A stretch of 64,000 bases of DNA from Drouetiella hepatica Uher 2000/2452 (lineage in GTDB: Bacteria > Cyanobacteriota > Cyanobacteriia > Elainellales > Elainellaceae). Shown piece after piece: positions 1-64,000 of the stretch (positions are counted from its first letter, which is position 1; every line of letters starts with the position of its first letter). The position numbers were made by a program, and so were the translations under genes. The stretch is from positions 248,001-312,000 of the forward strand of contig JAHHHD010000001.1 of NCBI GenBank assembly GCA_019359505.1. Direction: 5' to 3'. The notes below the pieces were generated by a model. It saw nothing but the letters and a program-made list of their open reading frames with translations. It was not told where the DNA came from and ran no database searches.

Positions 1-604
1 ACCCATCTACCATGGCAAGAGTGTTGGCAGCAGATGAATTTAAGCTGCCCGTCACGGAATCTGTGACGGAATCTGTGACGGAATTTGCTAGAGAATCTGC
101 TACGAAATCTGTCGCCAGTTCTGAAAGGACGATCGCCTCAGATACGGTGCGACGATAGCCCATCCATTCTTCTGTTCGAATGCCCCACTGCCGAGAGACG
201 TAGAGATCTTCAGGACGATAAAAAACTTCGGGCAGGTTGTCCAAGAGCGGATGGCGATTTTGTCCGTAGTGCAACGCAATTCGCCCGACGTTGATCAAAT
301 AACAGTAGGCAATTTCGTGATGGCTAGGAGCAATCTGGGAACCGTCTGTAGCGAGGACGGTATGAATCGGCGGAGCAGGCGTAAGATCAATTTTTGTATC
401 TAGCGGTTCTAGAGGTGCGGCGGCGGCAAAGCCTAAGCGATCGCGCCAAATTTGCTGCTGGGTCACGAGGTCATCTTGATGCTGACGAGCTTGCGCCAAT
501 AGCTGCTGAGCCAAGCCTAGGCGCTGACGGGTGGCGGCGGCTTCGTGAGTCAGATGTTGACCGATGCCCTGCATCTGACGGGCAAGTTTAATCAGATCAA
601 GCAT
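1..604 (-). CDS. nurA: NurA-domain nuclease, N-terminal part (runs off the window)
   Basis: The reading frame opens at the ATG complementary to 602-604 and stays open to base 1, giving about 201 residues. NurA is a 5'-3' nuclease that in archaea works with the HerA helicase in DNA end processing; cyanobacteria carry single-gene homologues. Two features of the family are visible: a first acidic motif in LATDGSQI near residue 88 and a second Asp in MVDG at the truncated end, which form the metal site. An N-terminal Gln-rich helix precedes the domain. A short Ser/Val/Thr/Asp repeat (SVTDSVTDSVTGS) sits between the motifs and comes from a tandem DNA repeat at about 55-95. The start codon lies inside a perfect inverted repeat. 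No Shine-Dalgarno sequence is visible. The C-terminal half is missing, so activity cannot be judged. Confidence 0.8.
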   Translation of the reverse strand, partial: MLDLIKLARQMQGIGQHLTHEAAATRQRLGLAQQLLAQARQHQDDLVTQQQIWRDRLGFAAAAPLEPLDTKIDLTPAPPIHTVLATDGSQIAPSHHEIAYCYLINVGRIALHYGQNRHPLLDNLPEVFYRPEDLYVSRQWGIRTEEWMGYRRTVSEAIVLSELATDFVADSLANSVTDSVTDSVTGSLNSSAANTLAMVDG

Positions 605-647
605 AGGATAATGACAGACAAATGTACTGGCTGTCATTATCCTATGC
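601..647. promoter_or_regulatory. Perfect 17-bp inverted repeat over the nurA start codon
   Basis: The arms 601-617 and 631-647 are exact reverse complements separated by 13 bases. The nurA ATG (602-604, minus strand) lies in one arm. It could be an operator, or an mRNA hairpin that hides the start codon. No partner regulator is visible nearby. Confidence 0.6.
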
Positions 648-1430
648 GATTTTTACAGACGTCTAGCGATCGCGCTTCAAAGTTGTTTATTTTTTGAAAG
701 GAGCGTGCCCTTTTCAAAAGTAGGCATTAAGCAGCTTTCAGTTTCACCGAATTTATTCATGCCATTAGCTGATCCCGTCCTACCCCTCAGACTCCCTAGC
801 GTGGTGAAGGTATCACCGCGCAACCCAAACAGGGTGCTTGTAGCACGTCCAGAGAATCGCTATGTTGACTACTTCATCATCCACTTCATTATCCCCATCA
901 ACGTATCCCTCAATATCTCACCCGTCGTTAATGTCGTGAGCTGTTAGAGGATATTTTAAAGGTCCAACTATGGGTGGCGAAACGTTCCAGATCTCCACTG
1001 TCCCCTTTTTAAGGGGACAGTGGAGATCATCCAGGTGCCTAAAATCGCAGCTGACCACTTTTCAAACATCCTCTAATGTCGTTGCCCCCTAGCTCTGCTA
1101 GAAGTAGCTTCATGCTATCTTCCCTGCAGATGGACGATTCATGTTCAGAAATTACGCTGTCAATGCTTTGCCTAGGTTGCGTCCAGTGATTTGATCGCGA
1201 TCGCTGATGTCAAAAAGTAGCTGCCGATATGAATGCGCTGCAAAGACTTCCCACCCCACTCTATTGACTGTCCTTGAACGGGCAGCAGCAAGAAATACAG
1301 GTCGGAAGCTTGGGAAGAAATCTTGCTAACAGATCACCAATCTCTATTTACTTGACATCAATTCTCATTTAAACTCAATATTATGGTTCAATTTAAATAA
1401 AGGAATATTTCTATCAAGACGCTTCCGTAT
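648..1430. other. Gene-poor stretch with a MITE-like element
   Basis: No convincing coding sequence is present. The stretch holds an imperfect hairpin at about 693-717, the inverted-repeat element at 944-1076, and a TTGACA hexamer at 1352-1357 in an AT-rich run that could be a promoter for something downstream. The 80-codon frame at 705-947 has no ribosome site and no family resemblance. Confidence 0.4.
944..1076. mobile_element. 133-bp MITE-like element with internal perfect hairpin
   Basis: The ends TTAGAGGAT (944-952) and ATCCTCTAA (1068-1076) are reverse complements. The similarity continues imperfectly inward (TTT, AAA and GT blocks are shared) for about 22 bases. In the middle lies a perfect 18-bp-arm palindrome with a TTT loop (990-1028). 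It encodes nothing. The ends resemble IS5-family termini as I remember them, which would make it a non-autonomous element. No clean target-site duplication was found. Confidence 0.55.
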
Positions 1431-1922
1431 ATGGTCGATCCTTTCATTATCTTGTGCCGCACAGGTATGATGACGGCTCTAGTCTCCTCTGTAGCTGCTC
1501 ATTGCCTGGTGTCAGAGGCTGGGGCTGAGTTTGCTTACGCCACTACAATTTGTCTGCTAGCTGCCATTACTTTGCAGGCAATGATGGAAAAGTTATTTCA
1601 GCAGGAATCATTTGCAAAAATTTTTACCGGATTTTTCTTCTCAAGGACGCTGTTCTGGATGAAGCAGATGGGGCGATCGCCTAAAAACACACCGCAGCTA
1701 AAAGCCTCCCGCCAAAAAAGCCCTGAGTCCAGAGTTTTTTCTACAGGAGGCGTTAGGAAGCGAAGCGTTATCGGCTCAGCACAAGCGTATCAGGCGCAAG
1801 GAAGTGAGCAATGTGGTAAGCCCGTTCTTCTGTTTTTAGCAAGATCTTCTCGTACAGATAGCGGGTGGCGCGATCGCCCAAACTCTCGGCTTGAGCAGCC
1901 TGACGACGCAGCAAACCAATAA
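1431..1922 (+). CDS. Doubtful small membrane-protein frame
   Basis: This 163-codon frame begins with about 75 residues containing two hydrophobic stretches, one after VDPFIIL and one around [16 protein letters not shown]. Its last 50 codons are simply antisense to the end of the dps gene and run through a transcription terminator. An AAAGGAA sequence lies about 30 bases upstream, too far to serve as a ribosome site. I do not recognise a family. If anything here is real it is the first half, possibly a decayed or very small membrane protein. Confidence 0.15.
1714..1740. terminator. Bidirectional terminator behind dps
   Basis: A run of six A, a short CCCTG/CAGAG stem with an AGTC loop, and a run of six T form a compact intrinsic terminator readable in both directions. 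It lies 28 bases past the dps stop codon. Confidence 0.6.
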
Positions 1923-2304
1923 TGGACTGTTCTGCCACCAAATCGTTCTCTAGCATTTGACGACAGTTGTATGCCCCATCCGGCTCAGGCGCAAAGCAGC
2001 ACAACTCTGCCAGTTTGGTAAAGCTGGCGGCGGGTACTCCTCCCAATCCATCTAGACGTTCCCCAATCTCATGAGTATGGTCTTGAACCTCTCCGTAGCT
2101 GTCCGAAAAGAACTGATGCAGCGAATAAAACTCTGCCCCTTCCACCACAAAGTGATGCTTCTGGTATTGCAAGTAGAGCGCCTGAAAACTCGCCAGGACT
2201 CTGTTAAATCCTTCACAAATTGGCTCAGTGGTCGATCGCTCCAGCGCAATTGGATTGTCAACAACCTGACCAAACGATTGAACCAGCGTTTGAACTTCAG
2301 ACAT
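1768..2304 (-). CDS. dps: Dps-family ferritin with a His-type ferroxidase site
   Basis: A 178-residue Dps protein, a dodecameric shell that oxidises and stores iron and protects DNA from peroxide. The start at 2304 is chosen because CAGGAGA lies directly upstream; a longer frame to 2340 has no such site. Counting from this Met, His51 and His63 occupy the usual ferroxidase positions and Glu82 is kept in GERLDGLGG. The two usual Asp ligands are replaced: Ser67 where E. coli Dps has Asp67, and His78 where it has Asp78. A His at position 78 marks the unusual His-type centre reported for some cyanobacterial Dps proteins. A CC pair in LCCFAPEP follows the core. It is a single gene with its own terminator, near another ferritin-like gene at 3.4 kb. 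Confidence 0.88.
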
Positions 2305-2510
2305 AGTGTTCTCCTGAAAGCGAGTTAGATGTACCAACAAACCCTAGAACTCAAGATTATCAAATTTCAGAAATATTTTAAGCGTTTTTTATCTGGCTTT
2401 TGCTAGATGCTAAATGATAAATGGGAAATTCTATAGACTGTTCTAAATCAAGATTTTCATGAGAAGCGATAGGAATTTATCAGGGTCAGTCAACGCTGCA
2501 CAACAGAAGT

Positions 2511-2903
2511 ATGAAATGTCCCAAATGTGGATCAGATCAAGTGAATCGAAATGGGCATAATTATGGCAAGCAAAACTATATTTGTAAGCAATGTGGTCGC
2601 CAGTTTTTAGAAGTTTATAAATTAAGAGGCTATTCTGAAGATGCTAAAAAAATCTGCTTGAGAATGTATGCAAACGGCATGGGGTTTCGCGCCATTGAAC
2701 GAGTGACAGGGATTAGCCATAATACGGTAATCAATTGGGTTAAGCAGTCAGATATGGGGTTTCTAGATATCTCTCAACCTCCAGAAAAATCAGATGCTAA
2801 TTCTGAGGAGTCTGAGCTTGATCAGTCAAAAAAGTATTTGGCTCAGGAAACTTCTCTCAATTGGATGCGACCTGATTTATCTGTTCCTAAAAGTGTTAAT
2901 TAA
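2511..2903 (+). CDS. Orphan IS1-type InsA-like zinc-ribbon/HTH protein
   Basis: The first 85 residues match the N-terminal part of IS1-type transposases. A zinc ribbon with two CxxC pairs (MKCPKCGS at residue 3 and ICKQCGRQF near 25) is followed by a helix-turn-helix in MGFRAIERVTGISHNTVINWVKQ. The rest of the 130 residues is an unrelated polar tail. No catalytic InsB part (DDE) follows: the 170 bases after the stop are AT-rich and empty. This is a truncated insertion-sequence remnant or a stand-alone DNA-binding protein derived from one. No terminal inverted repeats were found around it. Confidence 0.7.
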   Translation: MKCPKCGSDQVNRNGHNYGKQNYICKQCGRQFLEVYKLRGYSEDAKKICLRMYANGMGFRAIERVTGISHNTVINWVKQSDMGFLDISQPPEKSDANSEESELDQSKKYLAQETSLNWMRPDLSVPKSVN

Positions 2904-3073
2904 AAACAAGTGTTAATTAAAAACTTTAGTCGTTCTTCTTTCTCTTTTACTTAAATCATGAAATGGTTGTGCAGATTTTTTGAGAAAGCTGTTAAAAAAT
3001 GCGATCGATATCTTGAATGCTGGCAAATAATTTCAATAAGATGCCCTAAATATTTTTACTAACAGGAGTTTTT

Positions 3074-3364
3074 ATGAATCCCAATAAATCTGATCTTCAG
3101 ACCGAAGAAATGATTGAAATTCAATGCGAAGATCGCTGGCAGGTCTACCAACGATTGCAAGAGTTAGACATTTCTTGTCAATGTAGCTATCATCAGCCTT
3201 TGAAAGTTCAAGTGAGTAATGCTGTGACAGCTGTTCAGGTTTGGAGTGTTGCCAAACAAGTCACAATGCCTCGACAAGCGCTAGCAAACTGGCTGGAAAG
3301 CTGCTGGAGGGTTCGTAGCTCCTCTAAAAGAAACCGTGAACGAGGAGAGATGACGAACGGGTGA
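3074..3364 (+). CDS. Conserved hypothetical protein, 96 aa
   Basis: An ACAGGAG ribosome site precedes the ATG by six bases, so this is very likely a real gene. The protein is small and soluble with an Asn/Lys-rich start. A compact central domain (about residues 12-82) carries a CQC motif and a Trp-rich end (NWLESCWRV). It resembles small uncharacterised cyanobacterial proteins, but I cannot assign a function. It overlaps by four bases the GTG that opens the long form of the next frame, so it may be co-transcribed with the ferritin-like gene. Confidence 0.65.
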   Translation: MNPNKSDLQTEEMIEIQCEDRWQVYQRLQELDISCQCSYHQPLKVQVSNAVTAVQVWSVAKQVTMPRQALANWLESCWRVRSSSKRNRERGEMTNG

Positions 3365-3453
3365 GCCTAAATTTTCCAGAGCGCATATCCTTAATTCTTA
3401 GAAAACCAATAAAAACAGCTAACCTTAAATACGCGCTAAAAACTTGGCACCCT

Positions 3454-3912
3454 ATGAAAGAACTAGATACCGCAAAAACGATTCATCTGCTCAATGCGAT
3501 CATGGAAGCTGAACTCTCTGGTGTGGTTCGCTACACGCACTATTCGCTCATGGTAACGGGGCCTAACCGGATTCCGATCGTGCAGTTTCTCAAAGCTCAA
3601 GCCAGTGAATCATTGCTTCACGCTCAGCAGGCAGGAGAAATTCTTACGGGATTAGACGGACATCCCACGTTGAGTATTTTACCGATCGAAGAAACTGACA
3701 AACATACGGTTTATGATCTTTTGCTAGAAAGCTTGAATCACGAAAAGGCAGCGCTGAACCTGTACAAAAATCTGCTAGATGTCGTTACAGATGCCAGCGT
3801 TTACCTGGAAGAATTTGCTAGAGGAATGATTGGGCAGGAGGAACTACACGGTATGGAGCTGAAAAAGATGCTGCGTGACTTTGACCCCAAAGTATCCAAA
3901 GCCATCTCTTAG
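3454..3912 (+). CDS. Ferritin-like (bacterioferritin-type) diiron protein
   Basis: A four-helix ferritin-like protein of 152 residues from the ATG at 3454 (MKELDTAKTI). The frame is open back to a GTG at 3361, but the added residues do not look like the family. Conserved carboxylate and His positions are visible: Glu in IMEAELSGVVRYTHYS, the SESLLHAQQAGE segment, the Glu of LNHEKAAL, and IGQEELHGMELKKML. Proteins of this type in cyanobacteria are annotated as bacterioferritins and are thought to store or oxidise iron. No heme-ligand Met is obvious. The neighbouring dps gene suggests a small iron and oxidative-stress patch. Confidence 0.75.
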   Translation: MKELDTAKTIHLLNAIMEAELSGVVRYTHYSLMVTGPNRIPIVQFLKAQASESLLHAQQAGEILTGLDGHPTLSILPIEETDKHTVYDLLLESLNHEKAALNLYKNLLDVVTDASVYLEEFARGMIGQEELHGMELKKMLRDFDPKVSKAIS

Positions 3913-4083
3913 AGTCATCTCTGGAACTTTTCCCTCCCTTCAATCTGTAGCCGTGGGCAAAGGGACAGGACATTTTTGTGGGGTCAATGCCCTTATCAAA
4001 TTTAGCCTGCAAAACGGCTGGAGGCTTCGCAGTGCCTTTCACTATGTCCGACAAGACTACGATATTACAGGTGTACCCGAAAG

Positions 4084-4776
4084 CTATTTTTGATTTCCCA
4101 TGTGCTGAGCCAACTGCTGCACAAAAGCGTGATGCTCCGGTGAATCCAATCCTTGCTGTAACACCGATAGAACGATCGCCATTTCTGCGGATAGTAATGC
4201 CGAAACTGCCAACCACAATCCTGGAAATACGTTACTCCGAATAATGCCCTGCTCATCGGGCAGTTGTGCAACATACTCATCTGCCTGTAGGACAAACCAA
4301 TCCACCTGATGATCCAACGTCCGCCAGACAATATATTCCCGAACTCCACTACGACGATAGGCACGTTTTTTATCATGCAAATCGATCGCTACACTACTTG
4401 CCGCCACCTCTACCACCAGTTCAGGCGCACCTTCGATGTAGTCATCTTCACCCACTCTTGCTTGTCTACCTGGCACCAGCAACACGGCATCCGGCTGAGG
4501 TTCATTCTCCAAATCCAGCCTCACCGTTGGTTCAATGCCCAGAATAACGCCTGGAGTTGCAGTTTTATAAGTCCAGAGCCAACCAACGAGATCCCCATGC
4601 GGTTCGCCATGACTTTTAATTCTCAGCGGCGATGCCATATAGACTACTCCTTCCACTAATTCAGCCTTCCTCACCTGCGGCATTGCCTGATAGCGGCGCT
4701 CAAACTCGAATCGAGAAAGGTGATCACCATTTTCTAAAGGTGGAATTGAAAGCCTGATCTCTGGAGTCGCAACCAT
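4084..4776 (-). CDS. Uma2 family endonuclease (DUF820)
   Basis: A 230-residue protein of the Uma2/DUF820 group, PD-(D/E)XK-fold predicted nucleases present in dozens of copies in cyanobacteria with unknown cellular role. Visible motifs are the Asp of PQPDAVLLV, the Glu pair of ELVVEVAAS, and the Lys region DLHDKKRAYRRSGVREYIVW. The start at 4776 has AAGGAGG directly upstream; the frame extends to 4794 without a better site. The C-terminal tail is short compared with copies that carry a long coiled coil. It is a single gene pointing away from the decayed region to its right. Confidence 0.82.
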   Translation of the reverse strand: MVATPEIRLSIPPLENGDHLSRFEFERRYQAMPQVRKAELVEGVVYMASPLRIKSHGEPHGDLVGWLWTYKTATPGVILGIEPTVRLDLENEPQPDAVLLVPGRQARVGEDDYIEGAPELVVEVAASSVAIDLHDKKRAYRRSGVREYIVWRTLDHQVDWFVLQADEYVAQLPDEQGIIRSNVFPGLWLAVSALLSAEMAIVLSVLQQGLDSPEHHAFVQQLAQHMGNQK

Positions 4777-5109
4777 GAGTCCTCCTTGAAACACATCCTT
4801 ATTCTAAGTCCTTCTTATGAATCCCAAATCGTATGAATCCTAAAGGAATCTGAAATTGAACATTCCTCCCGTACCGCTATATTGGTTTAGCTGGTGGCGA
4901 TCGCCCCTTAACTGAGTTGCGCAGATGAGCTAATCAAAGAGGAATCGCGATCGTGTGTGCTGAGTCTTGCAGCAGAGATTCCTTACATCAGTAAGATAGA
5001 GCATTATCTGACCAACAGATTGATACAAAGATTAGTCTAGCGATCGTGCTTCTGGTAAATCCCTTGATTATCCACTACTGCTGACCCTGAAGTTATTATA
5101 TCTGTCTCC

Positions 5110-5414
5110 TGAAAGAGGACTTATATATCATCTTCTCCATCCTCTATCCAGGCAAAGCCGCCTAAATGTTCCATCTTCTTTGATCGCGTAAAATCGAGAT
5201 TTCTTTATCGCTTGCTTTGGTGCCGTTGGCGGTTTACCTATCTATACCCTCTGGGTATCTTTCGGACTTTCTCCACCGATCCTATTTATCATAGGCTTTA
5301 TCCTGTGGTGTGCCGTCGGCGAGTTCAAGGCGATCGCTTCTAAAAGAATAACTTCACCTACTCAACCGCAAGACTCTGCAAGTGGCATTCACGTCATGAT
5401 TTTCTGTTGCTGAG
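5110..5414 (+). pseudogene. Decayed membrane-protein gene fragment
   Basis: From about 5204 an open frame without a start codon reads a hydrophobic sequence (DFFIACFGAVGGLPIYTLW, then SPPILFIIGFILWCAVGEF) and stops at 5412-5414. Just upstream another frame reads FSILYPGKAA before a stop, and in-frame stops separate the two. The pattern is that of a small two-helix membrane protein broken by frameshifts and stops. The family is not recognised. Confidence 0.35.
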
Positions 5415-5510
5415 GCAAAGTCTTAGCAGCAGAAAATCATTATATTTTGAGCAGTACCAAAACTTTCGCAGTCGGCAATCACTGACCACAGAATTCCTAA
5501 CGCTGTAAAG

Positions 5511-5607
5511 ATATAGCAACCGCCAAGGCGGTTAGGACGGGGATATTTATGGTGGGGCGCGAAGCGCCCCACCATAAATATCCTAAGCAAACTGGCACCA
5601 GCTATAT
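5511..5607 (+). repeat. Bipartite palindromic repeat, copy A
   Basis: The outer part reads from ATATAGCAACCGCC to CAGCTATAT and contains the self-complementary AACCGCCAAGGCGGTT. Inside sits a perfect hairpin (GATATTTATGGTGGGGCGC with its complement, GAA loop). Other copies lie at 8674, 37467, 46145, 52764, 56153 and 61831. Confidence 0.8.
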
Positions 5608-5790
5608 CACTGCTACTCAATCGAATATTTACTGCGCTAGAGCTTTGCATTTACATGAAGAGGCTTGACAAGCTGCGCCAATAAGGCATATTGTTTTTGA
5701 GAATCTTTATCAAAAAGGACTCTGTACAGTGCAACAGCACAAGCTGGCATTGGCAACAGCAAGTGAGAGGTCTAAAAGTGAGAGGTCTAT

Positions 5791-5910
5791 ATGTTTATTA
5801 TTGATTTCTTTGCTGCTGGTGAGATTGTCATGTATCCGCTGCTGGCATTTTCAGCTGTGGCGATCGCCCTGATTATTGAGCGCTGCCTATTCTGGTATGG
5901 CATTACGTAA
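5791..5910 (+). pseudogene. exbB: exbB remnant (first 39 codons)
   Basis: The 39 codons from ATG 5791 to TAA 5910 read as the start of an ExbB/TolQ proton-channel subunit: MFIIDFFAAG followed by a transmembrane helix (VMYPLLAFSAVAIALIIER) and CLFWYGIT. Normal ExbB has over 200 residues with three helices, so most is missing. The break comes right where a 49-base perfect palindrome begins 12 bases later, followed by the tail of exbD and an intact tonB-like gene. This is the relic of an exbB-exbD-tonB operon. Confidence 0.75.
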
Positions 5911-5922
5911 TTGAGTTAGGAC

Positions 5923-5971
5923 GAGTTATTTTTTGAGAGCCGCGCGGAGCGCGGCTCTCAAAAAATAACTC
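5923..5971. repeat. Perfect 23-bp-arm palindrome at the exbB/exbD deletion joint
   Basis: Arms 5923-5945 and 5949-5971 are exact complements with a GGA loop. The stem has an A/T outer part (GAGTTATTTTTT) and a G/C inner part (GAGAGCCGCGC). It sits between the exbB and exbD remnants. A similar layout with the same GGA loop is found at 43448-43498. Confidence 0.8.
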
Positions 5972-6044
5972 ATTGGATCTAAGCGCGTAGCGCTATACAA
6001 AGTCGATAGGCGGCATAAACGAGTTGTGTGAGAAGTGTTGGTAG

Positions 6045-6203
6045 CTCACCGAAATAGTTCTGATAGGCAACAAGCCAGAAGTATTAGCGGTAAGCAATGC
6101 CGATACCAAGGTAGAGCGTGGTCAAGTCGTTGCTGTGATAGATCAGTTACAAATGCTATGGAGTATAAAGTTGAGAATTTCTATGAAGAAAGCAGCCAAT
6201 TAA
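6045..6203 (+). pseudogene. exbD: exbD remnant (C-terminal part)
   Basis: After an in-frame stop at 6042-6044, about 52 codons read like the end of ExbD: VLAVSNADTKVERGQVVAVI, then DQLQ and a tail ending at TAA 6203. The family's C-terminal domain has the same order: hydrophobic strand, AD, a V-x-x-G-x-V-V helix, then a closing strand. The N-terminal membrane anchor and start codon are missing. It lies 45 bases before the tonB-like gene. Confidence 0.65.
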
Positions 6204-6248
6204 AAGCATCTCGCTGAAAATAGTTCTTTAATTAATGCTTGTAGGAAG

Positions 6249-7739
6249 ATGGTTTATTCAGAATTTGTTGCCCAACAGCGAGAACGTGAACGCAAAGGCT
6301 TGAAAGCACTTTTGCTTCAAACGCTGGTTGCGTCACTTGCCCTACATTCTGGGCTGATGTTTCTCAACTGGAAGGCGCTTTGGAAACCGCAGCCGCAGTC
6401 GGAAGATGAGATCGCGATCGTGGTGACTGAGCCGGAAGTATCAGAAGCGGAAGAAGCAAATCTGTCAGAACCAGAGGCAGAGAACACTGACCTGCTGACG
6501 AGTGAAGAGGGCGGCGGCGGCGGCGGTGCGGCAGCAGCGGCTGGCTCAGTTGAGGCAATTCCAGAATCCATTGAACCCACTCTCCAATCTACCGCCCAAT
6601 CTACCGCCCAATCTACCGCTAAGTTAGATACAGCCCAATCGCGCTTACCTGATTCAGCAACCTTCCCAGATCCAGAGGTTTCTCCGTCCATTACGCCGCA
6701 GCCCAGCGCTCCTCCAGTTGCCGCACAGCCTTCTCCAGCCGTAAACTCACCCAGCTTGAGTAATTTGTTTGATCGCCTGCGCCGCGATCGTGAAGCCCGT
6801 CAGAACCAGGGTCAAAGAAATCCGACCGCAGCGGTAGGTTCGGGAGGTTCGGGTACAGGCTTAGGCACTGGCTTAGGTACTGGCTCTGGATTAGGATCAG
6901 GTTCGGGCACAGGTAGCGGCTCAGGTTCCGGATCGGGTTCGGGTAGCGGCTCAGGATCAGGTTCCGGATCGGGTAGCGGCTCAGGTTTAGGGACTCGCTC
7001 AGGCAGTAGACAGGAAAGCGGACGTAGTATTAGCTGTCGCGATTGTCCGGAAGTAAACTATCCGCAGGAAGCGCTGCGAGAGCAGATGGAAGGGACTGTG
7101 AAAGTGATGGTGGACTACGATGAGAACGGCAATGTCGTCAGTGCAATATTGGTAGATTCCAGCGGACACACAGTGCTCGATGAAGCCGTGCTAGAAACCG
7201 TTCGAGAACGCTATCGTCTGCGTGATACCTCTGGCTCAGGTAGCACTGTTCTTAGCGTTGACATGACGATCGATGGCTCTGAGTTTAACCGTCAGGCACA
7301 GGAACGAGGGGATCGCCGAGAGGTCAACGTTCCGCCTCCAGTTGCGGCTGAGGAAGCGCCAACCAATGAAGCCGCCGCCCCGATAGGAACACCCCTTCCA
7401 GCGATCGCCCCTGCATCGAACGAGGATATTCTTAGAGATGTGCCGCCGGAATCTCCGTCAGCACTCCCAATTGAGTCACCTAGTGCGCCGGAATCTCCAT
7501 CAGCACTGCCAATTGAGTCACCCAGTACGCCCATACCTGATGCAATGACTGCACCTAGCCCTGTCGCGCCGCCAGTGCAACCTCCGTTGCCGGATGCGCC
7601 TGCTGAACCCGAACCCCCTTTACCTGCCTCTGTGCCGTTCTCCCCATCTGCTGAAGAACCCTTGCTACCGCCCACTCCTGAAGCGCCGCCCGAAGCTGCT
7701 CCGAATCTAATAGTGCCTGCTGCACCCATAGAGCCATAG
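6249..7739 (+). CDS. tonB: TonB-like energy transducer with an unusual Pro-rich C-terminal tail
   Basis: A 496-residue TonB-type protein, which normally carries energy from ExbBD to outer-membrane receptors. It has a cytoplasmic N-terminus rich in Arg/Lys, one membrane anchor at about residues 21-41, an acidic stretch (50-87), a Gly/Ala run (88-98), a QSTA tandem repeat (113-124), a long Ser/Gly dipeptide spacer (about 197-245), and a TonB C-terminal domain at about 258-345 ([20 protein letters not shown], a conserved D-x-NGNV, then [10 protein letters not shown]). In ordinary TonB this domain ends the protein. Here about 150 Pro/Ala/Glu-rich residues follow, with a repeated [12 protein letters not shown] unit. 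The start at 6249 is preceded by GTAGGAAG. The upstream exbB and exbD are broken, so it must use another proton channel or be losing function. Confidence 0.8.
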
Positions 7740-7867
7740 AGCCGATTTTTAGGTCTCTTAATTCCTTCTTAATCTGCTGTCAATGTGGAACTGCTAGAGT
7801 TCTGGGCAAGTATCACCGCACTTGGCTTAAACGCAATCTAGATCCTGTGACTAAGAATTCTTTGAAT

Positions 7868-8560
7868 ATGGCGATCGCCCACTCTGTCCGACGGCGGCTT
7901 CCTGTCTACTTGCTGCCCCTTTGCCTATTGACCTTAGTAGGCTGCAATCCCTTAGATGTGCGAAGTCTAGAAGCCAAACTCAAGACTCAGATTCAAGAGC
8001 AGGGTAACCTCAACATCAAGTCTGTTACCTGTCCTGAGAGTGTTTCCAAAGAAGCGGGTACGTCATTTCAGTGTGAAGGAGCCTTGGAACCCGATGGCAA
8101 ATTCATCATTCAGGTGAAGCAAGAAGACGACAAGGGACAGACTAGCTGGGAGGTGCCTAACTCTAAAGGGATGCTAAATCTGGCGCTGCTGGAGACTGAG
8201 CTTGTAAAAGAAATTGCCAAAGATACTAAAGTCGAACCCGCCGTTAGGTGTGGTAGCGATCGCTATCGGGTCAACCGTCCAGGTGATAGTTTTGATTGCC
8301 AGGTGAAAAACGCAACATTGGCTAAGGCGAAGGGGCTGATTGAAAAAGTAACGGTGACGATCGACACAGATGGCAACGTCGCATGGCAGCAAATTCGTCG
8401 CACCGCCAGCGCAAATGCTACCGCAGCTACGACAGCAGCTGCGACCCCAGCGGCTACGACCCCAGCCACGTCTCCAGATAACGCCTCCAGCTCTGAAGCC
8501 TCTCAACCCACTAGCTCCCCTCGACGAGTGCGCCCTCGCGTATCGAATGCGCTGGATTAA
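7868..8560 (+). CDS. Lipoprotein with two DUF4333-like domains
   Basis: The N-terminus (RRRLPVYLLPLCLLTLVGCN) is a lipoprotein signal with the lipobox LVGC, so the mature protein should be lipid-anchored. Two copies of a small domain follow, each with a pair of Cys: VTCPESVSKEAGTSFQCEG and VRCGSDRYRVNRPGDSFDCQ, each followed by a strand-rich half. This matches DUF4333, a domain of actinobacterial and cyanobacterial secreted proteins with unknown function. The last 45 residues are a low-complexity Ala/Thr/Pro/Ser tail. The ATG at 7868 puts the signal at the usual distance; a GTG at 7847 would add seven residues. It lies 128 bases after the TonB-like gene and has its own terminator. Confidence 0.72.
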   Translation: MAIAHSVRRRLPVYLLPLCLLTLVGCNPLDVRSLEAKLKTQIQEQGNLNIKSVTCPESVSKEAGTSFQCEGALEPDGKFIIQVKQEDDKGQTSWEVPNSKGMLNLALLETELVKEIAKDTKVEPAVRCGSDRYRVNRPGDSFDCQVKNATLAKAKGLIEKVTVTIDTDGNVAWQQIRRTASANATAATTAAATPAATTPATSPDNASSSEASQPTSSPRRVRPRVSNALD

Positions 8561-8607
8561 AAAAATCGTGACCGATTAAACTGTGACCGATTAAACTGTG
8601 ACCTATA

Positions 8608-8641
8608 AAAAGAGGGAGGAGCGATCGCTCCTCCCTCTTTT
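8608..8641. terminator. 34-bp perfect palindromic terminator centred on HIP1
   Basis: AAAAGAGGGAGGAGC reads into GATC and its exact complement; the centre is GCGATCGC. A-run and T-run flanks make it bidirectional, serving the lipoprotein gene and perhaps glnN. A degenerate 15-bp repeat (TGTGACCGATTAAA) lies just before it. Confidence 0.7.
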
Positions 8642-8673
8642 GTAAAACTAGCCTCATGCCATTAGCTTAATGC

Positions 8674-8768
8674 AGTTATGGCAACCGTCAAGGCGTTTAG
8701 GCTAGGGACATTGGTGGGGCACTTCGCGCCCCACCAATGTCCCTAGCAAACTGGCGACAGCTATAACT
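8674..8768 (+). repeat. Bipartite palindromic repeat, copy B
   Basis: The ends AGTTATGGC and GCTATAACT pair. The outer arm has diverged (AACCGTCAAGGCGTTT). The inner hairpin is GGGACATTGGTGGGGC with its complement. It lies between the lipoprotein terminator and the end of glnN. Confidence 0.75.
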
Positions 8769-8792
8769 CAATGCAATTAGCTCAATAGGGGA

Positions 8793-10961
8793 CTATTTCA
8801 CAAACAGCATTTCCTGGTAGGTGGGCAGAGGCCAGAAATCATCTGCCACTTCCCCTTCTAGCCCGTCAGCATATTCCCGCACCTTGTCCATCAACGGACG
8901 AATCGTTTGCGCCATGTACTGCATGTGGTCTTCTGTCGTCGCGAAGTCATGCTTACCCATAGCAGCACTCAATTTGCTGACCGTATCCATCATGGGCTTC
9001 ACCAGTGCGGCAACTTTTTCGGCACTTTCTTTCTCTAGCTCAATCCCAATCTCCTTGAGGCTGGCGATCGTGGCAGAAAGCTCAGATAGATATCGAATCG
9101 CGGCAGGATAGATGATAGTTTTCGCTATGCTCACCACCAGCTTCGCTTCAACTTCAATGGACTGGATATACTGCTCGGCGTAAACGTCGAAACGGCTTTC
9201 GAGTTCCACTGGAGTTAACACGCCAACGCGATCGAACAGCTCCTCAACGTAATCTGCCTTGAGTACAGGCAGCGCATCAGCCGTGGTGCGCAGGTTAGCC
9301 AAGCCCCGCTCCGCCGCCATTGTGTGCCACTCTTCCGAATAGCCATTGCCGCCAAACACCACGGCACTGTGCTTGTCCATCACTTCCTTCAGCACTGCAT
9401 GAGCTGCTGTCTTGAGGTCTGCACCCGCCGCCATTTTGCCTTCCATCTCATCGGCAATCCAGGTGAGAGAATCCGCCAGGATGGTATTCATTGCGACTAG
9501 CGGCCCTGAAACCGACTGACCCGATCCGACCGCCCGAAACTCAAAGCGGTTGCCCGTGAAGGCAAAAGGTGAAGTCCGGTTGCGATCGCCCGGATCTTTA
9601 GGGAACACAGGCAGGGTATCCACCCCCAGATCCATCACACCAGCGTGATCAGAGCTTTCGGGTTGCCCTTGGCTAATTTGCCCATACACATTCTCCAGCT
9701 GCGATCCCAAGTAGACAGAGATGATTGCCGGGGGCGCTTCGTTGGCACCTAAACGATGATCATTACTAGCAGTCGCGACTACCGCCCGCAGCAGCGGCCC
9801 ATATTTGTGAACGCCGCGAATCACGGCACCGCAGAAGAGCAAAAACTGCATATTTGCGTGGGGTGTATCGCCCGGATCAAGCAAATTCCCCTGAGTCGCA
9901 TTGCCTACTGACCAGTTGACATGCTTGCCCGAACCATTCACGCCCGCAAAGGGCTTCTCATGCAGCAAACACACAAAGCCATGCTTCTTTGCCGTGTTTC
10001 TGAGAATTGTCATCGTCAACTGCTGGTGATCGCTGGCTACGTTTGCTGCCTCAAAGAAAGGCGCTAGCTCAAACTGACCAGGGGCAACCTCGTTGTGTCG
10101 GGTTTTTGCCGGAATTCCCAGCCGATACATTTTTTCTTCCACATCCTGCATAAAGACTTGCACTCTCTCTGGAATCGCTCCAAAGTAGTGGTCGTCAAAC
10201 TGCTGACCTTTTGCCGCAGGTTTGCCGAACAGGGTTCTGCCCGTCAGCAGCAAGTCAGGACGATTGTGGGCAAAGTGCGCGTCAACCAAAAAGTATTCTT
10301 GCTCTGCACCGCAGCTAGAGTTTACCGTGGATACTTCGGTATGCCCCAACAGCTTCAACATGCGAGTAGCAGCTTTGTTCATGGCTGCATTAGAGCGCAG
10401 TAGCGGCGTTTTCTTGTCGAGGGCTTCCCCTGTCCAGGAGATAAATACTGTGGGAATGCACAGCGTCACGCCGTTGTCGGTTTCCATCACATAGGCGGGA
10501 CTGGTGACATCCCACGCCGTGTATCCCCGCGCTGCCGGAGTAGAGCGAATGCCGCCATTGGGAAACGACGAGCCATCTGGCTCACCCTGCACCAAAACTT
10601 TGCCCGTAAACTCGGTGATCACCGATCCGTCACCCTGCACGGAGACAAAGCCGTCATGCTTTTCGGCAGTGGCGTTGGTGAGCGGATAGAAGACGTGGGC
10701 ATAGTAGAGTGCGCCCTTAGAAGTCGCCCAGTCTTTCATGGCAGCAGCTACCGCGCCTGCTACGGATACATCTAGCTTGCCACCCGTTTGCAGCGTGTGC
10801 TTCACAGATTTGAAGACATCCTTGGGAAGGCTTGCCTGCATTTTGCTCAGCGTAAACACATCGGTTGCCCACAGAGCCTCTAGGCGCTGCGGCACTTTAG
10901 AAGGCAGAGGCTTGCGATCGGTGACTTGAGAGATCGCTTGAACGCGCAATTCATGACTCAT
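8793..10961 (-). CDS. glnN: Glutamine synthetase type III
   Basis: A 722-residue GSIII, the large dodecameric form that makes glutamine from glutamate, ammonia and ATP; in many cyanobacteria it is induced on nitrogen starvation. The length is typical. Family features include PAYVMETDNGVTLCIPTVFI, the Glu-containing NSSCGAEQEYFLVD, RHNEVAPGQFELAPFFE, the HEKPFAGVNGSGKHVNWSVG substrate loop, and NRTSPFAFTGNRFEFRAVGS. The long C-terminal part (VVFGGNGYSEEWH onward) is specific to type III. The start at 10961 is preceded by AGAAAGAG. The 72-base gap to ppk2 upstream holds a 20-bp palindrome but no canonical NtcA box. No glnA or gif gene is in the window. Confidence 0.95.
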   Translation of the reverse strand: MSHELRVQAISQVTDRKPLPSKVPQRLEALWATDVFTLSKMQASLPKDVFKSVKHTLQTGGKLDVSVAGAVAAAMKDWATSKGALYYAHVFYPLTNATAEKHDGFVSVQGDGSVITEFTGKVLVQGEPDGSSFPNGGIRSTPAARGYTAWDVTSPAYVMETDNGVTLCIPTVFISWTGEALDKKTPLLRSNAAMNKAATRMLKLLGHTEVSTVNSSCGAEQEYFLVDAHFAHNRPDLLLTGRTLFGKPAAKGQQFDDHYFGAIPERVQVFMQDVEEKMYRLGIPAKTRHNEVAPGQFELAPFFEAANVASDHQQLTMTILRNTAKKHGFVCLLHEKPFAGVNGSGKHVNWSVGNATQGNLLDPGDTPHANMQFLLFCGAVIRGVHKYGPLLRAVVATASNDHRLGANEAPPAIISVYLGSQLENVYGQISQGQPESSDHAGVMDLGVDTLPVFPKDPGDRNRTSPFAFTGNRFEFRAVGSGQSVSGPLVAMNTILADSLTWIADEMEGKMAAGADLKTAAHAVLKEVMDKHSAVVFGGNGYSEEWHTMAAERGLANLRTTADALPVLKADYVEELFDRVGVLTPVELESRFDVYAEQYIQSIEVEAKLVVSIAKTIIYPAAIRYLSELSATIASLKEIGIELEKESAEKVAALVKPMMDTVSKLSAAMGKHDFATTEDHMQYMAQTIRPLMDKVREYADGLEGEVADDFWPLPTYQEMLFVK

Positions 10962-11002
10962 AAATGATGCTCTTTCTGGTTAGGGGGTACGAACGGATTG
11001 AC

Positions 11003-11022
11003 TGTACTTAAGTTCTAGTACA
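11003..11022. promoter_or_regulatory. Operator-like palindrome upstream of glnN
   Basis: TGTACT and AGTACA are separated by eight bases, 42 bases before the glnN start codon. It recalls NtcA sites but does not fit GTA-N8-TAC, because the GTA...TAC spacing is twelve. Its use is inferred only from position. Confidence 0.35.
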
Positions 11023-11033
11023 ATACCTAAGCC

Positions 11034-11972
11034 TCAATAGACTTGGGGGACAAAAAACTGCTCATTTTGGGGAGGACGCACGTAGCTATGAGCGATTTTG
11101 CGCGGGGGCAATTCTAGGGGTTCAGGAGTCATATCCACGTAGGGAATCTTGCTGAGGAAATGACTGATGCAGTTGAGGCGAGCGCGTTTTTTGTCGTCTG
11201 CTTCTACTGTAAACCAGGGCGCTTCAGGGATGTTGGTGTGGGAGAACATGACGTCTTTCGCCTGAGAATACTCTACCCAGCGATCGCGCGACTCCAGATC
11301 CATCGGACTCAGCTTCCAGCGCCGAGCCGGATCGGTCGTGCGAGATTGAAAGCGCCGCTCCTGCTCTTCATCGCTGACTGAGAACCAGTATTTCAGCAGA
11401 ATAATGCCAGACTTAACCAGCATTCGCTCAAATTCTGGACAGGATTGCATGAATTCGTCGTACTGCGCTTCGGTGCAAAATCCCATGACATGCTCGACCC
11501 CAGCCCGGTTGTACCAGCTTCGATCGAAGCAAACAATCTCACCTGCTGCTGGAAGGTGGGGCACATACCGCTGAAAGTACCATTCGGTCTTTTCGCGATC
11601 GCTAGGGGTGCCCAACGCTACCACGCGACAGCCTCGCGGATTGAGCGGTTCGGTAATTCGCTTAATGGTGCCACCTTTACCTGCTGCATCGCGCCCTTCA
11701 AACAGCAAGACTATACGAGTGCCCGTATGTTTTACCCAGTACTGCATCTTCACCAGCTCTACCTGGAGTCGAGCGAGTTCTTTATCGTAGTCTTTGCTAG
11801 AGAGGTTAGAACTATGCTCTCCTTCAGACGTGTAGTGCCTAGTCTTTAATTTTGAGGTTTTGAGCTTAGCTTTTTTCTTTGATTTCTTCTTGTCCTTCCT
11901 TTTAAGGGTTGATGGCTCTGGGTCAGGGGACTCTGCGATCGCAAAGCCTCCGTTAATGCTTTCAGTTTCCAT
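11034..11972 (-). CDS. ppk2: Polyphosphate kinase 2
   Basis: A 312-residue PPK2, which transfers phosphate between polyphosphate and nucleotides. The core carries a Walker A loop (GRDAAGKGG, about residue 93), the lid-like NPRGCRVVALGTPSDREKTEW, and a Walker B-type FDRSWYNRAGVE, with SRTTDPARRWKLSP and RDRWVEYSQAKDVMF downstream. These are the signatures of single-domain PPK2 enzymes. The first 45 residues are a very Lys-rich extension (KRKDKKKSKKKAK) absent from the core family. It could bind polyphosphate or nucleic acid. The next gene downstream on the same strand is glnN, 72 bases on. Confidence 0.9.
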   Translation of the reverse strand: METESINGGFAIAESPDPEPSTLKRKDKKKSKKKAKLKTSKLKTRHYTSEGEHSSNLSSKDYDKELARLQVELVKMQYWVKHTGTRIVLLFEGRDAAGKGGTIKRITEPLNPRGCRVVALGTPSDREKTEWYFQRYVPHLPAAGEIVCFDRSWYNRAGVEHVMGFCTEAQYDEFMQSCPEFERMLVKSGIILLKYWFSVSDEEQERRFQSRTTDPARRWKLSPMDLESRDRWVEYSQAKDVMFSHTNIPEAPWFTVEADDKKRARLNCISHFLSKIPYVDMTPEPLELPPRKIAHSYVRPPQNEQFFVPQVY

Positions 11973-12455
11973 AGGTGCCTTTGACAGATGCTTTGGAATC
12001 GCTCGGACGGGGAGAGCAATAATGACCTGGAGTAAACGGGTGTAGAACTTGCAGAAGTTTGGCGATGCGTCTAGAAAAAGTACACCCTTCGAGTGAACCT
12101 ACATAAGGTGATGCCATGCGAGATAGGCTCGAAGTCATGCCTACGCCTGAACTCTTGCCTAGACCTGTCACTCTACAAAACCTTGAAGTCGTAGAGATTT
12201 ACCCGAGGGATGTAACAAGAAGCGCCAGTCAAAACCCTGAGCAACATTTAATCAACGTTGACCAAGGTATTTGCACTGACACGATAGTAGGAACAGATAA
12301 GTTGAATATTTGTATCGAAAATCACTAAGCGCAGTAAAAGTGGAGAACTTTGCACAAGTTAACAATTCAATCTTAGAAGTCCAGGATTAGCCGAGAATTC
12401 AGAATAATTACGGGCTTCTGAGTATAAGTTATGAGTATAAACTATTGGCGCAATT
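11973..12455. other. Gap between ppk2 and the recombinase fragment
   Basis: This should contain the ppk2 promoter on the minus strand. A 70-codon plus-strand frame at 12116-12328 has AAGGTG upstream of its ATG but encodes nothing recognisable. I treat it as undecided and probably not a gene. Confidence 0.35.
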
Positions 12456-12845
12456 ATGGTTGCTGATGATTTGCAGGAGCGGGAGATTTGGCAACGGCTA
12501 GAGCAAGGGCGAAAAGTTAAGGCTGCCCAGGGTGGCTATGTGGGCTACGGTTCGCCAGCGTTTGGACAACACGCGATCGGCGGAGAGTTGGTCGAAAATC
12601 CCACTGAACAGCAGATCATTGACATTATTCGCCGCCACCACAAGTCGGGAAAATCTCTTCAACAGGTCGCAGACTGGCTGAATCAAAGGGGCTATAAGAC
12701 TAAGCGAGGGCAGCAATGGCAGCGCATCTCGGTCAAGCGTGTGCTCGATCGCCTGTACGAACGAACCTCTAGAGTTTCACGGTTAGAACCGCAAATTAGC
12801 CCAGAACTGCAACGCGAAAACTCTGAAAATGACTACATTTTTTGA
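12456..12845 (+). CDS. Stand-alone recombinase-domain protein, 129 aa
   Basis: Residues 17-105 resemble the Recombinase domain that follows the catalytic part of large serine recombinases: GYVGYGSPAFG, then ENPTEQQIIDIIRRHHKSGK, then SLQQVADWLNQRGYKTKRGQ and a helix ending SVKRVLDRLYERT. The N-terminal resolvase domain with the catalytic Ser is absent, as is the zinc-ribbon coiled coil. The protein starts cleanly with its own short N-terminus, so it may be a domesticated DNA-binding fragment instead of fresh debris. No ribosome site is obvious. It borders the AT-rich HEPN region. Confidence 0.6.
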   Translation: MVADDLQEREIWQRLEQGRKVKAAQGGYVGYGSPAFGQHAIGGELVENPTEQQIIDIIRRHHKSGKSLQQVADWLNQRGYKTKRGQQWQRISVKRVLDRLYERTSRVSRLEPQISPELQRENSENDYIF

Positions 12846-13301
12846 TAATTCGCTTGATAACTCACTGGGCGTTTCCTTCATGCCAATGCAATGCGATCGC
12901 AGGATGGCGATCGCACTGCAAGCGCTTGTTGAAGGGCGACAACGGCATGGGATGAGATGCGATCGGATTGTTGAGGGTGGCGATCGAATGGGGAACTCTT
13001 GAAACCAAGATGCGATTAACTGCCGAAGGATTAAGGGTTTGAAAATTTATTGTGCGAAATTTGGTGAGGCGATCGAGTTTTGAGGACAATAAGCGATCTG
13101 CAAAACCTTGCAGTTTCAGCCTCCGATCAGGACTGATATAGGTAAAGTTATTTTTTCTATAAACTATATTTTGGTCATAGGAAAGCTGAAAATATGTGGA
13201 ATGTTTCTATCTATTCACCCAAATTAGTATTCTTATGTAATGATGCAGAATATCTCAATTTATCTATAAAGTTAAAAGAGATTAGCAATATTTATGACCC
13301 C
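12846..13301. other. Gap: HIP1-dense half, then AT-rich half
   Basis: 12880-13080 holds several GCGATCG sites and small meaningless frames on both strands. 13100-13301 turns sharply AT-rich, marking the edge of the segment with the HEPN gene. No gene is seen. Confidence 0.45.
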
Positions 13302-14756
13302 TTAGGTTAGCCGAATTGACTCAGGAGTGAAGTAGTACCAGCGAATCACCTGTTGAGAAGCAACCTGTATGCATTGAGAGAAACTGACTAGCTGATCCTG
13401 TGGACACTCTTCTCCAGTAGGCGCATAGTTCGCTTTTGCATGAGCAATCTCATTACGTGTTGAATACAAGCTTTTAGCAAGAGCTTCTAAAGCTTTAGCT
13501 TTATCTTGCTGATTACTCTCGCTAGAAATATGCTTAAAGTCTTTAAGAAGAAAAGAAGGTGCAAGTTTAGCTAGTTCGCTTACCTCACAACATATCAAAA
13601 TCGTTTGTCGAATTGCTTCTCGATCTTTCTTGAAATTTCGCTGAGTTTCAACAAGATTTTCAAGTTCTGAAATGTATTCAGCATCTGGTTGTAGTGCTCT
13701 TGGACTAAGAAGCTTTGCTCTGATAGCCTCATGAGATTGGATGCGAACAACTGTTTGAGATACATACTCTACAACTTTAGTAAAGTATAAAATTTGAACA
13801 TCTGGATCATTAGAAGCAGTGGCTCGGTTATAAAGCTTTAATAACTCAGATAAACCTTTTCCTAGAAGAAGAGGTCGAAAACGAGGATCTGGAATATAGT
13901 TATCGCAGCGTTCATCTAGCCAAGATGTTTCAAGATAAGGACGAGGTGAAACCGATACGCTAATGTTAAGAGAGCTATTCAGCTCAAATAAATAAGACTC
14001 AAAAATCTCCCAAATCTTTAATTCAGAAACTCTCTGATTGAATCTAATCTCAATGAATAGATCTGCATCGAGAATTGGAGGAAAATATTTATCATATTCT
14101 CCAATTGAAGAAATTAAGATGCCAAAAATAGTGAATCCTTTGGTTAAGGAGCAATGAACTTCGGCACCTTCCAGGATAATACTTTGAAGACAGAATCTTT
14201 GAGTGCTTTTTTCAAGGCTGTCAAATAGTTCTGCTTCCTTCTCTCTTTCCAAATTCCATTCTTGAATTAATTTTCCTCTTAATGAATCACTAAGCTCTAA
14301 ATTATCAGTTTTTTGGCTAAGGTGTAAGATTTTCTCTCTCGCCTCTACTATATTTTTTCGTGTTTCTTCTTCTTTTTCATTCTCTGCTGATGGAATTGCA
14401 TGATGCAAAAATTGTGAGGCAGCTTCGTTAGAAGGTTCCACTCGAACTAATAGGCGTTTGTTTGATAGGCAAGTTTTATTCTCGTTAAGCTTAGCAACCT
14501 GTAGCTCTTCCACCAAATTGATGAATTCTTCGCAAGTAATAACAGCTATTTCATCCCATCTAAAAAGTCCTACTTTTAAAGTGGAATTAGGTTCTACAAT
14601 TTGATCCTCGTATGTAGAAGCATCAAATGCATCTGATTCAGCCATGTCATATAGAAAATTAGGTGTTTCTGGTGGGTCTAACTCGAACTTGGTAGTCCAG
14701 CATATAACTGCTTTAATGAGTTGATCTTGCAATTTAGGTGGTTGAAAACTCAGCAT
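13302..14756 (-). CDS. Large HEPN-motif protein of unknown function
   Basis: A 484-residue protein that I cannot assign to a named family. Near the C-terminus it has R-N-E-I-A-H (Arg434 to His439), which fits the R-x4-6-H motif of HEPN domains, in a helical setting (AKALEALAKSLYSTRNEIAH). HEPN domains are often RNases in toxin-antitoxin, CRISPR and abortive-infection systems. The middle has a long charged helix (about 130-190) and the part at 290-350 (LLLGKGLSELLKLYNRA, ILYFTKVVEYVSQTVVR) also looks helical. The gene is clearly more AT-rich than its neighbours, and I found no GCGATCGC in its 1.45 kb, suggesting transfer. There is no partner gene on the same strand; the nearest neighbour is the ribbon-helix-helix gene upstream. 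A non-defence role is possible. Confidence 0.6.
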   Translation of the reverse strand: MLSFQPPKLQDQLIKAVICWTTKFELDPPETPNFLYDMAESDAFDASTYEDQIVEPNSTLKVGLFRWDEIAVITCEEFINLVEELQVAKLNENKTCLSNKRLLVRVEPSNEAASQFLHHAIPSAENEKEEETRKNIVEAREKILHLSQKTDNLELSDSLRGKLIQEWNLEREKEAELFDSLEKSTQRFCLQSIILEGAEVHCSLTKGFTIFGILISSIGEYDKYFPPILDADLFIEIRFNQRVSELKIWEIFESYLFELNSSLNISVSVSPRPYLETSWLDERCDNYIPDPRFRPLLLGKGLSELLKLYNRATASNDPDVQILYFTKVVEYVSQTVVRIQSHEAIRAKLLSPRALQPDAEYISELENLVETQRNFKKDREAIRQTILICCEVSELAKLAPSFLLKDFKHISSESNQQDKAKALEALAKSLYSTRNEIAHAKANYAPTGEECPQDQLVSFSQCIQVASQQVIRWYYFTPESIRLT

Positions 14757-14902
14757 ACTGTTTTTGCCTAGCTTATGAATTTCATGGTGAGCTTTCTAAG
14801 CAAGATGATTAAGCTTTTGCACTGAACTTAGAAAGTTTTTTAGTGAATTTATGAAGTTGTCTGTAGCAGGTGATGCACTTCAGATTTGAATTGGCGAATG
14901 CT

Positions 14903-15103
14903 TTAACCGCTAGGATCGTCCTCTAGGTTATGACGCTCTATCAATTCTCTACTACTATCTGATTCCAAGAATTGATCGATCGCCTCATTCAATACTTTAT
15001 TCAAGCTGCTCTGTTTTACCCCTGCAAGTGCTTTCAAGAGTCGATAGACCTCTTTGTCTACGATCGCTCTTACCTCTTGCTTGTCTTTTGCTGTGGGGGA
15101 CAT
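14903..15103 (-). CDS. Ribbon-helix-helix regulator/antitoxin-like protein
   Basis: A 66-residue protein (from Met at 15103) with a CopG/Arc-like pattern: a basic strand (EVRAIVDKEVYRLLKALAGV), then two helices (SSLNKVLNEAIDQFLES). It resembles the protein at 54709-54921, which shares the IRAY/VRAIV strand, the L-N-E-A-I helix and an LIE(R/K)H end. The frame extends to 15376, but that extra sequence overlaps the divergent small ORF. A strong inverted repeat lies 52 bases upstream, so autoregulation is likely. No toxin is adjacent on the same strand; the divergent 41-aa ORF is the only candidate partner. Confidence 0.65.
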   Translation of the reverse strand: MSPTAKDKQEVRAIVDKEVYRLLKALAGVKQSSLNKVLNEAIDQFLESDSSRELIERHNLEDDPSG

Positions 15104-15154
15104 TAATGAAGGTCTAGACAGAACCCCGACATTATGCCGTATAGTAAACGCTAT

Positions 15155-15180
15155 TACCGTCAATACGACATATGACGGTA
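15155..15180. promoter_or_regulatory. Operator between divergent RHH gene and 41-aa ORF
   Basis: TACCGTCA (15155-15162) and TGACGGTA (15173-15180) are exact complements ten bases apart, centred in the 105-base gap between divergent start codons. The spacing is about two helical turns. It is the natural binding site for the adjacent RHH protein, though this is inference. Confidence 0.6.
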
Positions 15181-15208
15181 AAACTAATGTACCAAAAAGG
15201 AGATGCCC

Positions 15209-15334
15209 ATGGTTATGCTTTCTGATGACGAGATCGCCCTGCTCAAGGCGATCCTCACGGCTCTGCGGGGAATCAAGGTTCGGGATATCGACAAAGCCCT
15301 CGTGATTTTGTCCAAAGCAGAACAGCGGCTCTGA
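15209..15334 (+). CDS. Small 41-aa protein, divergent from the RHH gene
   Basis: The ATG at 15209 follows AAAAGGAGATGCCC, an excellent ribosome site, and the frame ends at TGA 15334. The protein (MVMLSDDEIALLKAILTALR at the start, ending ILSKAEQRL) is predicted to be two amphipathic helices with no membrane segment. It faces the RHH regulator across a palindromic operator. It may be a tiny toxin, a co-regulator or a DNA-binding peptide; I recognise no family. Confidence 0.6.
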   Translation: MVMLSDDEIALLKAILTALRGIKVRDIDKALVILSKAEQRL

Positions 15335-15390
15335 GCGGTTTCGCGGCTGAAGGGGTGCGTCAAGGTGTATGTGCAAACAAATACCCGAAC

Positions 15391-15471
15391 CGCCCCCTAC
15401 ATCCCCCAGTTCTGGGGGACTGTGAACGGAACCGGGTCGAAAGTCCCCCAGAATTGGGGGATTAGGGGGCG
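15391..15471. repeat. Long inverted repeat CCCCCTA.ATCCCCCA type
   Basis: 15391-15421 (CGCCCCCTACATCCCCCAGT and on) is mirrored by 15441-15471 with a few mismatches; each arm itself contains a CCCCCAG-TT-CTGGGGG hairpin. Similar C-run repeats are widely dispersed in cyanobacterial genomes. It lies just behind the 41-aa ORF and may end its transcript. Confidence 0.6.
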
Positions 15472-15624
15472 AATGCCGCAGATCCGCTACTTCCCAATCA
15501 AACCCTGAGACACTTTATGAAACCTCTGCCAAGAGTCAGCCCGAAAGCTTCAACAGGCTTCTGGGATAAGCTAGAGTGATTTCTATATAAGCCGCATTCT
15601 GCAAGCCGTTACAGCGCCCTAGCT

Positions 15625-18600
15625 ATGACCCACACCTTCCTCGATCGCCTCCATAGTCCCGATCGCCCTGTGCTTGTCTTTGATGGCGCAATGGGCACCA
15701 ACCTTCAGGTACAAGACCTGACTGCCGAAGATTTTGGCGGAGCTGAATATGAAGGGTGCAATGAATACTTAGTCGTCACCAAGCCGGAAGCCGTTGAGAA
15801 AGTCCACTGCGACTTTTTGGCGGCAGGGGCAGACGTAATTGAAACGGATACCTTTGGCGCAGCGTCGATCGTCCTCGCTGAGTATGATTTGGGCGATCGC
15901 GCCTATGAGCTAAACAAGCTGGCGGCTGAGCTGGCAAAGCGCTGTACGGCAAAATTTACTACACCCGAAAAGCCGCGATTCGTAGCGGGTTCCATAGGGC
16001 CGACAACCAAGCTGCCGACCTTGGGGCATATCGACTACGACACGATGAAAGCCACTTTTGTGGAGCAGGTTTTGGGGCTGTATGACGGCGGCGTAGACCT
16101 TTTATTAGTCGAAACCTGTCAGGATGTCTTACAAATTAAGGCGGCATTAAACGCGATCGAAGAGGTGTTTACCCAACGGGGCGATCGCCTGCCCTTAATG
16201 GTTTCCGTGACGATGGAGATTCAGGGCACGATGCTGGTCGGCTCCGATGTCAGCGCCGTGCTTAGCATTTTGGAGCCTTACCCGATCGATATTCTGGGGC
16301 TAAATTGCGCCACCGGACCCGATCGCATGGCGGAGCATATTCAATATTTGTCGCAGCACTCGCCCTTCGTGGTTTCCTGCATTCCCAACGCCGGACTGCC
16401 TGAGAACGTCGGCGGTCATGCCCACTACAAGCTGACTCCAATGGAGCTACGGATGGCGCTGCTGCGCTTCGTTGAAGATTTGGGCGTGCAGGTAATTGGC
16501 GGCTGCTGCGGCACCCGACCCGATCACATTCAGCAGCTTGCCGAACTCGCGCCCACCCTTCAGCCGAAAGAGCGCCCGGTACGGATTCCTCGCTGGGAGC
16601 TAAACGGCAGTGCAGACTCCCTCGATCCGCGTCCGGCGCTGCATTACCCCCCGGCGGCTGCCTCCCTCTACTCCGCGCAGCCCTACGATCAGGACAATTC
16701 GTTCCTAATTATTGGCGAACGGCTCAACGCCAGCGGCTCGAAGAAATGCCGAGACTTGCTGAATGCCGAAGATTGGGATGGGCTGGTGGCTCTGGCGCGA
16801 TCGCAAGTTCGGGAAGGGGCGCATATTCTGGATGTCAACGTGGACTACGTAGGACGAGACGGCGTAAAGGATATGCGCGAACTCGTGTCTCGCCTCGTGA
16901 CCAACGTCACCCTGCCGCTGATGCTGGACTCAACCGAGTGGCAGAAGATGGAAGCAGGGCTGAAGGTTGCCGGGGGCAAGTGCTTACTCAACTCCACCAA
17001 CTATGAAGATGGGGATGAGCGCTTCTTCAAGATCTTAGAGATTGCCAAGCAGTACGGCGCGGGGATTGTTGTAGGGACGATCGACGAAGACGGCATGGCG
17101 CGGACTGCCGAGAAGAAATTCCAAATTGCCCAACGTGCCTATCGGGACGCGCTGGAATATGGCATTCCGGCTCACGAAATCTTCTATGACACGCTGGCGC
17201 TGCCGATCTCGACGGGTATTGAGGAAGACCGAGCCAACGGCAAAGCCACGATCGACTCGATTCGGATGATCCGTGAACATTTGCCGGGAGTACATATCGT
17301 CCTAGGGGTTTCCAATATCTCCTTCGGGCTGAGTCCGGCAACCCGCATGGCGCTGAACTCGATGTTTTTGCATGAGGCAACTCAGGCGGGCATGGATGCG
17401 GCGATCGTCAGTGCGGCAAAAATTCTGCCTTTGGCGAAGATTGACCCGAAACATCAGGAAGTCTGTCGGCAGTTGATCTACGACGAGCGCCAGTTCGACG
17501 GCGATATTTGCAGCTACGATCCGCTGATGGAGCTAACCAAGCTGTTTGAAGGCGTTTCGGCAAAAGAGGCGCGATCGAGTGGATCGATTACCGATTTGGC
17601 GATCGAGGAGCGGCTAAAGCGCCACATCATCGACGGTGAGCGGATTGGGCTAGAGGATGCCCTGAAGCTGGCGTTAGAACAGTATCCGCCGCTGACCATC
17701 ATCAACACGTTCTTGCTCGACGGCATGAAGGTGGTGGGCGAACTCTTCGGCTCCGGACAGATGCAGTTGCCCTTCGTCTTGCAGTCTGCCGAAACCATGA
17801 AATCGGCGGTCGCCTTCCTGGAGCCGTTCATGGAAAAAGAGGATTCTAACCAATCCAAGGGCGTTTTCCTGATCGCCACGGTCAAGGGCGACGTGCACGA
17901 CATCGGCAAAAACCTGGTGGATATCATCCTCACCAACAACGGTTACAAAGTGGTGAACCTGGGCATCAAGCAGCCTGTGGATAACATCATCCAAGCCTAT
18001 GAGCAGCACAAAGTGGACTGCATTGCCATGAGCGGGCTGCTGGTGAAATCAACCGCCTTCATGAAGGAAAACCTGGAGGTGTTTAACCAGCGCGGCATCA
18101 CCGTACCCGTGATTCTGGGGGGAGCGGCTCTTACGCCCAAATTTGTCTATGAGGACTGCCAGAATACTTACAAGGGTCGAGTGATTTACGGCAAAGATGC
18201 CTTCTCAGATCTGCACTTCATGGACAAGCTGATGCCCGCGAAGCAGTCAGAAAACTGGGATGACCAGAAGGGCTTCTTGGATGAACCAGAGGATGCAGCA
18301 GCGATCGCCATCGAGGAAACGGTAGAGGCTGCCCCTAAGCCGATCGCGGAGCCATTGCCGGAAGACACGCGGCGATCGGATGCAGTCAGCCTAGATATTG
18401 TTCGACCAGTGCCGCCTTTCTGGGGCACACAGGTTTTGCAGCCGCAGGACATCCCGATCGAAGAGCTGTTCTGGCATCTGGATTTGCAGGCGCTGATTGC
18501 CGGACAGTGGCAGTTCCGCAAGCCCAAGGAGCAGTCTCGTGAAGACTACGATGCTTTCCTGCAGGCAAAAGTCTATCCGGTGCTGGAAGAGTGGAAGCAG

Positions 18601-19224
18601 CGCATCATCAGCGAAAATCTGCTCCATCCCCAGGCGGTCTACGGCTATTTCCCCTGCCTCTCGGAAGGAAACTCGCTGCATATCTATGATGCGCCGACTC
18701 GCCCGCTCTCAGAACCTGTCGTCACGTTCAACTTTCCTCGGCAGCGATCGCTCCGGCGGCTCTGTATTGCCGATTTCTTCCAGCCAAAAGAGGCTTTCGA
18801 GTCGGGAGGGGCGATCGATGTCTTTCCCATGCAGGCAGTAACCATGGGCGAAGTGGCGACCCAGTTTGCCAAGACGCTGTTTGAATCCAACCAGTACACC
18901 GACTACCTCTATTTCCACGGCTTGGCGGTGCAAATGGCGGAGGCTCTGGCGGAATGGACGCACGCCCGGATTCGTCGAGAGCTAGGCTTTGGCGACCAGG
19001 AACCCAACAACATTCGGGACATGCTGGCACAGCGCTATCAAGGCTCCCGCTACAGCTTCGGCTATCCGGCTTGCCCAAATATGCTAGACCAGTACAAACA
19101 GCTCGACCTGCTCAAGGCTCAGCAGATTGGCCTGTTCATGGACGAAAGCGAGCAAATCTACCCGGAGCAGTCTACTACAGCGATCGTTGCCTATCATCCA
19201 GCCGCTAAATACTTTAGTGCCTAG
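15625..19224 (+). CDS. metH: Cobalamin-dependent methionine synthase
   Basis: A 1199-residue MetH, which moves a methyl group from 5-methyltetrahydrofolate through cobalamin to homocysteine. The homocysteine domain (about 1-330) has Zn-ligand Cys228, Cys294 and Cys295 ([19 protein letters not shown]). The folate domain (about 350-630) begins near [15 protein letters not shown]. The cobalamin domain has the cap helices and DVHDIGKN, whose His758 is the lower cobalt ligand, plus [10 protein letters not shown]. The C-terminal reactivation domain (about 920-1199) has the SAM-site motif [11 protein letters not shown]. All four modules are intact and the length is normal. A Glu/Ala-rich linker (about 885-920) separates the last two. 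No cobalamin riboswitch was recognised in the 290 bases upstream. The product feeds the methyl cycle with ahcY at 56 kb. Confidence 0.97.
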
Positions 19225-19273
19225 AGTTTTGGCACATAGAATCTACTGAAGTCTGGCAAATCAGGAGGGACTC

Positions 19274-20068
19274 ATGGTGTCTAGCCGCAATTTAATTCAT
19301 TGGATTACGGAAGATCGGGCCAAGCCGATCGCCCAGGAAGATCCACCGCGATCGCCCAGGGAAACTTTGCCGACCATGTATGATTTGCCCAGCGAAGACC
19401 CGGAGGAACCTGGTTTGCCTGACGTTGGCGCTAGCCCGTCGAAAGACGTATTTCATGACTTTCAGCCCCAGTTGCTGAGCCGAACTCTAGCGTTGACAGG
19501 CTACAGCCGCACGGATTACTTCACGGCATCTGACCTAAATCTCTACTACGATGTCCATCATCCGCTGTGGCATAAGCGTCCAGATTGGTTCCTGGCGGTG
19601 GGGGTGCCGCGCCTGTACGATGGTCATGACCTGCGGAACAGCTATGTTCTGTGGCAGGAAGGCAAGCCGCCCTACGTCGTGGTCGAATTTTTGTCACCCG
19701 GCACAGAGGCAGAGGATTTAGGGCGTTTTTATAGCAAAGCTTCTTTAGTTCTAGATGCTCAGGCATCAGACCGCGAGGCCACTCCCTCGGCTTCTGAAGC
19801 TGCTGTGTCTGAACCTCCTTTGGGGACAGGCGAGAAGAAAGTTAGAGAAAAACCGCCCGGAAAGCTACGGGTCTATGAAGAGTATTTGCGGGTGCCTTAC
19901 TACCTGGTCTACAGCCGCTACACCCAAAAGCTACGCTGCTTCAAGCTAGATGGCGGACATTATCAGGAGCAATCTCTCAATTCAGAAAATCCGCTGATTT
20001 GGCTGACGGAGCTAGAGATTGGTCTGGGCATCTGGCAAGGCGAATTTGAGGGCGTGACGGCAGCATAG
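19274..20068 (+). CDS. Uma2-like endonuclease, cut short by an amber codon
   Basis: This frame starts at ATG 19274 behind AGGAGGGA, 49 bases after metH. It encodes 264 residues of an Uma2/DUF820-like protein with an unusually long Pro/Asp-rich N-terminus. Core motifs are the Asp in HKRPDWFLAVG, the Glu in VVVEFLSPGTEAED, and YEEYLRVPYYLVYSR in place of the usual Y-x2-x-V-x-EYW-type segment. A polar insert (about 158-196) splits the core. The TAG at 20066 is followed in the same frame by 78 more codons of a typical Uma2 C-terminal coiled coil, so the gene looks recently interrupted. The catalytic part is complete, so a shorter active protein is possible. Confidence 0.75.
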   Translation: MVSSRNLIHWITEDRAKPIAQEDPPRSPRETLPTMYDLPSEDPEEPGLPDVGASPSKDVFHDFQPQLLSRTLALTGYSRTDYFTASDLNLYYDVHHPLWHKRPDWFLAVGVPRLYDGHDLRNSYVLWQEGKPPYVVVEFLSPGTEAEDLGRFYSKASLVLDAQASDREATPSASEAAVSEPPLGTGEKKVREKPPGKLRVYEEYLRVPYYLVYSRYTQKLRCFKLDGGHYQEQSLNSENPLIWLTELEIGLGIWQGEFEGVTAA

Positions 20069-20305
20069 CTGCGCTGGTGCGATCGCGCGGGCAACTGGTT
20101 CTTCACCGATACAGAACAGGCTCAGCAGGCAGCAGAACAGGCTCAGCAAGCAGCAGAACAGGCTCAGCAAGTAACAGAACAGGCTCAGACCCAACTGTTA
20201 CAGGCGGCTCAAAACCTTCTGGAATCAGGAATGGCGAGGGAGCAAGTGATCAAAATGCTGGGTTTATCGGCAGAGCAAGCGCGATCGCTGCTGCCGTCAG
20301 TCTAG
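20069..20305 (+). pseudogene. Severed C-terminal coiled coil of the Uma2 gene
   Basis: It is in frame with the gene before it. It begins LRWCDRAGNWFFT, a usual bridge of Uma2 proteins, then repeats the heptad-like unit AEQAQQA four times, and ends MLGLSAEQARSLLPSV before TAG 20303-20305. It has no start codon or ribosome site of its own, so it is read only by stop-codon readthrough, if at all. Confidence 0.75.
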
Positions 20306-20306
20306 T

Positions 20307-20385
20307 AGATCTCCTGCAAATTAGAATTTTTAGATTGGGTGTGGTGCGGGCTATGCCCGCACCACACCCAACTTGCAGGAGGTCT
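20307..20385. terminator. Nested hairpin between convergent genes
   Basis: Inner arms 20335-20351 and 20355-20371 (TTGGGTGTGGTGCGGGC and its complement, loop TAT) are perfect. Outer arms AGATCTCCTGCAA (20307-20319) and TTGCAGGAGGTCT (20373-20385) pair with one mismatch. It probably ends both the Uma2 transcript and the epimerase transcript, whose last codons it overlaps. Confidence 0.6.
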
Positions 20386-21373
20386 AGCTTTTTGAGGGGT
20401 AATAGTCTCGATACCAGCGCACAAAGCGATCGATTCCTTCCTCGATCGTCGTACTGGGCTTGAACCCTACGTCTCGCATCAGATCATCTACATCTGCATA
20501 GGTTGTTGGCACATCTCCCGGCTGCATGGGTAGAAAGTTCTTTTGGGCTTCTTTGCCGAGCGCCTGTTCCACCACTTCAATAAATCGCTTTAGCGTCACG
20601 GGTTGGTTGTTGCCGATGTTGTAGAGTTTGTAGGGAGCCTGAGTCAGGGCATCTTCTCCGGCAACAGGAATCCTATGCATCACGCGCACTACGCCTTCAA
20701 TCACATCGTCAATGTAGGTAAAATCGCGCTGCATATCGCCATAGTTATAAACATCGATCGCCTGACCTGACTCGATCGCCTTGACAAACTTGAAATAAGC
20801 CATGTCAGGTCTACCCCACTCGCCGTACACCGTGAAGAAGCGTAGTCCGGTCGTAGGCAACTGAAACAAATGGCTATAAGTATGCGCCATCAGCTCGTTG
20901 GCTTTTTTGGTGGCGGCATAGAGCGAGATCGGGTGGTCAACATTGTCGCTGGTGGAAAAAGGCGTTTTGGGGTTGACTCCATAGACCGAGCTAGAGGAGG
21001 CGAACACCAGATGCTTGACGGCGCTGTGGCGGCAGCCCTCCAGCAGATTGACAAATCCTGTGACGTTGCTGTCTGCATAGGCCAGCGGATTTTCTAGCGA
21101 GTAGCGTACGCCTGCTTGAGCCGCCAAATTCACCACGCAGTCAAACTGCTGGGTTTCAAAGAGTGTCGTCATGGCTTGGCGATCGCTCAGATCCAAATAC
21201 TCGAAGGTGAAACCAGTGTGCGGAGTCAATTGTGCCAGCCGAGCTTTCTTGAGATTGACATCGTAATATTCGTTGAGATTATCGATGCCATACACCTGGA
21301 ATCCTTCTTTCAAAAGGCGCTGCGCCAGATGATAGCCAATGAATCCTGCAACTCCAGTCACCAATACATGCAT
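20384..21373 (-). CDS. NAD-dependent epimerase, UDP-glucuronate 4-epimerase type
   Basis: A 329-residue extended short-chain dehydrogenase from the ATG at 21373 (an upstream TTG would add two residues). It has the NAD loop VTGVAGFIGYHLAQ, NLAAQAGVRYSLENP, the catalytic SSSSVYG and YAATKKANE (Tyr and Lys), and the RFFTVYGEWGRPDMA segment typical of UDP-glucuronate 4-epimerases, which supply UDP-galacturonate for exopolysaccharide. The family length is about 330-340. It is isolated from the other polysaccharide genes of the window. UDP-glucose 4-epimerase activity cannot be fully excluded. Confidence 0.88.
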   Translation of the reverse strand: MHVLVTGVAGFIGYHLAQRLLKEGFQVYGIDNLNEYYDVNLKKARLAQLTPHTGFTFEYLDLSDRQAMTTLFETQQFDCVVNLAAQAGVRYSLENPLAYADSNVTGFVNLLEGCRHSAVKHLVFASSSSVYGVNPKTPFSTSDNVDHPISLYAATKKANELMAHTYSHLFQLPTTGLRFFTVYGEWGRPDMAYFKFVKAIESGQAIDVYNYGDMQRDFTYIDDVIEGVVRVMHRIPVAGEDALTQAPYKLYNIGNNQPVTLKRFIEVVEQALGKEAQKNFLPMQPGDVPTTYADVDDLMRDVGFKPSTTIEEGIDRFVRWYRDYYPSKS

Positions 21374-21514
21374 AATCAATGCTCTCTATCGAGTTAATGC
21401 TCTCTACGGCGTTTAGGCGATCGCCTTGGACTAGATAGTTTAGCTGAATCCGCAGCCTAAAGAGATCTAAAATACAGAGTTCCCAAGATGACGCCAAATC
21501 ATCAGCGTGAAACA

Positions 21515-21557
21515 GAGTGCGAAAAAAGCCCGCCGCAGACGGGCTTTTTTCGCACTC
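21515..21557. terminator. Strong hairpin between divergent genes
   Basis: GAGTGCGAAAAAAGCCCG pairs perfectly with 21540-21557 across a seven-base loop, giving A-run and T-run flanks of an intrinsic terminator. It lies 142 bases before the epimerase start and 110 bases before the hydrolase start, where no gene ends. A short untranslated RNA could end here. Confidence 0.6.
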
Positions 21558-21666
21558 CCCGATGTGAAATCTACAAATGAGAACGGTTGTCCTGTAGCGT
21601 AGCAACTTGCATTTTTGGGATAAGGCTTGACAATTAAAGATATAGGCTGATTCTTAGGTCACAGAT

Positions 21667-22455
21667 ATGGTGCATTCTCAATCGGATCGCCCTTCAGAAT
21701 TGACGGCAGAGCTGGCATCAGCATCGATCGCTGAATTAGTAGCTGAAATAGAGGCTAAGACCCCAACCGAGACAGGTCAAACGATCGAACAGATCGAGAA
21801 AGCGCTGAAAGATATCTACTTTGTCAGCGGCTTGGGCGCAGATGAACGAGTCTTCTATCTGCTGAAATTGGAAGGTTACCAGCCAATTCATATTCGCTGG
21901 CTCAAACCCGAACCCGATGAATCGATCGCTGACTATGCCAAACGCCTCACTGCTCAAATTAAGTCCGATCGCCCAATTATTATTGGACTGTCGTTTGGTG
22001 GCATCATTTCGATTGAGATTGCCAAGCACATTGAAGTTGAGAAAGTAATACTCATCTCCAGCGCCAAAACCGATGCAGAAATTCCGCTTTACTTTAAACT
22101 GTTTCGCTGGCTGCCCATTCATCGCGTGTTTCCCTTCAAGACTTTGCTGTGGACAACCTACAGACTTGCTTACTGGATCTTCAGCCTGGAAACGCCAGAT
22201 GAATGTCAGCTCTTAAGGGCAATTCTGGTCGATACTGACGCGGATTTCCTCAAATGGGCGCTCCACAAAGTCGTGACCTGGAAAAATCAGACCGTTCCTG
22301 ACTGTCTGCACCATCTACATGGAACGAGCGATCGCATTTTTCCCATTCACTTTGTGACACCCCATGCAAAAGTTGAGCAAGGGGGACATTTTATGGTGAT
22401 CAATCGCGCGACTCAAATATCGAGCCTCTTGGAAGGGATTTTGAAAGTTATCTAG
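21667..22455 (+). CDS. Alpha/beta hydrolase
   Basis: A 262-residue protein. After a polar N-terminal extension of about 48 residues (Glu/Thr/Ala-rich) comes an alpha/beta-hydrolase core: IYFVSGLGADERVFYLL (oxyanion region), the nucleophile elbow GLSFGG with Ser, the acid in GTSDRIFP, and the catalytic His in EQGGHFMVINR. The substrate cannot be told; thioesterase or lipase-like action is possible. It is transcribed alone, ahead of the PTS genes by 280 bases. Confidence 0.75.
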   Translation: MVHSQSDRPSELTAELASASIAELVAEIEAKTPTETGQTIEQIEKALKDIYFVSGLGADERVFYLLKLEGYQPIHIRWLKPEPDESIADYAKRLTAQIKSDRPIIIGLSFGGIISIEIAKHIEVEKVILISSAKTDAEIPLYFKLFRWLPIHRVFPFKTLLWTTYRLAYWIFSLETPDECQLLRAILVDTDADFLKWALHKVVTWKNQTVPDCLHHLHGTSDRIFPIHFVTPHAKVEQGGHFMVINRATQISSLLEGILKVI

Positions 22456-22658
22456 AAGACAATAAGGAACATTAAGAACATCTAAGTAGTGTTAAGAGAA
22501 TATACGTCTGAGGGGATAGATTTTCGCCATTATTGTGACCTTGTTTGACAATCCTACGGAAAATATAAAAATGAAGTCGTGTTTTTGGTACATTGATTAA
22601 TCTCAACACTCAGAATCTATAGCTCAGCGGTTTTCTGTCATGAAATCAATAGAAAGCT

Positions 22659-22672
22659 TGACAATACTGTCA
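22659..22672. promoter_or_regulatory. TGACA-ATAC-TGTCA inverted repeat upstream of the PTS genes
   Basis: The palindrome includes a TTGACA hexamer (22658-22663) about 75 bases before the start codon. The 280-base leader also has a second TTGACA-like site near 22547 followed by TATAAA. A sugar-responsive regulator could act here, but none is encoded nearby. Confidence 0.3.
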
Positions 22673-22735
22673 GTAGAGCTTCTCCAGTAACCTCAGCACG
22701 GTATTAAAACAGGATTTGATCAACAGGAGATAACA

Positions 22736-25300
22736 ATGTCATATACTGCAACACCTACTTCCGCAGCAATGGCGAAGACGGGTGCAGATGTTCAATTGAT
22801 TGCGCCCTTATCGGGTCGTTTGGTGAAAATCGAAAATGTGCCCGATCCGGTCTTTGCAGAAAAGATGGTGGGCGATGGCATATCGATCGATCCCATCAGC
22901 CAAACGTTAGTTGCGCCCTGCGACGGGGAGATCATTCAACTTCATCCCTCCCACCACGCGGTCACGATCAAATCCCCTGAAGGGATAGAAGTGCTGATGC
23001 ACATTGGGTTGGATACGGTAACGCTCCGAGGCGAAGGATTTGTGCCTCACGTAAAAGTGGGCGATCGCGTCCGGTCAGGCGATGCGCTTATTGACTTTAA
23101 TGCCGACTATGTAGCAACTCACGCCCGGAGCTTGCTCACACAAATTGTGATCACCAATGGCGAAAAAATAGCTCAGTTTTTGCCCCAGTCGGGAGACGTG
23201 ATTGCCGGACAAGATTTGTCTTTGACGCTGGTGCTGGCAGGAAATACGCAGGCGACGACCGCTCAGAGTGGCAAGCTTGTGACTTCTGAAGCGATCGCCA
23301 TTTCCAACCCCACAGGACTACATGCCCGACCTGCTGCGGTTTTGGTGAATTTAGCCAAAAAATATAAGTCCGAGATTCGCCTCAACTCTGGCGATAAATC
23401 GGTCAACGCCCGCAGCGTCGTGGCGATTATGGGTCTGGAAGTCGGCAATGGCGATCGCGTTCACCTTACCGCCAAAGGGGAAGATGCCGAAGCCGCGATC
23501 GCCGAGCTGAGTCAGGCTTTACAGTCGGGTCTGGGAGAAGAAGGTTTGAAGCCAATCGCGGCTTCGGCAAGTGGGGCAATGCTGGATGCCGCACCCCGGA
23601 TGCGATCGGATAATCCTAATCTAATTTTGGGCGTCTCGGCTTCTCCGGGTGTAGCGGTCGGCAATATTTTCCGGATTACCCACGAAGAAATCGCGGTTGC
23701 CGAAACGGCGCAAAGCCCTAACGAAGAGCGCCGCAAGCTAGAAAAAGCGGTAACTCAGGCAAAGCTAGAAGTTGAGGCATTACGCTCTAAGGTTCACGGT
23801 CAGGCAGATGCGGGCAAAGCCGCCATTTTTGCCGCCCATCAGGAGCTACTTGAAGACCCTGAGCTGGTTGATGGTGCCACTAGCGCGATCGATCAAGGCA
23901 AAAGTGCCGCCTTTGCCTGGAAGCAATCCTACACATCTCAGGCAACGACCCTCTCTCAGCTTAAAAATCAGCTTCTCGCCGCACGGGCTAATGACCTGCG
24001 GGATGTAGGCGATCGCGTTTTACGGATACTGACAGGCGCGGCTATTGCCTCAACTGACTATCCAGCCAACTCAATTCTGGTGGCAGAAGACCTCACCCCC
24101 TCCGATACTGCCACAATGGATCGCGGCAAGGTCTTGGGTTTCTGCACCGTCGGCGGTGGAGCCACCTCCCATGTGTCAATCTTGGCGCGGGCAATGGATA
24201 TCCCGGCGATCGCGGGTGCCGAACAGCGCATTCTTGATCTGGCAAACGGTACTCCCGTGATTCTTGACGGCGGCAAGGGCACCCTGCGGCTCAATCCTGA
24301 CCCTGCCGAAATGGAGCAGGTACGGCAACGACAAGTCCGACTAAAGGCAAGACGGCAGACTGAGCTAGCGGCAGCCGAGCAACCCGCCATCACTACAGAC
24401 GGGCACCGGATGGAAATTGTTGCCAACATTGGAAACAAAGCCGATGCCGAAAAAGCCATGACCCTCGGCACTGAGGGCGTAGGGCTACTGCGATCGGAAT
24501 TCATCTTCCTCGATCGGGCAACTGCCCCGACTGAGGACGAGCAAACCGAGATTTACTCTGGCGTGGCGAAAGTGTTAGGCGATCGTCCGTTGATCATCCG
24601 CACCCTCGACATTGGCGGCGACAAACCCCTCGCGTACCTGCCTATGCCCCACGAAGAAAATCCTTTCTTGGGCGAACGGGGAATTCGCATTGGTCTCGAT
24701 CGTCCCGAAATTTTCCGGACTCAGATTCGTGCCATCCTGAAAGCTTCTCAGTTCGGCAACGTCAAAGTCATGTTCCCCATGATTGCCACGCTAGATGAAA
24801 TCCGGCTGGCAAAATCCATGATGGAGGAAGAACGCCAGAAGCTAGGTGTTTCCCCCATCTCAGTCGGCATCATGGTAGAAATTCCAGCCACAGCTGTCAT
24901 TGCTGACCAGTTTGCTAAAGAAGTAGATTTCTTCTCAGTCGGCACCAATGATCTGACCCAATACACCCTAGCCATGGATCGCGGACATCCTAAGCTCGCT
25001 CCCTTCTGCGATGGCTTAAATCCGGCAGTCTTGAAGCTGATCGGCATGGCGGCAGCGGCATCCAACCAGCAGGGCAAATGGACAGGCGTTTGCGGCGGCA
25101 TTGCCAGCGATCCACAGGCTATCCCAATTCTGATTGGTTTAGGCGTAAAGGAACTCAGCGTCAGCGTTCCTACAATTCCTAGCGTCAAAGCCCAAGTGCG
25201 CCAGCTGAACTTGCAGCAGTGCCAGGAGCTTGCTCAGAAGGCGATCGCCTGTGACACGGCAGCAGAAGTCAGAGCGCTGTATTCGCCTCAAGAAGACTAA
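22736..25300 (+). CDS. PTS fusion protein IIA(Glc)-HPr-Enzyme I
   Basis: An 854-residue fusion of three soluble phosphotransferase proteins. Residues 20-160 are IIA of the glucose type, with the phosphorylated His89 in VLMHIGLDTV. Residues 187-270 are HPr, with His196 in GLHARPAA and NARSVVAIMGLEV. Residues 295-854 are Enzyme I: His479 in GGGATSHVSILARAMDI, the PEP-binding GTEGVGLLRSEFIFLDR, LIIRTLDIGGDK and SVGTNDLTQYTLAMDR. Together they carry phosphate from PEP to IIA. CAGGAG precedes the ATG. The 45-base gap to ptsG shows one operon. Such fusions are known in proteobacteria (as with nag and fru systems). PTS transport is rare in cyanobacteria. HIP1 sites within the gene suggest long residence. 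Confidence 0.93.
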   Translation: MSYTATPTSAAMAKTGADVQLIAPLSGRLVKIENVPDPVFAEKMVGDGISIDPISQTLVAPCDGEIIQLHPSHHAVTIKSPEGIEVLMHIGLDTVTLRGEGFVPHVKVGDRVRSGDALIDFNADYVATHARSLLTQIVITNGEKIAQFLPQSGDVIAGQDLSLTLVLAGNTQATTAQSGKLVTSEAIAISNPTGLHARPAAVLVNLAKKYKSEIRLNSGDKSVNARSVVAIMGLEVGNGDRVHLTAKGEDAEAAIAELSQALQSGLGEEGLKPIAASASGAMLDAAPRMRSDNPNLILGVSASPGVAVGNIFRITHEEIAVAETAQSPNEERRKLEKAVTQAKLEVEALRSKVHGQADAGKAAIFAAHQELLEDPELVDGATSAIDQGKSAAFAWKQSYTSQATTLSQLKNQLLAARANDLRDVGDRVLRILTGAAIASTDYPANSILVAEDLTPSDTATMDRGKVLGFCTVGGGATSHVSILARAMDIPAIAGAEQRILDLANGTPVILDGGKGTLRLNPDPAEMEQVRQRQVRLKARRQTELAAAEQPAITTDGHRMEIVANIGNKADAEKAMTLGTEGVGLLRSEFIFLDRATAPTEDEQTEIYSGVAKVLGDRPLIIRTLDIGGDKPLAYLPMPHEENPFLGERGIRIGLDRPEIFRTQIRAILKASQFGNVKVMFPMIATLDEIRLAKSMMEEERQKLGVSPISVGIMVEIPATAVIADQFAKEVDFFSVGTNDLTQYTLAMDRGHPKLAPFCDGLNPAVLKLIGMAAAASNQQGKWTGVCGGIASDPQAIPILIGLGVKELSVSVPTIPSVKAQVRQLNLQQCQELAQKAIACDTAAEVRALYSPQED

Positions 25301-25345
25301 TTTTAATCCTCCGTCTATTGGCTATTCGTACATTAGGTAAAAGCG

Positions 25346-27196
25346 ATGTGGAAAAAAGCGTTTTCGTTATTGCAGCAGATGGGAAAGTCCCTGATGCTGC
25401 CAGTTTCGGTTTTGCCGATCGCTGGGCTTCTCTTAGGTTTAGGCAGCGCCAAGTTTAGTAAGCCCGAAACTTTCTTCTGGATGCCAGAATTTTTGGCGCA
25501 GATCATGAAGGTTTCGGGAGATGCCATTTTCGCCAACCTGCCGCTGATTTTTGCGGTATCTGTGGCGATCGGTTTCACGGGTAATGATGGCGTTTCGGCG
25601 CTAGCGGCAACTGTAGGCTTTGCGGTGTTCGTGGCGGCTTTGGGTGCAGCTTCGGTGACGCTTTGGGGGGTCGATCCCAAGACTCTCGATACCGTTATGG
25701 GCATTCCCTCGCTGAATACGGGCGTGTTTGGCGGTCTGATCATGGGCTGCATTGCGGCGTATTTGTTCAACAGGTATTTTAGGATTCAACTGCCGCAATA
25801 TCTGGGCTTCTTTGCGGGCAAGCGGTTTGTGCCGATTATTACTTCTTTGGCAGCGATCGCCTTTGCCATTCTCATGAGTGTCATCTGGCCTCCCATCGGA
25901 GCCGCCATCAAAACTGCGGCAAATACGGCGGCGGCAGGTGGCAACGTTGCCTTTACTGCTGCGCTTTATGGCGTAGTGGAGCGATCGCTCCTCCCCTTCG
26001 GACTGCACCATATCTGGAACGTGCCCTTCTTCTTCGAAATCGGCTCCTTTACGGATGCGGCGGGTAAAGTTGTTCGTGGCGATATTACGCGCTTCTTTGC
26101 TGGAGACAAGACTGCCGGAATTTTGGGCGGGGCTTACTGGTTCAAGATGTTTGGGCTGCCTGCGGCGGCGATCGCCATGTGGCACTCGGCATACCCCAAA
26201 AACCGTAAAGTGACGGGCGGCTTGATGCTGTCGGCAGCCTTCACCTCGTTTTTGACGGGCATTACCGAGCCAATCGAGTTCTCCTTCATGTTTGTGGCAC
26301 CGGGTCTGTATGCCGTTCATGCGCTGATGGCGGGTTTCTGCGACTGGCTGTTCCAGATTATGGGCGGCAAGATGGGCTTTACCTTCTCTCACGGCTTCAT
26401 CGACTTTGCCTTGTTCAACACGCTAGGAACCAAGTCCTGGCTGATCATTGCCTTTGGCCCGCTGTTTGCGGCGCTCTATTATTTCGTCTTCCGATTTGCC
26501 ATCAAGCACTTCAACCTGAAAACGCCGGGTCGAGACGATGAAATTGAAGATGCGGCGGTCTTTAGCGGCGACAGCGCCGGATCGGACATGGCGAGAGAGC
26601 TGGTGAGAGCCTTTGGCGGTCGCAAGAACATCGCAACGCTGGATGCCTGCATTACCCGTCTGCGGATCACCGTCAACGATATGCAAAAGGTTAACAAGCC
26701 CAGGCTAAAGGCGCTAGGCGCATCGGGCGTACTTGAAGTAGGCAATAACGCGCAGGCTATCTTTGGCCCACGATCGGAAAACCTGAAAACCGACATGATC
26801 GAATACCTGAAAGGGGCAGGAGCAGAGGCCGATGAAGGCTATGTGTCCCCGGCAGTAGCGACGGCAGTGGCTTCGGCAGCTGCTAATGGCGGCAGTCTGG
26901 ATACCGCTAATCTAGATACTGCTCCGATCGCTTCCCAGCGCGATCCAGATGCAGCCCGACGGATGCAAGACGCGATCGCGGCCTTGGGAGGCTCTGCCAA
27001 TATTCTGAATGTCCAGCCCGCTGCCCTAACTCGTTTGCGCGTAGAAGTTGCTGATGAGAGTCAGGTGGACGATGCAGCGCTCCGAGCTAGCGGCGTAGAG
27101 GGCGTGATGCATCTACCCGACCATTTGCTGCACCTGCTGGTGGGCTTAAATGCCGATCAATATGCAGAGGAAATGAACAGACAACTGGTGAAATAG
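25346..27196 (+). CDS. ptsG: PTS glucose permease IICB with an extra IIB-like domain
   Basis: A 616-residue membrane permease that imports and phosphorylates glucose. The IIC part (1-395) closely follows proteobacterial PtsG: SLMLPVSVLPIAGLLLGLGS, GFTGNDGVSALAA, QLPQYLGFFAGKRFVPI, LLPFGLHHIWNVPF and GITEPIEFSFMFVAP (305-319). The IIB part (about 410-490) has the phosphocysteine Cys435 in LDACITRLR. E. coli PtsG ends at 477 residues. Here a linker (490-530) and a second IIB-like domain (531-612) follow, in which the Cys position holds Ala560 (QPAALTRLR). N-acetylglucosamine specificity is less likely given the close match to PtsG. A stable hairpin terminator follows directly. Confidence 0.92.
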   Translation: MWKKAFSLLQQMGKSLMLPVSVLPIAGLLLGLGSAKFSKPETFFWMPEFLAQIMKVSGDAIFANLPLIFAVSVAIGFTGNDGVSALAATVGFAVFVAALGAASVTLWGVDPKTLDTVMGIPSLNTGVFGGLIMGCIAAYLFNRYFRIQLPQYLGFFAGKRFVPIITSLAAIAFAILMSVIWPPIGAAIKTAANTAAAGGNVAFTAALYGVVERSLLPFGLHHIWNVPFFFEIGSFTDAAGKVVRGDITRFFAGDKTAGILGGAYWFKMFGLPAAAIAMWHSAYPKNRKVTGGLMLSAAFTSFLTGITEPIEFSFMFVAPGLYAVHALMAGFCDWLFQIMGGKMGFTFSHGFIDFALFNTLGTKSWLIIAFGPLFAALYYFVFRFAIKHFNLKTPGRDDEIEDAAVFSGDSAGSDMARELVRAFGGRKNIATLDACITRLRITVNDMQKVNKPRLKALGASGVLEVGNNAQAIFGPRSENLKTDMIEYLKGAGAEADEGYVSPAVATAVASAAANGGSLDTANLDTAPIASQRDPDAARRMQDAIAALGGSANILNVQPAALTRLRVEVADESQVDDAALRASGVEGVMHLPDHLLHLLVGLNADQYAEEMNRQLVK

Positions 27197-27197
27197 T

Positions 27198-27243
27198 CAA
27201 AACTACAGCCCTTTGGGCAATGATCCAAGGGGCTGTAGTTTTG
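27198..27243. terminator. Terminator behind ptsG
   Basis: CAAAACTACAGCCCTTTGG pairs with CCAAGGGGCTGTAGTTTTG (one wobble) around an eight-base loop. It separates ptsG from the convergent histidine kinase gene. Confidence 0.75.
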
Positions 27244-27256
27244 GAACTGCTGAGGC

Positions 27257-28690
27257 TCACGATGCCAATTCCGTCAGGGTACCCTGCTGGTTTCTTGGAA
27301 TTTCAATCCAAAACTCTGTGCCCAACCCCGGTTCCGATACACACCGAAGAGTTCCCTTATGTTTTTCAGCAATAATTTGATAGCTAATAGACAATCCTAG
27401 TCCTGTGCCTTTACCGACTGGCTTGGTTGTGAAGAACGGATCAAATAATTTTGCCCTCACGGTTTCTGTGATTCCAGGTCCATTGTCTGCAATTCGGATG
27501 GCGACACTGTTTATTCCTTGAACCTCTGTTGTAATCGTAATTCTGCTGGGATGGCGGCGAGTTTCCATAGCCGATCGCTGGCTGTTGTAGTCATGCAGCG
27601 CATCGATCGCATTGCTCAGAAGATTCATAAAGACCTGATTGAGTTGCCCCGCAAAGCACTCTACTAAAGGCAAATCTCCATACTGTTTAATCACCTCAAT
27701 CGCAGGATGCTCAGCTTTTGCCTTCAGCCGACTCTGCAAAATTAGCAGGGTACTGTCAATCCCCTCGTGAATATTAACTGCTTTCATCTCGGACTCATCC
27801 AGACGAGAAAAATTGCGCAGTGAGAGCACAATCTGACGAATCCGATCTGCCCCTAATTTCATTGAAGAAATGATTTTTGGTAGATCTTCAGTTAAAAAAG
27901 CTAGATCGATGGTTTCACTATGCTTCTCAATTTCTAGGCATGGATTGGGATAGAACTGGCGGTAGAGATGCAAAAGCTCCAGCAAATCCTGCGTGTACTC
28001 GTTGGCGTGCTTTAAATTGCCATGTATAAAGTTCACAGGATTGTTAATCTCGTGAGCAATTCCAGCCACTAACTGCCCAAGACTCGACATCTTCTCAGTC
28101 TGGATCAATTGAGTCTGGGTTCGCTGTAGTTCCCCAAGCGCTTGCTTCAGCTTTGTCGCCTGAGCTTCAGCAATTTCAGCTAAATTCTCTTTAATTTGCA
28201 AGGCGCTTCGTAATTGTGCCTGCTGCTGAGTTAGCTCTTCTGTTAACTTTTTTGTGTCAGCTAGAGCTACGTTCTTGGCTTGCAGCAAAAAAAGAAAGTC
28301 AACAACCGGATCGTGGGTTGCAAAATCCTTTAGCTTAATCCCCAAAGGAGTCAGGCTAGCCGTGTCAGTGACCCAAGGCGATCCCAGGAAGAAAATTATA
28401 TCCTGGTCTTCTACACACATCATCTGCCCCTTGATTTGCATCCCGTTATGGAGAGACTCCAGGATGAAGAGGGAGCGAGATTGTTTCTTAATGGCATCAA
28501 ACTCAAATTCAATGGTTGGACGATTGATTTGAAAATGCTCCTCGATCTGGCTGCCCACCAACGCTGTAGGAACAACGCGCCGCAGAACTTCCCCAGCCTG
28601 TAGAACTTCGCGATCGCGGTTGAGCACCAAATGAAACGGAAAGGCATTGGAAAATAGCTGCGGCGGCAGACAGAGAGAAGGAGAACCCAT
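27257..28690 (-). CDS. H-NOX-associated (HNOBA) histidine kinase
   Basis: A 477-residue kinase. Residues about 8-145 form an HNOBA domain ([47 protein letters not shown]), a PAS-like partner of H-NOX sensors. A coiled coil (150-215) leads to the HisKA box with the phosphorylated His in [14 protein letters not shown]. HATPase motifs follow: N box in [37 protein letters not shown]. The gene ends the six-gene run, seven bases after the H-NOX gene. No receiver domain or response regulator is in the window, so the output is unknown. In Nostoc, H-NOX next to an HNOBA kinase is established. Confidence 0.9.
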
Positions 28691-28696
28691 GATTAT

Positions 28697-29248
28697 TCAG
28701 GTTTGCTTATACTTGATTGAAAATTCATCGTGCTCAGCACCTTCCTCTCGACTTTGAGTTTGAGTCACTTCAACCTCTGTATCAAAGCGAGTGCCCAGCC
28801 CTTTAACCAACCCCACCACCATTGGGGCTAGTCCTTCTCGGCTAGAGTGATAGTGAAGGTTTAGAGCCTCTCCAGTTTGCTGCGTACAGTCAAAGGAGGG
28901 GGGGTTAAGCTGAGGAAAAATAACCCCAACACGAGCATGGAGATTGTCCAGGTTTTCTAAAAACTCTGGCAGATTATCGCCACTCATTTCCATCATTTCG
29001 CCGTAGCCTTCCTGAGCCGTGTACGTCACCCAAAACTCGCCAAAAGCCTGCATGATTTCTGAAGCAGATAAGCCTAAAACTTCGCTGGCAGCTTTGACTA
29101 GCTTGTGGGTTACATCATCGGGATACCCTTCCATACTGATAAAGGTATCCATCTCTAAGTTTGCTTTTTGCTTAATTTCCTTCCAGGTATTTGCACCAAA
29201 ATGACTGCATACCATGTCTTCGATTGCTTTGTTCACAAGTCCGTACAT
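28697..29248 (-). CDS. hnoX: H-NOX heme nitric-oxide sensor
   Basis: A 183-residue heme domain protein. The start at 29248 ([13 protein letters not shown]) has GGAGG upstream; the open frame to 29356 is not needed. The proximal heme ligand is His104 in LDNLHARVG. The YxSxR motif that holds the heme propionates is Tyr133-Ser135-Arg137. Trp73 occupies the distal region in EFWVTY and no distal Tyr is seen, as in NO-selective cyanobacterial H-NOX proteins, not O2-binding ones. It sits between two HNOBA proteins on the same strand, its likely partners. Confidence 0.93.
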
Positions 29249-29352
29249 ATAATCCTCCGGCTGATCTAACAGTTGGCTTTTATAATTAGTCGCTTTTTTA
29301 GCCGCTTTTACAGTTAATCTAAAATTCCCCGTTTTCTCGCCATAGCAACAAT

Positions 29353-32154
29353 TCAAGCTATTAATTCCGCTGTTAGCAGTTTCTCAGTCATCTTGCTATC
29401 CAGAGGAACAGAGAAAAAATACCCCTGTCCGCTTTCGCATTGCAGTTCTCTCAGTCGTGCTAGTTGCGGGGCAGTTTCAATTCCTTCAGCAACGGCATCC
29501 ATCCCTAAACTTTGAGCAAGCAACACAACGGTACGAATGATCTCTAGCTTTTCAGCATCTGTATCCACACTCTGAATAAATGAGCGATCAATCTTCAATG
29601 TATTCACAGGAAAGCGGCTGAGATAACTCAAGGATGAGTAGCCAGTACCGAAATCATCCATTGACAACTGAATCCCCAGCGCTTGAAGTTCCAATAAAGT
29701 ACTTGTTGTAAACTCTACATTTTCCATCAGAATGCTTTCGGTGATTTCCAAGTTCAATCGGTGAGCATCCATTCCAGTTTCTTGCAGAATTTGTTGAATT
29801 TGGACAATGAAATTCGTCTGAGAAAATTGCTTACCAGAGATATTCACACTGATGGCTAAATTATGAGCAACCGGAAATTCCTGTTTCCAATGTTGCATTT
29901 GGCGACAAGCCTCCTGCAACACCCACCCTCCCAAGGGAATAATCAATCCAGTCTCTTCAGCTACAGAAATAAACTCTCCAGGAAAAATAAGACCTCGTTC
30001 TGGGTGAACCCAGCGAATTAGCGCCTCGAAACCGATAATTTTTTGGCTTTCCAACGCCACAATTGGCTGGTAGTGTAATTGAAACTCCTGGCGCTCGATC
30101 GCTCGGCGCAGATCGGTTTCTAACTGTAGCAGTGCTACTGCCCGCACATGCATTGCGGTATCAAAGATCTGATACTGGGCTTTACCCATGCTTTTAGCGT
30201 GATACATGGCAGTATCCGCATCGCGCAGTAATTCTTGAGGATGTTCATAGCCTGTTGTATTGAGAGCAATGCCAATACTGGTACTGGCGAAGATCTCATT
30301 CCTACCTAGGTGAAACGGCAGCATTAGCTCTTCTTGCAATCGCTCAGCTACTTGAATGACGTAGGAACTATCTTGGATATCTTCAAGCAAAATGGCAAAC
30401 TCGTCACCCCCCAAGCGAGCGATCAGATCGCCACGACGCAGACAGTTCTCTAATCTGCGGGAGATGGCGATCAGGAGTTGGTCACCGATAATATGACCAA
30501 GACTATCGTTGATGACTTTGAAGCGATCGAGATCCAGAAAAAGAACGGCGAATAAACAGCCTTCTTGCCGTTTTGTTAGGGCGATCGCCTGCCCCAGTCG
30601 CTCCATAAATAAAGCCCGGTTAGCTAAACCCGTTAGCCCGTCATGTAAGGCATCATGAATGAGCTGCTCTTCAACCCGTTTGCGCTCAGAAATATCACGA
30701 CAAACAATTACGCCTCCTCTGAGCACCTCGTTTTTATCTTTGAGCGGTCTTCCGGTCGCTGTAACCCAAACACCGTCGGGTGTTTGAGCATGGCACACAA
30801 ACATTTCGACATCATTAACCTTCTCGCCACGAATAGAGCGCTCTAAGGGTAAATCTTCAACGTTAAACGGAGTCTGGCGATCGGGGAGATAGAAATTTAG
30901 CGTTTGTGAGCATTTAGTTGCAACTGAGTGATTTTCAACTGAGTGATTTTCAACTAAATGTTTGGCGGTCGAGCCAAACATCCGTTCCGCTGCTGGATTA
31001 AAGACCAGGAAATTCCTGTTCTCATCCGCAACGATGACCGCATCACCCATGCTGTCCAAAATTGATTTCAGACTTTCTGAAATTTCTGTTTGCTTCAGCA
31101 GTGCTGCTTCGATTTGCTTTCGCTGGTTAAACTGCCCTACCTTGATGCCAATATCAACCATCATTTCCAGCAAGTTATCGTCGGGCTGACAGGACTTATG
31201 GCTAAAAAACTCAAGCACCCCGATGACTTCAGTGCCATTTTGGATCGGTAGCCCAAACCCACCCTGGAGCTTTGCCTCGATCGCATGGAGTCTACAGGGC
31301 GAATTGGAATCTGTGACGATATTTTCTATCCAAATCGGTTCACGCTCATGCCAAACACAGCCCGCTAGACCTATTCCCATGGGCAGAGTCAGCATCCGAG
31401 TCAACAGCTCAAATTCTTTGAAATGTTCCGGAACCGCAGTCCAAACTCCTTGACACTTCAAGACATTGGCTGATGGATCAACTAGCCACAGCACACCCAC
31501 CTGCCAATCTAATGCAGTACCGATCGCCGCCAAAATTTTGATTGTTGCCTCACCAAAGGTTGCCGATTCCGCCAGGATGTGGGTTACAGCATAGAGGGTA
31601 GACAGCCTTTGATTGGTCTGACGGAGTTCTGATCGTTGCCGAGTCAATTCATCCGTCAGTTTCTTAGCGTCAGATAAAGCCGTGTTTTGAGCTTGAAGTA
31701 AAAAGAGAAAATCAACAACTGGATCATGAATTGCAAAATCGCTAAGGGTGATTCTGTAGGATTTTAATGAAGCAATGTCCGTTACCCAAGGAGAGCATAA
31801 GAAAAAGAGAATATCTGACTGTTCGACATACACCATCTGTCCCTTGAGCTTCATCCCATTTTGCAGCGATTCCAACAGGAACAGCGATCGCGTCCGCTTG
31901 CGGATCTGATCAAACTCTATGCCGATATTAGGGCGATCGACACGGAAATGCTGCTCAAGCTGGCTTCCTGTAGATAACTCAGGATAGATTTTCTGTAAAA
32001 CGTCTCCAACCTGAATAATCTCGCGATTACGATTGAAGACAAGATGAAATGGAAAAACCTCCGTGAATAGATCGGGGATTAACTTAAAGCAGGATAACGA
32101 TTGAACGCTTTTAGGTTGGGATGAACTAGATGGCGGTATGATTGCACTTAACAT
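29353..32154 (-). CDS. HNOBA-GAF-PAS-GGDEF-EAL c-di-GMP protein
   Basis: A 933-residue signalling protein. Order: HNOBA (about 28-155), a coiled coil, GAF (about 185-335), PAS with its C-terminal PAC segment (about 355-480), GGDEF (about 490-650) with intact [14 protein letters not shown], and EAL (about 665-925) with [24 protein letters not shown] and [13 protein letters not shown]. Both cyclase and phosphodiesterase motifs are complete, so it may make or degrade c-di-GMP depending on signal. The HNOBA part shares [20 protein letters not shown] and the [18 protein letters not shown] helix with the kinase downstream. In the PAS linker the sequence VENHS is tandemly duplicated. It starts 54 bases behind the diiron-oxygenase gene. 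Confidence 0.93.
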
Positions 32155-32207
32155 TCTTTTTCCTGCAAACCCTTCACAGCGTGATCAGCAATGAGATTTG
32201 TCTCTGG

Positions 32208-32936
32208 TCATACGGAAAGAAGCTGAAGTGATTTTGTTGGATAAATCAGTGTAGATGTTTGGCGTAAAATCCCGTCGAAGAATCGCACTCTTGCATTCAT
32301 AGCATCTAAAATTGCGCGGTTCACATCCATCGCAACTTCAGTGCTGGTAATACGAGGTTCGATTAAAGCCGCTAACTTGGCGGCGTGACTATCATCTACA
32401 TCAATATGAACATCAAAAAAGATGAGCGCTTCCTTGGATAAGAATGCTGCCTCAGCAATCCCATTTTGAATCTGAGTGTAAAGTGTGCTGACGATCCCTT
32501 CTGAAGCAAAACAGACGGCTCCTAAAGCTGCCAGATAATCGTATTGATGCGGCAGGTTTAGATAGGTGTCGATTAAGTGGCGGGTTTCGGGTTCAGTTGG
32601 CAAGGCTGCCAGCGTCTGATCATCAATACCCAGTTCGCGTGTGAAGTGCCGGAACAACTCTGGATGGGCGAGCTTAGGGTCTCCCTGACCCATTTCATCA
32701 AATAAGTTTTCCAGAATCACCAGTTGAGCCGATTCATCCGGACAGCAAGACAAAATACCTGCCAAAATGCGGTTAAATTCTTTAGAGAACTTGTACATCT
32801 GAACAGCAAGCATCTGCACTTCTGCTAAAGTGAGCTGACTTGTCTGACAACGGATCAAAAACTCATGGCTCCAGAGAGGATGATCGGCGGTCACTTCGTG
32901 GAATGTTTGCATGACGGAAGAAGAGAGTGAATTCAT
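32208..32936 (-). CDS. Heme-oxygenase-like diiron oxygenase (HDO family)
   Basis: A 242-residue all-helical protein. Metal-ligand candidates follow the HDO pattern: Glu53, Glu81 with His91 nine residues on (DEMGQGDPKLAHPEL), Glu146 in CFASEGIVST, and His177-x3-Asp181-x2-His184 in DVHIDVDDSHA. HDO enzymes include SznF (N-oxygenation), UndA (fatty-acid decarboxylation) and BesC (C-C cleavage), so the reaction cannot be named. The start codon overlaps the stop of the methyltransferase gene (ATGA), showing translational coupling. The substrate is probably a small acid or amine modified by the two upstream enzymes. TenA-type thiamin salvage is less likely because the metal ligands are kept. Confidence 0.82.
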   Translation of the reverse strand: MNSLSSSVMQTFHEVTADHPLWSHEFLIRCQTSQLTLAEVQMLAVQMYKFSKEFNRILAGILSCCPDESAQLVILENLFDEMGQGDPKLAHPELFRHFTRELGIDDQTLAALPTEPETRHLIDTYLNLPHQYDYLAALGAVCFASEGIVSTLYTQIQNGIAEAAFLSKEALIFFDVHIDVDDSHAAKLAALIEPRITSTEVAMDVNRAILDAMNARVRFFDGILRQTSTLIYPTKSLQLLSV

Positions 32937-33694
32937 CGGGACACCTGCACAGCTAAATGAAGTGGATAGTCAATCAGGGGGGTAAAAAAAGAGGGATCAA
33001 GCGCCACATGCTCTTGCAGCACCCGCAGTTCCCGCAAGGTTGGCATGGTATTAAACCCAGCGGCTTTCAGAGCGTCGAAGTAGTCTTCTAGGGTTTTATG
33101 GACAAGCTGTACATCTAGCCAAGAGCCATCCCGTTTCCAAATTCGTCCGGGAAACTGGCGATCGCGCTGGCTAAAATAACCTGCTCCATCAACTTGAAAA
33201 TAGAAGGGATATTCTGGCTGCCGCATATAAGGAAATGCCGGATGCGGCACGCTGAAAATAAATCGTCCACCCGGTCGGAGAATTCGGGAGACCTCCGCCA
33301 TGCATTGCTGAGTCTGCTCAGTGGTTAAGTAATTGAACAAAAAGACGGCTACTACGAGATCGAGCTGATGATCGCCAAACTGCGACAGGTCAGTGGCACA
33401 GCCGACCTCATACTGGATACCCAAGCCCTCTTGAGATTCCTGCGATCGTGCCGCCTCGATCATGCTCTGGGATAAATCAATGCCCATTGCCTCGGCTCCT
33501 CTACGGCGCAGCTCTCGGCTGCAATAGCCCTCGCCACAGCCCAAATCAAGGACTTGTAGCCCAGCAACTGGCTCACACAACGCCAAAATTGCCGGACGCG
33601 CCGTAAAGTCTGAGAGGGAACTGGGTTCTCCCCGTACCCACTTAGGTGCCGTATCGTTGTACAAATCTCTAGTTGAATGAGTGTGAGTTTGCAT
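32933..33694 (-). CDS. SAM-dependent methyltransferase
   Basis: A 253-residue class I methyltransferase. SAM motif I is VLDLGCGEGYCSREL, followed by the acidic strand end AMGIDLSQSMIEAARS, then DLVVAVFLFNYL and ILRPGGRFIFSVPHP. The C-terminal part (about 160-215) has YPFYFQVDGAGYF and a Trp-rich strand, common in small-molecule methyltransferases. Its stop overlaps the next start by four bases. The substrate is unknown. The order oxygenase, methyltransferase, diiron oxygenase suggests successive tailoring of one metabolite. Confidence 0.88.
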   Translation of the reverse strand: MQTHTHSTRDLYNDTAPKWVRGEPSSLSDFTARPAILALCEPVAGLQVLDLGCGEGYCSRELRRRGAEAMGIDLSQSMIEAARSQESQEGLGIQYEVGCATDLSQFGDHQLDLVVAVFLFNYLTTEQTQQCMAEVSRILRPGGRFIFSVPHPAFPYMRQPEYPFYFQVDGAGYFSQRDRQFPGRIWKRDGSWLDVQLVHKTLEDYFDALKAAGFNTMPTLRELRVLQEHVALDPSFFTPLIDYPLHLAVQVSR

Positions 33695-33774
33695 GTGTTG
33701 CTGAATTCATGAGGAGTAGTGGTCAGGACAAAGCCCTAACCTGAGAGAAAATCTAGCCGGATTGGCTGAGCGTT

Positions 33775-33828
33775 ACACCCTGATGCCTGGAGCGTTAAAA
33801 CACACCCTGATGCCTGGAGCGTTAAAAC
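33775..33828. repeat. 27-bp tandem duplication at the oxygenase stop codon
   Basis: ACACCCTGATGCCTGGAGCG plus seven bases is repeated exactly twice. The second copy runs into the stop codon of the oxygenase gene (33822-33824), so the original gene end was copied downstream. Confidence 0.8.
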
Positions 33829-34817
33829 ATCTGGACGGTACGGTAATCCCTGGTATAGAGGGGAACCGCACCCGAATTGTTTTTCCTGGCTTTAGCGGCT
33901 TCGACAGACTCATCGAACACAATCAGTGAGTCTGTGCCCACCTTCAACCAGTCTTCATAGGGCACACTCATATCTGTTTCCACGCCGCCGCCGCTGGGAG
34001 GCACCATTGCCCTGTAAGCTTCGTTAAATTTTCGACGGAAGCGAAAATCAACGGAGATTCGTACGCCATCGGAGACTCGTCTCACGGTTTGGTGGAGTCC
34101 GCGCGCATCGTTGAAGTACATCGTGCCGTGCTGCAAGCTGGCATTGTCGTAGGAGACTACCATGGGGATGTCTCGCCCTTCGCTAAAGTCGGACATCACT
34201 CGCATCGAGGGCAATTCCATTTCGCGGGGCATTTCTCCCGCTTCAATGGTGATGTTTTCGATGTCACCAAAGAGAGGCAGAACGACCACTGTGGCATCTG
34301 CCGCCACCCCAGCCCAAACGTCGCTGTGGCGCTTGGTGCTAGTGAACGGCAGCCGCAATTTATCCGCAGCCATCTTGCCATAAACAATACGGAGATTGAC
34401 AGGCAGATCGACGGCATCGATCAGGTCATTGGCGCCTAGCTGACGGAAGGCGTTAGCCACGCTTTTTTGAAAGGTATTGAATTCTAGAATATGCTCACGC
34501 TTAGGCATGAGTAGCCCAGTTCCCATGTAGTTAGGAATTGTGCCTTTAGCTTCTAGAAGCCGTTCCAGCATTTCTGCTTCAGATAAGATAACGGGGCTGT
34601 TTAAACAGGCAGAAACATAGCCAGCGGCAGCAATCTGGATTTGCTGAAATAGCTCAGGTTTCAGCGTGTGTTCAAAGAGTAGGCGATAGTCCCGGCGGGT
34701 GGCAATTCTGGAGGCTAGCTCATCAAAAAGCCGATCGCCGAGTTGAGAAAAGGCGATCGCCTCCTCCTCTGTGACTTGATGAGCTAGCTTTGTTCGTTCT
34801 ATCAGTCCCCTAACCAT
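33822..34817 (-). CDS. Probable Fe(II)/2-oxoglutarate-dependent oxygenase
   Basis: A 331-residue protein with no name I can assign from memory. It carries the full facial-triad pattern of 2-oxoglutarate oxygenases: His164-x-Asp166 (TKRHSDVWAG), a distal His242 and, exactly ten residues between, Arg253 (GLHQTVRRVSDGVRISVDF). The region between is strand-rich and contains LPLFGDIENITIEAGEMP and the FYND-like TMYFNDARG. About 140 helical residues precede the core. These enzymes hydroxylate, desaturate or halogenate. It is first in the run, 127 bases before the methyltransferase. The start at 34817 has GGAACAG upstream. A cupin of another type is possible but fits the motifs less well. Confidence 0.7.
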   Translation of the reverse strand: MVRGLIERTKLAHQVTEEEAIAFSQLGDRLFDELASRIATRRDYRLLFEHTLKPELFQQIQIAAAGYVSACLNSPVILSEAEMLERLLEAKGTIPNYMGTGLLMPKREHILEFNTFQKSVANAFRQLGANDLIDAVDLPVNLRIVYGKMAADKLRLPFTSTKRHSDVWAGVAADATVVVLPLFGDIENITIEAGEMPREMELPSMRVMSDFSEGRDIPMVVSYDNASLQHGTMYFNDARGLHQTVRRVSDGVRISVDFRFRRKFNEAYRAMVPPSGGGVETDMSVPYEDWLKVGTDSLIVFDESVEAAKARKNNSGAVPLYTRDYRTVQMF

Positions 34818-35575
34818 TTTTCTGTTCCTTACTTTCTAGAGGTGGCGATCGTTTTTGCTACTTAAACTCCAATACTTAGAGATCACCATCGAAATGGAAA
34901 TCATCCTCATCAATCAATTCGTTAAGTGGATTGGTGAAAGTTCAATAAGTTGTTTTAGTCTGGCAATGTGTCCTTAAGACCTATTCTTCTTTAAGTCCTA
35001 AAACCATGTTTTGGTTTTAGATAATCTTCGTTGCTAGATGATTTTGTTCTAACAGCTAAGTTTATTCATTGCAATCGTTGAAAATACAGAGATAGGATTC
35101 CAATTAATTGAAAATAAAGGCGTTTATTTTTTTCAAATATGCTGCTAGCAATCCTTTTAACTATTCAAAGCCTTATCTAGCCGTTGATTGATGAATAGAC
35201 TACATTGCTTCTTTATGTAGATAAAAAGCATCTTCATATAGAACTTATTTAGGTTTTTTGTATTCCTGATTCATTAGATTAGAGAGGTATCAGCAATTTT
35301 AGTGATGTGAGTTCAGCTATTTGGCTGAGTCCAATATTTTGAGTTGTAAAGAATTCAGTATTGGTGATTTCTATAACCAGGCCTGAGCGGATGACATAAC
35401 TCAGTTAACAGTCGGGGCGTGCAAGGAGCGATCGTTAACTGAGTTATATCTATTTCCAGTATTTTGAGTTCAATTTAGCCTTTGTAGCAATTCAGCCAAC
35501 ACACGCTTGAAAAGTGTCGTGGGCGGGCGTAACCCGACTGAGCGATAATGCATTAGGTTTTTATGGACAGCCCTG
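34818..35575. other. Long AT-rich leader region
   Basis: This 758-base stretch should contain the promoter of the six-gene run and that of the GT4 gene. 34900-35350 is strongly AT-rich with no gene. A near repeat of CCA(A/G)TATTTTGAGTT occurs at about 35331 and 35456, flanking the inverted repeat at 35396-35447. Confidence 0.5.
35396..35447. repeat. 14-bp inverted repeat, 24-base loop
   Basis: ATAACTCAGTTAAC (35396-35409) is mirrored exactly by GTTAACTGAGTTAT (35434-35447). Each arm contains GTTAAC. It may be a protein-binding site or the remains of a mobile element. Confidence 0.5.
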
Positions 35576-36796
35576 ATGCGAGTTCTCTTCTTGCACACCA
35601 ATTTTCCAGCCCAGTATCGCCATGTTGCCGCCGCTCTCAGCCAAGATCCCAAAAATCAGGTTGTTTTTGGCACCCAAAATCAAGATGTGACGCTTCCGGG
35701 CATTCGCAAAGCGATTTTTCAACCTAGCCGTCAGCCCTATCCCCAGACACATCACTACATTCAGCCTTTGGAATCTGCTGTTTTGAAGGGACAGGCAGTC
35801 TTTCGGCTAGCGCAGCAGCTAGAGGCGAATGGATTTGTGCCCGATGTAGTTTGTGCCCATTCGGGTTGGGGAATGCCGTTGTTCATTAAAGATGCGTTCC
35901 CAGATGTGCCGCTGCTCTGCTACTTCGAGTGGTTTTATCGATCGCGCGGTGCTGATGTGGGCTTCGATCCGGCAGATCCGCCTAGCCCAGACGATGCGCC
36001 GCGCTTACGGATCAAGAATGCGCCGATTCTGGTTGACTTATATAGCTGCGATCGCGGTCTTTCTCCCACGGTTTGGCAAAAGTCGCAGTTCCCGCCAGAG
36101 TACCAAGATAAGATTTCGGTGCTGCATGATGGTGTAGACACTGACTACTTTTGCCCCAAGCCCGGTGCCAAGCTGGTCTTACCCGATCTGGGTTTAGACC
36201 TGTCCCATGTGGATGAAATTGTCACCTACGTCTCGCGGGGAATGGAACCCTATCGCGGCTTTCCCCAGATGATCGAGGCGATCGCCCATCTCCAAGAGCG
36301 CCGTCCTCTCTGCCATGTGGTGATTGTCGGTTCTAATCGCGTCTGCTACGGGGCGGCATTGCCAGAGGGGCAAAACTACAAAGATCTGATGCTGCAACAA
36401 TTTCCCCTCGATCTATCACGGGTTCATTTCACTGGATCTTTGCCCTATGGTCAGTATCGCCAAGTGATTCAAGCCTCATCGGTGCATGTTTACCTGACAG
36501 TACCCTTTGTCCTGTCCTGGTCAATGATTGAAGCTCTTGCCACCGGATGCTTGGTTCTGGGATCAGATACGCCTCCGGTCAGAGAGATTATTCAAGATGG
36601 AGAAAATGGACTGCTTGTCGATTTTTTCTCGCCCCAGGGTATCGCAGACCGAATTGAGGAGGTGCTAGATCATCCCACGGGCATGGCAGAGATCCGTGCT
36701 AACGCCCGAAAAACAGCTCTAGAAAGATATGCCTCAGCCGATCTTTTGCCGCAACATCTGCGGTTAATTGAGGAGATGGCTCAGGGTTCTGCCTAG
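35576..36796 (+). CDS. Glycosyltransferase family 4
   Basis: A 406-residue GT-B enzyme. The N-terminal domain starts MRVLFLHTNFPAQYRHVAAA with FVPDVVCAHSGWGMPLFIKD; the C-terminal domain has ISVLHDGVDTDYF, TYVSRGMEPYRGFPQMIEAI, VHFTGSLPYGQYRQVIQAS, and the E-x7-E-like nucleotide-sugar site in IEALATGCLVLGSDTPPVRE. It resembles retaining transferases of exopolysaccharide or lipopolysaccharide assembly. It is a single gene; the stop overlaps the convergent small gene by four bases. Confidence 0.88.
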   Translation: MRVLFLHTNFPAQYRHVAAALSQDPKNQVVFGTQNQDVTLPGIRKAIFQPSRQPYPQTHHYIQPLESAVLKGQAVFRLAQQLEANGFVPDVVCAHSGWGMPLFIKDAFPDVPLLCYFEWFYRSRGADVGFDPADPPSPDDAPRLRIKNAPILVDLYSCDRGLSPTVWQKSQFPPEYQDKISVLHDGVDTDYFCPKPGAKLVLPDLGLDLSHVDEIVTYVSRGMEPYRGFPQMIEAIAHLQERRPLCHVVIVGSNRVCYGAALPEGQNYKDLMLQQFPLDLSRVHFTGSLPYGQYRQVIQASSVHVYLTVPFVLSWSMIEALATGCLVLGSDTPPVREIIQDGENGLLVDFFSPQGIADRIEEVLDHPTGMAEIRANARKTALERYASADLLPQHLRLIEEMAQGSA

Positions 36797-37053
36797 ATTT
36801 CTTGTGGAATTTGTGCCTTCGTCTTGTAAGTGGCTAGATATTCTGAGAGCAGCTTCATCGCCTCGGCTTCCGAAGGCAGCCGATAGCGAATCATGTACAA
36901 AAAAGGTTTTACTCTAACCTCATTTTTAACAGCTGGCTCCCAGATGCTCAAAATCACTCCCCCTTCAACGGGGGAAATGTTGTATTTAAGCAGATAGGGC
37001 ATGTAGGTAGAATGCGTCGGCACAGGAAGCACCACTGAGGTCAAAGAAGCCAT
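36793..37053 (-). CDS. Conserved-looking hypothetical protein, 86 aa
   Basis: A small soluble protein with alternating strands (TYMPYLLKYNISPVEGGVIL, LYMIRYRLPSEAEAMKLL). It starts seven bases after the stop of a 31-residue membrane peptide gene, so the two form an operon. No family was recognised. The close coupling and convergent overlap with the GT4 gene make a real gene likely. Confidence 0.45.
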   Translation of the reverse strand: MASLTSVVLPVPTHSTYMPYLLKYNISPVEGGVILSIWEPAVKNEVRVKPFLYMIRYRLPSEAEAMKLLSEYLATYKTKAQIPQEI

Positions 37054-37060
37054 TGGATGA

Positions 37061-37156
37061 TTAGCCGCCTGCTGCGAATAGTGCCATCACTAACACAGAC
37101 AGCAGCAGTCCGGGGCTGAGCATCAAAATCAGTGTTCCAAGTTCATGAAGTTCCAT
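37061..37156 (-). CDS. Tiny single-helix membrane protein, 31 aa
   Basis: The frame runs from the ATG at 37156 to TAA at 37061. It reads MELHELGTLILML, then a hydrophobic helix (PGLLLSVLVMALFAA) and GG. AAAGAGAAAA lies upstream as a weak ribosome site. The size and layout recall small photosynthetic or NDH-1 subunits, but I could not match it to any known one. Confidence 0.45.
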   Translation of the reverse strand: MELHELGTLILMLSPGLLLSVLVMALFAAGG

Positions 37157-37466
37157 GGCTTATTTTCTCTTTAGCTAAGGGGCGATCGCTACAAGATTAA
37201 CCTAGACAGAACCCTTTCATAGGGAACTATAAGAATAACTCTAGATGGTTCCCTCGTAGAAGGTGTAACGCCCCTCATGGCTGGGTAAAGTGACTGACAA
37301 AGTAGCTAGGCAGAGTGCCTGAGCAGAGCGGCCAGACAGAGATTTCTTGGAGACAGGACAAGAAGGTATGGACTGTCTCAAGATTCAGCGTTCTGGCTGA
37401 ACGGCTAGTTCTAGGTCGCAGCCATAATAATCTACATGCTCTACAAAATTTTTGCTTCAATCTCAT

Positions 37467-37565
37467 CTACAGCAACCGCCAAGGCGGTTAGGACAGGGAC
37501 ATTTTGGGTGGGGTGCTTCGCGCCCCACCCAAAATGTCCTAAGCAAACTGGCGCACAGCCATAAC
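37467..37565 (+). repeat. Bipartite palindromic repeat, copy C
   Basis: CTACAGCAACCGCCAAGGCG begins the element; the inner hairpin is GGGACATTTTGGGTGGGG with TGCTTCGCG at the turn; the end is AAACTGGCGCACAGCCATAA. The inner arms match copy D almost exactly. Confidence 0.8.
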
Positions 37566-38027
37566 GCAGGTGCAAAATGGGCTTCCGTGAATTTTACTAG
37601 GGTCAGTTCAACAACCTGAGCTAATATTGGTTTATGAGGCTTGTTCTGGTCAGTTTAAGGTAGAGTTTCCTCGGCGCTCAACCATCGGTAGCATCATGAT
37701 ACACCACCGTGATACGACAATCTGCAACATAGCTTGTAACACAGCAAGATACTCAATTACTGAATATGCTCTGCATTGTGAAACACCCTGCTAGCTAGGT
37801 CTTGACAATTTTTTCTACGCAGACTGGACACATATGTTTAGACGACATTTGTCTGCCCAGTAGAGTAAATTGGTGCAAAATTGGGGGTTCATCCAGTTCT
37901 GTCTTGATGCTCAAACTATTTTTAGAGACTGTGTTTACTAGACGGTGACAGCTTTATCAACTCATTGCCTTGAGTCTTTATTAAATAGCCAACCTTAAGT
38001 TCTATCTAGATTAACGGCTTTTCCCTT
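37566..38027. other. Gap before the 152-aa protein gene
   Basis: No gene is seen in these 462 bases. They include TTGACA at 37801-37806, in an AT-rich stretch, as a possible promoter element about 225 bases before the next start. Confidence 0.35.
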
Positions 38028-38486
38028 ATGAGTTACGACCATCTTTCTGGAAATGCCAAGCTTCCTGCTCCCTGCATTGTTGACAATGGCATTATTGTGA
38101 ACAAGCAGGATATGCAAAGAGTTTTGGCGGATCTGAATCGGGTTCATTACCGCTATAGCCAGGATGGTCATCTGCTGGCAGAGGACGAGGGCTATGTGAT
38201 TGAGGTGTTTGCTGATGTCCAACGATCGACCCTAGTTGCTAATCACACGCTTTACATCAACGTTCAAAGCTTCGATTATCTGGAGCTGAAGCGTTCTCCA
38301 GAGAAACAGGCCTATTTTGATTTGGTACAAGACCATAGCCAGCTCAGGCTCATTCCAGTATCAAATCCTCTGCAAGAGCAGACGGCTCGTAGCCTCAATG
38401 TTGCAGCTCTAGAGGCAGTCGTTGCCGAGGTGCTGTCGGCAGGGTGGGATGTCCGGATGGATGATGAAGAAAACTTTTCGATGTAG
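38028..38486 (+). CDS. Hypothetical protein, 152 aa
   Basis: A soluble protein with mixed strands and helices (CIVDNGIIVNKQDMQRVLAD, GYVIEVFADVQRSTLVANHT, TLYINVQSFDYLELK). The acidic C-terminus ends DDEENFSM. I recognise no catalytic motif. The gene is preceded by a 460-base gap and followed 111 bases later by tgt. Codon use and HIP1-related sites match the neighbours, so it is native. Confidence 0.55.
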   Translation: MSYDHLSGNAKLPAPCIVDNGIIVNKQDMQRVLADLNRVHYRYSQDGHLLAEDEGYVIEVFADVQRSTLVANHTLYINVQSFDYLELKRSPEKQAYFDLVQDHSQLRLIPVSNPLQEQTARSLNVAALEAVVAEVLSAGWDVRMDDEENFSM

Positions 38487-38597
38487 TCCAGTTGGAACAA
38501 GGCAAGCCCGATCGCGGCATTTTTAAAAGCTCTGCATTTTTAACGCCTTTAGAGAGAGAATAGTTCTTAGAGAATAATTTTAGGGTTCGAGAAGCCA

Positions 38598-39704
38598 TTG
38601 ACTGTTGGATTTTCCTTTGAGTGTCAGGCGCACTGTAGCCAGACGGCAGCCAGAGCGGGTGTTTTTGTCACTCCCCATGGCGCGATTGCCACCCCACGCT
38701 TCATGCCTGTAGGTACCTTGGCAAACGTCAAGACCGTTACGCCAGAGCAGCTTCAGGCAGCAGGGGCGCAAATGGTTTTGGCAAACACTTATCACCTACA
38801 TCTGCAACCGGGAGAGGACATCGTTGCCAAGGCTGGAGGTCTACATCAGTTCATGGGCTGGAAGCAGCCGATTCTGACGGACTCCGGCGGATTTCAAGTC
38901 TTTAGCCTCAGCGAAATCCGATCGATTGCTGAGGAGGGTGTCACCTTTCGATCGCCCAGAGACGGGCAGATGATTCACCTCAGCCCAGAGCGATCGATTC
39001 AAATTCAGAATGCGCTAGGTGCGGATGTCATTATGGCATTTGATGAATGTCCGCCCTATCCCGCCACCCGTGAAGCGGTCGTAGAGGCGACAAATCGCAC
39101 CTTTCGCTGGCTGAAGCGCTGTATGGCAGCCCATGAGCGATCGGATCAAGCGCTGTTTGGCATTGTGCAGGGTGGCGTTTATCCAGAACTCCGTCAAAAA
39201 GCGGCTCAAGAGCTAGCGACGCTTGATTTGCCAGGGTATGCGATCGGGGGAGTTAGCGTCGGCGAACCTCCTGAGCTAATTGAGATGATCGTGCGAGCCA
39301 CTACGCCTCTGCTGCCGACTGACAAACCTCGCTACCTAATGGGAGTCGGCACCTATCGAGAAATGGCGCAGTCGATCGCGGCAGGGATTGACCTCTTTGA
39401 CTGCGTTATTCCCACTCGTCTTGCACGGCATGGCAGCGCTCTGGTGCAGGGCGATCGCTGGAATCTGAAAAATGCCCGATACCGCGAGGACTTTACGCCG
39501 CTGGATAGTGATTGTCCCTGTTATACTTGCCAGACCTTTACACGGGCTTATCTTAGCCACCTATTGCGATCGCAGGAGCTTTTAGCCTACACGCTTCTGT
39601 CGATTCACAACATTACGGAGCTGATTCGGTTCACCCAGCGGATTCGGGAGTCTATTTTGAGCGATCGATTTGTTGAGGAGTTTGGAGAGTGGTTGAAGCA
39701 ATAG
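38598..39704 (+). CDS. tgt: tRNA-guanine transglycosylase
   Basis: A 368-residue TGT, which exchanges G34 for preQ1 in tRNAs reading NAY codons on the way to queuosine. Motifs: [13 protein letters not shown], the Asp nucleophile region [37 protein letters not shown], the second catalytic Asp in [17 protein letters not shown], and the zinc site [18 protein letters not shown] with its later His. The start appears to be a TTG at 38598; no upstream in-frame ATG fits. In many cyanobacteria psbK follows tgt; here the convergent menC follows after 12 bases. Confidence 0.95.
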
Positions 39705-39716
39705 AATGGTGAATTT

Positions 39717-40694
39717 CTATCCCCTTGCGCTAACTGGCTCTAGGCTGCGCCAAATCTCTTCAAACTCTGGCTGATCCAGCACAGAATTGGCAAACCAACT
39801 CTTGACCCCAAATCCGATCGCTCGTTCTGAAAGAGGTAGTGAGGGGATCAGTGTGTTGAGAATATATTGCCGCGCGATTGCCGTTTCAAACGCCGAAGAC
39901 CAGACCACATCTAATTGACACTCCTGACAAATTTGCCGTAGCCGCGTAGGAGAACCCGCGATCGCCGCCTTAATCACAAAAATGCCGCGCCAGCCCTGCT
40001 GATGGCAGAATTCTAGCTGATCGAGGGTTGTTACCGACTCATCTAGGGCGATCGGCGTGGTGTAGCGATCGCGCAGTTGCAGCATTTCACTAAGCTGATC
40101 GGGGGGCAAGGGCTGCTCTAAAAACTCGACAGGGTAGCGATCGCAAACTTGAAGCCATTCACAGGCTGCCTCCCAACTTAATCCGCCATTGGCATCTAAC
40201 CGAAGCTGCGCTCCAGCAGGCAGAGCGCCAAACAAATTCTCCAGCAGGTTCAGCTCTTCGTTGAGGGGCGCTACGCCAATTTTCCACTTGAAGGTACGTG
40301 CCCCGGCCTGCCAGAGCGGCTGCCAAGTCAGCATAGCATTGGCTCCAGAGGGCAGCAGGTGGCATTGGGTAAAGTCATGGGCGATCGCTCCATTTGTCGT
40401 CAGCGTCTCCCAGGCAGATTCTAACCCAAATTGACAGGCAGGGAACTCACCGGGAATCTGCTCAATTAGCTCAGGCGTAATCTGGGGAAGCGATCGACAA
40501 AACTGAATCGCCTGCCCCATGCTTTCGGTGCCGAATTCAACAATTGGCGCAATTTCACCCCAGCCGACTCGCCCTTCGTCATCCGTTAGCTTTAGCACAA
40601 TCCCTTCGCGCAGGCTCCACAGCCCGTGATAGGTCTTGAGAGGTTGGCGGAAAGGACGACGATACGATCGCAGTTCCAGTCGAGCAGAATGCAT
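39717..40694 (-). CDS. menC: o-Succinylbenzoate synthase
   Basis: A 325-residue enolase-superfamily enzyme that dehydrates SHCHC to o-succinylbenzoate in phylloquinone (vitamin K1) synthesis. The acid/base Lys lies in TFKWKIG, the metal ligands in RLDANGG, FLEQPL and ALDES, and the second Lys in VIKAAIAG. The length is normal. Pathway partners menD and menF lie 18-20 kb away in this window. It is convergent with tgt. Confidence 0.93.
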   Translation of the reverse strand: MHSARLELRSYRRPFRQPLKTYHGLWSLREGIVLKLTDDEGRVGWGEIAPIVEFGTESMGQAIQFCRSLPQITPELIEQIPGEFPACQFGLESAWETLTTNGAIAHDFTQCHLLPSGANAMLTWQPLWQAGARTFKWKIGVAPLNEELNLLENLFGALPAGAQLRLDANGGLSWEAACEWLQVCDRYPVEFLEQPLPPDQLSEMLQLRDRYTTPIALDESVTTLDQLEFCHQQGWRGIFVIKAAIAGSPTRLRQICQECQLDVVWSSAFETAIARQYILNTLIPSLPLSERAIGFGVKSWFANSVLDQPEFEEIWRSLEPVSARG

Positions 40695-40722
40695 GAGGTT
40701 CTTCCCTTAAAGGGCATCAAAA

Positions 40723-41388
40723 TCAGTAGGCATCTGAATAGGAATCGACAGGTTCACGACCGCCTGTTTTTGCCTTCTCTTTCGCCTTGGCTGCACTCTT
40801 CTTTAGGGCATCCAGCCGATCTTCATATTTCTTGCGCTGCTTTTTCTTGGGCGTCTGTTCAATCAGCACCTTCAAGGCGCTACCCAAACTCTTATAAGCG
40901 TTGGGTAACGTGTAGCCAAAGCGGGTCGCCAGCGCGATCGCCCGTTCGTCAGCATCGATCGCTTCCTTCAGGGTCTTCATGCCGTTGTTGCGCTGATACA
41001 AGCGCCAGCCGGACACGCCGCAAAGCCCCAATGCCAAGAACAAGAGCAAGCCATCCTGCACCCAGAGTTCTCCGACTGCGCCGCCTAGACCGATCGCCAA
41101 TGCCGCCATTTCCCAACCGTCTTTAGGGATGGTGTCATTTTGAATGCGCGCTACCTCATGCCAGAACAGCAGATTTCGCTGATCGAGCGCCAGCATTTCC
41201 CACTTTGCCAGATCCACCTGAACTTCAACTTGATCCTTGCCGATTTCTTCAGAAGTAACGAGCGGCGGATTTACAGCCGTTGCTGCCTCAACTGTGACCC
41301 AGCTCTTGAGTTCAGGAGGTAGCAAGGACTTAAGCCGACGCAACTCGCTCAAATCCGATCGCGCAGTAGAAGTGGCATATGAGGTCAT
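40723..41388 (-). CDS. DUF3318 membrane protein
   Basis: A 221-residue protein from the ATG at 41388 (the frame extends to 41451 without a better start). It has an N-terminal soluble part (LRRLKSLLPPELKSWVTVEA, LFWHEVARIQN), two hydrophobic helices (about residues 94-135), and a Lys-rich helical tail. This matches DUF3318, found in cyanobacteria and plastids, function unknown. It starts upstream of menC on the same strand with 28 bases between, so they may be co-transcribed. Confidence 0.8.
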   Translation of the reverse strand: MTSYATSTARSDLSELRRLKSLLPPELKSWVTVEAATAVNPPLVTSEEIGKDQVEVQVDLAKWEMLALDQRNLLFWHEVARIQNDTIPKDGWEMAALAIGLGGAVGELWVQDGLLLFLALGLCGVSGWRLYQRNNGMKTLKEAIDADERAIALATRFGYTLPNAYKSLGSALKVLIEQTPKKKQRKKYEDRLDALKKSAAKAKEKAKTGGREPVDSYSDAY

Positions 41389-41666
41389 GGATATAGCCCT
41401 AGTCGCATCAAGTATTAAAACACTTTTGAGGAAAGTATAGCGGGGTTTCACCCTCTCTTCTCTATCTTAGAGGTTTGATTTTAGGACAGGGAAAATTTTG
41501 TCCAAAAACAGCCAGATTTTGAAGTTGCATAATCCAAAATCTAAAATCAATATAAGCCTACTCAATGAGTAGTATTGCTTATTAGAACTTTACAAAAGTT
41601 AGGTCTACGACCCCATAATGAGAAGTAGAGAAATATCTTAATAAAGCATTTTTAGGAGGGTTAGGT

Positions 41667-43394
41667 ATGGTCGCACTTGCGGAACGCTCTCTCAGCCGAT
41701 TGACGCTACAGGTTCAGGAGATTGCAGCCGACACCACCACTATTCGATCGCTTGACTGGGATCGCGATCGCTTTGATATTGAATTTGAGCTGGAAAACGG
41801 CACGACCTACAATTCTTTTCTGATCCGAGGCGACAAGATTGCTCTTGTAGACACCTCTCACGAGAAATTCCGCCAGCTCTACCTGGAAAAGCTGATGGAT
41901 CTAATCGACCCTGCCGAAATCGATTACCTGATCGTTAGCCATACTGAACCCGACCACAGCGGCTTAATCAAAGATATTTTGCAGCGCGCCCCTCATATTG
42001 TTGTTGTGGGTTCCAAGGTGGCAATGCAGTTTTTGGATGATCAGGTGCATCAGCCGTTTGAGCGAATGCAGATTAAGAATGGCGATCGCCTAGATCTGGG
42101 TAAAGGGCATGAGCTGGAATTTGTCTCGGCTCCTAACCTGCATTGGCCGGACACAATTCTGACGTTTGATCACAAAACCAGCGTTCTGTTCACCTGCGAT
42201 GTGTTTGGGCTGCACTTCTGCGATGACCACACCTACGACGAAGACCTGGAAATTTTGGATGCTGACTACAAGCTTTACTACGACTGCTTGATGGGACCCA
42301 ACGCGCGATCGGTGCTAGCTGCCCTAAAGCGAATGAAGGAGCTGCCTGAAATTAAGACGATCGCCACTGGACATGGCCCTTTGCTGCACTACAACGTTCC
42401 TGAATTGGTGGGACGCTACCGGGATTGGAGTCAGGCACAGGCAAAAGCCGAAACTACCGTTGCTCTGTTCTACGCCAGCGACTATGGCTATGGGGAGGCA
42501 CTCGCTCAGGCGATCGCCCAAGGCATCACCAAAACGGGCGTGGCGGTGGAACTGCTAGACCTTAAGTATGCAGAGCCACACGAAATCAGCGAAATGGTCA
42601 GCCTTGCGTCGGGTGTGGTGATAGGAATGCCGCCCCAGACGGGCGAGTTTGCCAACGCTACAAGAGCGGCGATCGGCACAATTTTGGCGGCAACCAATGC
42701 CAAGCAAACGATAGGTTTGTTTGAAGTGGGCGGCGGTGATGATGAATCTGTCTACCCCCTCCGCAATCAGTTTCAAGAAATTGGTGTCAGGGAAGGCTTC
42801 GCGCCCATCTTGATCAAAGAAACCCCCAATAAATCGACCTTCCAACTCTGTGAAGAAGCCGGAACCGATCTAGGACAGTGGCTAACCCGCGATCGCGCCG
42901 TCAAGCAAATGAAGTCGCTAGACAATGAGCTGGATAAAGCCCTGGGTCGGCTGAGCGGCGGATTGTATATTATTACAGCGATGAAAGAAGGCGTGTCTAG
43001 CGCCATGCTGGCATCCTGGGTGTCTCAAGCCAGCCTCAAGCCCATTGGCTTTACGATCGCCGTGGCAAAAGATCGGGCGATCGAGTCCTTTATGCATGTG
43101 GGCGATCGCTTTGTGCTTAACGTGCTGGAAGAAGGCAACTATCAGCCACTGATGAAGCACTTCCTGAAGCGATTTGCACCGGGAGCCGATCGCTTTGCGG
43201 GCATTAAAACCTACGCGGCGGGCAATGGCTCTCCCATTTTGGCGGATGCGTTGGCATACCTGGAGTGCGAGGTAGTGAGCCGCATGGAATGCAGCGATCA
43301 CTGGCTCGTCTACAGCACGGTTGATCTGGGTCGCGTTTCTAAGATCGACGGGCTGACCGCCGTTCATCATCGCAAGGTAGGCAATCACTACTAG
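41667..43394 (+). CDS. Flavodiiron protein with flavin-reductase domain (Flv3/Flv4 type)
   Basis: A 575-residue class-C flavodiiron protein, which passes electrons from photosynthesis to O2. The metallo-beta-lactamase-like domain (1-250) has the full diiron ligand set: His92, Glu94, Asp96, His97 (SHTEPDHSG), His159, Asp178 and His236. The flavodoxin domain is at about 262-405 and the flavin-reductase domain at about 425-575 (SGGLYIITAMKEGVSSAMLA, HVGDRFVLNVLEEGNY). Intact ligands place it with the Flv3/Flv4 kind; Flv1/Flv2 have substitutions. TAGGAGGG precedes the start. The expected heteromeric partner is not in the window. Confidence 0.92.
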   Translation: MVALAERSLSRLTLQVQEIAADTTTIRSLDWDRDRFDIEFELENGTTYNSFLIRGDKIALVDTSHEKFRQLYLEKLMDLIDPAEIDYLIVSHTEPDHSGLIKDILQRAPHIVVVGSKVAMQFLDDQVHQPFERMQIKNGDRLDLGKGHELEFVSAPNLHWPDTILTFDHKTSVLFTCDVFGLHFCDDHTYDEDLEILDADYKLYYDCLMGPNARSVLAALKRMKELPEIKTIATGHGPLLHYNVPELVGRYRDWSQAQAKAETTVALFYASDYGYGEALAQAIAQGITKTGVAVELLDLKYAEPHEISEMVSLASGVVIGMPPQTGEFANATRAAIGTILAATNAKQTIGLFEVGGGDDESVYPLRNQFQEIGVREGFAPILIKETPNKSTFQLCEEAGTDLGQWLTRDRAVKQMKSLDNELDKALGRLSGGLYIITAMKEGVSSAMLASWVSQASLKPIGFTIAVAKDRAIESFMHVGDRFVLNVLEEGNYQPLMKHFLKRFAPGADRFAGIKTYAAGNGSPILADALAYLECEVVSRMECSDHWLVYSTVDLGRVSKIDGLTAVHHRKVGNHY

Positions 43395-43447
43395 GTCTTA
43401 AAGCAGTTAGACCTTAAAGCAATAAACTTAGGCAGTGTTGAATCTGG

Positions 43448-43498
43448 GTATGATTTTTTTGAAAGGGTCACGGAGTGACCCTTTCAAAAAAATCATAC
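43448..43498. repeat. Perfect 24-bp-arm palindrome with GGA loop
   Basis: Arms 43448-43471 and 43475-43498 are exact complements. An A/T outer stem (GTATGATTTTTTT) surrounds GAAAGGGTCAC. The loop GGA and stem layout match the palindrome at 5923-5971. It lies between the flavodiiron and glycosyltransferase genes and may also end transcription. Confidence 0.8.
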
Positions 43499-43603
43499 AT
43501 AAAACCAGCAACGCCTAAATTTAGAGCGTTAGCCCGATCGCGTCTCTGGGCATCCTAGCGGGTGAAGGCTTGCCACTCGGTGAGTCACCCGCGAGGTCTA
43601 GTC

Positions 43604-45541
43604 ATGCTCAATCCACAGATTTCCGCGATCGTCTGTACCCACAACCGAGAGCAGTATTTAGGAGCCGCAATCGATAGCCTTTTGGCTCAGGAATTTGCTG
43701 GCGACTTTGAGGTAATCGTGGTGGATAATGCCTCCCGCGATCGCACTAGAGAAGTAGTCGGCGAACGCCTGTCTGAAAGTACGCCGGACGATCGCTTACG
43801 CTACGTTTATGAAGCCACTACCGGACTCTCGATCGCCCGCAACACAGGCGCAAGATCAGCGCGAAGCCCCATCCTGGCATACCTGGATGACGATGCGGTT
43901 GCTAGCCCCCAATGGCTACAGGTTTTGTACGAAGCCTACCAGCAAGACGAAAAATTGGCGATCGCTGGGGGCAAAGTTACCCTACTGTGGGCAGACGGTA
44001 CTCATCCGCCCCTCTGGCTTTCGCCCGGTTTAGCCAGCAACTTGGGTGCGTATGATTTAGGCAATCAAAAAATTTTCATTACCCAACCTGGACTCACGCC
44101 TCGCGGATTAAATTATTCCATCCGCCGCAGTTTTTTAGAAAAGGTGGGTGGCTTCGATTGCCAACTCGGTCGGGTGGGTAAAAATCTGCTCTCCAACGAA
44201 GAGCTGCATATGACCGAACTAGCGCTGGCACAGGGCTGGCAAGTTGCCTATCTGCCAGACGCTCACGTTGCCCACAACGTTGCCCCAGAGCGGCTGTATC
44301 CCCAATGGTTTCTCGATCGCGGCTGGTGGCAGGGCATCAGCGAAAGCTACCGCGAACAGTTGGCTCGCCCTGTCGGAGTCCGGCAGCTTTTCCATGGCGG
44401 TGAAAAGCTGTTGCGCGGAGTATGGCGATCGCTAAAACACTGGCATGATCCCGCTCAACGTTTCGACAACTTTGCCTATGCCTACGGACAAGTCGGCTAT
44501 CTCAAAGCCACAGTTCAAGGAATGCTGAAGCACAGCCTCAAGTCTATAGCTCCCACTCCCTACTCCCGTTCGGCTGAATACTCACGTCGAAACCCACTTT
44601 CCACCCCCCCTCTCCCTATGTCCAAACTTCCCATCTCCGTTCTCATCCCTGCTAAAAACGAAGAATCCAACTTGCCAGCCTGTCTTGCCAGCCTCATCCC
44701 TGCCGATGAAGTTTTTGTGGTTGATTCTCAAAGCAGCGATCGCTCCATTGAAATTGCCGAATCTTACGGCGCGAAGGTGGTGCAGTTTTGCTTTAACGGA
44801 CGCTGGCCCAAAAAGAAAAATTGGTCGCTAGAAAATCTGCCGTTTCAGAACGAGTGGGTGCTGATTGTGGACTGTGATGAGCGGATCACGCCGGAGCTTT
44901 GGGAAGAAATTGCGATCGCCATTCAAAACCCAGATCACGCAGGCTATTACCTGAATCGTCGTGTCTTTTTCCTGGGACAGTGGATTCGCTTTGGCGGCAA
45001 ATATCCTGACTGGAATCTGCGCCTGTTTCGTCATGCCCAAGGACGATATGAGAACCTTCACACCGAAGAGATTCGCAATACGGGTGATAATGAAGTGCAT
45101 GAGCATGTGATGATTTCAGGGAAAATTGGATACCTGAAAAATGATATGCTGCATATCGATTTTCGCAATCTATATCACTGGATAGAGAGACATAATCGTT
45201 ACTCAAATTGGGAGGCGCAGGTTTACTATAATCTGCTGACAGGTATGGGAGAAAGTGAAACGATCGGGGCAAACTTCTTTGGAGACTCCGTGCAGCGCAA
45301 GCGGTTTCTTAAAAAAGTCTGGGTGCGGCTACCGTTCAAGCCCTTCCTCCGCTTCTTCATCACCTACATCCTGCGCCTAGGGTTCTTGGACGGCAAAGCA
45401 GGCTATATCTATGCGCGTCTGCTCAGCCAATATGAATATCAGATTGGCGTAAAGCTGCATGAACTCCGGTTTGGCGGCAGCCTCAACAAGCCGCAGCCCG
45501 ATGCGCCTGAAATCACGATTGATGGAGCGATCGCCCCTTAA
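43604..45541 (+). CDS. Fused double glycosyltransferase family 2 protein
   Basis: A 645-residue protein with two GT2 modules. Module one (about 1-310) has SAIVCTHNREQYLGAAIDSL, FEVIVVDNASRDRT and LAYLDDDAVASPQWL (the metal-binding DDD). Module two begins at an internal ATG (44618) with SVLIPAKNEESNLPACLASL, FVVDSQSSDRS and LIVDCDERITPELW, and resembles LPS core (WaaE/KdtX-like) transferases. The linker (about 320-337) is low-complexity Pro/Ser/Arg translated from CCCACTCCC-type short repeats, as found between genes. It looks like a read-through spacer joining two once-separate genes. The start at 43604 is favoured over GTG 43562. It is 12 bases from the WcaF-like gene. Confidence 0.85.
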   Translation: MLNPQISAIVCTHNREQYLGAAIDSLLAQEFAGDFEVIVVDNASRDRTREVVGERLSESTPDDRLRYVYEATTGLSIARNTGARSARSPILAYLDDDAVASPQWLQVLYEAYQQDEKLAIAGGKVTLLWADGTHPPLWLSPGLASNLGAYDLGNQKIFITQPGLTPRGLNYSIRRSFLEKVGGFDCQLGRVGKNLLSNEELHMTELALAQGWQVAYLPDAHVAHNVAPERLYPQWFLDRGWWQGISESYREQLARPVGVRQLFHGGEKLLRGVWRSLKHWHDPAQRFDNFAYAYGQVGYLKATVQGMLKHSLKSIAPTPYSRSAEYSRRNPLSTPPLPMSKLPISVLIPAKNEESNLPACLASLIPADEVFVVDSQSSDRSIEIAESYGAKVVQFCFNGRWPKKKNWSLENLPFQNEWVLIVDCDERITPELWEEIAIAIQNPDHAGYYLNRRVFFLGQWIRFGGKYPDWNLRLFRHAQGRYENLHTEEIRNTGDNEVHEHVMISGKIGYLKNDMLHIDFRNLYHWIERHNRYSNWEAQVYYNLLTGMGESETIGANFFGDSVQRKRFLKKVWVRLPFKPFLRFFITYILRLGFLDGKAGYIYARLLSQYEYQIGVKLHELRFGGSLNKPQPDAPEITIDGAIAP

Positions 45542-45553
45542 ACACAGATAGAA

Positions 45554-46150
45554 ATGTCAGTTTCAACTAACGATACTCTTCCTAATGTTCTAGCCAATGC
45601 TCCAGCCCTGGTTGATCTGAGTCGTTACGACCAATCAAGCTTCGATCGCGGTCGTCCGGGCTGGACAATTTTGCTGTGGTGGCTGGTGCAGGGCATCGCC
45701 TTTCCACTCACGCCCCACTTCGCAAATTCTACGCGCGTCTGGTTGCTACGCAGATTTGGCGCTCAGGTGGGTAAAGGCGTAATCCTTCGCCCGACGGCTC
45801 GAATCACCTATCCCTGGAAAGTTAGCATTGGTGACTTTAGCTGGATTGGCGATGATGTAGTGCTATACAGCCTCGATCGTATTGACATTGGGCAGCACTG
45901 CGTTATTTCGCAAAAGAGCTACCTCTGTACTGGCAGTCACGACATTCATGACTCGGCTTTTGGGCTAAAGACGGCAGCGATCGTCATTGGCAATGGAGTC
46001 TGGGTCGCAAGTGACTGTTTTATTGCCCCTGGAGTGGCGATCGGGGCAAATGCGGTGGTTGGCGTTCGTAGCCTAGTGACGAAAAATTTGCCAGATCAAC
46101 AAGTATGCTGGGGCAATCCCTGTCGTCCGCAGTATTTCAGAGAGTTATAG
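45554..46150 (+). CDS. WcaF-like hexapeptide acetyltransferase
   Basis: A 198-residue left-handed beta-helix acyltransferase. The N-terminal segment (LSRYDQSSFDRGRPGWTILL, LVQGIAFPLTPH) is typical of the colanic-acid WcaF group. Hexapeptide repeats run from about 75 to 190 (SIGDFSWIGDDVVLYS, IDIGQHCVISQKSYLCTGSH, VIGNGVWVASDCFIAPGVAI). It should O-acetylate a sugar during exopolysaccharide assembly. It lies 12 bases behind the double GT2 gene, probably the same operon. Confidence 0.88.
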   Translation: MSVSTNDTLPNVLANAPALVDLSRYDQSSFDRGRPGWTILLWWLVQGIAFPLTPHFANSTRVWLLRRFGAQVGKGVILRPTARITYPWKVSIGDFSWIGDDVVLYSLDRIDIGQHCVISQKSYLCTGSHDIHDSAFGLKTAAIVIGNGVWVASDCFIAPGVAIGANAVVGVRSLVTKNLPDQQVCWGNPCRPQYFREL

Positions 46151-46345
46151 CAATCGCCAAGGCGGTTAGTACGGGGACATTTTGGGTGGGGCGCTTAGCG
46201 CCCCACCCAAAATGTCCTAAGGAACATGGATTTAACAAGATGTAATTCTTGGGGTAGGGGCTTAGCATTGCTAAGCCTTTACGGCAGATCGGTTGTACAG
46301 GTTATTTAATCCACGATCCTGAGCAAACTGGCGACAGCCATAAGA
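46145..46345 (+). repeat. Bipartite palindromic repeat, copy D, with a second repeat inserted
   Basis: The first part (TTATAGCAATCGCCAAGGCG, then the inner hairpin with TTA turn, to CCTAAG at 46220) is normal. About 100 bases then intervene, holding GGCTTAGCATTGCTAAGCC, another hairpin, before GAGCAAACTGGCGACAGCCA closes the element. Confidence 0.75.
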
Positions 46346-46384
46346 CAGAAACAGCCATAAGACAGAAACAGCCATAAGACAGAG
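46335..46384. repeat. 17-bp tandem repeat, three units
   Basis: CAGCCATAAGACAGAAA is repeated three times (the last ends GAG), built from the end of the neighbouring palindromic element. Confidence 0.8.
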
Positions 46385-46403
46385 AGTGACAAGATAATGA
46401 GCG

Positions 46404-47405
46404 TCAGAAACAGTCCTGATTATTAATGGTTTCGTCGGGCAGGGTGGTTTTGCAAAACCGACTCGTTTTCAGATCGACTCCTGTGACATCTGCATCGGTG
46501 AGGTTGGCGCGTTTTAGGTTAGCACCTGTCAAGTTAGCGCCCCGCAGATTGGCACCCGTCAAGTTAGCCTTAGAAAAATTTGCGCCGCTCAAGTTTGCCC
46601 CTCGCAGGTCGGCGTTGCTCAGGTCTGCTTCGCCCAGATAGGTGTTTGTCAAATCAGCCCCCCGCAGATCTGCTCTCGTGAGGTTGGAGTTGCCTAGATT
46701 GGCATCCCGCAGCTGCGATCGCGACAAATTGGCGCGCGTCAGATCGACTCTAGATAGGTTGGCTCGCGTTAAGTTTGCGCTATTTAGCCTTGCTTTTTGC
46801 AGCATAGCCCCCCCCAGATCTGCCCTAGGCAAATCTGCGATCCTTAAGTCGGCTCGGCTCAAGTCAGCATTGCTCAGATCAGTATCCCGCAGATTGGCGT
46901 TGCTCAAGTCTGCCCGTGCCAGATTAGTATTGCTCAAATCTGCATTGCTCAGATTGGCATTTTGCAGCGTGCTGTCTCCCAGGTAAGCTCCGTTAAGGTC
47001 TACCTCACTCAAATTGGCATTTTTCAAGATGCTGCCGTTGAGGATTGCTTCCTCCAGCGTTGCGTTACTCAAGTTGGCTCCAGTCAGGTCAGCTTCGCTA
47101 AGAATTGCTGCCGTCAAGTTTGCCGTTCGCAAATTGACTTGCGAGAGATGGGCGCGTCGAAGGGTGGTGTCCTTCAGAACTGCTCCTTCTAAATTGGCGT
47201 TTTCTAGATGAGCATCATCCAAATCGCACTTCGAGCAAGATTTGCTGTCGAGCAAGCTATTCAGGCGATCGGTTTTTGCCGCATGGCTAAAAATTCTGGA
47301 ACCTGCTAACGCAATCAATACCCCAAAAAACACTGCCAGAATTGAGAACGCCCGCAGATCGCGTCGATCGATTCCCAGTGCCGTCATTTGCTTGAGAATC
47401 GTCAT
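46404..47405 (-). CDS. Membrane-anchored pentapeptide-repeat protein
   Basis: A 333-residue protein from the ATG at 47405. One membrane helix (about 19-35, FSILAVFFGVLIALAG) is followed by a CSKC pair and about 50 pentapeptide repeats of the A(N/D)Lxx form up to residue 320, which fold as a square beta-helix. The tail has a Cys (RFCKTTLPDE and NQDCF). The role of such proteins in cyanobacteria is mostly unknown. The frame is open to a GTG at 47450; a direct repeat CTCAAGCAAA(A)TGACG at the start creates two similar initiation regions. Confidence 0.85.
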   Translation of the reverse strand: MTILKQMTALGIDRRDLRAFSILAVFFGVLIALAGSRIFSHAAKTDRLNSLLDSKSCSKCDLDDAHLENANLEGAVLKDTTLRRAHLSQVNLRTANLTAAILSEADLTGANLSNATLEEAILNGSILKNANLSEVDLNGAYLGDSTLQNANLSNADLSNTNLARADLSNANLRDTDLSNADLSRADLRIADLPRADLGGAMLQKARLNSANLTRANLSRVDLTRANLSRSQLRDANLGNSNLTRADLRGADLTNTYLGEADLSNADLRGANLSGANFSKANLTGANLRGANLTGANLKRANLTDADVTGVDLKTSRFCKTTLPDETINNQDCF

Positions 47406-47506
47406 TTTGCTTGAGATTCGCCATTCTAGCGATCCGGTAGGGGACAGCACCAGTCTACTGAATTTAGATGCACCATTAAAGCCTGAAGATGCATCATCAA
47501 GGCAGG

Positions 47507-47962
47507 TTAGAGCGATTCATCGGTTTCCATTCGCTTGAGCATTTGATGGCACAAATCAAGCAGTTGCATGGCTTCTGATTGCTGGAAGCCAGTCTGCCTA
47601 AACGCTTCCTTTGTGACCGCCTCCCCTTGAACAGCTAGAGCTTTGCCCTCGGTCGTCAGCACAATCAGCTTTTGGCGATCGTCTGCGGGTGAGGCTTCGC
47701 GCTTCAACAGCTTTTTATCTTCAAGTCGTTTAAGTAAGGGAGTCATTGTAGGTAGCCCCAGCTTTGTGCAGGTTGCTAGATGCGTAATGCACACGCTGTC
47801 TTGCTCCCACAGCGCCATCATCACCACAAACTGTGGATAGGTGAGATCTAGAGGCTCCAGTAGCGATCGGTAGGTACGAGTAAGAGTATTGGAAGCAGCA
47901 TACAGAGCAAAGCACAATTGCTCGCCTAATCTAGGGACATTTGACAAAATTACGGGTCGCAA
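47507..47962 (-). CDS. MarR/OhrR-type redox-sensing repressor
   Basis: A 151-residue winged-helix regulator. Cys17 in EQLCFALYAASNTLTRTYRS corresponds to the peroxide-reactive Cys of OhrR. The DNA-binding part has HLATCTKLGLPTMTPLLKRL and the wing KREASPADDRQKLIVL. OhrR proteins release DNA on organic-peroxide oxidation. The gene is divergent from a glutathione S-transferase gene, and three operator-like boxes lie between them. The usual target ohr is not present, so the GST is the likely target. Confidence 0.85.
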   Translation of the reverse strand: MRPVILSNVPRLGEQLCFALYAASNTLTRTYRSLLEPLDLTYPQFVVMMALWEQDSVCITHLATCTKLGLPTMTPLLKRLEDKKLLKREASPADDRQKLIVLTTEGKALAVQGEAVTKEAFRQTGFQQSEAMQLLDLCHQMLKRMETDESL

Positions 47963-47987
47963 ATAGACAAAAGTGTCCCTATTATAT

Positions 47988-48063
47988 TTCGTTCACGAAC
48001 CAGTTGACAGGGATCATGAAAACAACCTATATTGACTTCGTTGACGAATAGTTCGTTCACAAA
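47988..48063. promoter_or_regulatory. Three OhrR/MarR operator-like boxes
   Basis: TTCGTTCACGAA (47988-47999), TTCGTTGACGAA (48037-48048) and TTCGTTCACAAA (48052-48063) share the palindrome TTCGT-NN-ACGAA. They flank the likely divergent promoters of the repressor and the GST genes. Confidence 0.7.
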
Positions 48064-48103
48064 GTTAATGTAGGCCGTCTCATTTTTGCAGGATTTACAA
48101 GAT

Positions 48104-48736
48104 ATGGCGCAACTTACGGTTTACGGTACTCCTGTGAGTGTCTATGTCCGCATCGTTCGGCTACTGCTGGAGGAAGCAGGTGCAGCCTATGAACTCAAAG
48201 AGGTTGATATCTTTAATGGTGAAAACCAGTCGGCGGAGTATCTCGCCAAAAATCCGTTTGGTAAGGTGCCGACCTTGGAAGTAGACGGGGCGTTTATCTA
48301 CGAAACGACTGCCATTATGGGCTACCTAGATACGATTTTAGCTAGCCATAGGTTTAGCTTCTCTGAGCCATTGCAGCAGGCTCGGATGCATCAGATCATG
48401 GGAATTGTGGACAGCCATCTCTACGCACCCGCGATCGGGTTAATTGCTATTCAGCGGTTGATTGTGCCCAGCCAGGGAGGTGAAACTGATGAGGACAAGG
48501 TGAAAGCTGCCATTGCTCCAGTCAAAACAGCGCTAGAGGCGATCGAGTCTCTGACGGTAGGCAGTCCATATTTGCTGGGTTCCGAAGTTAGCATCGCCGA
48601 TTTCTACCTGATTCCAGTCTTCACCTACCTGTCACAGACTCCGGAGTATGAAGCGACGATCGCTCAGACTCCGAAACTGCGGGCTTGGTGGCATCAGGTC
48701 AGTCAGCTTCCCAATGTGAAAAAAGTGTGTGCATAG
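48104..48736 (+). CDS. Glutathione S-transferase
   Basis: A 210-residue GST from the ATG at 48104 (a TTG at 48086 is possible). The thioredoxin-like domain starts LTVYGTPVSVYVRIVRLLLE, with the glutathione-binding NPFGKVPTLEVDGAFIYETT (cis-Pro and Glu-Thr). The helical domain (about 90-205) contains SEVSIADFYLIPVF with the conserved folding Asp. It would detoxify electrophiles or peroxides. The divergent OhrR-like repressor and operator boxes suggest peroxide induction. Confidence 0.88.
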   Translation: MAQLTVYGTPVSVYVRIVRLLLEEAGAAYELKEVDIFNGENQSAEYLAKNPFGKVPTLEVDGAFIYETTAIMGYLDTILASHRFSFSEPLQQARMHQIMGIVDSHLYAPAIGLIAIQRLIVPSQGGETDEDKVKAAIAPVKTALEAIESLTVGSPYLLGSEVSIADFYLIPVFTYLSQTPEYEATIAQTPKLRAWWHQVSQLPNVKKVCA

Positions 48737-48764
48737 CGCTTATGCCTGATCTTTGGGTAGCGCA

Positions 48765-49697
48765 CTAAGCGCCCCACACCGTTGACAAGACCTGATCGGG
48801 CGAAATGTCTGCAACTCTGCCTGTCTCAGAAGCAATAACCGCCAGTTTGTCGCTTTGAGGCAGCGGAGTTGCGTTTGCAGAATTGCGCAAGACGACAGTA
48901 TAAACCTGAAGCGCAACGGCAAGGTTCATGGGCGCACTTTCGGTACATAGCATCAAATTTGCTCCGGCAATCATGGCGGCAAGCTTGCCTAGATCGCCTG
49001 GATCTGTCACCTTGAGTTCAGGATAGTCTGAAGTTAGCGCCGTCGTTAATTCTAAATATTCGCTGGATTGAGCAATCACGATTGGCAGATTAGGCTGCTG
49101 TTGTCGGAAGCTCTGGACAATGCTTTTCCAGCGATCGATCGGATACGCTTCGCCAGATCCATCGTGAATCAACACATAGCCACTGCCCTTGATGCCTAGC
49201 CGCTTTTGCTCACCCTCTGCCCAATCCAGATCTTTTTTGGGAATGGCGATCGCTAAATCAGGAGTTACCGTCGAGATATTCACCCCTTGCAGCAGGTCAT
49301 GATAACGATGAGCCGAATATTGATTAGATTTATCAGGCACAACATCGGTTAAGAATCCCTTGCCCGCGCTGCTGTCATAGCCTACCCGTGTCGGAATCCC
49401 GGTCATCCACATCAGTAGCTCTACGCCCCAGCCTTGCCCAGCGTAAAGTGCAACCGTGTAGTAACGATCGCGCATCACCCCCAGAAGGTTAGCCCAATCT
49501 GCCGGACTGTTGCGATCGCCATAGTCAAACAGCAGCACGTCATCTACCGACTTACAGAGCCGATAGGCAGCTTTTGCCTTCGGCTCTACCACCACATCAA
49601 TTTCGGCATCTGGGTAGTTCTTTCTCAAATCATCTAGGGTTGGGAAGAACAGAACCTGGTCGCCAATCCCGCCGGGAACAAGAGCTACTATGCGCAT
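48765..49697 (-). CDS. Glycosyltransferase family 9 (heptosyltransferase-like)
   Basis: A 310-residue GT-B enzyme with the family start MRIVALVPGGIGDQVLFFPT, VVVEPKAKAAYRLCKSVD, and the C-terminal donor-site region ANLMLCTESAPMNLAVALQV. GT9 enzymes add heptose or related sugars to lipopolysaccharide. True heptosyltransferases have a D-x-G-x-x-H motif; here it reads TESAPMNLA, so the donor may be another sugar. It is transcribed alone, convergent with the GST gene. Confidence 0.82.
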   Translation of the reverse strand: MRIVALVPGGIGDQVLFFPTLDDLRKNYPDAEIDVVVEPKAKAAYRLCKSVDDVLLFDYGDRNSPADWANLLGVMRDRYYTVALYAGQGWGVELLMWMTGIPTRVGYDSSAGKGFLTDVVPDKSNQYSAHRYHDLLQGVNISTVTPDLAIAIPKKDLDWAEGEQKRLGIKGSGYVLIHDGSGEAYPIDRWKSIVQSFRQQQPNLPIVIAQSSEYLELTTALTSDYPELKVTDPGDLGKLAAMIAGANLMLCTESAPMNLAVALQVYTVVLRNSANATPLPQSDKLAVIASETGRVADISPDQVLSTVWGA

Positions 49698-50175
49698 ATA
49701 TATTCCGTTACGAATACGGCTACTAAATCTAATGGGCTTTTTAAGACTCTACTAGGCTTCACTAAGAATCTACTAGGTTTTTCAGAAGAGGAAGTGTATT
49801 CCCTCATGCAACCCTGATTAACTTATCAGTTTGCAGGGCAAATTCTCAATATTTTGGCAAAATCTTGGTTGAAGCAGTAGGTATACTAAACCTTCCTGGA
49901 TTAAAACTGCGTCAGCAACCAGGCAGTCCCCATGAGGTAATGATTTTTTGGGGTGTGGGCAAAGTCTACACCCCAAAAAATCATTGCATGAATACTACCC
50001 CAGGCTCTATTGAGTAGGAGTAGAACAGTTAAAATCTTCTATGCCGCTAGCCGAGCTGGTTCAGCATAACAGGTTGAAAATTGTTTGGAGCACAATACAA
50101 TCTTGGCTGCGGAACGGTTGAAATTACTGCTTGGGACGATCGCACAACCCTTCCCATCGATTGTCCCTTAACTCC
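49698..50175. other. Gap with palindrome
   Basis: It contains repeated TCTACTAGG(C/T)TT motifs at 49745-49780, near the GT9 promoter, and the palindrome listed separately. No gene is seen. Confidence 0.45.
49939..49985. repeat. 18-bp-arm palindrome with A/T outer stem
   Basis: AATGATTTTTTGGGGTGT is mirrored by 49968-49985; the loop has eleven bases. The T6 outer stem resembles the solitary palindromes at 5923 and 43448, but the inner stem differs. Confidence 0.75.
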
Positions 50176-50535
50176 CTACTTGCCGCTGCTTTGCAGCAAC
50201 GCAATCACCCAGGCAATGATCCCAGCATAGGAGAGTTGCACAACGCCCTGATAAAGCCATGCACTATTATCGGCATCTGTAGAAATTTGCGTTGTCTCGA
50301 CGGTAGAGTACAGCCTAGCCGTTAACGAGGAATTGACTGAGGAATTGACTAACGGGGTCTGACTCCTCTGGGAGGGAAGCGCTGCCACCCGATCGCCGCT
50401 AATCAGCACTGCCGAGCAAGTTGCTGCAATACCCAAAGCTAGACCTGCTCCAATCGATCGCCGCTTTTGTCTGGGCTTGAGCGACTTTTGAGCGAATTGA
50501 AAGGAAATTGATTGCGACTCCTCCTGGATGACCAT
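50176..50535 (-). CDS. Hypothetical protein with two hydrophobic segments, 119 aa
   Basis: The start at 50535 has AAGGAGTAGGCA upstream, a good ribosome site. A basic stretch (KPRQKRR) leads into a hydrophobic segment ending ISGDRVAALPS, which looks like a signal peptide or anchor. A polar Ser/Thr region follows, and a second helix (LSYAGIIAWVIALLQ) ends the protein. It is probably envelope-located. No family was recognised. Confidence 0.6.
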   Translation of the reverse strand: MVIQEESQSISFQFAQKSLKPRQKRRSIGAGLALGIAATCSAVLISGDRVAALPSQRSQTPLVNSSVNSSLTARLYSTVETTQISTDADNSAWLYQGVVQLSYAGIIAWVIALLQSSGK

Positions 50536-50697
50536 TGCCTACTCCTTAATGAAAATGAACGCCGGACTGAACGCTGCCGAGGGTGGGTCCATTCAATTAT
50601 CCGAGAAAAGTATCTGGTTTCCGTATAAAAACATCGGCATGGCTCAATCAGGGGATGTTTTTTGCGATCGACTACATCTGCTATGGCTCCTAGGATA

Positions 50698-50731
50698 AAC
50701 CGCCCCAGAAGCGATCGCTTCTAGGGCGGTT
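50698..50731. terminator. HIP1-centred hairpin behind the RTX gene
   Basis: AACCGCCC-c-AGAAGCGATCG and its complement form a stem with one mismatch; the centre is GCGATCGC, as in the terminator at 8608-8641. It lies 93 bases past the RTX stop codon. Confidence 0.6.
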
Positions 50732-50823
50732 GTGGGGACTATGAAGAACCTATGGCAGGACTATGAGGAAATATGTGGCCTATGTTGTTTAGCCTATGTT
50801 GCTCAGGATTAGACTATGGTTAT

Positions 50824-51690
50824 CTAACCCGCAACTACTGAGATATCGCTGTAGCTCATTGCAGCTCTGTTAGATAGTGTTGCAACTTGAACCTGAGCTG
50901 AGCTGCCCGATCCATCGCGATCGAAGAACAGCGCTCCAGTCGATCGGTTGTAAACGAAATAGTCGTTAGAATCTAGGGCTTTAGCACCTAAGCGGAACTG
51001 CGTAGAACTAATCGTTCCCACTGACAGGCTAACGTCGCCAAATAGGAATCCCTTGACCTTAAATCCAGACTGCACGACGCTGATGTCATCGCTGTAGGAG
51101 CTAAAGTCAGTAATGGTGTCAACGCCTTCGTACTTGTTAACGAACTGAAACTTGTTGAAGCCACTGCCGCTTGTCAGCGTATCGTAGCCATAGCCACCGA
51201 TGAGGGTGTCATTACCTGCGTCGCCCGTCAGCGTATCGTTGCTATCTCCACCCCAAAGGTAGTCATCGCCCTCTCCACCTGAGAGGTAGTCATTGCCTGC
51301 ACCGCCATACAGGTAGTCATTGCCTGCTTCGCCATACAGACGGTCATTGCCTGCTTCACCATACAGCGTGTCATTGCCCGCACCGCCATACAGCCAGTCA
51401 TTACCATTGCCAGCCACCAAGTAGTCGTTTCCGGATTGGTTGACGTTCAATCCGCCGTATAGGGTGTCATTGCCTTCGCCGCCATAGAGAGAGTCGTCTT
51501 GGTTGCCGCCGTACATGAGATCATTGCCGCCAAAACCATAAAGGCGATCGTAGCCATCGTAGTCGTTGAAGCCAGAGCCAGCTCCAGAGGAAGGATAGCC
51601 ATAGATAGTGTCGTTGCTGATGGTGCCGTACAGTTCGCTATTGCCGTATAAAACGTTGTCGCTAAATTGAGTTCCGCGAATAATTGCCAT
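50824..51690 (-). CDS. RTX (hemolysin-type) calcium-binding protein
   Basis: A 288-residue secreted-type protein. Residues about 50-170 are nonapeptide repeats of the GGxGNDxLY form (GGAGNDTLYGEAGNDRLYG and similar), which fold as a Ca2+-bound beta-roll. The C-terminus (VYNRSTGALFFDRDGSG and on) is the uncleaved type I secretion signal region usual in cyanobacterial RTX proteins. No catalytic domain is attached, so it may be an outer-surface or matrix protein. No type I exporter genes are nearby. Confidence 0.88.
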   Translation of the reverse strand: MAIIRGTQFSDNVLYGNSELYGTISNDTIYGYPSSGAGSGFNDYDGYDRLYGFGGNDLMYGGNQDDSLYGGEGNDTLYGGLNVNQSGNDYLVAGNGNDWLYGGAGNDTLYGEAGNDRLYGEAGNDYLYGGAGNDYLSGGEGDDYLWGGDSNDTLTGDAGNDTLIGGYGYDTLTSGSGFNKFQFVNKYEGVDTITDFSSYSDDISVVQSGFKVKGFLFGDVSLSVGTISSTQFRLGAKALDSNDYFVYNRSTGALFFDRDGSGSSAQVQVATLSNRAAMSYSDISVVAG

Positions 51691-51821
51691 TTGAATTGCT
51701 CCTGAAGTATATGCGTGTCTTACAGATGCGTTGGGTTAGCTAGCGTTTTGCTTGGCTTTCCGGCTGCATGTAGAGATATCGGCAGCACTGCAAAATGTTA
51801 TGCAACGGTTTTCAGAAATTT

Positions 51822-51869
51822 TGTTGATTTCAATGGCTGTTGATTTCAATGGCTGTTGATTTCAATTGC
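51822..51869. repeat. 16-bp tandem repeat, three units
   Basis: TGTTGATTTCAATGGC occurs twice and a third time with one change (ATTGC), about 50-100 bases before the SPFH gene start. Confidence 0.8.
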
Positions 51870-51920
51870 TACAGCCTTTCGATTGCTACAGTCAAAGAGA
51901 ACAGAATGCAGGAAGAAGCA

Positions 51921-52733
51921 ATGAAGAGTCAGCCCAATTGGCAGACGACAGTATTTTTGGGGTTGCTGGGTGTCCTGGCGATCGTCGGGCTAAATTCTTT
52001 CGTGATCATAAATCCTGGCGAGGCGGGCGTGCTGAGCATCTTGGGGAAAGCCACCGATGGAGCGCTGCTAGAAGGCGTTCACTTTAAGCCGCCTCTGGTT
52101 TCAGTCGTAGATATCTATGACGTAACGGTGCAAAAGTTTGAAGTGCCAGCCCAGAGTTCTACTAAAGATTTACAGCAGCTGACAGCCAGCTTTGCCATTA
52201 ACTTCAGCCTCGACCCGCTTCAGGTCGTGACCATTCGCCGAACTCAAGGTACTTTGCAAAACATCGTCTCCAAAATCATCGCGCCCCAGACTCAGGAATC
52301 TTTCAAAGTTGCTGCTGCACGGCGCACGGTCGAAGAAGCCATTACCAAGCGGGAGGAGCTAAAGCAAGACTTTGACGTGGCATTGGGCGATCGCCTCAAC
52401 AAGTACGGCATCATCGTCTTAGATACCAGCGTTGTCGATCTAACCTTTTCTACCGAGTTCTCAAAGGCAGTCGAAGAAAAACAGATTGCTGAGCAGCGGG
52501 CACAGCGTGCCGTTTACATTGCCCGTGAAGCGGAGCAAGAGGCAGAAGCCACCATTAATCGCGCTAAAGGACAGGCAGAAGCTCAGCGGCTGCTGCGGGA
52601 AACCCTGACCGCAGAGCTATTGCAGAAACAGGCGATCGAGAAATGGGACGGCAAATTCCCACAGGTGTTGGGCGGCAATGGAGCCGTGCCGTTTATCAAC
52701 ATTGATCCGGGTGAGCTACAGTCGGCTCACTGA
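51921..52733 (+). CDS. Prohibitin/SPFH-domain membrane protein
   Basis: A 270-residue protein from ATG 51921, chosen because AGGAAG lies just upstream; earlier starts only translate the tandem repeat. A membrane anchor (about 9-27, VFLGLLGVLAIVGLNSFVII) is followed by the SPFH domain (NPGEAGVLSILGKATDGALL, SVVDIYDVTVQKFEVPAQSS, KYGIIVLDTSVVDLTFS) and a coiled coil (EEKQIAEQRAQRAVYIAREA) ending in QVLGGNGAVPFI. Prohibitins form ring or cage assemblies at membranes and chaperone proteins or control FtsH proteases. Confidence 0.88.
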   Translation: MKSQPNWQTTVFLGLLGVLAIVGLNSFVIINPGEAGVLSILGKATDGALLEGVHFKPPLVSVVDIYDVTVQKFEVPAQSSTKDLQQLTASFAINFSLDPLQVVTIRRTQGTLQNIVSKIIAPQTQESFKVAAARRTVEEAITKREELKQDFDVALGDRLNKYGIIVLDTSVVDLTFSTEFSKAVEEKQIAEQRAQRAVYIAREAEQEAEATINRAKGQAEAQRLLRETLTAELLQKQAIEKWDGKFPQVLGGNGAVPFINIDPGELQSAH

Positions 52734-52763
52734 TAACCCAGCTCGTTTCAAGCATTGAGATGG

Positions 52764-52850
52764 AGCAACCGCCAAGGCGGTTAAAACGGGGACATTTAGG
52801 GTGGGGCACTTCGCGCCCCACCCTAAATGTTTTAAGCAAACTAGCTACAG
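52764..52850 (+). repeat. Bipartite palindromic repeat, copy E
   Basis: GCAACCGCCAAGGCGGTTAA is followed by AACGGGGACATTTAGGGTGG; the mirror arm ends AAATGTTTTAAGC. The outer bases changed from GGAC to AAAC, and the mirror changed from GTCC to GTTT, a compensatory pair. Confidence 0.8.
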
Positions 52851-52866
52851 CTACAGCTACAAAACA

Positions 52867-52895
52867 TTAAGAGGGTCGCGCCGCGACCCTCTTAA
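52867..52895. terminator. Hairpin between convergent SPFH and helicase genes
   Basis: TTAAGAGGGTCGCG and its exact complement are separated by one base. It probably ends transcription from one or both sides. Confidence 0.55.
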
Positions 52896-52914
52896 TCAGC
52901 GGAAACGATTCGCT

Positions 52915-54288
52915 CTAGCGTCGGCGACGATCGCCTGAAGAGGTTGAAGGAGCAGGGGGCGCAACCCGAAGGCGGGGCTTGCTGCCCTCAGCAGGCTTAT
53001 CTCGATTGTGAGATGACTGGCTGTGAGACGGCTGGCTGTGAGATGACTGGCTGTGAGAAGACGATTGGCGCGGAGACGACTGACCTCGCCCCATCTGCTT
53101 CCGTTGATTGCCGCCATTGGGGATCGGCTCAGGTCTGATGCTGGGATCAGGCTCAAAGCCAGCAACTACTTCTTGGGGGATCGATCGCTTAATCACTTTT
53201 TCGATGTCTGCCAGCAGCTTATTTTCATCAACGCAGACCAGCGATAAAGCCTCGCCTTCTGAACCTGCTCGACCCGTGCGCCCAATCCGATGCACATAGT
53301 CTTCGGGCACAAAGGGCAAGTCAAAGTTGACCACATGGGGCAATTCCACAATGTCAATACCTCTGGCGGCGATGTCAGTAGCCACCAAGACCTGAAGGCT
53401 ACCATCCTTGAATTTTGCCAGAGTGCGAGTGCGCACCATCTGACTCTTGTTGCCATGGATCGCCATCGCCGGGATACCATCATTGGAAAGCTGCTTCGAG
53501 AGTCGATCGGCTCCATGCTTTGTGCGGGTAAACACCAACACCTGATACCAGTTCTTTTGCCTAATCAGGTGTGAGAGCAAATTGTGCTTCTTTTCGCGAT
53601 CGACCCGGTAAACCTTCTGTGCCACCAGTTCGGCAGTGGCATTGCGCCGTGCCACCTCGATCAGCACAGGCTGATTCAGCATTCCTTCGGCAAGCGCCTT
53701 AATCTCGTTGGAGAAAGTTGCCGAAAACAGCAGACTTTGCCTTTGCTTGGGTAGCAATGTCAGGATGCGACGAATATCTCGAATAAAGCCCATATCCAAC
53801 ATGCGATCGGCTTCATCTAGCACCAGGATCTCAATACGCGACAGATCCACTGTCCGCTGCTGCACGTGATCCAGCAGTCGTCCGGGAGTCGCCACTAAGA
53901 TATCCACGCGACCCTTGAGCTTCTGAATCTGCGGGTTGATATTAACGCCGCCAAAAATCGTCATGGAATTGAGGTTGAGGTACTTGCCGTACTCGCGCAC
54001 GCTTTCCTCAACTTGCGCCGCCAACTCGCGGGTGGGAGTCAAGATCAGCGCCCGTACAGGCGATCGCCGAATCGGTTCGTTCCGGGCAAAGGGTTTCGAG
54101 AGCAGTTGCAGAATAGGCAGGGTAAAACCAGCTGTTTTCCCCGTTCCGGTTTGGGCGCCCGCCAAGAGATCTTGACCGGACAGAACAGCTGGAATGGCTT
54201 GGAGCTGGATGGGGGTAGGTTCGGTGTATCCGCGTGCAGTAACAGCACGAACAATTTCATCGGACAGACCGAGGGCAGAAAAAGACAT
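52915..54288 (-). CDS. DEAD-box RNA helicase
   Basis: A 457-residue RhlE/CrhR-like helicase. The start at 54288 ([16 protein letters not shown]) has GGAGTCCT upstream. All motifs are present: [58 protein letters not shown] and [10 protein letters not shown]. The last 75 residues are a low-complexity tail with Ser-His-Ser-Gln repeats and a closing Arg run, likely to bind RNA. Such helicases aid ribosome assembly and cold-stress RNA unwinding. Confidence 0.93.
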
Positions 54289-54512
54289 AGGACTCCAAAA
54301 ATAGCATCGGTCTGTCGCCGTCAACGGCACCAGTCTGGGGCAGACGGATGAGAACTGTAAAGATTCAGCGGCGCGCAGACTGGAGCGAATGCCACAATTT
54401 CGTATTTTAGCAGCAGGATCTATCGATTTTGTGGACTCTTAAGGGTGTTTTCAGGACACGCACTAATTCACAAGACCATTTGCGGCATATCTAAACAAAA
54501 GTCTAAACCTTA

Positions 54513-54585
54513 CGAGCATGGAGGGACTCGAACCCCCGACCCTCAGGACCGGAACCTGATGCTCTATCCACTGAGCTACATACCC
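54513..54585 (-). tRNA. trnR-CCG: tRNA-Arg (CCG)
   Basis: The minus strand folds as a cloverleaf of 73 bases. The acceptor GGGTATG pairs with CATGCTC (two G-U wobbles), the D arm is GCTC...GAGC, the anticodon stem TCAGG/CCTGA encloses TTCCGGT with anticodon CCG, and the T arm is GGGGG-TTCGAGT-CCCTC. CCA is not encoded. It is a single gene between the helicase and the RHH gene. Confidence 0.93.
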
Positions 54586-54708
54586 TTATTTATTTCAACA
54601 CTATAGCAGACATCAACTGAAACCAGCCGGATTTTATCTGTGCTGTCGCATCTCCAGGTCAGGTAATCTTAATCCTGAAAAGGCTCAAATTGAGTTCTAT
54701 GCTCATTT

Positions 54709-54921
54709 CTAAGGCTCTTCTTGCTCTTCTCCATTGATCTCGTCCAGGCTGTGTTTCTCAATCAAAGACTGGATTTTGTCTTGCTGCAAATAAATTTCGA
54801 TCGCCTCATTAATCAGCTGAGAGAGAGATATATCTTGCTGCGAGGCGATCGTGCTTAGCAATTTAGCTAGCTCAATATCCGCATAGGCTCTAATTTCCCT
54901 TTTGTCACGTTTTTTTTGCAT
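54709..54921 (-). CDS. Ribbon-helix-helix DNA-binding protein
   Basis: A 70-residue CopG-like protein: a basic N-terminus and strand (KKRDKREIRAYADIELAKLL), two helices (ISLSQLINEAIEIYLQQ) and an acidic tail. It resembles the protein at 14903-15103, sharing LINEAI/VLNEAI and an LIEKH end. No toxin gene adjoins it; the neighbours are a tRNA and a divergent phosphatase gene. It is likely a small repressor or orphan antitoxin. Confidence 0.7.
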   Translation of the reverse strand: MQKKRDKREIRAYADIELAKLLSTIASQQDISLSQLINEAIEIYLQQDKIQSLIEKHSLDEINGEEQEEP

Positions 54922-54974
54922 GACCCTTCTGTACTCTGAAAGTATGCCCCTTCTCTAGTCTGCCTCTAGTTCCT

Positions 54975-55487
54975 ATGGCTCATCCTTATAAGTTGCTGTT
55001 CGTTTGCTTAGGCAACATCTGTCGATCGCCCTCTGCCGAAAACATCATGAATCACCTGATTCAGCAAAGAGGGCTACAGGATCAGATTGTCTGCGACTCT
55101 GCCGGAACTTCCAGCTATCACATTGGCAGTCCGCCCGATCGCCGCATGGCTGCTGCTGCCGCTCAGCAAGGCATTGTGCTGAAGGGAGCCGCGCGGCAGT
55201 TTACCCATGGTGGTGTTGAAGCCAGCGATTTCGAGGCATTTGACCTGATTTTGGCAATGGATGAAGACAATCGCGCCAATATGCTGCGGCTCGATCGCGA
55301 ACAGCTTTACGCCGACAAGGTAAAGCTGATGTGTGAGTTTTGCCGTACCCACAGCGATCGCGAGGTGCCCGACCCCTATTACGGGGGTGAAGCAGGATTT
55401 CGCTATGTGATTGATTTGCTGATTGACGCTTGCGGAGGTTTGCTAGACTCTATTGAGAAAGAACTGAAAGAGCTGAAAGCCAATTAG
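54975..55487 (+). CDS. Low-molecular-weight protein tyrosine phosphatase
   Basis: A 170-residue phosphatase with the P-loop VCLGNICRSPSAEN (Cys and Arg of C-x5-R near residues 11-17) and the general-acid loop VPDPYYGG. Helices and length fit the family. In bacteria these enzymes often dephosphorylate tyrosine kinases that control exopolysaccharide export. It is convergent with the dedA gene, three bases away. Confidence 0.9.
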   Translation: MAHPYKLLFVCLGNICRSPSAENIMNHLIQQRGLQDQIVCDSAGTSSYHIGSPPDRRMAAAAAQQGIVLKGAARQFTHGGVEASDFEAFDLILAMDEDNRANMLRLDREQLYADKVKLMCEFCRTHSDREVPDPYYGGEAGFRYVIDLLIDACGGLLDSIEKELKELKAN

Positions 55488-55490
55488 CGG

Positions 55491-56105
55491 TTACCGTTGC
55501 TCAGAAGATCGCCCCTTGCGTTTGCGGAACACCCAAACTCCAAAGGCGATCAGGAGCGCCAGTAAGACTAGCTTGGAAACCGGGGCAAGATACTCATCAA
55601 CGCGATCGTAATTGTCTCCCAGCAAATATCCGGCAAAGGTGAGGAGACTCACCCAGGCGATCGTGCCCAGCGTTGAGTAAATCAAAAACTTCGACATCGG
55701 CATATCGCTGAACCCGGCAGGTAGAGAAATCAGCGTTCGGATACCGGGAACCAGCCGTCCAAAAAAGACTGCCTTGCTGCCGTGCCTGTAAAACCAGCGC
55801 TTGGATTTATCAATCTCATTGGCAGAGATGCCTAGCCAGCCGCCATAGCGATCGATCCATTGCTTGATCCGGTCTTCACCCAAGATTTTGCCAAGATAAT
55901 ACCAGGGAAACGCCCCTAGCATGGTGCCAATCACTCCGGCAGCGATCGCAGGAGCCAAATCCATTTCACCTTTTGCAGCTGTGAATCCCGCCAGAGGCAT
56001 GATTAGTTCAGAGGGAATGGGGGGAAATAGGTTTTCCAAAAACATCAGCAGGGCAATTCCCACATAGCCCAAAGACTGCATCAAATTCGTAATCCATTCA
56101 ACCAT
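55491..56105 (-). CDS. DedA family membrane protein
   Basis: A 204-residue DedA/SNARE-associated protein. The start MVEWITNLMQSLGYVGIALL is typical. Family motifs are FLENLFPPIPSELIMPLAGF, the acidic and basic loop ending WFYRHGSKAVFFGRLVPGIR, and SLPAGFSDMPMSKFLIYST. Four or five membrane segments are expected. DedA proteins act in undecaprenyl-phosphate and lipid recycling and membrane potential upkeep. Confidence 0.92.
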   Translation of the reverse strand: MVEWITNLMQSLGYVGIALLMFLENLFPPIPSELIMPLAGFTAAKGEMDLAPAIAAGVIGTMLGAFPWYYLGKILGEDRIKQWIDRYGGWLGISANEIDKSKRWFYRHGSKAVFFGRLVPGIRTLISLPAGFSDMPMSKFLIYSTLGTIAWVSLLTFAGYLLGDNYDRVDEYLAPVSKLVLLALLIAFGVWVFRKRKGRSSEQR

Positions 56106-56152
56106 GAGCAGATTTCCTTAAGGGATGTTACAAGGGGGGCTACGAAAAGGTT

Positions 56153-56203
56153 CTATCGCTGTCACCAGTTTGCTTACGTCCTAACCGCCTTGGCAGTTGC
56201 TAT
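56153..56203 (-). repeat. Bipartite palindromic repeat, copy G, lacking the inner hairpin
   Basis: Read on the minus strand the element is TATAGCAACTGCCAAGGCGG then TTAGGAC-G-TAAGCAAACTGG and TGACAGCGATA. Both outer halves are present, but the central hairpin found in every other copy is absent: only one base lies between GGAC and TAAGC. Confidence 0.8.
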
Positions 56204-56443
56204 ACAAAAGCTTCGCGGATTAGAACGCAAAACAGAGTAATTTTCTGCTTAGTAGAGCTTAACTTAATCGATCGATGAAGCCCTGAAAAAGCAGGGAAGA
56301 AATCTTCCCTGCCAATGATTACCTAAACCCTACGGCATGACCTAGGAATTTAGATTTTGGATTGAACCTAAAATTACAGCAATTTTCAATGGCGTAACCC
56401 ACAGTTGGCATAACCCATAGTTAACCAAGCGCAAGGCTCTGTA
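56204..56443. other. Rest of the gap behind ahcY
   Basis: It holds the hairpin GCAGGGAAGA-AA-TCTTCCCTGC (56291-56312), without a T run, and a duplicated phrase (GGCGTAACCCACAGT, GGCATAACCCATAGT at 56391-56421). No gene is seen. Confidence 0.45.
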
Positions 56444-57715
<1,272 letters not shown>

Positions 57716-57839
57716 TTATTTTTTAGATCCGTTATGTCTGGATAGGCATTCACTAGCTTAACCAGAGGTTACGTAAAAGTCGATTTTTATTTTCTGGGTA
57801 TGAAGGAATTACAAAGCGGCTCTGGCAGCTCAAAGCAGC

Positions 57840-59576
57840 TCAGCGATACATTTTGCCGCGTCGCCATTGGGCATCTGCCTTGCGATCGGTACGAATTTCT
57901 AGCACTCGAACGCCTTGAGCAGGAAGTGGGTTAAGCCGTTGCACAAACTGTTGCCAGGATTGCATCACTTCATGCTCCACGTTGTAGGTAGCGCAAAGCT
58001 TGGCAAAATCGATCGCCTGGGGAGTAGCGAAAAACTCTTCAAATTCTTCTAAGGGCGGGTCAAATTGGGCGATCGGCAGAGATTCAAAAATACCGCCACC
58101 GTTGTTATTAATCAGAACGATCGTCAGATGTCCGACAAACTTGTGGCGGATCAAAAATCCGTTGGTGTCGTGCAGCAGCGCCAAATCTCCGGTCAGTAAA
58201 ACGCTGCTGTTCTGCTGCCGATGCGCCACGCCCAGTGCCGTAGATAGCGTACCATCAATGCCATTGGCTCCCCGATTGAAAAAAGGCTGGATTTGAAGAT
58301 TGCTTGGCTTCCAAAAGCACTCCATATCTCGTATGGGCATACTGTTGGCAATAAATAGCGGCGTTGCGGGCGGCAGATGCTGAGACATCAACCAGGCTGC
58401 TTTGCCCTCAAACCAGTCTGTTGTCTCACTGAGGGTACGATCGATCGCCTCTCTTAACTGCTGCTCGGCTTCACACCACAGCGATCGGTAGGCATTAGAT
58501 CGGTAGGCATTAGGCTGATGCGCCAGGGGGATCATCATCGCCAATTGTTCCACCGACAGTCGCAAATGTGTGGTTTTGCCATGTAGAGGGTCAAGATTGC
58601 GATCGCCTCCATCTACTACCCACTGCCGAGGCTGAGTTTTGGCGAGCCATTGCCGCAGCTCTTTACTTGTCGGCATTTCGCCTACACGGATCACCCAGCC
58701 AGAGGCAAGCTTGTCTGCAAGCTCTGTATCTCGTAGCAACAGGGGATAAGTTGAGATCAGGTAGGGATTGAGGTCTGCAAAATTGCGCAAGGGCGAAAGA
58801 GCTTCTGCCAGGACGGGTAGCCCCAACGTTTTACAGAGATGAGCGATCGCGGCACAGTAGTTTTGGGAAGAGTGGGGCTGGGCGACCCCAGCGATCAGAA
58901 TACCGCGATCGGACTGGAGCCATTCAGGGGGAATAGAAAAGGAGTGGGGAGTGGGGAAGGAGGGGGTGATTTCGATCGCTTCAAAAAAGTCTGTTGGAAA
59001 GTGATCTGAGAAAGCTTGAGTCTGGGCTTGAGGTTTTGGGGCTAAGGGATCGCGGAAAGGGAGATTGAGATGTACAGCTCCAGCAACCGGATAGAGGGCG
59101 CGTTCCCAGGACTGTAGGAGGACTTGTCGTAGATAGGGAAGTAGATCTAGCGAGGGCACTGCCAACTCGCTATACCAGTTGGGATAGGAGCCGAATAGCT
59201 TTTGCTGATCGATTGTTTGTCCGGCGTTGCAGTCTCGCATTTCGGGGGGGCGATCGCCCGTTAGCACCAGCAGCGGCACCCGTGATTCTCTGGCTTCAAT
59301 CACTGCCGGATAGAAGTTTGCGCCTGCTGTACCAGAGGTGCAGACCAAAACCACAGGTAAATGCGTCTGTCTTGCCCTGCCCAGAGCAAAAAAAGCTGCC
59401 GATCGCTCATCTAAGATCGGGATTGCCTCAATCTGCGGATGCTGGGCAAAAGCGATCGCTAGCGGCGTTGAGCGTGACCCAGGGCAAATAATTGCGGTGG
59501 TCAAACCCAGGCGATACAAAGTTTCTGCCAGCACTGAAGCCCAGATTGCGTTGGTGTTGCTGAAATTAAGGGTCAT
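57840..59576 (-). CDS. menD: SEPHCHC synthase
   Basis: A 578-residue thiamin-diphosphate enzyme that joins isochorismate and 2-oxoglutarate in phylloquinone synthesis. The N-terminal part has CPGSRSTPLAIAFAQHP, the catalytic-Glu region ILDERSAAFFALG and VCTSGTAGANFYPAVIEARE; the C-terminal cofactor site has GANGIDGTLSTALGVA, LTGDLALLHDTNGFLI and LINNNGGGIFESLP. The start at 59576 (MTLNFSNTNAIW) fits the family; a longer frame to 59678 reads through unrelated sequence. Residues 384-394 include a duplicated NAYRS. It is downstream of menF on the same strand, with an Uma2 remnant between. Confidence 0.95.
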   Translation of the reverse strand: MTLNFSNTNAIWASVLAETLYRLGLTTAIICPGSRSTPLAIAFAQHPQIEAIPILDERSAAFFALGRARQTHLPVVLVCTSGTAGANFYPAVIEARESRVPLLVLTGDRPPEMRDCNAGQTIDQQKLFGSYPNWYSELAVPSLDLLPYLRQVLLQSWERALYPVAGAVHLNLPFRDPLAPKPQAQTQAFSDHFPTDFFEAIEITPSFPTPHSFSIPPEWLQSDRGILIAGVAQPHSSQNYCAAIAHLCKTLGLPVLAEALSPLRNFADLNPYLISTYPLLLRDTELADKLASGWVIRVGEMPTSKELRQWLAKTQPRQWVVDGGDRNLDPLHGKTTHLRLSVEQLAMMIPLAHQPNAYRSNAYRSLWCEAEQQLREAIDRTLSETTDWFEGKAAWLMSQHLPPATPLFIANSMPIRDMECFWKPSNLQIQPFFNRGANGIDGTLSTALGVAHRQQNSSVLLTGDLALLHDTNGFLIRHKFVGHLTIVLINNNGGGIFESLPIAQFDPPLEEFEEFFATPQAIDFAKLCATYNVEHEVMQSWQQFVQRLNPLPAQGVRVLEIRTDRKADAQWRRGKMYR

Positions 59577-59754
59577 TCGAGATTGGGGTCGATGCCCTGC
59601 GATCGCAATAACCCCATGAGCCGCTCCGTTGGAAGTTTTGGCTGCTCCCGGCACGCTCCTCGAACACAAGCGTGCCATCCAACTTCGGCAGTTGCGTATG
59701 GTCGGGAAGGGGTTTCAGATCGTCAACATCAGCAACTAGATTAATTGAAGTCAT
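59566..59754 (-). pseudogene. Uma2 N-terminal remnant between menF and menD
   Basis: The first 32 codons from 59754 (MTSINLVADVDDLKPLPDHT, then QLPKLDGTLVFE) match the usual N-terminus of Uma2/DUF820 proteins. The frame then turns into unrelated sequence and stops at 59566. Nothing of the nuclease core is present. It is a deletion relic in a men operon spacer. Confidence 0.5.
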
Positions 59755-59810
59755 AGCGGTGATTTGAAACAGCGCATCTAGAGAGGCGATCTCCAGTCTA
59801 AATGAACGGG

Positions 59811-61274
59811 TTAAATTAACGCCTGCAATAGCGCCTGAAGCTTTAGCCTCACTTCCGCAAACTCCCGTTCTGGCTCGGAGCCAGCAACAATTCCCGCCCC
59901 GGCATAGAGACGGGCACGGTTGCCTTGCAGCAGCGCAGAACGAATACCGACGATAAATTCAGCGTTGCCCTGGGCATCAACCCAGCCCAAAGGAGCGGCA
60001 TAGAGCGATCGCTCAAACTGTTCATATCTCTGAATTTGTTGACAGGCAGCGATGCGAGGCATTCCGGCAACGGCCGGAGTCGGGTGCAACGCCGCCAAAA
60101 TTTCCAGCGGATGCCGATCGGTAGGAAAAGCCGCCTGAATAGGCGTGTGCAAATGCTGAATGTTAGACAACGGCAGCAGCACAGGGGCGATCGCCCGTTG
60201 AGGAACCAGCCCCAGAGCCGCTAGCCGTTCCGTGATAAAGTCTACAACGACCCGGTGCTCTCGCTGCTCCTTGTCGCTACTCATCAACTGCCGTGCAAAC
60301 TGCCGATCTTCGTGAGTTGTTTTACCCCGCGGAGCCGAACCTGCCAGCGCATCTGTGGTCAGCAGCTGGTTTTGAATGCTGAGCAGTCGTTCTGGACTGG
60401 CTCCAATAAAACTTTGCCCTCTACCGTTTCCGGTGGAAAACACATGACAATCAGGGTAGCGCTGCCGCAGGTTGTGCAGCGATCGCCCAATTTGAAAGGG
60501 CAATCCCGAAACGACATCGATCGCATGGGCGAGTACCAACTTATGAAAGTGCTGCTGCTGAATGTCAAGTAGCGCCGAGGCAACAGCCGTTGAGAAAGGA
60601 AACGTATCAATGATTTGCCAGCGCTTTAAGGCTTCAGACCTATTGAGTAGGTCAAGCATAGGATGGGAAAAATTGAACGGATGCGAGGGCGTAGCGCTTA
60701 TAGCCTGAGCTTGATGCCAAATAGCTTGGGTGACATCCTCTAAATTCGACTGAGGATGAATCAAAAAATTTGCCAAAATTGCGCTGCGATCGCGCCAACG
60801 CATCACCTGCCACTGAGGCAAGAAAGCGGTTGCTGGAGCAAAAGCTGGGGTAATTTCAGTATGCTCTGCATCCTGCGCAGCTTGATCGAAGAAAGCAAAG
60901 CTACAAAAAAATCGCGGGACGGCTCCAGGAAAATTGCTGGTGCTGCTAGCAATGAGCTGATTGAAACAGGTTTGAACAAACTGCTGAACGGCTAAAAACC
61001 GATGGGAACCAGAAACCTCAAAGGACATTGCCGCATCGATCGCCGCGATCGCCCACTCCTGTTCTCGATTCTCAAAGTAGAAGTGGAGCTGATGAGGTTT
61101 GCTCCATTGATCTAAAACAGCCAGGGGATCGATCGCATCAATTTCTAGAAAAACGCTAGCAATCTTTGACTGCTCGTCTTCAATCGATTTACGCTGGCAA
61201 AAGTCAAGGAACTGATATAACTGTTGACAATCTTGAAAGAGGCTGAGTCCAGTGAAGGCAGATTGACATTGCAT
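59811..61274 (-). CDS. menF: Isochorismate synthase
   Basis: A 487-residue chorismate-binding enzyme, from the ATG at 61274 (a TTG at 61283 is possible). It makes isochorismate for phylloquinone. C-terminal motifs: the general-base Lys in FHKLVLAHAIDVVS, GASPERLLS, DALAGSAPRGKT, the Glu and His in EQREHRVVVDFI, LHPTPAVAGMPR and AGAGIVAGSEPEREFAEV. The N-terminal half is divergent, as usual for cyanobacterial MenF. It precedes menD by about 235 bases on the same strand. Confidence 0.93.
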   Translation of the reverse strand: MQCQSAFTGLSLFQDCQQLYQFLDFCQRKSIEDEQSKIASVFLEIDAIDPLAVLDQWSKPHQLHFYFENREQEWAIAAIDAAMSFEVSGSHRFLAVQQFVQTCFNQLIASSTSNFPGAVPRFFCSFAFFDQAAQDAEHTEITPAFAPATAFLPQWQVMRWRDRSAILANFLIHPQSNLEDVTQAIWHQAQAISATPSHPFNFSHPMLDLLNRSEALKRWQIIDTFPFSTAVASALLDIQQQHFHKLVLAHAIDVVSGLPFQIGRSLHNLRQRYPDCHVFSTGNGRGQSFIGASPERLLSIQNQLLTTDALAGSAPRGKTTHEDRQFARQLMSSDKEQREHRVVVDFITERLAALGLVPQRAIAPVLLPLSNIQHLHTPIQAAFPTDRHPLEILAALHPTPAVAGMPRIAACQQIQRYEQFERSLYAAPLGWVDAQGNAEFIVGIRSALLQGNRARLYAGAGIVAGSEPEREFAEVRLKLQALLQALI

Positions 61275-61405
61275 CGAGCGCAAAAAGATCCTGACGTACA
61301 GCTAGCTTCTGAAAGCTTAGCTACTATCATCTCCTAATTTGTAATTTGAAATCAGAGCAGCGTAGAAGGGTTTAATACTTGTACAAATTTTCTGGCAGCC
61401 AAAAA

Positions 61406-61615
61406 TTAATACTCTTGTACCATGTCGCGGATCAGCGGCAGTCTAGAGTCAATATAATCACTCAGAATTGCCGCTTCACGGGTATCAAACGTGCCCTGAA
61501 CGGTAACTTGGCGAATTAACCATTGCCCTAAGCTTTGATCATCTAACGATAGCGGCATATTTACTCGGACTGCCTCAATCAGCGCCCAAAACCGCTGCAT
61601 CATCGTGGGATTCAT
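61406..61615 (-). CDS. Conserved-looking small protein, 69 aa
   Basis: The start at 61615 has GCGAGGTCACT upstream; a start at 61645 (MKKTLKSEVTM) is also possible. The soluble helical protein (FWALIEAVRVNMPLSLDDQS, LGQWLIRQVTVQGTFDTREA) has no motif I can assign. It lies 131 bases upstream of menF on the same strand. Confidence 0.55.
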   Translation of the reverse strand: MNPTMMQRFWALIEAVRVNMPLSLDDQSLGQWLIRQVTVQGTFDTREAAILSDYIDSRLPLIRDMVQEY

Positions 61616-61830
61616 AGTGACCTCGCTTTTTAAGGTTTTCTTCATATTTACACCATACCCTGATTTCTCTTGATGGCAACCCCCCCTAAACATAAGACGA
61701 AACAACAGTTACATCGGCTCAATCTAGAGACAAAGATCTCAATAAAACGACTTATTCCTTCACACTCGCTACTTTCCAAATTCAGAATGGTAGCTAGAGC
61801 GCAGCGTAATCTCATGAAAATTTTGGTATG

Positions 61831-61920
61831 GCTGCCTCCAGTCTGCTTAGGACATTTAGGGTGGGACGCTTCGCGCCCCACCCTAAATGTCCCCGTCCTA
61901 ACCGCCTTGGCGGTTGCTAC
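61831..61920 (-). repeat. Bipartite palindromic repeat, copy F
   Basis: It is inverted relative to most copies. From the right end it reads GTAGCAACCGCCAAGGCGG, GGACGGGGACATTTAGGGTG, the GAA turn, and TAAGCAGACTGGAGGCAGCC. One mismatch (GGGTGGGACG) breaks the inner stem. Confidence 0.75.
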
Positions 61921-62117
61921 AAATTCAGATTCGCAGAGCAATGAATCTCACTCTATAGCCATATTTTTTTGAGTCCTTCCGAGTCAAGTCCCGATTAAAG
62001 TAAAAAGGTAGAGAATTTGAATGAACTGTGACAGGCTGCCGCCATGCCGCTGATCACAATTCTGACAAAATTCTGACAAAATCAAGACTCTGGATTGTGG
62101 AACGAGGGCTGAGAGAT

Positions 62118-63092
62118 ATGGAGATTAAGCAAAGTTTTGTAGATGCGATCGGCAATACGCCCCTAATCCGGCTGAACAGCTTCAGTGAAGAAACCGGGTG
62201 CAACATCCTAGGCAAGGCAGAATTTTTGAATCCGGGCGGCTCCGTCAAAGATCGAGCCGCGCTCTACATGATTAAAGACGCTGAAGAACGTGGCTTGCTA
62301 AAACCAGGCGGCACGGTAGTAGAAGGCACGGCTGGCAATACAGGCATCGGGCTGGCTCACATCTGCAATGCCAAAGGCTACAAATGCCTCATCATCATTC
62401 CCAACACCCAGTCTCAAGAAAAGATTGATCTCTTGCGCACTTTAGGGGCAGAAGTGCGTACAGTTCCGGCAGTCCCCTATAGAGATCCCGATAATTACGT
62501 CAGGCTATCTGGGCAAGTGGCGGCAGAAATGGAAAACGCCATCTGGGCAAACCAGTTCGATAATTTGGCAAACCGCCGCGCCCACTATGAAACCACAGGA
62601 GCCGAAATCTGGCAGCAGACGGATGGCACGATCGACGCCTGGGTTTCCTCTACGGGCACGGGCGGCACCTATGCCGGGGTGGCAATGCTGCTCAAAGAGA
62701 AAAATCCTGACATCCGGTGCGTATTGGCAGATCCGATGGGTAGCGCTCTCTATAGCTACGCCAAAACGGGAGAAATTTCTATGACGGGCAGCTCCATTAC
62801 AGAAGGCATTGGCAATAGCCGCGTCACGGCAAACATGGAAGGCGCGCCGATCGACGACGCCTTACAAATAGAAGATCCCGAAGCGCTGCGGGTGGTCTAC
62901 CAGCTCTTGCGCAAAGACGGTTTGTTTATGGGCGGCTCGGTAGGCATTAACGTAGCGGCAGCCGTTGCCCTGGCTAAGCAAATGGGGGCAGGACACACGA
63001 TCGTCACGATTTTGTGTGACGGCGGTGCTCGCTATCAATCGCGGCTGTTTAACCCAGAATGGCTGGCTACCAAAGGGCTGATGATTCCCTAA
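62118..63092 (+). CDS. cysK: Cysteine synthase (O-acetylserine sulfhydrylase)
   Basis: A 324-residue PLP enzyme making cysteine from O-acetylserine and sulfide. The start at 62118 (MEIKQSFVDAIGNTPLIRLN) fits the family; the frame upstream is chance. The PLP Lys is in FLNPGGSVKDRAALYM, the substrate loop in VEGTAGNTGIGLAHI, and the phosphate loop in SSTGTGGTYAGVAM. The substrate loop lacks the TSGNTG Ser (it is TAGNTG), as in the second cysteine-synthase type of cyanobacteria, so the exact acceptor is less certain. Confidence 0.9.
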   Translation: MEIKQSFVDAIGNTPLIRLNSFSEETGCNILGKAEFLNPGGSVKDRAALYMIKDAEERGLLKPGGTVVEGTAGNTGIGLAHICNAKGYKCLIIIPNTQSQEKIDLLRTLGAEVRTVPAVPYRDPDNYVRLSGQVAAEMENAIWANQFDNLANRRAHYETTGAEIWQQTDGTIDAWVSSTGTGGTYAGVAMLLKEKNPDIRCVLADPMGSALYSYAKTGEISMTGSSITEGIGNSRVTANMEGAPIDDALQIEDPEALRVVYQLLRKDGLFMGGSVGINVAAAVALAKQMGAGHTIVTILCDGGARYQSRLFNPEWLATKGLMIP

Positions 63093-63425
63093 ACGCCCTA
63101 AAAGCATCTTTGAGTAAATCAAGATTCCTTTGGCGTATGGCGATCGAGCTTTATTTCCATACTCTTTCCATACTCTTTTAGTATGAAAATTCCGTTGAGC
63201 CACTGCCGATCGCGACCTGTGCGGGTTAACATAAGTGTTAGCGATATCTGGCAACGCTCAGGTGTCGATGTTGAATTGATATTTCTCATGGACCATAGTC
63301 CATTACCCCACAGTCCGCTAATCCATCATTATATTCACTCTCTAGCCTGACGAGTTTTGTTTCAGTGAGCTTTGCGCCTCGTTGAACCCTGTCTCTCAGC
63401 GCGAGAGAGACAAGAGGAGGTCGTC
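63093..63425. promoter_or_regulatory. Long leader region of mgtE with a hairpin at the ribosome site
   Basis: No gene is seen. A hairpin TGTCTCTC (63390-63397) with GAGAGACA (63405-63412) stands directly before AGGAGG (63415-63420). A short direct repeat CCATACTCTTT occurs at about 63157-63180. The long leader could regulate a magnesium transporter gene, but no known Mg2+ riboswitch was recognised. Confidence 0.4.
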
Positions 63426-64000
63426 ATGCTTACTCAGGAAAAACAGTTTTACCTGACAGAATTGGCTGGTCTAAATCAAATGAAGTGGGAGCTAACCAAG
63501 CTTCCAGCCATTGATTTGGGCGATTACATCGTGGAACTGCCACCCGAACAAAGAGCGATCGCCTTTCGTCTGCTGCAAAAAGACAAGGCTACGGATGTTT
63601 TTGAGTATCTGCCACCCGATATTCAGGAAGAGCTGATTAGTTCGCTTCATGCTGCGGATGTGCGGCAGTTGATCGACTCCATGCGCCCAGACGATCGGGC
63701 AGAGCTATTTGACGAGCTGCCCGCTCGGATTGTTCGGCGCTTGCTGCAACAGATTAGCCCCACAGAGCGCGAGGCAACGGCAATTATCTTGGGTTATCCC
63801 GAAGGCACTGCCGGACGGGTAATGACAACCGAATATGTGCAGCTACGCCAAGGGCTAACGGTAGGGGAAGCGTTAGAAAAAATTCGGCAGACCGGACAGG
63901 ATAAGGAAACAATTTACTATGCCTATGTGACGGACGACCAGCGGAAACTCGTGCGAGTAGTTTCTCTGAGGCAGCTTTTGTTCTCCATTCCATCTGCGCT
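63426..64000 (+). CDS. mgtE: MgtE-type magnesium transporter, N-terminal part
   Basis: The frame starts at ATG 63426 behind AGAGGAGG and runs off the window after 191 residues. The MgtE N-domain is a superhelix of short repeats: VELPPEQRAIAFRLLQKDKA, FEYLPPDIQEELISSLH, LFDELPARIVRRLLQQI. The CBS region begins at GYPEGTAGRVMTTEYVQLRQ. These cytoplasmic domains sense Mg2+ and gate the channel, which lies beyond the window. Confidence 0.92.
   Translation, partial: MLTQEKQFYLTELAGLNQMKWELTKLPAIDLGDYIVELPPEQRAIAFRLLQKDKATDVFEYLPPDIQEELISSLHAADVRQLIDSMRPDDRAELFDELPARIVRRLLQQISPTEREATAIILGYPEGTAGRVMTTEYVQLRQGLTVGEALEKIRQTGQDKETIYYAYVTDDQRKLVRVVSLRQLLFSIPSA

Follow-up and report, generated by a model that had tools for sequence, protein, structure and literature searches.

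Cyanobacteria have been stated to lack the phosphotransferase system (PTS) (PMC2405797) or to possess it only rarely (PMC2900214), and a cyanobacterial sugar PTS is unmentioned in PMC10515406. No paper on a cyanobacterial ptsG was found in the open-access literature searched. In Caballeronia and Paraburkholderia, a glucose PTS is encoded by two genes, an IIA(Glc)-HPr-Enzyme I (EI) fusion followed by ptsG, and the PtsG carries a second IIB domain without the cysteine; the same gene pair was also found in Azospirillum. The NagF-NagE systems for GlcNAc, described in Ralstonia eutropha (PMC11362209) and present in Novosphingobium and Sphingomonas, likewise combine a fused IIA(Glc)-HPr-EI with a glucose-class IICB. 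In the latter two alphaproteobacteria, NagE extends into an additional C-terminal domain past IIB, and nagA and a SIS-domain gene adjoin. In E. coli, IIA, HPr, and EI are separate proteins, and PtsG (8qsr, 9hnp) has no second IIB. Fructose systems of the FruB-FruK-FruA type pair a fused transfer protein with a permease containing an extra IIB, which in E. coli FruA is said to function in contacts between proteins and not in the transfer of phosphate, and to occur in the fructose enzyme alone (PMC6872149); full FruA activity requires both IIBs (PMC2405797).

The window analyzed here, a 64,000-nucleotide stretch of the Drouetiella hepatica Uher 2000/2452 genome, contains a two-gene locus that resembles these systems to different degrees. 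It shares with Caballeronia and Paraburkholderia the two genes, their order, the fusion, and the second, Cys-less IIB (IIB'), but those systems belong to a proteobacterial clade with identities of 52-53% (fusion) and about 55% (PtsG). It shares with the alphaproteobacterial NagE a domain beyond IIB, but differs from all NagF-NagE systems in substrate family. The IIC-IIB region is 54.6% identical to that of E. coli PtsG and has all of its motifs. The fructose permeases differ in the family (PTS_IIB) and the N-terminal position of their IIBs, and both IIB domains of the host's own FruA keep the CPTGIAHT motif. This FruA belongs to a complete second PTS for fructose on another contig of the host (C47; L012:6146-11598), composed of fruB (IIA(Fru)-HPr-EI), fruK, and fruA. 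Lastly, other cyanobacteria (family f6) have a dihydroxyacetone PTS, DhaKLM, that also includes a fused IIA-HPr-EI, but of the IIA(Man)/DhaM type.

Gene content and substrate class

The first gene (22736-25300, + strand; identified as an ORF and by Pfam and NCBIfam) encodes an IIA(Glc)-HPr-EI multiphosphoryl transfer protein of 854 amino acids, which places all soluble PTS steps in a single chain. The second (25346-27196, +; same evidence) encodes a PtsG glucose permease of 616 amino acids with the order IIC-IIB-IIB'. Both ORFs in the window list coincide exactly with those of an earlier note made from the DNA letters, and a gap of 45 nt separates the end of the fused gene from the start of ptsG on their common strand. 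An AGGAG ribosome-binding site (22725-22729, +) precedes the ATG of the fused gene, and the CAGGAG is kept in two relatives. The search for upstream operators returned a single plausible sigma-70-like site and no other: a promoter-like TTGACA-16-AAAAAT (22545-22572, +) with 10 of 12 matches, which is a consensus match only and is partly conserved in the closest relative, L049. An intrinsic terminator (27197-27245, +; -33.8 kcal/mol, z -7.85), formed by a hairpin and a T-run directly 3' of ptsG, probably serves both directions, with a convergent gene ending at 27257.

The 5' neighbor of the operon is a solitary alpha/beta hydrolase gene, while its convergent 3' neighbors encode two signalling proteins and the haem-NO-binding protein with which they are associated. 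This cluster (27257-32154, -) comprises an H-NOX protein flanked by an HNOBA histidine kinase and an HNOBA-GAF-PAS-GGDEF-EAL protein, and represents gas sensing with two outputs.

The fused protein begins with an IIA(Glc) domain at residues 20-144 (22793-23167, +; Pfam PTS_EIIA_1), containing His74 and His89. An HPr domain follows at residues 185-263 (23288-23524, +; Pfam PTS-HPr), with the phospho-site His196 within GLHARP. The EI domain occupies residues 297-848 (23624-25279, +; Pfam and NCBIfam), with the phospho-site His479 within GGATSHVSILAR and with Cys786. Its Pfam matches, PEP-utilisers_N, PEP-utilizers, and PEP-utilizers_C, spanned residues 299-825, and the protein scored 571.7 bits against the EI equivalog TIGR01417 of NCBIfam (cut-off 341.7). 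In an alignment of 47 fused homologues, His196 and His479 were histidine in every sequence, His74 and His89 were histidine in 45 (gaps in the other two), and Cys786 was cysteine in 46 (a gap in the remainder). Hence, the reading of IIA, HPr, and EI in one protein with all phospho-His motifs, made in the earlier note, was confirmed: the EI has a PEP-binding domain and its phospho-His, the HPr has its phospho-His, and the IIA(Glc) has both active-site histidines. Between the window and L049, dN/dS was 0.08 for the fused protein. The fused gene was frame-broken in three MAG contigs (L050, L053, and L054), two of them low-coverage by title, which may reflect either decay or assembly errors.

PtsG combines, in one permease, an IIC transport domain at about residues 1-395 (25346-26530, +; Pfam PTS_EIIC at residues 13-330, and predicted structure) with a IIB domain at about residues 412-492 (26579-26821, +; Pfam PTS_EIIB, alignment, and predicted structure). 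The phospho-site of the latter, Cys435 within DACITRLR, was cysteine in all 41 aligned rows, and dN/dS was 0.03 for IIC and for IIB (window against L049). The AlphaFold model of PtsG had an overall pTM of 0.52, and the IIC part was therefore read no further than its fold class. Among the NCBIfam models, PtsG exceeded the cut-offs of the glucose IIBC equivalog TIGR02002 (681.9 against 591.8) and of NF008301 PtsG (664.6 against 647) and fell below that of the NagE (GlcNAc) equivalog TIGR01998 (497.7 against 553.2), so that the permease is assigned by family cut-offs to the glucose class and not to the GlcNAc class. The close match to the proteobacterial glucose permease that had been noted before thus holds at the family level, but the cyanobacterial copies form a clade of their own, at about 54-56% identity to the proteobacterial ones.

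Glucose-class IIC proteins can be promiscuous in substrate use, and the main substrate might be a different sugar, whether a hexose or an amino sugar (GlcNAc, glucosamine, or mannose), with glucose being secondary. Relatives in the same family lend this some weight, as three of them encode nagE with nagB and nagA (L168:1340-7314, L169:2952-6769, and L170:6766-10336), and in one (L168; CCP2/G393) nagB-nagA-nagE lie inside the PTS operon, between the fused gene and ptsG. However, the NagE of these relatives is a distinct gene that passes the NagE equivalog, the host genome survey identified one permease of the glucose class, and no nag genes adjoin the host operon among the window ORFs. Together with the equivalog scores of PtsG, these observations make a main substrate other than glucose improbable.

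Other routes for glucose were also surveyed. GlcP, which imports glucose in Synechocystis and Nostoc, belongs to the sugar-porter (SP) family. No SP-family (GlcP-type) porter was found in the host genome at E 1e-60, while matches at this threshold occurred in 5 of 36 genomes of the host's family and in 8 of 14 control genomes. Glucokinase was present in all 36 genomes of the family.

Distribution and ancestry of the operon

The locus lies on a 486-kb contig (C5) of a genome that is 99.8% complete and 0.4% contaminated. The HIP1 motif (GCGATCGC) occurs 86 times in the window against 1.6 expected. Inside the two genes there are 11 sites (2.5/kb), about twofold the density outside (1.26/kb). The two-gene layout, being that of Caballeronia and Paraburkholderia, could be taken as a sign of recent transfer or of proteobacterial contamination of the assembly. 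Both were rejected as extremely unlikely on the grounds of contig size, genome quality, and intragenic HIP1 sites, and because the nearest relatives are cyanobacterial (89-92% and 77-79%) and the operon occurs in named strains such as Leptolyngbya PCC 7375 and Planktothrix PCC 9631. In agreement with what the earlier note had argued from the flanking genes and the internal HIP1 sites, the contig is not contamination, and the HIP1 density, the low dN/dS, and the close relatives with the same operon support a long residence in a cyanobacterial chromosome.

When 84,980 species genomes were scanned under protein guidance, at least 40 other loci were identified, all cyanobacterial by title; the scan patterns were derived from the window protein and so favor close relatives. 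The carriers included Leptolyngbya, Nodosilinea, Planktothrix, Elainella, Pegethrix, Stenomitos, Pantanalinema, Chroococcus, Aphanothece, and other genera. The fusion was found 5' of ptsG in 34 of the 40 contigs, and five of the remaining six were cut at ptsG. In the last, a MAG contig (L020:1-2961), 2.9 kb of DNA precede ptsG and contain no fused IIA-HPr-EI gene, possibly through an assembly break or a rearrangement.

Among 386 evenly sampled cyanobacterial genomes, an intact glucose operon was present in five, FruA in two, and an EI in 30. Within the host's own family, ptsG was found in 19 of 36 genomes and a fused EI of one or another related type in 26 of 36. The general lack of sugar PTSs in cyanobacteria, which the earlier note had stated, stands as phylum-wide rarity but not as absence. 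The same counts, together with the single clade described below, are at odds with the operon as an isolated curiosity, and they go part of the way towards many cyanobacteria carrying it by descent, which was to count against the note. The glucose PTS is surprising for the phylum and a recurrent trait of some cyanobacterial lineages.

The cyanobacterial PtsG sequences formed one clade with 100/100 support in the permease tree, as did the cyanobacterial glucose-type EIs in the EI tree (100/100). The latter clade was nested within the proteobacterial IIA(Glc) fusions, beside Burkholderiaceae plus Bartonella (90/81). In contrast, the cyanobacterial FruB clade grouped with the FruB of Azospirillum (99/98), and the DhaM type was separate: of the 30 sampled genomes with an EI, 24 rows, 23 of them from family f6, constituted a clade of their own. 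Two f6-type proteins checked were IIA(Man)-HPr-EI by Pfam, and dhaK-dhaL adjoined in the one locus to which family models were applied (L164:6478-10789). The PTS reported for Nostoc azollae (PMC2900214) may likewise be of the DhaM type instead of importing a sugar. For the cyanobacterial EIs as a whole, one common origin was rejected (p-AU 3e-15), as was a joint clade of the glucose and fructose types; the trees indicate three separate origins.

For PtsG, the group placed next to the cyanobacterial clade in the tree had a support of 40/15, and alternatives were not rejected. Since the trees were computed under LG+G4 with no mixture model and with plasmid-borne copies as the only outgroups, the donor is named no closer than proteobacterium-like, and transfer into cyanobacteria is the direction suggested by the nesting. 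The operon reads as an old acquisition from such a donor, once or a few times, followed mostly by inheritance with frequent losses. Alternatively, its patchiness could have arisen by repeated transfers among cyanobacteria, a history that we regard as possible though not as the expected one. The carriers include distant lineages (Planktothrix, Chroococcus, Aphanothece, Nodosilinea, and Leptolyngbya) while most of the phylum is without the operon, and flanking genes are not conserved past the closest relative: when flanks were compared, the one common element was an upstream sugar-epimerase gene shared with L049 alone. Against this, the rows from the host's family group in the EI tree and the Planktothrix copies form one clade. 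Additionally, a Planktothrix-like genome (G255; L016:8338-8780), which shares its genus code with two intact carriers, retains scattered fragments of the fused protein and PtsG as a relic of the operon.

The second IIB domain of PtsG

PtsG ends in the IIB' domain, at about residues 533-616 (26942-27193, +), which was recognized by a second Pfam PTS_EIIB match, the alignment, and the predicted structure. Its Ala560, within PAALTRLR, takes the place of the cysteine. This position was alanine in all 40 cyanobacterial rows reaching IIB', and the T-R-x-R that follows was kept. The AlphaFold model shows the helix and strand order of IIB with a pLDDT of about 90, and dN/dS was 0.06 (window against L049). 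A Foldseek search with the whole PtsG model matched IIB structures, including that of the Mlc/EIIB complex (3bp8). Like the extra domain described for E. coli FruA, IIB' is a duplicate with the IIB fold that lacks the phospho-site, and, judged from its residues, it cannot carry phosphate at the usual site.

A Cys-less IIB' was also found in the PtsG of Caballeronia, Paraburkholderia, and Azospirillum, and was absent from gammaproteobacterial PtsG, which has a separate IIA, and from the PtsG of Bacillus and Deinococcus, which carry their own C-terminal IIA. Given this distribution and the role of the extra IIB of E. coli FruA in protein contacts, the best inference is docking: IIB' most likely helps PtsG contact a regulator or the large fused protein with which it works. 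A strict pairing of IIB' with a fused partner fitted every PtsG sampled and the proteobacterial NagE seen, but was broken by two cyanobacterial NagE proteins. That of G388 has a single IIB and that of G400 has two, both with Cys (as read from the loci, the L170 NagE has one IIB and the L169 NagE two Cys-bearing ones). In both genomes the only glucose-type IIA found was that within the fused protein, so IIB' is not obligatory for the use of a fused donor. A broader proposal is offered tentatively, as one that may well not hold: in glucose-class permeases with fused partners, IIB' could be a conserved, unphosphorylatable docking or sensing module, and these cyanobacteria would have a PEP-coupled system for glucose and GlcNAc uptake and signalling. 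If true, such a module would be an independent counterpart of the additional IIB in the fructose permease.

Proposed function and meaning

The mechanism is that of an ordinary PTS; the interest lies in its host and in the extra domain. PEP would phosphorylate His479 of EI, and the phosphate would pass to His196 of HPr and His89 of IIA, either inside one fused chain or from one copy to another. From His89 it would move to Cys435 of the first IIB in PtsG and then to the glucose carried by IIC, so that glucose would arrive inside as glucose 6-phosphate. Transport activity and substrate are here predicted from sequence. They are argued for by the domain and equivalog matches, the conserved phospho-acceptors, the low dN/dS, the tandem layout with its terminator, and the lack of an SP porter in the host, while the proposed history is argued for by the gene pair in proteobacteria and in 34 of 40 contigs, the clade support of 100/100, the nesting of EI among proteobacterial fusions, and the HIP1 density.

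It has also been considered that the operon is kept chiefly for carbon signalling rather than feeding, with a regulator reading IIB' or the phosphorylation state of IIA. IIA(Glc) and IIB(Glc) do signal in enteric bacteria (PMC8100219 for IIA; the Mlc/EIIB complex for IIB), and IIB' is conserved despite being unphosphorylatable at the usual site. However, no Mlc-like or other transcription regulator was found among the genes adjoining the operon, and strong purifying selection extends across the full transport chain, which leaves signalling as a main role with little likelihood. The preferred reading, to which we assign a probability of roughly 0.85, is a functional PEP:glucose PTS that was anciently acquired from a proteobacterium-like donor, then inherited and often lost. 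A complete two-gene glucose PTS in a bona fide cyanobacterial chromosome, the central claim of the earlier note, was borne out by its domains, glucose equivalogs, phospho-residues, purifying selection, and contig.

Of all parts of the system, the Cys-less IIB' and the extension towards GlcNAc have been described least. A report of a cyanobacterial "PTS" should be read with caution, as the system concerned may be of the dihydroxyacetone kinase type instead of one that imports sugar. Defined lineages, some of them available as strains, carry a complete glucose PTS, many relatives with a fructose-type fusion in addition and a few with a GlcNAc branch, and this distribution predicts which filamentous cyanobacteria should import glucose at the expense of PEP.

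Follow-up and report, generated by a model that had tools for sequence, protein, structure and literature searches.

A conserved three-enzyme gene set beside an H-NOX/histidine kinase pair in cyanobacteria suggests an unstudied small-molecule pathway linked to nitric oxide sensing

Three genes occupy positions 32208 to 34817 of the window, by which we mean the whole 64,000-nucleotide stretch of Drouetiella hepatica Uher 2000/2452 DNA that was analysed. They encode a putative mononuclear Fe(II)/2OG-type oxygenase (gene A), a class I SAM methyltransferase (MT, gene B) and a heme-oxygenase-like diiron oxygenase (HDO, gene C). As an earlier sequence-only reading of this DNA had pointed out, the three share a strand, which is the minus strand, and the last two overlap as ATGA, by 4 bp; the gap between genes A and B is 127 bp. 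Beyond the presumed promoter region of gene A lies a divergent GT4 glycosyltransferase gene, for which the other loci have no conserved counterpart. The features of the locus are listed below.

34818-35575, no strand assigned: intergenic region upstream of gene A, presumed promoter region
33822-34817, minus strand: gene A, putative mononuclear Fe(II)/2OG-type oxygenase, 331 aa (open reading frame, invariant residues, weak PhyH profile similarity)
33775-33829, no strand assigned: perfect tandem duplication of 27 bp, situated between genes A and B and overlapping with the gene A stop codon
32933-33694, minus strand: gene B, class I SAM methyltransferase, 253 aa (Methyltransf_25, Methyltransf_11)
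32208-32936, minus strand: gene C, HDO, 242 aa (PF14518)
29353-32154, minus strand: HNOBA-GAF-PAS-GGDEF-EAL protein, putative c-di-GMP output (Pfam domains)
28697-29356, minus strand: H-NOX, predicted heme NO sensor (PF07700, 1.3e-57)
27257-28690, minus strand: HNOBA-histidine kinase (HNOBA 2.6e-31, HATPase_c 7.7e-25, HisKA 2.2e-6)

The product of gene C matched PF14518 (Haem_oxygenas_2) with an E-value of 1.1e-29 and a score of 103.9 bits, the cut-off being 28.9. Its metal ligands, E81-x9-H91, E146 and H177-x3-D181-x2-H184, follow exactly the HDO pattern described for it previously, and all six are invariant in 40 of 40 homologues. They make up a 3H/3C set, which is found in HrmI, BesC and UndA and not in SznF; the HDO superfamily as a whole counts about a dozen characterised representatives among more than 10,000 members (PMC13108848). 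The nearest solved structures are those of CADD, BesC and HrmI. HDOs with 3H/3C ligands also carry out C-C cleavage and desaturation, so that N-oxygenation is not fixed by the sequence. An AlphaFold model of the protein was all-helical, but at a pLDDT of 42 too poor to be of use, the underlying alignment probably being too uniform.

Gene B matched Methyltransf_25 (5.4e-24) and Methyltransf_11 (4.5e-23), and it carries the DxGCGEG SAM motif of class I methyltransferases with residues invariant in 40 of 40 homologues. By profile, the solved structures nearest to it are ToxA and related methyltransferases, and no SznE chain was among the solved-structure matches. A role of gene B in defence was set aside, as its PADLOC mad2 match (58 bits) covers just the generic methyltransferase domain.

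In gene A, the HxD...H facial triad and the 2OG-binding arginine of Fe(II)/2OG enzymes are present as H164 (34328-34326) and D166 (34322-34320) of an HSD motif and H242 (34094-34092) and R253 (34061-34059) of H242-x10-R253. These are the very residues named in the sequence-only reading, and they are invariant in 42 of 42 homologues. Pfam, NCBIfam, PHROG, PDB, plasmid, phage and viral searches returned no match for gene A, and a 16-row profile still found none in Pfam, NCBIfam or PDB. When hhalign was used to compare the gene A profile with five 2OG families, each represented by cyanobacterial proteins, PhyH (PF05721) was the sole family to give a signal, weak at a score of 23-26, a value that block-shuffled profiles attained in 2 of 200 and 0 of 60 cases; PF10014, PF13640, PF05118 and TauD gave none. 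In one alignment with PhyH, the HxD, the second His and the Arg are in register with the PhyH catalytic residues, and in another the aligned part contains the second His and the Arg only. The AlphaFold model of gene A had a pLDDT of 31, and its alignment, too, was probably too uniform. Taken together, this evidence supports, but does not prove, that gene A encodes a mononuclear-iron 2OG oxygenase: the label given to it earlier is kept as a putative one because of the invariant HxD/H/R residues and the weak PhyH match. As for the trio as a whole, codon position 3 differs about 3.5 to 9 times as often as position 2 between the window and either of two related loci (L018 or L019), and this excess together with the invariant residues indicates that the three proteins are under purifying selection and that their motifs are not due to chance.

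The H-NOX gene downstream of the trio encodes a PF07700 domain, whose proximal His and YxSxR heme motif (residues Y, S and R) are unchanged in 56 of 56 sequences. Homology starts at M37, which places the likely start of the gene at about 29248. The protein aligns over its full length with the H-NOX Alr2278 of Nostoc, the structures of which have been solved (crystallised, according to the structure entries); since it is one residue shorter than Alr2278, its proximal His falls at position 104. H104 is also the residue given for the H-NOX of Nostoc punctiforme, the cyanobacterial protein studied by NMR (PMC9510103), which may itself belong to the trio-linked lineage, judging from this residue number. 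The GGDEF-EAL gene sits between the HDO and H-NOX genes in the window and in L018 only, with 41 other loci compared, and no response regulator was found in the locus. The constant NO sensor, which is the most informative feature, sits outside 32208-34817.

The distribution of these genes was followed in a first sample of 386 cyanobacterial genomes and then, on a larger scale, in about 85,000 species genomes. Intact gene A was found in eight of the 386 genomes, including that of the window, the other seven copies being 73-79% identical to it. Genes B and C adjoin gene A in all eight, with H-NOX and the kinase next to them (neighbourhoods of 14-20 kb), so that the five genes are contiguous in all seven intact relatives. 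The larger scan yielded 41 loci, all of them cyanobacterial and mainly from Nostocales; the others are two Leptolyngbya-type loci, L018 and L058, and a Synechococcales MAG, L056. A search for the three genes together in other cyanobacteria had been named beforehand as a check, and A, B and C indeed occur together in all complete loci. Moreover, A, B, C, H-NOX and kinase are contiguous in 39 of the 41 other loci (in one of them, L026, the kinase was matched in part, near a contig end), the exceptions being L022, which starts at a contig end, and L044, which is a decayed copy. The same-strand order reported for the window holds there and in the two Leptolyngbya-type loci only, whereas gene A is divergent from B-C in the remaining complete loci. 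A conserved element of the divergent region in Nostocales was sought as a shared operator and is absent from the window, and we therefore do not propose a regulatory site shared by these loci.

H-NOX occurs in 27 of the 386 genomes and the trio in eight of these 27, never without H-NOX. The other cyanobacterial H-NOX loci that were read contain H-NOX and kinase without the three enzymes, hence the dependence is one-way and the sensor does not rely on the trio. For the five proteins, the matrices of distances among 39 loci were correlated with Spearman coefficients of 0.86-0.95, and the correlation between gene A and H-NOX was matched by 0 of 500 permutations. In the H-NOX tree, the trio-linked sequences cluster, and the trio label needs 6 changes compared with 14 for shuffled labels. 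Four genomes that lack the trio (G338, G340, G251 and G068) are nested among the trio-bearing Nostocales of this tree, and most simply they would have lost it. Decay also affected the genes jointly: in G340, a 35-aa end of gene A is left, B and C are gone and the kinase is shortened; in Nostoc sp. LPT (L044), gene A contains a stop and B, C, H-NOX and the kinase N-terminus have been lost. The five genes are a conserved unit, inherited together in about 40 species, which suggests a pathway wired to NO sensing. NOS was set aside as the source of that NO, as it is present in just two of the eight trio genomes and not in that of the window.

Gene B proved to be the best marker of a wider family of HDO-linked methyltransferases. 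At a threshold of E<1e-45, its subfamily was found in 13 of the 386 cyanobacterial genomes, and an HDO gene adjoins it in all 13. Eight of them are of the type described here (A, B, C). Another four, all of genus g29, combine the MT with an HDO-cupin fusion and with a member of the TauD family that resembles 2-trimethylaminoethylphosphonate and gamma-butyrobetaine dioxygenases. In the last one (G343), MT and HDO are accompanied by a putative 2OG protein of 276 aa, a DegT-type aminotransferase and what we read as an ATP-grasp-like protein. A similar set lies on a plasmid of the alphaproteobacterium Indioceanicola profundi, where overlapping HDO and MT genes are accompanied by a DegT aminotransferase and a 280-aa protein 45% identical to the putative 2OG protein of G343, with TPR glycosyltransferase-like and flgK/flgL-like genes as neighbours. 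The MTs beside HDOs in these other lineages are 48-51% identical to that of the window, and the HDOs only 19-24%, with the ligands kept apart from a change of D181 to E in g29. The MT-HDO pair is found with several unlike oxygenases; it therefore seems to belong to a recurring biochemical unit in which the mononuclear-iron oxygenase can be exchanged.

Among the known systems, SznE/SznF (StzE/StzF) consists of an MT and an HDO-cupin protein, which make the N-nitrosourea of streptozotocin that decays to NO (PMC11705231). The likeness lies in an MT working with an HDO and in the relative of the window MT that adjoins an HDO-cupin fusion. However, gene C, at 242 aa, comprises the HDO domain alone, with a short E-x9-H loop and six ligands without a seventh, in contrast to the 3H/4C set of SznF, and the window has in addition a 2OG-like protein and the coupling to H-NOX. 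An HDO also acts with an Fe/2OG enzyme in HrmI/HrmJ and BelK/BelL, which make nitrocyclopropylalanine; the available part of PMC10764440 has HrmI and HrmJ acting in turn, calls BelL IDO-like and describes no MT or H-NOX partner such as those of the window. What the window shares with these pairs is a 3H/3C HDO and a putative mononuclear Fe/2OG-type partner. It differs from them in that gene A showed no similarity in hhalign to the cyanobacterial members of PF10014, the Pfam family of IDO. CADD/4-aminobenzoate synthase and BesC gave the best or near-best scores among the HDO relatives, but gene C reached 89 bits against a cut-off of 200 for TIGR04305 and 52.8 against 500 for the BesC equivalog NF042919, and its neighbour genes differ from those of both. 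Moreover, in the CADD alignment the window HDO has Leu27 in place of Tyr27, the self-sacrificed tyrosine of CADD. Guanitoxin biosynthesis was rejected as a model, because GntA, the N-oxygenase of that pathway, belongs to the YqcI/YcgG family of heme proteins and is not an HDO (PMC10849742). The sensor and kinase resemble the Alr2278-type H-NOX/HNOBA kinase pairs of Nostoc, with heme-binding residues intact, whereas the three enzymes carried here are missing from the other cyanobacterial H-NOX loci that were read.

The fixed trio, its co-evolution and joint decay and the recurring MT-HDO pair support a compact pathway of MT, HDO and oxygenase. This part of the earlier proposal is supported; the H-NOX and kinase partners had been missed, and with both of them constant the likely biology shifts from stand-alone tailoring to a pathway linked to NO sensing. 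We tentatively infer that A, B and C form a short biosynthetic pathway for an N-oxygenated, methylated metabolite, which is controlled by NO or acts via the H-NOX/kinase pair; this is the reading that we favour, at somewhat less than even confidence. The class I MT and the HDO would act on one common small substrate, the HDO most likely oxidising the nitrogen of an amino-acid-like compound, in the manner of HrmI, SznF and BelK, and gene A would perform a further oxidation. Binding of NO to the H-NOX heme would change the activity of the kinase and thereby switch the pathway; in the opposite direction, the pathway might act through the adjacent H-NOX/HNOBA histidine kinase.

Ranked second after the NO-controlled metabolite is a reading in which the trio itself would be a NOS-independent source of NO or of an N-nitroso compound. 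A guanidine or amine would be methylated as in SznE/SznF and N-hydroxylated by the HDO, gene A would take the place of the SznF cupin in collapsing the product, and H-NOX would read the NO released. The MT-HDO pair does adjoin an NO receptor, a related MT elsewhere adjoins an HDO with the cupin-fused architecture of SznF, the SznE/SznF product is a precedent for decay to NO (PMC11705231), and NOS is absent from the window genome and from five of the seven other trio genomes searched (six of eight). Yet the window HDO has no cupin and 3H/3C rather than 3H/4C ligands, no similarity between it and SznF could be detected in the comparison with solved structures, and the H-NOX/kinase pair also occurs without the trio. 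We regard this reading as rather unlikely, and a fully self-contained circuit, in which the MT, the HDO and the mononuclear-iron enzyme yield NO or an NO-releasing metabolite with H-NOX and kinase as the dedicated receptor, as distinctly unlikely.

The chemistry might also spare nitrogen altogether: the HDO would then cleave a C-C bond, desaturate or carry out some other reaction as BesC and UndA do, giving a methylated amino-acid or fatty-acid derivative, and H-NOX would set the timing only. The ligand set allows this, and BesC and CADD are as close to gene C as HrmI is, but the repeated pairing with an MT and the existence of a relative fused to a cupin point rather to N-oxidation, and a constant NO sensor would then have no bearing on the chemistry, so that we consider it improbable. 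That gene A is some other protein with a coincidental HxD/H/R pattern appears more doubtful. The silence of Pfam, NCBIfam and PDB even towards the 16-row profile, the four 2OG families without signal and the low pLDDT of the model would fit such a protein; the 42-of-42 invariance of the four residues, their register with the PhyH HxD/H/R, the rarity of the PhyH score among shuffled profiles and the TauD or putative 2OG protein found in the analogous position in sister assemblies speak against it. Finally, the link to H-NOX could be an inherited neighbourhood without a functional tie, since the locus lies beside apcEAB in most Nostocales whose flanks were read, and such a single conserved place reduces many of the loci to one ancestral event. 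However, the five genes have not been separated in Leptolyngbya-type loci, nor in loci where the flanks are different and the orientation is inverted (the outer flanks of the window, L014 and L015 differ from the common apcEAB setting), and they decayed jointly in G340 and L044, which makes this explanation very improbable.

Among open-licence papers, we found no description of the trio/H-NOX locus, nor any paper naming the targets of cyanobacterial H-NOX proteins or the origin of their NO. Present in about 40 species next to a single H-NOX lineage, the fixed cassette offers a testable answer as to what such a sensor targets or where its NO comes from. The HDO superfamily gains from it a tightly defined MT-HDO family, in which the oxygenase partner is of three different kinds. 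Overall, our results suggest that the trio is an unstudied small-molecule pathway linked to NO sensing.

The five-gene locus (the trio of gene A, methyltransferase gene B and HDO gene C, with the H-NOX and HNOBA histidine kinase genes) adjoins apcEAB in most of the Nostocales read. In L014 (genome G191) and L015 (G300) apcEAB is no longer its neighbour and all of the locus is intact; therefore, the module holds together when its flanks change. Close to gene A, the element CAGTATATTTKACGAAG is conserved in most of the Nostocales divergent intergenic regions read between the methyltransferase gene and gene A (loci L019, L020, L029, L038, L053 and others), and may be a regulatory site in these loci. 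The window was searched for this element, which was absent. In the window, the stop codon of gene A lies within a perfect 27-bp tandem duplication (33775-33829) between genes A and B.

Elsewhere in the window, a pair of genes apparently encodes a full sugar phosphotransferase system, to the best of our knowledge unusual in cyanobacteria:
22736-27196, forward strand: PTS_EIIA-HPr-enzyme I fusion and, downstream of it, a PTS EIIC-EIIB permease

Related assemblies were found in other genomes:
L207:7905-11118 (also L229, L230, L231): HDO-cupin fusion, methyltransferase and TauD-type oxygenase
L206:6289-7668: HDO-cupin fusion, on a contig of genome G053
L214:9418-16852: HDO-methyltransferase pair, putative 2OG protein and DegT aminotransferase, on an Indioceanicola profundi plasmid

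The first set occurs in four genomes of one cyanobacterial genus and is faced by a nitroreductase-family gene. Within the genome sample that includes G053, the L206 fusion is the next nearest HDO to that of the window after the trio family; contamination of G053 is estimated at 9%. The plasmid set, neighboured by TPR glycosyltransferase-like and flagellar hook-protein-like genes, perhaps provides a modified sugar for flagella.

Among the loci compared, only the window and L018, a Leptolyngbya-type locus, carry a further gene:
window 29353-32154 and L018:12743-15466: HNOBA-GAF-PAS-GGDEF-EAL protein

Its insertion between the HDO and H-NOX genes suggests that a c-di-GMP output was added to the same sensor, H-NOX.
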